Below are positions 1 to 11,957 of a stretch of 11,957 nt of DNA, one piece after another; the first letter of the stretch is position 1; each line of letters begins with the position of its first letter. The notes under the pieces were generated by a model that ran no database searches, was not told the origin of the DNA, and worked only from the letters and a program-made list of their open reading frames with translations. Where the stretch lies: assembly GCA_902805985.1 (NCBI GenBank), contig CADCUW010000488.1, forward strand, positions 1 through 11,957, given 5' to 3'. Made by a program: the position numbers and the translations under genes. The stretch is from an uncultured Rubrobacteraceae bacterium. GTDB lineage: Bacteria > Actinomycetota > Rubrobacteria > Rubrobacterales > Rubrobacteraceae.

Positions 1-170
1 CGGCCCTCATAGACGCCGGCCTCGTCCTCGAGTTCCTCCACGAGCACGACTACACGCTCTTCCCCCGCTGGCCCATCCTCGAGAAGACCGGCTTCGACAC
101 CTACCGCCTGCCGGAAGGAACCCCCCGTATACCGCTCATGTACTCGTTGCTAGCGCGGAAGCCGCGCTAA
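1..170 (+). CDS. SAM-dependent methyltransferase, C-terminal fragment
   Basis: Only the last 55 codons are in the window. The reading frame has codons starting at position 3 and ends with TAA at 168-170. The peptide includes LIDAGLVLEFLHEHDY, then PRWPILEKTGFDTYRLPEG and ends IPLMYSLLARKPR. This pattern is typical of the end of class I methyltransferases of the Methyltransf_11/25 type: a helix carrying L-x-x-A-G-[LF], a strand with FLHEH-Y, a YRLP segment and a final strand ending in S-L-x-A-x-K. The substrate cannot be told from this piece, and the SAM-binding motifs lie upstream of the window. The gene converges on the sortase gene across a 376-base gap. Family-level call fairly sure; function unknown. 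Confidence 0.7.
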   Translation, partial: ALIDAGLVLEFLHEHDYTLFPRWPILEKTGFDTYRLPEGTPRIPLMYSLLARKPR

Positions 171-216
171 CGGCACGCCCCGGCCTGCAGCCTTCGCTTG
201 TCAGCACGCCCCCGAC

Positions 217-246
217 ACGCCGCCCCGACGGCGTCCTTCGGCTTTT
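217..246 (+). terminator. Possible weak terminator after the methyltransferase
   Basis: A perfect six-base-pair stem, ACGCCG (217-222) with CGGCGT (229-234), closes a six-base loop. It is followed eight bases later by TTTT at 243-246. It lies about 50 bases after the methyltransferase stop. The U tract is short and displaced, so this is a candidate only. Confidence 0.3.
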
Positions 247-336
247 GGTGGTCGGCGTTGCCCCAACCGCCGCTCGTACCGAACGGGGGAGAAGACCGGA
301 CGCTCATCATGGTCGGCGACCCAACCCCACTCGTAG

Positions 337-357
337 GGGCGGGCTTCAAACCCGCCC
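337..357. repeat. GC-rich palindrome, possible dispersed intergenic repeat
   Basis: GGGCGGG (337-343) and CCCGCCC (351-357) form a perfect seven-base-pair stem around the loop CTTCAAA. It lies in a non-coding gap between convergent genes, a common place for REP-like elements. Only one copy is visible in this window, so its status as a genome-wide repeat is inferred from form and place. Confidence 0.45.
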
Positions 358-459
358 GAGGCGGGACAGGCAGGATCCGCATCCTCGCCCAAAACCGCCG
401 GGCAAACGGGGTCTGACGAGCCCCGCACGGCAAGAGACCCGCACGGCAGAGAGCCGGCA

Positions 460-585
460 GGCCGAAAGCGAGTGACGGAGGTCCGAAGCGTGCCGAGAGC
501 AGGGGCGAAGCCGGGGCGGGCCCGATACGTGCTGAAAGCGGAGGCGTTAGCCGGAGCGTGCCGGCAAGCTGCCTTCGGCGGCTTG
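460..585. repeat. Degenerate tandem repeat and hairpin overlapping the sortase 3' end
   Basis: Four related units begin at about 460, 490, 529 and 558. They share GTGCCGAAAGC-like starts: GGCCGAAAGC, GTGCCGAGAGC, GTGCTGAAAGC, GTGCCGGCAAGC. Most continue into a GGAGG...CCGGAGC-like second half. Unit lengths are about 30, 39 and 29 bases. The last unit runs into a hairpin (565-585) with stem CAAGC/GCTTG extended by TGCC/GGCG around TTC. The sortase stop codon (547-549) lies inside the third unit, so the last sortase codons are made of repeat DNA. Confidence 0.5.
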
Positions 586-1287
586 CCTGACGGGGGCTTT
601 GACGGTCCTTACGAGTTCGGCCTGCACGACGAGGCGCTCCTTGTAGTCAGGGAGGGTGCAGGTCTGGAGGCTCAGGATGTTCTTGCCCGCGATGGGCTTC
701 TTGACGGAGACCTCGTCCGGCCCCACGATGCGCCGGTCGAAGACCCTGTAGACGTACCTGGTGTCCTCTGAGTCCGTCAGCAGGACCCGCCGGCCCCTCT
801 CGAGCTCGTTGAGGTCCCAGAAGACGAGGAAGCTATCGGTGCGCGGGTAGCCGAGGCGGTGCCCGGCGATGTAGACGTTCGCCTCCCTCTGCCACGGGAA
901 GCCCGTGTCTTTCACGTGCAAAGTTCCGTTGCGCAGGGCGGCCTCTTCCTTTATGGGGCCGCCGTAGACGGGGATATCCTTGACCCGCTTCATGCTCGGC
1001 ACGGTGAGCGTCATGTCCTGGTCCTTGGGCGCCGCGGGGACGGCGTTGCCGGCCTCCCGCACGTCGGCGAACACGAGGCCCACCGAGACGAGGACGAGCG
1101 CCACGCCGACGAAGACCATTATCAGCCGGTCGTAGCGAGGTCCGCCCGAGTAGACGCGGGTCCGCTCTGCGGTCCGCTCGCGCGTTCGCCCGCGGCCCGG
1201 CGCGCGCGACGACGCACGCCTGCTGCCCCGCGAGGGGGTCGATTCTCCTTCCTGGCGGGTCCAGGACCCGTAAGGTCTGCTCCTCAC
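547..1287 (-). CDS. Sortase, class E type
   Basis: Membrane-anchored cysteine transpeptidase that would cut a sorting signal in exported proteins and join them to the cell wall. From a GTG start at 1287 the protein has 246 residues. It has an Arg-rich N-terminal cytoplasmic stretch, one membrane helix (IMVFVGVALVLVSVGLVFA) and an extracellular sortase domain. The catalytic triad is visible: His in YIAGHRLG (codon 859-861), Cys in LQTCTLPDY (codon 658-660) and Arg eight residues later in KERLVV. Starts at TTG 1323, GTG 1287 and an ATG just before the membrane helix are all possible. None has a good ribosome binding site; I prefer 1287 because a promoter-like pair ends just before it. It follows dppC closely on the same strand. 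No sorting-signal substrate is encoded in this window. The C-terminal tail is encoded by repeat DNA and is probably not conserved. Confidence 0.85.
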   Translation of the reverse strand: MRSRPYGSWTRQEGESTPSRGSRRASSRAPGRGRTRERTAERTRVYSGGPRYDRLIMVFVGVALVLVSVGLVFADVREAGNAVPAAPKDQDMTLTVPSMKRVKDIPVYGGPIKEEAALRNGTLHVKDTGFPWQREANVYIAGHRLGYPRTDSFLVFWDLNELERGRRVLLTDSEDTRYVYRVFDRRIVGPDEVSVKKPIAGKNILSLQTCTLPDYKERLVVQAELVRTVKAPVRQAAEGSLPARSG

Positions 1288-1295
1288 GAGGCGAT

Positions 1296-1323
1296 ATGAT
1301 ACAGCCCCCGCGCCACAAAACAA
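1296..1323 (-). promoter_or_regulatory. Candidate sortase promoter giving a leaderless mRNA
   Basis: On the minus strand, TTGTTT (1323-1318) is followed after 16 bases by TATCAT (1301-1296), which matches the TATAAT consensus at five of six positions. The expected transcription start, 7-9 bases on, falls at or next to GTG 1287. This would let the sortase be expressed apart from dppABC. Confidence 0.4.
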
Positions 1324-1341
1324 CGCACGAGCGGGGGGTTC

Positions 1342-2247
1342 CTAGCGCCTGCGGCGGGGGTCCAGGGCGTCGCGCAGGCCGTCCCCGATAAAGTTCACGG
1401 CCAGCACCGAGAGGGCGATGGCTACGCCGGGGAAGATGATCGCGTGCTGCCCCTCCGTGAAGACCCCGTACCCGCTCCTAAAGGCGTCCGTCAGCATGGC
1501 CCCCCACTCCGGTAGGGGCGGCTGGGCGCCGAGGCCTAAGAAAGAGAGGGCCGCGACGTCCAGGATCGCCGTTGCCAGGGCGAGGGTTGACTGTACGATC
1601 AGGGGCGCCAGGCTGTTCGGCAGGATGGCCGCGAACACGATCTGCGCGTCTGAGGCACCTATGGCCCGCTCCGCCTCCACGTAGTCCCGCTCCCTGATGC
1701 TTATGACCGAGGACCGGACCACCCGCGCTATCTGCGGCAGAAGGACCACCCCGACGGCCAGCAACGCGTTCGTGAGCCCCTGCCCCAGAATGCTCACGAT
1801 CACTATGGCGAGCAAGATACTCGGGAAGGCCAGAATAATGTCCATGAACCTCATCAGAACAGAGTCGATAAGCCCCCCGGCGTACCCGGCGACGACCCCG
1901 ACGAGCGTCCCGAAGACGGTGGCGAACGCGACCGCGGCGAGGCCCGCGGTCAGCGAGACCCTGGCCCCGAAGATGATCCGCGAGAGGATGTCCCGCCCGA
2001 GCTCGTCCTGCCCGAGCGGGTGCGACGCGCTCGGCCCGGCGAACCGCTCGGTGAGGTTCTGGTCCTTTATCGGGTCGTAGGGCGCCAGAAGCGGCGCGAA
2101 GACCGCCATCAGGACGAAGAGCGCTATGACCACCAGCCCGACGACGGCGAGCTTGTTTCCGAAGAAAGCCTGGCGGAAGTCACCCCAGCGGGTGCGCGTT
2201 CGAACGCCCCCCGCGACCGGCGCCTCCCTGACCTGGGTCCCTGCCAT
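1342..2247 (-). CDS. dppC: Dipeptide ABC transporter permease DppC
   Basis: Second membrane subunit of a dipeptide importer, pairing with DppB to form the channel. The protein has 301 residues, normal for the family. It has an N-terminal helix (LAVVGLVVIALFVLMAVFAPL), the OppC-type stretch HPLGQDELGRDILSRII in the first outside loop, and five further helices. The cytoplasmic EAA loop that docks onto the ATPase begins near residue 188 (DYVEAERAIGA...ILPNSLAPLIV). The C-terminal part carries LSFLGLGAQPPLPEWG and ends GDGLRDALDPRRRR, both close to E. coli DppC. It starts with ATG 15 bases after the dppB stop, which fits translation from one mRNA. Its ribosome binding site is weak, so it may depend on coupling to dppB. 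No ATPase gene follows; the next gene encodes a sortase. Confidence 0.93.
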   Translation of the reverse strand: MAGTQVREAPVAGGVRTRTRWGDFRQAFFGNKLAVVGLVVIALFVLMAVFAPLLAPYDPIKDQNLTERFAGPSASHPLGQDELGRDILSRIIFGARVSLTAGLAAVAFATVFGTLVGVVAGYAGGLIDSVLMRFMDIILAFPSILLAIVIVSILGQGLTNALLAVGVVLLPQIARVVRSSVISIRERDYVEAERAIGASDAQIVFAAILPNSLAPLIVQSTLALATAILDVAALSFLGLGAQPPLPEWGAMLTDAFRSGYGVFTEGQHAIIFPGVAIALSVLAVNFIGDGLRDALDPRRRR

Positions 2248-2262
2248 CCTAGCCCGCCACCC

Positions 2263-3264
2263 CTACAACCTCACCCGCGGGTCCAGGATCGCGTAGAGCA
2301 CGTCCACCAGCAGGTTGATGAGCACAAAGAAGATCGCGCCGTAGAGGACGACGCCCTGGATGCCGGCGTAGTCCCGGCCGTCTATCGACTGGATGGCAAA
2401 CTGCCCGATCCCGTTCCAGGTAAAGATCGTCTCGGTGAGTATCGCCCCTCCCATCAACAGGCCGAACTGAAGTCCTATCACCGTTACTGTCGGCAGCATC
2501 GCGTTCCTGAGCGCGTGCCGGAAGACGACCCGCCACGGCACAACACCCTTCGCCCTGGCAGTCCTCACGTAGTCCTCGTTCATCACCTCGAGCATGCTGC
2601 TTCGGGTCATCCGGGTGATGACCGCCATCGGTATCGTTCCGAGGGCTACGGCGGGCATGATCAGGTGCTTCAGCACGTCCCAGAGCGCGGGAAAGTTGAG
2701 GGTGATGAGCGTGTCCAGGGTGTAGACGCCCGTGTAACTCGTGAAGGACACGTCGTTGCCGACCCTTCCCGGAAACGGAAGGAGGCCCAGGTTCACCGTG
2801 AAGACCACGACGAAGATCATCCCGAGCCAGAAGATCGGCATCGAGACCCCGGTCAGGGCGACGACGGAGGCGGCCCTGTCGATCAGGGAGTACTGCCTGA
2901 CGGCCGAGATCACCCCGACGGGCACCCCGACAACGACGGCGAAAAAGAGCGCGGCGAGCGCGAGCTCCAGCGTCGCCGGGAACTTGTCCAGAAGCGTCGT
3001 CGTGACCGGCTTGCCCTCCACGATCGAGTTCCCAAGGTCGCCGGTGGCCGCGTCCCGCAAGAACAGCAGGTACTGGACGACGACCGGCTTGTCGAGCCCG
3101 AGCCGCGTCCTGACCTCGGCCACCGCCTCGGGTGTGGCGGTCTGGCCGAGCAGGATCTGGGCCGGGTCCCCCGGAATCGCCCGGACCATGAAGAACACGA
3201 CGAGGGAGACCCCGAACAGCACAGGAATGAGCTGCAAGAGCCTGCGCCCTATAAAGGTAATCAC
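2263..3264 (-). CDS. dppB: Dipeptide ABC transporter permease DppB
   Basis: First membrane subunit of the dipeptide importer, 333 residues, about the length of E. coli DppB. It opens with the classic OppB/DppB N terminus (ITFIGRRLLQLIPVLFGVSLVVF followed by IPGDPA). It has six predicted helices, LTGVSMPIFWLG in the middle, and TRSSMLEVMNEDY leading into the EAA loop (about residues 231-260, DYVRTARAKG...HALRNAMLP). It ends LLVDVLYAILDPRVRL. The closeness to DppB, rather than just any Opp-family permease, supports the gene symbol. The start is GTG at 3264. A second GTGATTACC copy 11 bases upstream has the better-placed ribosome binding site but runs into a stop after four codons, overlapping the true start. 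The gene lies 45 bases after dppA. Confidence 0.94.
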   Translation of the reverse strand: MITFIGRRLLQLIPVLFGVSLVVFFMVRAIPGDPAQILLGQTATPEAVAEVRTRLGLDKPVVVQYLLFLRDAATGDLGNSIVEGKPVTTTLLDKFPATLELALAALFFAVVVGVPVGVISAVRQYSLIDRAASVVALTGVSMPIFWLGMIFVVVFTVNLGLLPFPGRVGNDVSFTSYTGVYTLDTLITLNFPALWDVLKHLIMPAVALGTIPMAVITRMTRSSMLEVMNEDYVRTARAKGVVPWRVVFRHALRNAMLPTVTVIGLQFGLLMGGAILTETIFTWNGIGQFAIQSIDGRDYAGIQGVVLYGAIFFVLINLLVDVLYAILDPRVRL

Positions 3265-3290
3265 GAGGTAATCACGCCCGCCCCTCCCCC
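3256..3290 (-). promoter_or_regulatory. dppB translation start with duplicated GTG and four-codon leader
   Basis: On the minus strand a purine-rich ribosome binding site (GGGGGAGGGG, 3290-3281) sits five bases before GTG at 3275. That GTG opens GTG ATT ACC TCG TGA, whose stop overlaps the dppB start (GTGA at 3264-3261). The ten-base block GGTAATCACG (plus strand) occurs at 3256-3265 and again at 3267-3276. Translation of the mini-frame could hand ribosomes to dppB; equally, it may be a slippage duplication with no role. Confidence 0.45.
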
Positions 3291-3309
3291 GCTGGCCCCC
3301 TAGGGCCCG

Positions 3310-5013
3310 CTATGCCCCGCCCCCGCCGAGCTCGACGGGGTTGAACGCCTCGCTGCCGGTCGGGTTGGGCGTTACGCCCGTGACGCTCTTCTGGTAGCCC
3401 AAAGGGGGCTGGGCGTACTCGATAACGACCCAGGGCACGTCGTCGTGGATGATGACCTGCGCCTCCTCGTAGAGCCTCCGGCGCTCGTTCTCGTCGATCG
3501 TGGTGGCGCCCTGGTCGAGTATCTCGTCCAGGTCGGGGTTCTTGTAGTAGGCGACGTTGAGGGCGTCCTCGGGTGTCGCGCTCTTGGAGGAGAGCAGCAC
3601 GTTCAAAAAGTTGTCCGGGTCGCCGTTGTCCCCGGTCCACCCGAGGATGCAGGCGTCGTGGGTACCGCGGCTCGTCTCCTCGAGGTACGTGCCCCACTCG
3701 CGGGTTACGAGCTTGGCGGTGATGCCGACCTGCTCGAGGTCCCGCTGCATCGCCTGGGCGACACCCCTGCCATCCGGCATGTAGGGGCGCGGGATCGGCA
3801 TGAACCACAGCTCCATGTCGAAACCGTCGGCGTATCCGGCCTCTTCGAGGAGCCTGCGCGCCTCGTCCGGGTCGTAGCCGTAGGGCTCGGTCGCCTCGCG
3901 CCAGTACGGCACGGTGGGAGGATAGGCGTTGGTCGCGACCTGCGCCGTGTCCCCGAAGAAGGCCTGGACGATCTCCTCCATGTTTATGGCCGCCGCCATC
4001 GCCCGGCGAACGTTCAGGTCGTTGAACGGCTCCTTCTGCGTGTTGAGCGCCAGGTAGCCGATGTTGAGCGGGGGGCGGGTCAGGACCTTGAGGTCGGGGT
4101 TCTCCTCGACGGTCGGCACGTCGTCGGGGGTGAGGCCGTCGGCCCCGGAGAGCTGCCCACCGGAGAGGGAGGCGACCCTGGAGGAGTTGTCCTCGATGGA
4201 GCGGAACGCGATCCTCTCCACGTTCGGCCCGCCCCCGCCCTGCGCTGCCGGCAGGTCGGAGGCCCACCAGTTGTTGTTGGCCACGACGCGCACCTCGGAG
4301 CCTTTGTCCCAGGCTTCGAATCTGAAAGGCCCGGTTCCGACCGGGTTCTCCCAGAACGCCTCGACATCCTTCTCAATCGCCGTCGGCGAGGCGATGGCGA
4401 ACGCGCTCATCGCCAGGTTCCGCAAGAAGGGGCCGAGCGGCTCCCTGAGGCCGAAGCGCACCGTGTACTCGTCCACCGCCTCGACGCTCTCTATAATCGA
4501 GTCGTCGTCGAACCCGTAGAACTGGGAGGTATAGTAGGAGAAGTTCGAGGTCTGGTTGCCGCCGCCGGTGTGATACTCGTTGTCCGAGAGACGCCAGCGG
4601 TCGAAGTTGAAGACCACGGCCTCGGCGTTGAAGTCCGACCCGTCGTGGAACTTGACGCCCTCGCGCAGGTTTATGGTGTACTGTCGTCCGCCCTCCTCCG
4701 GCTGCGGTATCTCGGCCGCCAGGGAGGCCACGGGGTCCGTCGTTCCCGGCCTGAACTCGAGGATGCCGTCGAAGATCTGGCGCGTCACGGCGAACGACTC
4801 GCCGTCGGTGGCGTTGACGGGGTCGAGCGAGACGGAGTCAGCGCCGCGTCCGTAGGTGAAGGTGCTGCCACCGCCGCCGCCGCCACCGCCCCCGACCTGC
4901 TCCCCGCCGCCGCAGCCCGCGACGCCCAGCAGCGTGGCGCCAGCCAGCCCGGCGCCGCCCAGCTTCAAGAAATCTCGACGGTTAATCGGCCCGATGCCCC
5001 TGACTCTTGGCAA
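3310..5013 (-). CDS. dppA: Dipeptide-binding lipoprotein DppA (Tat-exported)
   Basis: Extracellular solute-binding protein (SBP_bac_5 family) that captures dipeptides for DppBC. I choose TTG at 5013 (567 residues) because AGGGG lies six bases upstream and because it gives a standard signal peptide: NRRDFLK with twin Arg at residues 12-13, a hydrophobic stretch, and lipobox GVAGC with Cys 34. An ATG at 5103 in the same frame would add 30 residues before this signal and has no ribosome binding site. After the Cys comes a run of nine Gly, then the mature domain. Segments such as MPIPRPYMPDGR, REWGTYLEE and GWTGDNGDPDNF (residues 458-469) closely match E. coli DppA, so dipeptides (possibly also haem, as in E. 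coli) are the likely ligands. First gene of the dpp unit. Substrate is by homology only. Confidence 0.9.
   Translation of the reverse strand: MPRVRGIGPINRRDFLKLGGAGLAGATLLGVAGCGGGEQVGGGGGGGGGSTFTYGRGADSVSLDPVNATDGESFAVTRQIFDGILEFRPGTTDPVASLAAEIPQPEEGGRQYTINLREGVKFHDGSDFNAEAVVFNFDRWRLSDNEYHTGGGNQTSNFSYYTSQFYGFDDDSIIESVEAVDEYTVRFGLREPLGPFLRNLAMSAFAIASPTAIEKDVEAFWENPVGTGPFRFEAWDKGSEVRVVANNNWWASDLPAAQGGGGPNVERIAFRSIEDNSSRVASLSGGQLSGADGLTPDDVPTVEENPDLKVLTRPPLNIGYLALNTQKEPFNDLNVRRAMAAAINMEEIVQAFFGDTAQVATNAYPPTVPYWREATEPYGYDPDEARRLLEEAGYADGFDMELWFMPIPRPYMPDGRGVAQAMQRDLEQVGITAKLVTREWGTYLEETSRGTHDACILGWTGDNGDPDNFLNVLLSSKSATPEDALNVAYYKNPDLDEILDQGATTIDENERRRLYEEAQVIIHDDVPWVVIEYAQPPLGYQKSVTGVTPNPTGSEAFNPVELGGGGA
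4867..4893 (-). repeat. Gly-codon run in the DppA linker
   Basis: Nine consecutive Gly codons, mostly GGC with some GGT and one GGG, encode a flexible linker between the lipid-anchored Cys and the ligand-binding domain. Such simple trinucleotide tracts can change length by slippage without shifting frame. Confidence 0.7.
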
Positions 5014-5250
5014 GATCTTCCCCTTCCCGAAAAGCTCTCTTAGCCTCGATATACGCGGCACCCGAGATCGCGGATGCCCCCTTCCGGGTAACTTAGCACC
5101 CATTTAACAGCGGCGCTACCCGGCTAAACGGCCGAAGAACAGCCCCATCCGGTCCGAGGAACGGACGTCGTGATCTCCGGCCGGCGCCCGAACCCGAACC
5201 ATGATTGCATTGTCGCGGGTACCGGATCCGACCAACGAAGGGCCGACGGG

Positions 5251-5946
5251 TTAGAACAGTGAGCCTTCTAAAGACTCGCCGCGCCGCAGACGGTTCGCGG
5301 CGTCGTGGGCCCGGCGGGTTGTCTCCGGCAGACGATACTTCGGGGAGCAGGCAAGGACCAGCTCGACGGAGCTCTGAAGGTCTATGCCGTTGCCGACGGA
5401 GACAAAGACGGGCGAGACCCCGCTCCGGGTCCTTAGCGCCTTGCCGACGACCTCGCCCCGATGGACCAGGTCGGTGGCGCTGCCCTTCTCCGTTGCGGGC
5501 TCCTCGTGCGTGCCGACGAGGCGGGTCTTGGCGCACCCGACGGATGGGACGTCCAGGAAGAGCCCGAGGTGCGAGGCGAGGCCCATGCGGCGCGGGTGGG
5601 CGAGCCCTTGCGCGTCGAAGATCACGGCGTCCACCGGCGTCCGGACCTTCTCGAGCGCGCCCGCCACGGCCGGTATCTCCCTAAAGGAGAGCAGCCCCGG
5701 CACGTAGGGGAACGAGAGCTCTGTCTCGAACCCCTGCACCTCGACGGGCGAGAGGCCTGGGAAGTCGAGGACGACGACCGTCGCGTAGGCCCTGTCCCCC
5801 TGGGTGGAGACATCGGCGCCCGCCACGTGGCCCACGCCGCTGAGATCGAGCGCCGGCCCCGCGACGACCTCCGGGGCCAGCTCCTTCTGGAGGCGGCTCG
5901 CCCCGGACGGCGAAAGGTCGAGGTCGTGGAGTTCGCGTACTCTCAC
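5251..5946 (-). CDS. nfi: Endonuclease V (deoxyinosine-specific)
   Basis: DNA repair nuclease that nicks one base 3' of deoxyinosine, the product of adenine deamination. The 231-residue protein carries the complete family signature: AGADVS with metal-binding Asp45, PYVPGLLSFRE with Tyr81 and Glu90, DAVIFDAQG with Asp111, HPRRMGLASHLGL with His117, and GCAKTRL with Lys140. The later segment KALRTRSGVSPVFVSVGNGIDL and YRLPETTRRAHDAAN also fit. All expected catalytic and metal ligands are present, so it should be active. The start is GTG at 5946; no strong ribosome binding site is visible. An ATG eight bases upstream is out of frame and stops after two codons. It stands alone on the minus strand, with a roughly 240-base gap to the chosen dppA start and over 400 bases from the molybdoprotein gene. 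Confidence 0.95.
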   Translation of the reverse strand: MRVRELHDLDLSPSGASRLQKELAPEVVAGPALDLSGVGHVAGADVSTQGDRAYATVVVLDFPGLSPVEVQGFETELSFPYVPGLLSFREIPAVAGALEKVRTPVDAVIFDAQGLAHPRRMGLASHLGLFLDVPSVGCAKTRLVGTHEEPATEKGSATDLVHRGEVVGKALRTRSGVSPVFVSVGNGIDLQSSVELVLACSPKYRLPETTRRAHDAANRLRRGESLEGSLF

Positions 5947-6004
5947 CCCATCAGGTTACCCGCAACGTCGTCCGGAGAACCCGGCGCCTAGAGAGAAAGG
6001 GCAT

Positions 6005-6057
6005 AAAAAAGAACCGTCCCGACCGATGGGATCTGGAGGGGGGAATGGTCCCATCGG
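6005..6057 (-). terminator. Terminator-like hairpin with T6 on the minus strand
   Basis: CCGATGGGA (6023-6031) and TCCCATCGG (6049-6057) form a perfect nine-base-pair stem with a 17-base loop. Read on the minus strand it is followed, 12 bases on, by six T (6010-6005). It could end transcripts coming from the molybdoprotein gene before nfi. The loop is long and the T run is displaced, so efficiency is uncertain. Confidence 0.4.
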
Positions 6058-6094
6058 CCCGGGCTCGGTTTAATCTGAATCTTACCCTTAACCC

Positions 6095-6155
6095 GTTACG
6101 ATACTCTTGCCGCGACGTTACGAACGTGTTACGTGGTGGAAACACTTTGGTTACA
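6095..6155. repeat. Phased GTTACG direct repeats
   Basis: GTTACG occurs at 6095, 6117 and 6128, and GTTACA at 6150, all on the plus strand. The intervals are 22, 11 and 22 bases, so all four lie on one face of the helix. ACGTTACGAACGT (6115-6127) is also an inverted repeat. The pattern resembles operator arrays bound by OmpR/PhoB-type regulators. The nearest gene start is nfi, about 150-210 bases away. Confidence 0.45.
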
Positions 6156-6252
6156 ACGGGGCCGCCGTCCGGGGGGATTGAAACACACGCTAAACCTAAA
6201 CTTACGGTTTAATGTCCTTCATCTCCGTCCGGAAGGCCAAATCAGGAGGTTT

Positions 6253-6357
6253 TAGGCTCTGAGGTTCGAGGTCGCCGCCTTCGGCGGCTTCGAGGCCCGA
6301 AGGGCGGGTTATCGAGACCCCGCACCGAACACCGCCACTAGAACCTAGAGCCTAGAA
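6253..6357. repeat. Long imperfect inverted repeat around a GC hairpin
   Basis: The left arm TAGGCTCTGAGGTTCGAG (6253-6270) matches the reverse complement of 6338-6355 as TAGGCTCTAGGTTCTAG, with one indel and one mismatch. The right arm itself contains CTAGAACCT twice (6338-6346, 6352-6360). Between the arms lies the perfect hairpin GCCGCC-TTC-GGCGGC (6274-6288), flanked by TTCGAGG at 6265-6271 and 6289-6295. It sits just after the molybdoprotein stop codon. It may be a 3' RNA structure or a remnant of a small non-autonomous element; no transposase is near. Confidence 0.45.
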
Positions 6358-6364
6358 CCTTTCA

Positions 6365-8044
6365 TCAAGCCACCGTCACTTCGACCGTATGGTAGCCCTG
6401 GGCTCCGTCGGTGCCGCCGCCACCGTGGGGCGGGCGCTCTTCGGCGGTCTGGAGCACGCCCTCGCCGTCGGTGGCGCGGACCTTGAGGGTGTAGGAGCCA
6501 GGGCTTGCGTCCCAGTCGTAGACGTACTGGCGCCAGGTATTGGGGTGGAGCTGGCTGGCGAGGCGGGCCTCGTTCCAAGTCTCACCGTTATCCGTGGAGA
6601 CCTCGACCTTGTCGATACCACGGTGGGGGGCCCAGGCTACGCCGCCGACGGGGATCTTGCCGGCCTGGAGGTTCTGGCCGCCCTTCACGGTGTCGAGGCG
6701 GGACTGGGTCTTGACCGGGCCCTCCTTGGTCCAGGTGCGTTGGATCCAGTACGCGTTGAAGTCCCAGCTCGTGAGCTCTATCTCGGAGAGCCACTTGGTC
6801 GCCGAGACGTAGCCGTAGAGCCCCGGGACCACGAGCCTCACCGGGTAGCCGTGCTTGACGGGCAGCTCGCTGCCGTTCAGGCCGAAGGCGACGAGCGCCT
6901 CCCGGCCGTCGAGGGCGATGTCGGTCCTGAAGCCAGCCGTCCAGCCGTCCACGCTGCGCCCGACGAGCTGCTGGCTCGCCCGCGTGATGTTCTCCCGGCT
7001 GACGCCGGCCTCCTTCAGCACGTCCGAGAGCAGGACCCCCGTCCAGCGCCCGTTGGAGACGAGGCCGCCGCCGACCGGGTTGGAGACGCACGAGAGCGTC
7101 ACGTCGGACTCCAGGGTGGACATCTCCTGCAGGTCCTTGTAGGAGAACTCGACGGGGTTCGGCACACCCTTGAGCGAGAGCTTCCAGTCGTCCGCGTTGA
7201 CCCTTGGGGAGGTGAGCGCGGCGTCGATGAGGTAGAAGCTGCTGGCGGGGGTGATGATCTTCGGCATCCCCGGCGCGTCTATGGAGGCATCGGCGGGCAC
7301 GTCCGGCAGGGTCTCGTGCGTCACGGTCTCCCCACCGCCCCCGCCCTTCTGGTCCCCCTCGCCGGAGGGCTTGCCGGCGGGTTTATCCGCTATGTCCAGC
7401 TTCTTCGGGGCGGCGGCGGTCTGGGAGCCGCCGGAGAGCAGGCGTCCCAGGCCGAGGGCGGCCAGGCCGGCGACGAGCGCGCCGCCACCGAGCGCCAGGA
7501 AGCCCCCGCGCCCGACCGACGTGCTGGTGGCGCCCGCCTCGCGCCACCGGACGACGGGCGAGTCCGGGCTGCCGGGCGTCCCGGCGGGGGCGGCGTCTGG
7601 CGTCGCCTTCTTCATCTCACGCAGCCCGGCGGCGCGGAGCATAAGCTCGGCCACGACCGTGCCGGCGAGCAGGGCGCCGACCACCGTCGCCACCGTGGCG
7701 GTCGCATTTATGAACGGCTCGACGAACGAGACGGCGATGCCGACGGCCGTCAGGACGGCCACGCCGAGCAGGGCTAAGGCCGGGCTTCGGACGGCCAGGA
7801 TCGCGAGCAGGGCCGAGACCGCGAGCGTGCCGAGGAGCACCGAGGCGATCAGGACGGGGATGTCCGCCTGGCCCAGGAGCTCGATGCCCTGCGTTACGAT
7901 CTCACCGGGCGTCCACTCCACGACGACCTGGGCTATGGACCCGAGCACCGAGGGCACCATCTCGTAGAGCCCGTGAACCAGCTCCGTGATACCAAGGGCC
8001 ACAACCAGCCCCACGATCCCCGCTATCGCTGCCTTTAACCTCAT
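6365..8044 (-). CDS. Membrane-anchored sulfite-oxidase-fold molybdopterin oxidoreductase
   Basis: Likely exported molybdenum-cofactor enzyme held in the membrane; electron donor and substrate unknown. From ATG 8044 (GGAG nine bases upstream) it has 559 residues. Four membrane helices fill the first 130 or so, then a cytoplasmic Pro/Gly/Arg-rich linker, a fifth helix preceded by SVGRGGFLALGGG, and a Gly-rich spacer. Next comes the molybdopterin domain with the expected Mo-ligand Cys in TLSCVSNPVGG (codon 7088-7090, residue 319), then GYPVRLVVPGLYGYVSATKWL. A C-terminal dimerisation-type domain follows (PVGGVAWAPHRGIDKVEVSTDNGETW). Four Sec-inserted helices plus a fifth that carries the folded cofactor domain across by Tat is a known actinobacterial design. 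Here the usual RR is reduced to GRGG. A TTG at 8059 could add five residues. No haem or partner gene is adjacent. Confidence 0.85.
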   Translation of the reverse strand: MRLKAAIAGIVGLVVALGITELVHGLYEMVPSVLGSIAQVVVEWTPGEIVTQGIELLGQADIPVLIASVLLGTLAVSALLAILAVRSPALALLGVAVLTAVGIAVSFVEPFINATATVATVVGALLAGTVVAELMLRAAGLREMKKATPDAAPAGTPGSPDSPVVRWREAGATSTSVGRGGFLALGGGALVAGLAALGLGRLLSGGSQTAAAPKKLDIADKPAGKPSGEGDQKGGGGGETVTHETLPDVPADASIDAPGMPKIITPASSFYLIDAALTSPRVNADDWKLSLKGVPNPVEFSYKDLQEMSTLESDVTLSCVSNPVGGGLVSNGRWTGVLLSDVLKEAGVSRENITRASQQLVGRSVDGWTAGFRTDIALDGREALVAFGLNGSELPVKHGYPVRLVVPGLYGYVSATKWLSEIELTSWDFNAYWIQRTWTKEGPVKTQSRLDTVKGGQNLQAGKIPVGGVAWAPHRGIDKVEVSTDNGETWNEARLASQLHPNTWRQYVYDWDASPGSYTLKVRATDGEGVLQTAEERPPHGGGGTDGAQGYHTVEVTVA

Positions 8045-8095
8045 GCTACCGATCTCCAATTCGCTTCCTGCATTGCCTTGCTCTTGGTGAAATAG

Positions 8096-8149
8096 AGTCT
8101 ACCGCCGAACCATCAAGAAAAGCTTACAAGCTCTTACAAATACATTACG
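8096..8149 (-). promoter_or_regulatory. Phased TTAC repeats and possible molybdoprotein promoter
   Basis: TTACA at 8124, TTACA at 8134 and TTACG at 8145 (plus strand) are spaced 10 and 11 bases, one helical turn each. Read toward the molybdoprotein gene, they are followed by TTGATG (8116-8111) and TAGACT (8101-8096) or TATTTC (8094-8089). The second pair has a 16-base spacer. The arrangement, tandem boxes directly upstream of a poor promoter, is what OmpR/PhoB-type activators use. The regulator is unknown and the promoter hexamers are weak. Confidence 0.4.
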
Positions 8150-8183
8150 CGTCACCTCCCCGGGCCGGATCACCACCCGCTCC

Positions 8184-8212
8184 TTGACACGCCCGCCCTT
8201 TGGCGCTACAAA
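8184..8212 (+). promoter_or_regulatory. ileS promoter (sigma-70 type)
   Basis: A perfect TTGACA (8184-8189) is followed after exactly 17 bases by TACAAA (8207-8212), four of six to TATAAT. The start of transcription should fall near 8219. This gives a leader of about 340 bases, enough for the whole T-box. Confidence 0.75.
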
Positions 8213-8254
8213 GCCTTTTACAGGCGACGACGGGAACGAGTAAGGCCGCCGATC

Positions 8255-8550
8255 CCCGTCAGAGCGAGCCGGGGACGGTGCGAGCCCGGTGCGGGAAGCG
8301 GCCCGAAGATCCTCCCCGAGCCGCCGGCCCAAAGCGGGAGGCCGCGAGTAGCGGCCTGGACGTTACTAGGACCGGCCGGGTCCGCCCGTTAGAGCGGGGG
8401 CGTTCCGCGAGAGCGTGACGCGACAGAGTGGTTCGGGCTTCGGGCCCGGGCAAGCGGGGTGGTACCGCGAGGGTTCTCAACAGGCCCCCGTCCCTGCGGT
8501 TGGAGTGGGAGACTCCGTCCGCAGGCGGCGGGGGTTTAGCTTGAGAGGTA
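8255..8550 (+). promoter_or_regulatory. T-box riboswitch, isoleucine-specific, ileS leader
   Basis: The conserved T-box GGGGTGGTACCGCG lies at 8456-8469. GCGG and CCGC close the bulge that holds TGGT (8460-8463), which would pair with the ACCA end of uncharged tRNA-Ile. Upstream, a short stem I is closed by CGGGGA (8270-8275) with TCCCCG (8313-8318). The sequence GAAG-ATC-CTCCCCGAGC puts an ATC (Ile) specifier at 8309-8311. Stem II/III-like hairpins follow (GGCCGC/GCGGCC, 8340-8356; CCCGTTAGAGCGGG). After the T-box, CCCCCG, CCTGCGG and GGAGT (8485-8506) pair with ACTCC, CCGCAGG and CGGGGG (8512-8534) in a long hairpin. TCTCAA (8475-8480) can also pair with TTGAGA (8541-8546), covering part of the ribosome binding site GAGAGG. 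Only TTT follows the hairpin, so control of translation seems likelier than termination. Confidence 0.9.
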
Positions 8551-8557
8551 GTGGGCC

Positions 8558-11500
8558 ATGGCGGCATTCGAGAAGGTAGACCCGAGGGTACGGTTCCCCG
8601 AGCTTGAGGAGAGGGTCCTGGATCTCTGGCGGGATCGGGAGACCTTCCGCCGCTCCGTGGAGGAGCGGCCCGAAGATAGGACGTTCGTGTTCTACGAGGG
8701 GCCGCCGACGGCCAACGGGAGGCCCGGCTTCCACCACGCGCTCGCGCGGTCCTTTAAAGACCTGATACCGCGCTACAAGACCATGCAAGGCTACAGGGTC
8801 GAGCGCAAGGGCGGCTGGGACACCCACGGGCTGCCCGTCGAGATCGGGGTGGAGAAGGAGCTCGGCCTCCAGGGCAAGGACGACATCGAGCGCTACGGCG
8901 TCGAGGACTTCAACCGCCTCTGCCGCGAGTCGGTCTTCCGCCACGTGGACGACTGGAAGGCGATGAGCGAGCGCCTCGGCTTCTGGGTGGACATGGATGA
9001 CCCGTACCGGACCCTCGACGCCTCCTACATACAGAGCGTCTGGTGGGCGCTCAAGACGCTCCACGAGAAGGACCTCCTCTACGAGGGCTACAAGGTCAGC
9101 GCCCACTGCCCCCGCGACCAGACCTCCCTCTCCTCCGCAGAGGTAGCCCTCGGCTACCAGCAGTACCCGGAGGACGTGGTGGACCCGAGCGTCTACGTCA
9201 GGCTGCCGCTGGCTTCGCCGGAGGACGAGAACACGAGCCTCCTGATCTGGACGACCACCCCGTGGACCCTCGTCTCAAACGCCGCCGTCGCCGCCAACCC
9301 GAAGGTGGACTACGCGACCGTCGAGACGAACGGGGAGCGCCTGATCGTCGCCTCGGACCTCGTGGAGAGGGTCTTTGGCGATGACGGCCACAGGGTCGTC
9401 GAGACCCGCAAGGGCTCGGACCTTGAAGGCCTGAAGTACCGCCGTCCCCTCGACTACGTGGACGTGGAACCGTCGGAGAACCTGTGGACCGTCGTCCTCG
9501 GCGACTACGTCACGACCACCGAAGGCACGGGCCTCGTCCACACGGCCCCGGCCTACGGCGAGGACGACGCCCGCGTCGGGCGCCGGTACGGCCTGCCGAC
9601 CATCCACCCCGTAAAGCCCGACGGCACCTTCGACGGGCGGGTCGGCCCGTTCGCCGGCGTGTTCGTCAAGAAGGCCGACCCGGGCCTCGTGGAGGAGCTG
9701 CGCGAGAGAGAAGTGCTTTTCCGGGCGGAGGAGTACGAGCACGCCTACCCGCACTGCTGGCGGTGCGGGACGCCACTCCTCTACTACGCCAAGAAAGCCT
9801 GGTACGCCCGCACGACGGCGGTCCTCGACGGCCTTCTCTCCGAGAACGAGGGCATAAACTGGGTCCCCGAGCACGTGAAGTGGGGCCGTTTCGGGGACTG
9901 GCTCCGCAACAACATCGACTGGGCTTTAAGCCGCGAGCGCTACTGGGGGACGCCGTTGCCGATCTGGCGCACAGACTCGGGCGACACGGTGGTCGTCGGC
10001 AGCGTCGAGGAGCTCAAGGAACTCGCCATAGGCCCCGTCCCTGACGACCTGCATCGCCCCTACATAGACAACGTCCGCATAAGACACCCCGAGACGGGCG
10101 AAGAGGCCCGCCGCGTCCCCGAGGTCCTCGACGTCTGGTTCGACTCGGGCTCGATGCCGTTCGCCCAGTACGCCTACCCGCACTCGGGCGAGGAAGGGAC
10201 AGAGCACTTCAGGCGCCAGTTCCCGGCGGACTTTATCTGCGAGGCCGTGGACCAGACGCGGGGCTGGTTCTACTCGCTGCTGGCCGTCTCGACGATGCTC
10301 TTCGGCAAGTCCTCCTACGGGACGTGCCTGGTGCTCGGGCACATCCTGGACTCGAACGGCAAGAAGATGAGCAAATCTTTGGGCAACGTCATCGACCCGT
10401 GGGAGGTCTTCGGCAAGCAGGGGGCGGACGCCCTGCGATGGGCGCTCTACACGGCGACGAGCCCGGGCAACACGCGGCGGTTCAGCGAGGATCAGGTCGA
10501 CGAGGCCGTCCGCAAGTACATGCTCACCCTCTGGAACACCTACTCGTTCTTCGTCACCTACGCCCGCATAGACGGCTTTGATCCCAAGCGGGACTTTGTC
10601 GAGCCGGAAGACCGGACGCTGATGGACCGCTGGGCCCTCTCGGAGCTCCAGCTCACGGTCAAGACCGTCACCGAGCGCCTGGACGCCTACGATGTGACGG
10701 CGGCGGGAAGGGCCGTCGGGGAGTTCGTGGACGAGCTCTCGAACTGGTACGTCAGGCGTAGCCGGCGCCGGTTCTGGAAGGGCGAGGACGACCGCGACAA
10801 GAAGGCGGCCCACTCGACCCTCTACGAGTGCCTGACGACGGTCACGAAGCTCACCGCCCCCTTCACCCCGTTCGTCGCCGAGGAGCTCTACCAGAACCTG
10901 GTCGCGAACGCCGACCCCGAAGCACCAGACAGCGTCCACCTCGCGGAATGGCCCCTCCCCGAGGAGCGGCTGGTGGACGAGGGCCTCTCCCGTCGCATGG
11001 CCGCGGCGCGGCGCGTCGTCGGTCTCGGGCGGGCGGCCCGCAACGCCGCCGCCGTCAAGAACCGCCAGCCCCTGCGCGAGGTCGTGGTCGTGGACGAGTC
11101 CTCCGAGGGGGGTGACCTCGCCGAGGGCGTCGAGGACCTGAAGGATATCGTCCTCGAAGAGCTGAACGTCAAGACCTTGCGCTTCGGGGCGGCCGAGGAC
11201 GTCACCGACTACGACCTCAAACCGAACCTCGGCGTCGTGGGTCCGAAGTACGGGAGGCTCGTGCCGGGTCTGCGGCGGGCGCTGGCGGAGGCCCCGCCTT
11301 CGGTGGGGGCGCGGGCCGCTGCCGGCGAGGCCGTCGCCGTCGAGGTGGAGGGCGAGGAGGTAACGCTCTCTCCAGAGGAGCTTCTCGTGGAGCCGACCGA
11401 GAGGGAGGGTTACTCCCTGGCGCGAGAGGGAGGTCTCTCGGTCGCGCTCGACGTCCGGTTGGACGGGGATCTCGAGGACGAGGGGCTCGTGCGGGAGCTC

Positions 11501-11737
11501 GTCCACAAGGTCCAGAACTTGAGAAGGGACGCGGGCTTCGAGATAGAGGAGGGCATCTCCGTCGGTCTGCGGGGCAACGGGCGGGTCGCGGAGTTGCTCG
11601 GGGGGCGCTGGGGGGATTACTTTATGGCCGAGGTGCTGGCGCGGAGCCTGGATCTCGACGCCGAAGGGGACGGCGGGTTCCAGGAGGTGAGCGTCGACGG
11701 CGAGGCGTTGGAGGTAAGGCTCAGGCCGCTGGGGTAG
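8558..11737 (+). CDS. ileS: Isoleucyl-tRNA synthetase, IleRS2 type with GXHH signature
   Basis: Charges tRNA-Ile with isoleucine in the cytoplasm. It has 1059 residues, the length of the long IleRS2 (eukaryote-like) type. The N-terminal Rossmann part has GPPTANGRPGFHH: where most synthetases read HIGH, this one reads GFHH (residues 57-60). The editing domain has the Thr-rich WTTTPWTLVSN near residue 230 and GTGLVHTAPAYGEDD near 325-345. Then come HCWRCGTPLLYY (Cys400, Cys403), DVWFDSGSMPFAQYAYPH, EAVDQTRGWFYSLL and KMSKS at residues 603-607. The C-terminal half is the anticodon-binding region, ending with an IleRS2-like LVRELVHKVQNLRRDAGFE domain. ATG 8558 is preceded by GAGAGG with nine bases between. 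It is controlled by the T-box leader and its own promoter. GXHH is linked in the literature to mupirocin hyper-resistance; resistance here is inferred. Confidence 0.97.
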   Translation: MAAFEKVDPRVRFPELEERVLDLWRDRETFRRSVEERPEDRTFVFYEGPPTANGRPGFHHALARSFKDLIPRYKTMQGYRVERKGGWDTHGLPVEIGVEKELGLQGKDDIERYGVEDFNRLCRESVFRHVDDWKAMSERLGFWVDMDDPYRTLDASYIQSVWWALKTLHEKDLLYEGYKVSAHCPRDQTSLSSAEVALGYQQYPEDVVDPSVYVRLPLASPEDENTSLLIWTTTPWTLVSNAAVAANPKVDYATVETNGERLIVASDLVERVFGDDGHRVVETRKGSDLEGLKYRRPLDYVDVEPSENLWTVVLGDYVTTTEGTGLVHTAPAYGEDDARVGRRYGLPTIHPVKPDGTFDGRVGPFAGVFVKKADPGLVEELREREVLFRAEEYEHAYPHCWRCGTPLLYYAKKAWYARTTAVLDGLLSENEGINWVPEHVKWGRFGDWLRNNIDWALSRERYWGTPLPIWRTDSGDTVVVGSVEELKELAIGPVPDDLHRPYIDNVRIRHPETGEEARRVPEVLDVWFDSGSMPFAQYAYPHSGEEGTEHFRRQFPADFICEAVDQTRGWFYSLLAVSTMLFGKSSYGTCLVLGHILDSNGKKMSKSLGNVIDPWEVFGKQGADALRWALYTATSPGNTRRFSEDQVDEAVRKYMLTLWNTYSFFVTYARIDGFDPKRDFVEPEDRTLMDRWALSELQLTVKTVTERLDAYDVTAAGRAVGEFVDELSNWYVRRSRRRFWKGEDDRDKKAAHSTLYECLTTVTKLTAPFTPFVAEELYQNLVANADPEAPDSVHLAEWPLPEERLVDEGLSRRMAAARRVVGLGRAARNAAAVKNRQPLREVVVVDESSEGGDLAEGVEDLKDIVLEELNVKTLRFGAAEDVTDYDLKPNLGVVGPKYGRLVPGLRRALAEAPPSVGARAAAGEAVAVEVEGEEVTLSPEELLVEPTEREGYSLAREGGLSVALDVRLDGDLEDEGLVRELVHKVQNLRRDAGFEIEEGISVGLRGNGRVAELLGGRWGDYFMAEVLARSLDLDAEGDGGFQEVSVDGEALEVRLRPLG

Positions 11738-11800
11738 AGGTTCGGGCAAACGGGTATGATGTAGTCTTCGTAGAGGTCAGGATCTTCAGGGAGGTTTCGC

Positions 11801-11957
11801 GTGTTTGGCAGGAAGAGCCGGGCGGAGATATTGAAAGAGCAGGCCGATGGCTCGTCGTTTATACCGATGGCGACGCTGGCGGCGGCCTACGCGGGCGCGA
11901 AGCCGGTCGCCGAGAGGCTTCTCTACGACGACGATCTAAGGGACAACCTCAGGGTCT
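11801..11957 (+). CDS. Unrecognised small protein, N-terminal part
   Basis: Opens with GTG at 11801 preceded by a very good ribosome binding site (AGGGAGG, seven bases upstream) and stays open to the end of the window, 52 codons. The peptide begins MFGRKSRAEILKEQ, then FIPMATLAAAYAGAKPVAERLL, and reaches DDDLRDNLRV. The Ala-rich middle is mildly hydrophobic but not clearly a membrane helix. The K/R-rich start and the acidic DDDLRDN part suggest a small amphipathic helical protein. I do not recognise the family. It lies 63 bases after ileS on the same strand. A TATGAT (11755-11760) could be a -10 element of its own, though no -35 is visible, so read-through from ileS is equally possible. Confidence 0.7.
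   Translation, partial: MFGRKSRAEILKEQADGSSFIPMATLAAAYAGAKPVAERLLYDDDLRDNLRV

Follow-up and report, generated by a model that had tools for sequence, protein, structure and literature searches.

The isoleucyl-tRNA synthetase (IleRS) encoded by ileS in the window (the whole analysed stretch of 11,957 nucleotides, from an uncultured Rubrobacteraceae bacterium) has GFHH where the class I signature HXGH is expected. This raises the question of which type of IleRS the gene encodes, whether it serves its host as the housekeeping enzyme or as an acquired spare, and whether the altered signature would make it insensitive to mupirocin. The gene and the elements of its product considered here are as follows:

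8558..11737, + strand: ileS, encoding an IleRS2 of 1059 amino acids, stop codon included (ORF, TIGR00392, PF00133/PF08264/PF19302, trees)
8726..8737, + strand: GFHH, residues 57-60, replacing the class I signature HXGH (direct reading and alignment)
10340..10342, + strand: His595, mapped to Phe586 of IleRS1 and His582 of PmIleRS2 (column counts and motif spacing)
10364..10378, + strand: KMSKS, the second class I signature, canonical (direct reading; 120/120 listed homologues)
11141..11722, + strand: DUF5915, the C-terminal domain (PF19302, 143.9 bits, residues 862-1055)

The list of open reading frames placed the ileS frame at 8558-11734, with its stop codon at 11735-11737 and a product of 1059 residues. 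Direct reading of bases 8726-8737 (GGCTTCCACCAC) gave the codons GGC TTC CAC CAC, that is, GFHH at codons 57-60, in the context ...GPPTANGRP-GFHH-ALARSFKD.... In pairwise alignments, GFHH fell without gaps on the signature of Priestia megaterium IleRS2 (HVGH; GVHH in structure 8c8w) and on HVGH of Thermus thermophilus IleRS (1ile), and it also occupied the signature columns when 222 IleRS and one ValRS were aligned together. The preliminary description had placed GFHH at the HIGH position and had asked whether another segment might be the true signature; both kinds of alignment put GFHH on HXGH. With Gly at position 1, His at positions 3 and 4, and the hydrophobic residue Phe at X, GFHH has the composition of the G/AXHH signature. 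GFHH and KMSKS were found together in all 120 homologues listed (the best 120 of 8000 scored).

Profile and domain searches were then used to assign the enzyme. The product scored 958.4 bits against TIGR00392 (cut-off 621.4), which identifies it as an isoleucine--tRNA ligase. The Pfam search found the catalytic domain PF00133, the anticodon domain PF08264 and, at the C-terminus, DUF5915 (PF19302), which we take to be a marker of type 2 IleRS; in agreement with this, DUF5915 was absent from the domain annotation of the IleRS1 homologues listed. The same search gave no match in the ileS product to the IleRS1 zinc finger PF06827 (zf-FPG_IleRS) at E 0.001. Thus, the type 2 C-terminal domain is present and the IleRS1 zinc-binding motif is not matched, as expected of an IleRS2. 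The best solved matches were 8c8w, 8c8u, 8c8v and 8c9d, spanning residues 6-1014 of 1059; from PMC10485003 and the alignments these are taken to be forms of P. megaterium IleRS2, and 8c8w carries GVHH. The match to 1ile scored 918.5 bits.

A FastTree phylogeny was built from the 222 IleRS and one ValRS with both signature stretches removed, using rows of at least 800 residues with a readable signature, from which duplicates, split genes (e.g. L130 and L159) and truncated genes had been left out. The result showed that 180 IleRS2 separate from 42 IleRS1, and that the window IleRS lies within the IleRS2 branch in a clade of 35 members, all GFHH, with support 1.0. An IQ-TREE analysis of 54 rows grouped ten Rubrobacteraceae GFHH rows with an SH-aLRT of 100; the run warned of a long ValRS branch, which affects the root and not this group. 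IleRS2 stood apart from IleRS1 in both trees, with the motif columns left out. Profile, domains, solved matches and trees therefore agree with the earlier assignment to the GXHH class of IleRS2, and on its sequence the ileS product is an IleRS2 of the G/AXHH class.

The preliminary description had also put ileS under a T-box. The elements upstream of the gene are as follows:

8218..8498, + strand: T-box-like leader upstream of ileS (RF00230, 61.7 bits, E 5e-13)
8309..8311, + strand: AUC, the isoleucine specifier codon of the leader (position read from the RF00230 alignment)
8458..8469, + strand: GGTGGTACCGCG, the T-box antiterminator core (RF00230 alignment)
8474..8547, + strand: long G+C-rich hairpin overlapping the antiterminator (fold of 8440-8560)

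A search of Rfam at the gathering threshold gave no match in the window, and the leader appeared only with an E-value threshold, its score of 61.7 bits (E 5e-13) lying below the RF00230 gathering score of 93. The specifier AUC fits the downstream ileS and the core GGTGGTACCGCG is present, as in a T-box. All 17 further loci searched (16 relatives' genomes and contig C538 of the same bin) had a leader of the RF00230 type, scoring 43.8-91.6 bits and in every case less than the gathering score, and the core had the form of GGTGGTACCGCG in the other leader loci compared except L017, L018, L094, L108, L170 and L206. The T-box claim thus stands as regards specifier, core and recurrence but falls short of the Rfam cut-off. 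Folding of 8440-8560 gave -71.7 kcal/mol (z -4.71), and in the hairpin at 8474-8547 the GAGAG of the Shine-Dalgarno-like GAGAGG (8543-8548) is base-paired; the antiterminator piece 8450-8498 alone folded no better than shuffled sequences (z -0.26). Actinobacterial ileS T-boxes thought to be translational were described in 2005, with Rubrobacter xylanophilus among the genomes used (PMC1262725). The leader resembles them in preceding an ileS gene of this phylum and in having Shine-Dalgarno-like bases paired in a competing hairpin. It differs in that several relatives show, by eye, T runs downstream of the hairpin, a feature of T-boxes that terminate transcription, and in that the scores lie below the Rfam cut-off. 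Control of transcription and control of translation may both occur in one family. In the window, uncharged tRNA-Ile probably governs ileS expression by way of the T-box-like leader.

The distribution of GFHH was determined in 39 Rubrobacteraceae genomes, 34 of which had a match over the ileS cut-off. GFHH was present in 34/34 readable genomes, and five of the 39 (G001, G003, G044, G048 and G051) had no readable N-terminus. The window corresponds to contig C488 in an assembly read as a metagenome bin (G000; 4.23 Mb in 707 contigs), 88.6% complete with 5.93% contamination. A search of the bin for a second ileS, proposed earlier, found another full-length gene on contig C538, whose IleRS is 94% identical and also carries GFHH. 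C538 is collinear with the window over 5609 bases at 91.2% identity and a further 339 bases at 91.2%. Given this collinearity and the contamination of the bin, the C538 gene is probably the copy of a sister strain or species, and reads as such rather than as a spare; a duplication in the same genome retains a small residual chance. Among the matches listed, two full ones over the ileS cut-off were found only in this bin of the 39 family genomes. G053 has a second N-terminal ileS fragment, also GFHH, and an HMGH in the row of the bin itself belongs to a locus (L003/L004) read as ValRS.

The gene neighbourhood was compared in relatives. A molybdopterin oxidoreductase adjoins ileS, as in the window, in 4/7 relatives' loci (L009, L010, L105 and L106, of which L009 and L105 seem to come from a single genome); in Rubrobacter taiwanensis (L023), a cultured relative whose IleRS likewise has GFHH, transporter genes lie beside ileS instead, and L011 and L012 had too little upstream sequence for the comparison. 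Between 550 and 8059 on the - strand, the window carries a sortase, an endonuclease V, the molybdopterin oxidoreductase, two peptide-type ABC permeases and a family 5 solute-binding protein. At 0.914, the GC3 of ileS falls inside the span of 0.876-0.918 seen for the six other window genes. A search for IleRS1 in eight family genomes found 18 zinc-finger matches, all in frames of 269-597 amino acids, too short for an IleRS. The suggestion that the gene encodes the main housekeeping enzyme is thus very probably right, in view of the single full copy elsewhere in the family, the kept neighbourhood and the leader in 17/17 loci. The best reading is that the swapped state is vertically inherited and fixed in Rubrobacteraceae as far as sampled, and that it does not represent resistance gained recently or by acquisition.

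It is scarcely conceivable that GFHH stems from faulty sequencing or assembly or that the true signature lies elsewhere, a reading to which the fragmentation of the bin into 707 contigs lends some colour. The C538 copy, the 34/34 readable family genomes and the 120/120 listed homologues are identical at this place, so that neither chance nor a sequencing slip accounts for it; the same residues recur in other genomes and in metagenome proteins, the stretch aligns without gaps to solved IleRS, and the independent copies ruled out assembly error as its source. It is likewise very improbable that a different, standard IleRS serves the organism and that the GFHH copy was gained for resistance. Such a history would fit the two full-length ileS of the bin and has a precedent in the plasmid-borne acquired IleRS2 known in Staphylococcus aureus (PMC10485003). 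However, the second copy is itself GFHH and sits on a contig collinear at 91.2% identity, the other family genomes showed no second match over the cut-off, the zinc-finger matches in eight of them all lie in frames too short for an IleRS, and in both trees the GFHH clade belongs to the family itself. Copy number and base composition, together with the gene neighbourhood and the two trees, led to rejection of an acquired spare, and the vertically inherited housekeeping enzyme is the reading followed below.

The signature was also surveyed in 148 Actinomycetota genomes with a completeness of 95% or more, the window's own excepted; 145 of the 148 were readable (not G056, G137 and G151). GXHH was found in 79/145 readable genomes, 78 having a GXHH IleRS2 alone and one (G154) having GXHH together with HXGH. 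The other readable genomes had HXGH IleRS2 (20), HXGH IleRS1 (20), HXGT IleRS1 (22) or HXGN (1), and there were the rare states AXHT (2) and GXHT IleRS2 (1). Without the window's own family (16 of the 148), the count of GXHH was 63/129 readable genomes. GXHH and HXGH were both present in families f8, f10 and f25. The two IleRS2 of G154, with GVHH and HYGH, lie on distant tree branches (L191 and L249). In f8, the IleRS of G090 (L199) has HIGH and is nested among GXHH relatives, so that it seems to have reverted to the canonical form; this genome has 7% contamination. An IleRS2 of G076 (L222) has the signature HFGN. That the swapped signature is the commonest ordinary state of IleRS in Actinomycetota, kept across most families having it and no answer to an antibiotic, is a tentative reading that we regard as rather doubtful.

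Two further alterations were found in the phylum. In the IleRS of genomes named Gaiellaceae (Gaiella occulta included; L257, L258 and L259 of G168, G169 and G127), both class I signatures are altered. In the 120 homologues listed for L257, the first four signature residues are AVHT in 74, GVHT in 40, PVHT in 5 and ALHT in 1, and the place of KMSKS reads EMHGS in 84, EMHSS in 35 and EMHAS in 1, with both lysines gone; the alignment showed that the DQTRGW segment is changed as well. The Gaiella-type IleRS was the only match of its level (620-742 bits) in five genomes of its own and its sister group, the next-best matches there scoring 211.5 bits or less; the G127 enzyme, at 620.0 bits, lies just under the TIGR00392 cut-off of 621.4. 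The sister group, f38 (L254 and L256; G115 and G130), has GVHH with (D/E)MHYS in place of KMSKS. A literature search for Gaiella, KMSKS and isoleucyl-tRNA synthetase, run outside most subscription journals and all preprints, found no paper. The second alteration, HXGT, has Thr instead of the final His of HXGH and occurs in 22/42 IleRS1 (L111, L136, L139, L142, L144, L146, L147, L149, L150, L153, L157, L162-L167, L169, L173, L175, L177 and L180), with three changes on the tree. HXGT was present in 115/118 readable sequences among 120 listed homologues of one such IleRS1; relatives of one HXGT group are named Candidatus Solincola or Geothermincolia, and four HXGT IleRS1 have KMSKL. In contrast, HXGH was reported in all IleRS1 of a tree with 158 IleRS1 (PMC10485003). 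A search for mupirocin, isoleucyl-tRNA synthetase and Coriobacteri within the same range of literature found none. The Gaiella-type IleRS without both signatures and the HXGT IleRS1 are more surprising than GFHH itself.

The residue at X was compared among natural GXHH enzymes (n=151). The result showed Phe in 37, Ser in 35, Val in 29, Thr in 22, Ala in 13, Ile in 10 and Leu in 5, and this wide variation suggests that the site is tolerant. By parsimony, Phe arose at X in three changes, in Rubrobacteraceae, in one f2 genome (L170) and in one f7 genome (L206). Seven further positions passed the filter for co-change with Phe, and each of them was also found in most of seven sisters lacking Phe. 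The legend of Figure 1 of PMC10485003 lists Ile, Val, Leu, Met and Tyr at X; relative to that legend, Phe, Ser, Thr and Ala are additions. Ser, Thr or Ala occupied X in 70/154 G/AXH(H/T) IleRS2 versus 0/26 HXG(H/N) IleRS2 (all loci), a contrast between swapped and canonical enzymes that is suggestive only, as the sequences are related, with 12 trait changes within the first group and few lineages in the second.

The G/AXHH class of IleRS2 was described in 2023, its measured natural members having millimolar Ki for mupirocin (PMC10485003). The Ki is 6.6 mM for Deinococcus radiodurans IleRS2 (DrIleRS2, ALHH), the HVGH form of which has an 823-fold lower Ki (PMC10485003), and 10 mM for Streptomyces griseus IleRS (SgIleRS), which is without tRNA-dependent pre-transfer editing (PMC4861432). 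The window enzyme shares with these two the exchange of the first and third signature residues (PMC4861432, PMC10485003), but X is Leu in D. radiodurans and Phe here. P. megaterium IleRS2, the best solved match, has a His at the position of IleRS1 Phe586, as does the window enzyme, but its wild type is canonical (HVGH) and is one of the organism's two IleRS (PMC10485003). T. thermophilus IleRS has the IleRS2 core in common with the window enzyme but carries HVGH and has a Ki of 0.20 uM. Asn70 and Phe586 of IleRS1 touch mupirocin, Phe586 being the stacking residue (PMC10485003). The Phe586 column holds Phe in 42/42 IleRS1 and His in 84/154 G/AXH(H/T) IleRS2, and the window enzyme has His595; the Asn70 column, mapped by motif spacing, holds Asn in 42/42 IleRS1 and Ala63 in the window enzyme. 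By this mapping, both named IleRS1 contacts with mupirocin appear to be absent from the window enzyme. We infer that His59, the third residue of GFHH, does the catalytic work that falls to the first His in HXGH enzymes and that its bulk would clash with mupirocin, which is predicted to bind only at millimolar concentrations; charging of tRNA-Ile would stay normal. A millimolar Ki is expected because the same swap occurs in IleRS2 surroundings like those of the measured G/AXHH enzymes, and it is by analogy with these that high mupirocin resistance of the enzyme and its host is predicted.

The prediction would fail if Phe at X left mupirocin affinity at the micromolar level of an ordinary IleRS2 despite GXHH. 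The natural millimolar enzymes are those of D. radiodurans (ALHH) and S. griseus, no measured G/AXHH enzyme is stated to have Phe at X in the accessible parts of PMC10485003 and PMC4861432, and the literature searched gave neither kinetics or structure of any GFHH enzyme nor a Ki for one. Searches that missed most subscription journals and all preprints found nothing related on Rubrobacter and mupirocin, and recognised only PMC10485003 on the altered motif. However, in the published account it is the third His, not X, that clashes with mupirocin, and the motif exchange took effect in three IleRS2 backgrounds with Leu or Val at X (PMC10485003); moreover, X varies widely among natural GXHH enzymes and the search for positions co-varying with Phe yielded no other one. 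Micromolar affinity is thus improbable, and a millimolar Ki is the value expected for the window enzyme.

Taken together, these results make it highly probable that ileS encodes the only, housekeeping IleRS of this Rubrobacteraceae bacterium, an IleRS2 with a swapped GFHH signature that is vertically inherited, predicted insensitivity to mupirocin and probable control by a T-box-like leader; a further ileS gene in the source organism has a small residual probability, as the bin contains a second ileS and is 88.6% complete with 5.93% contamination, and 5/39 family genomes are without a match over the cut-off. New but modest are the family-wide occurrence of the swap, the Phe at its X position and how prevalent GXHH is across the phylum. 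The class I signature is changeable within one phylum, and this opens both the succession of events and the cause of the swap to testing. For Rubrobacteraceae, intrinsic mupirocin tolerance would be predictable from sequence, as the family's usual IleRS is the form expected to be insensitive.
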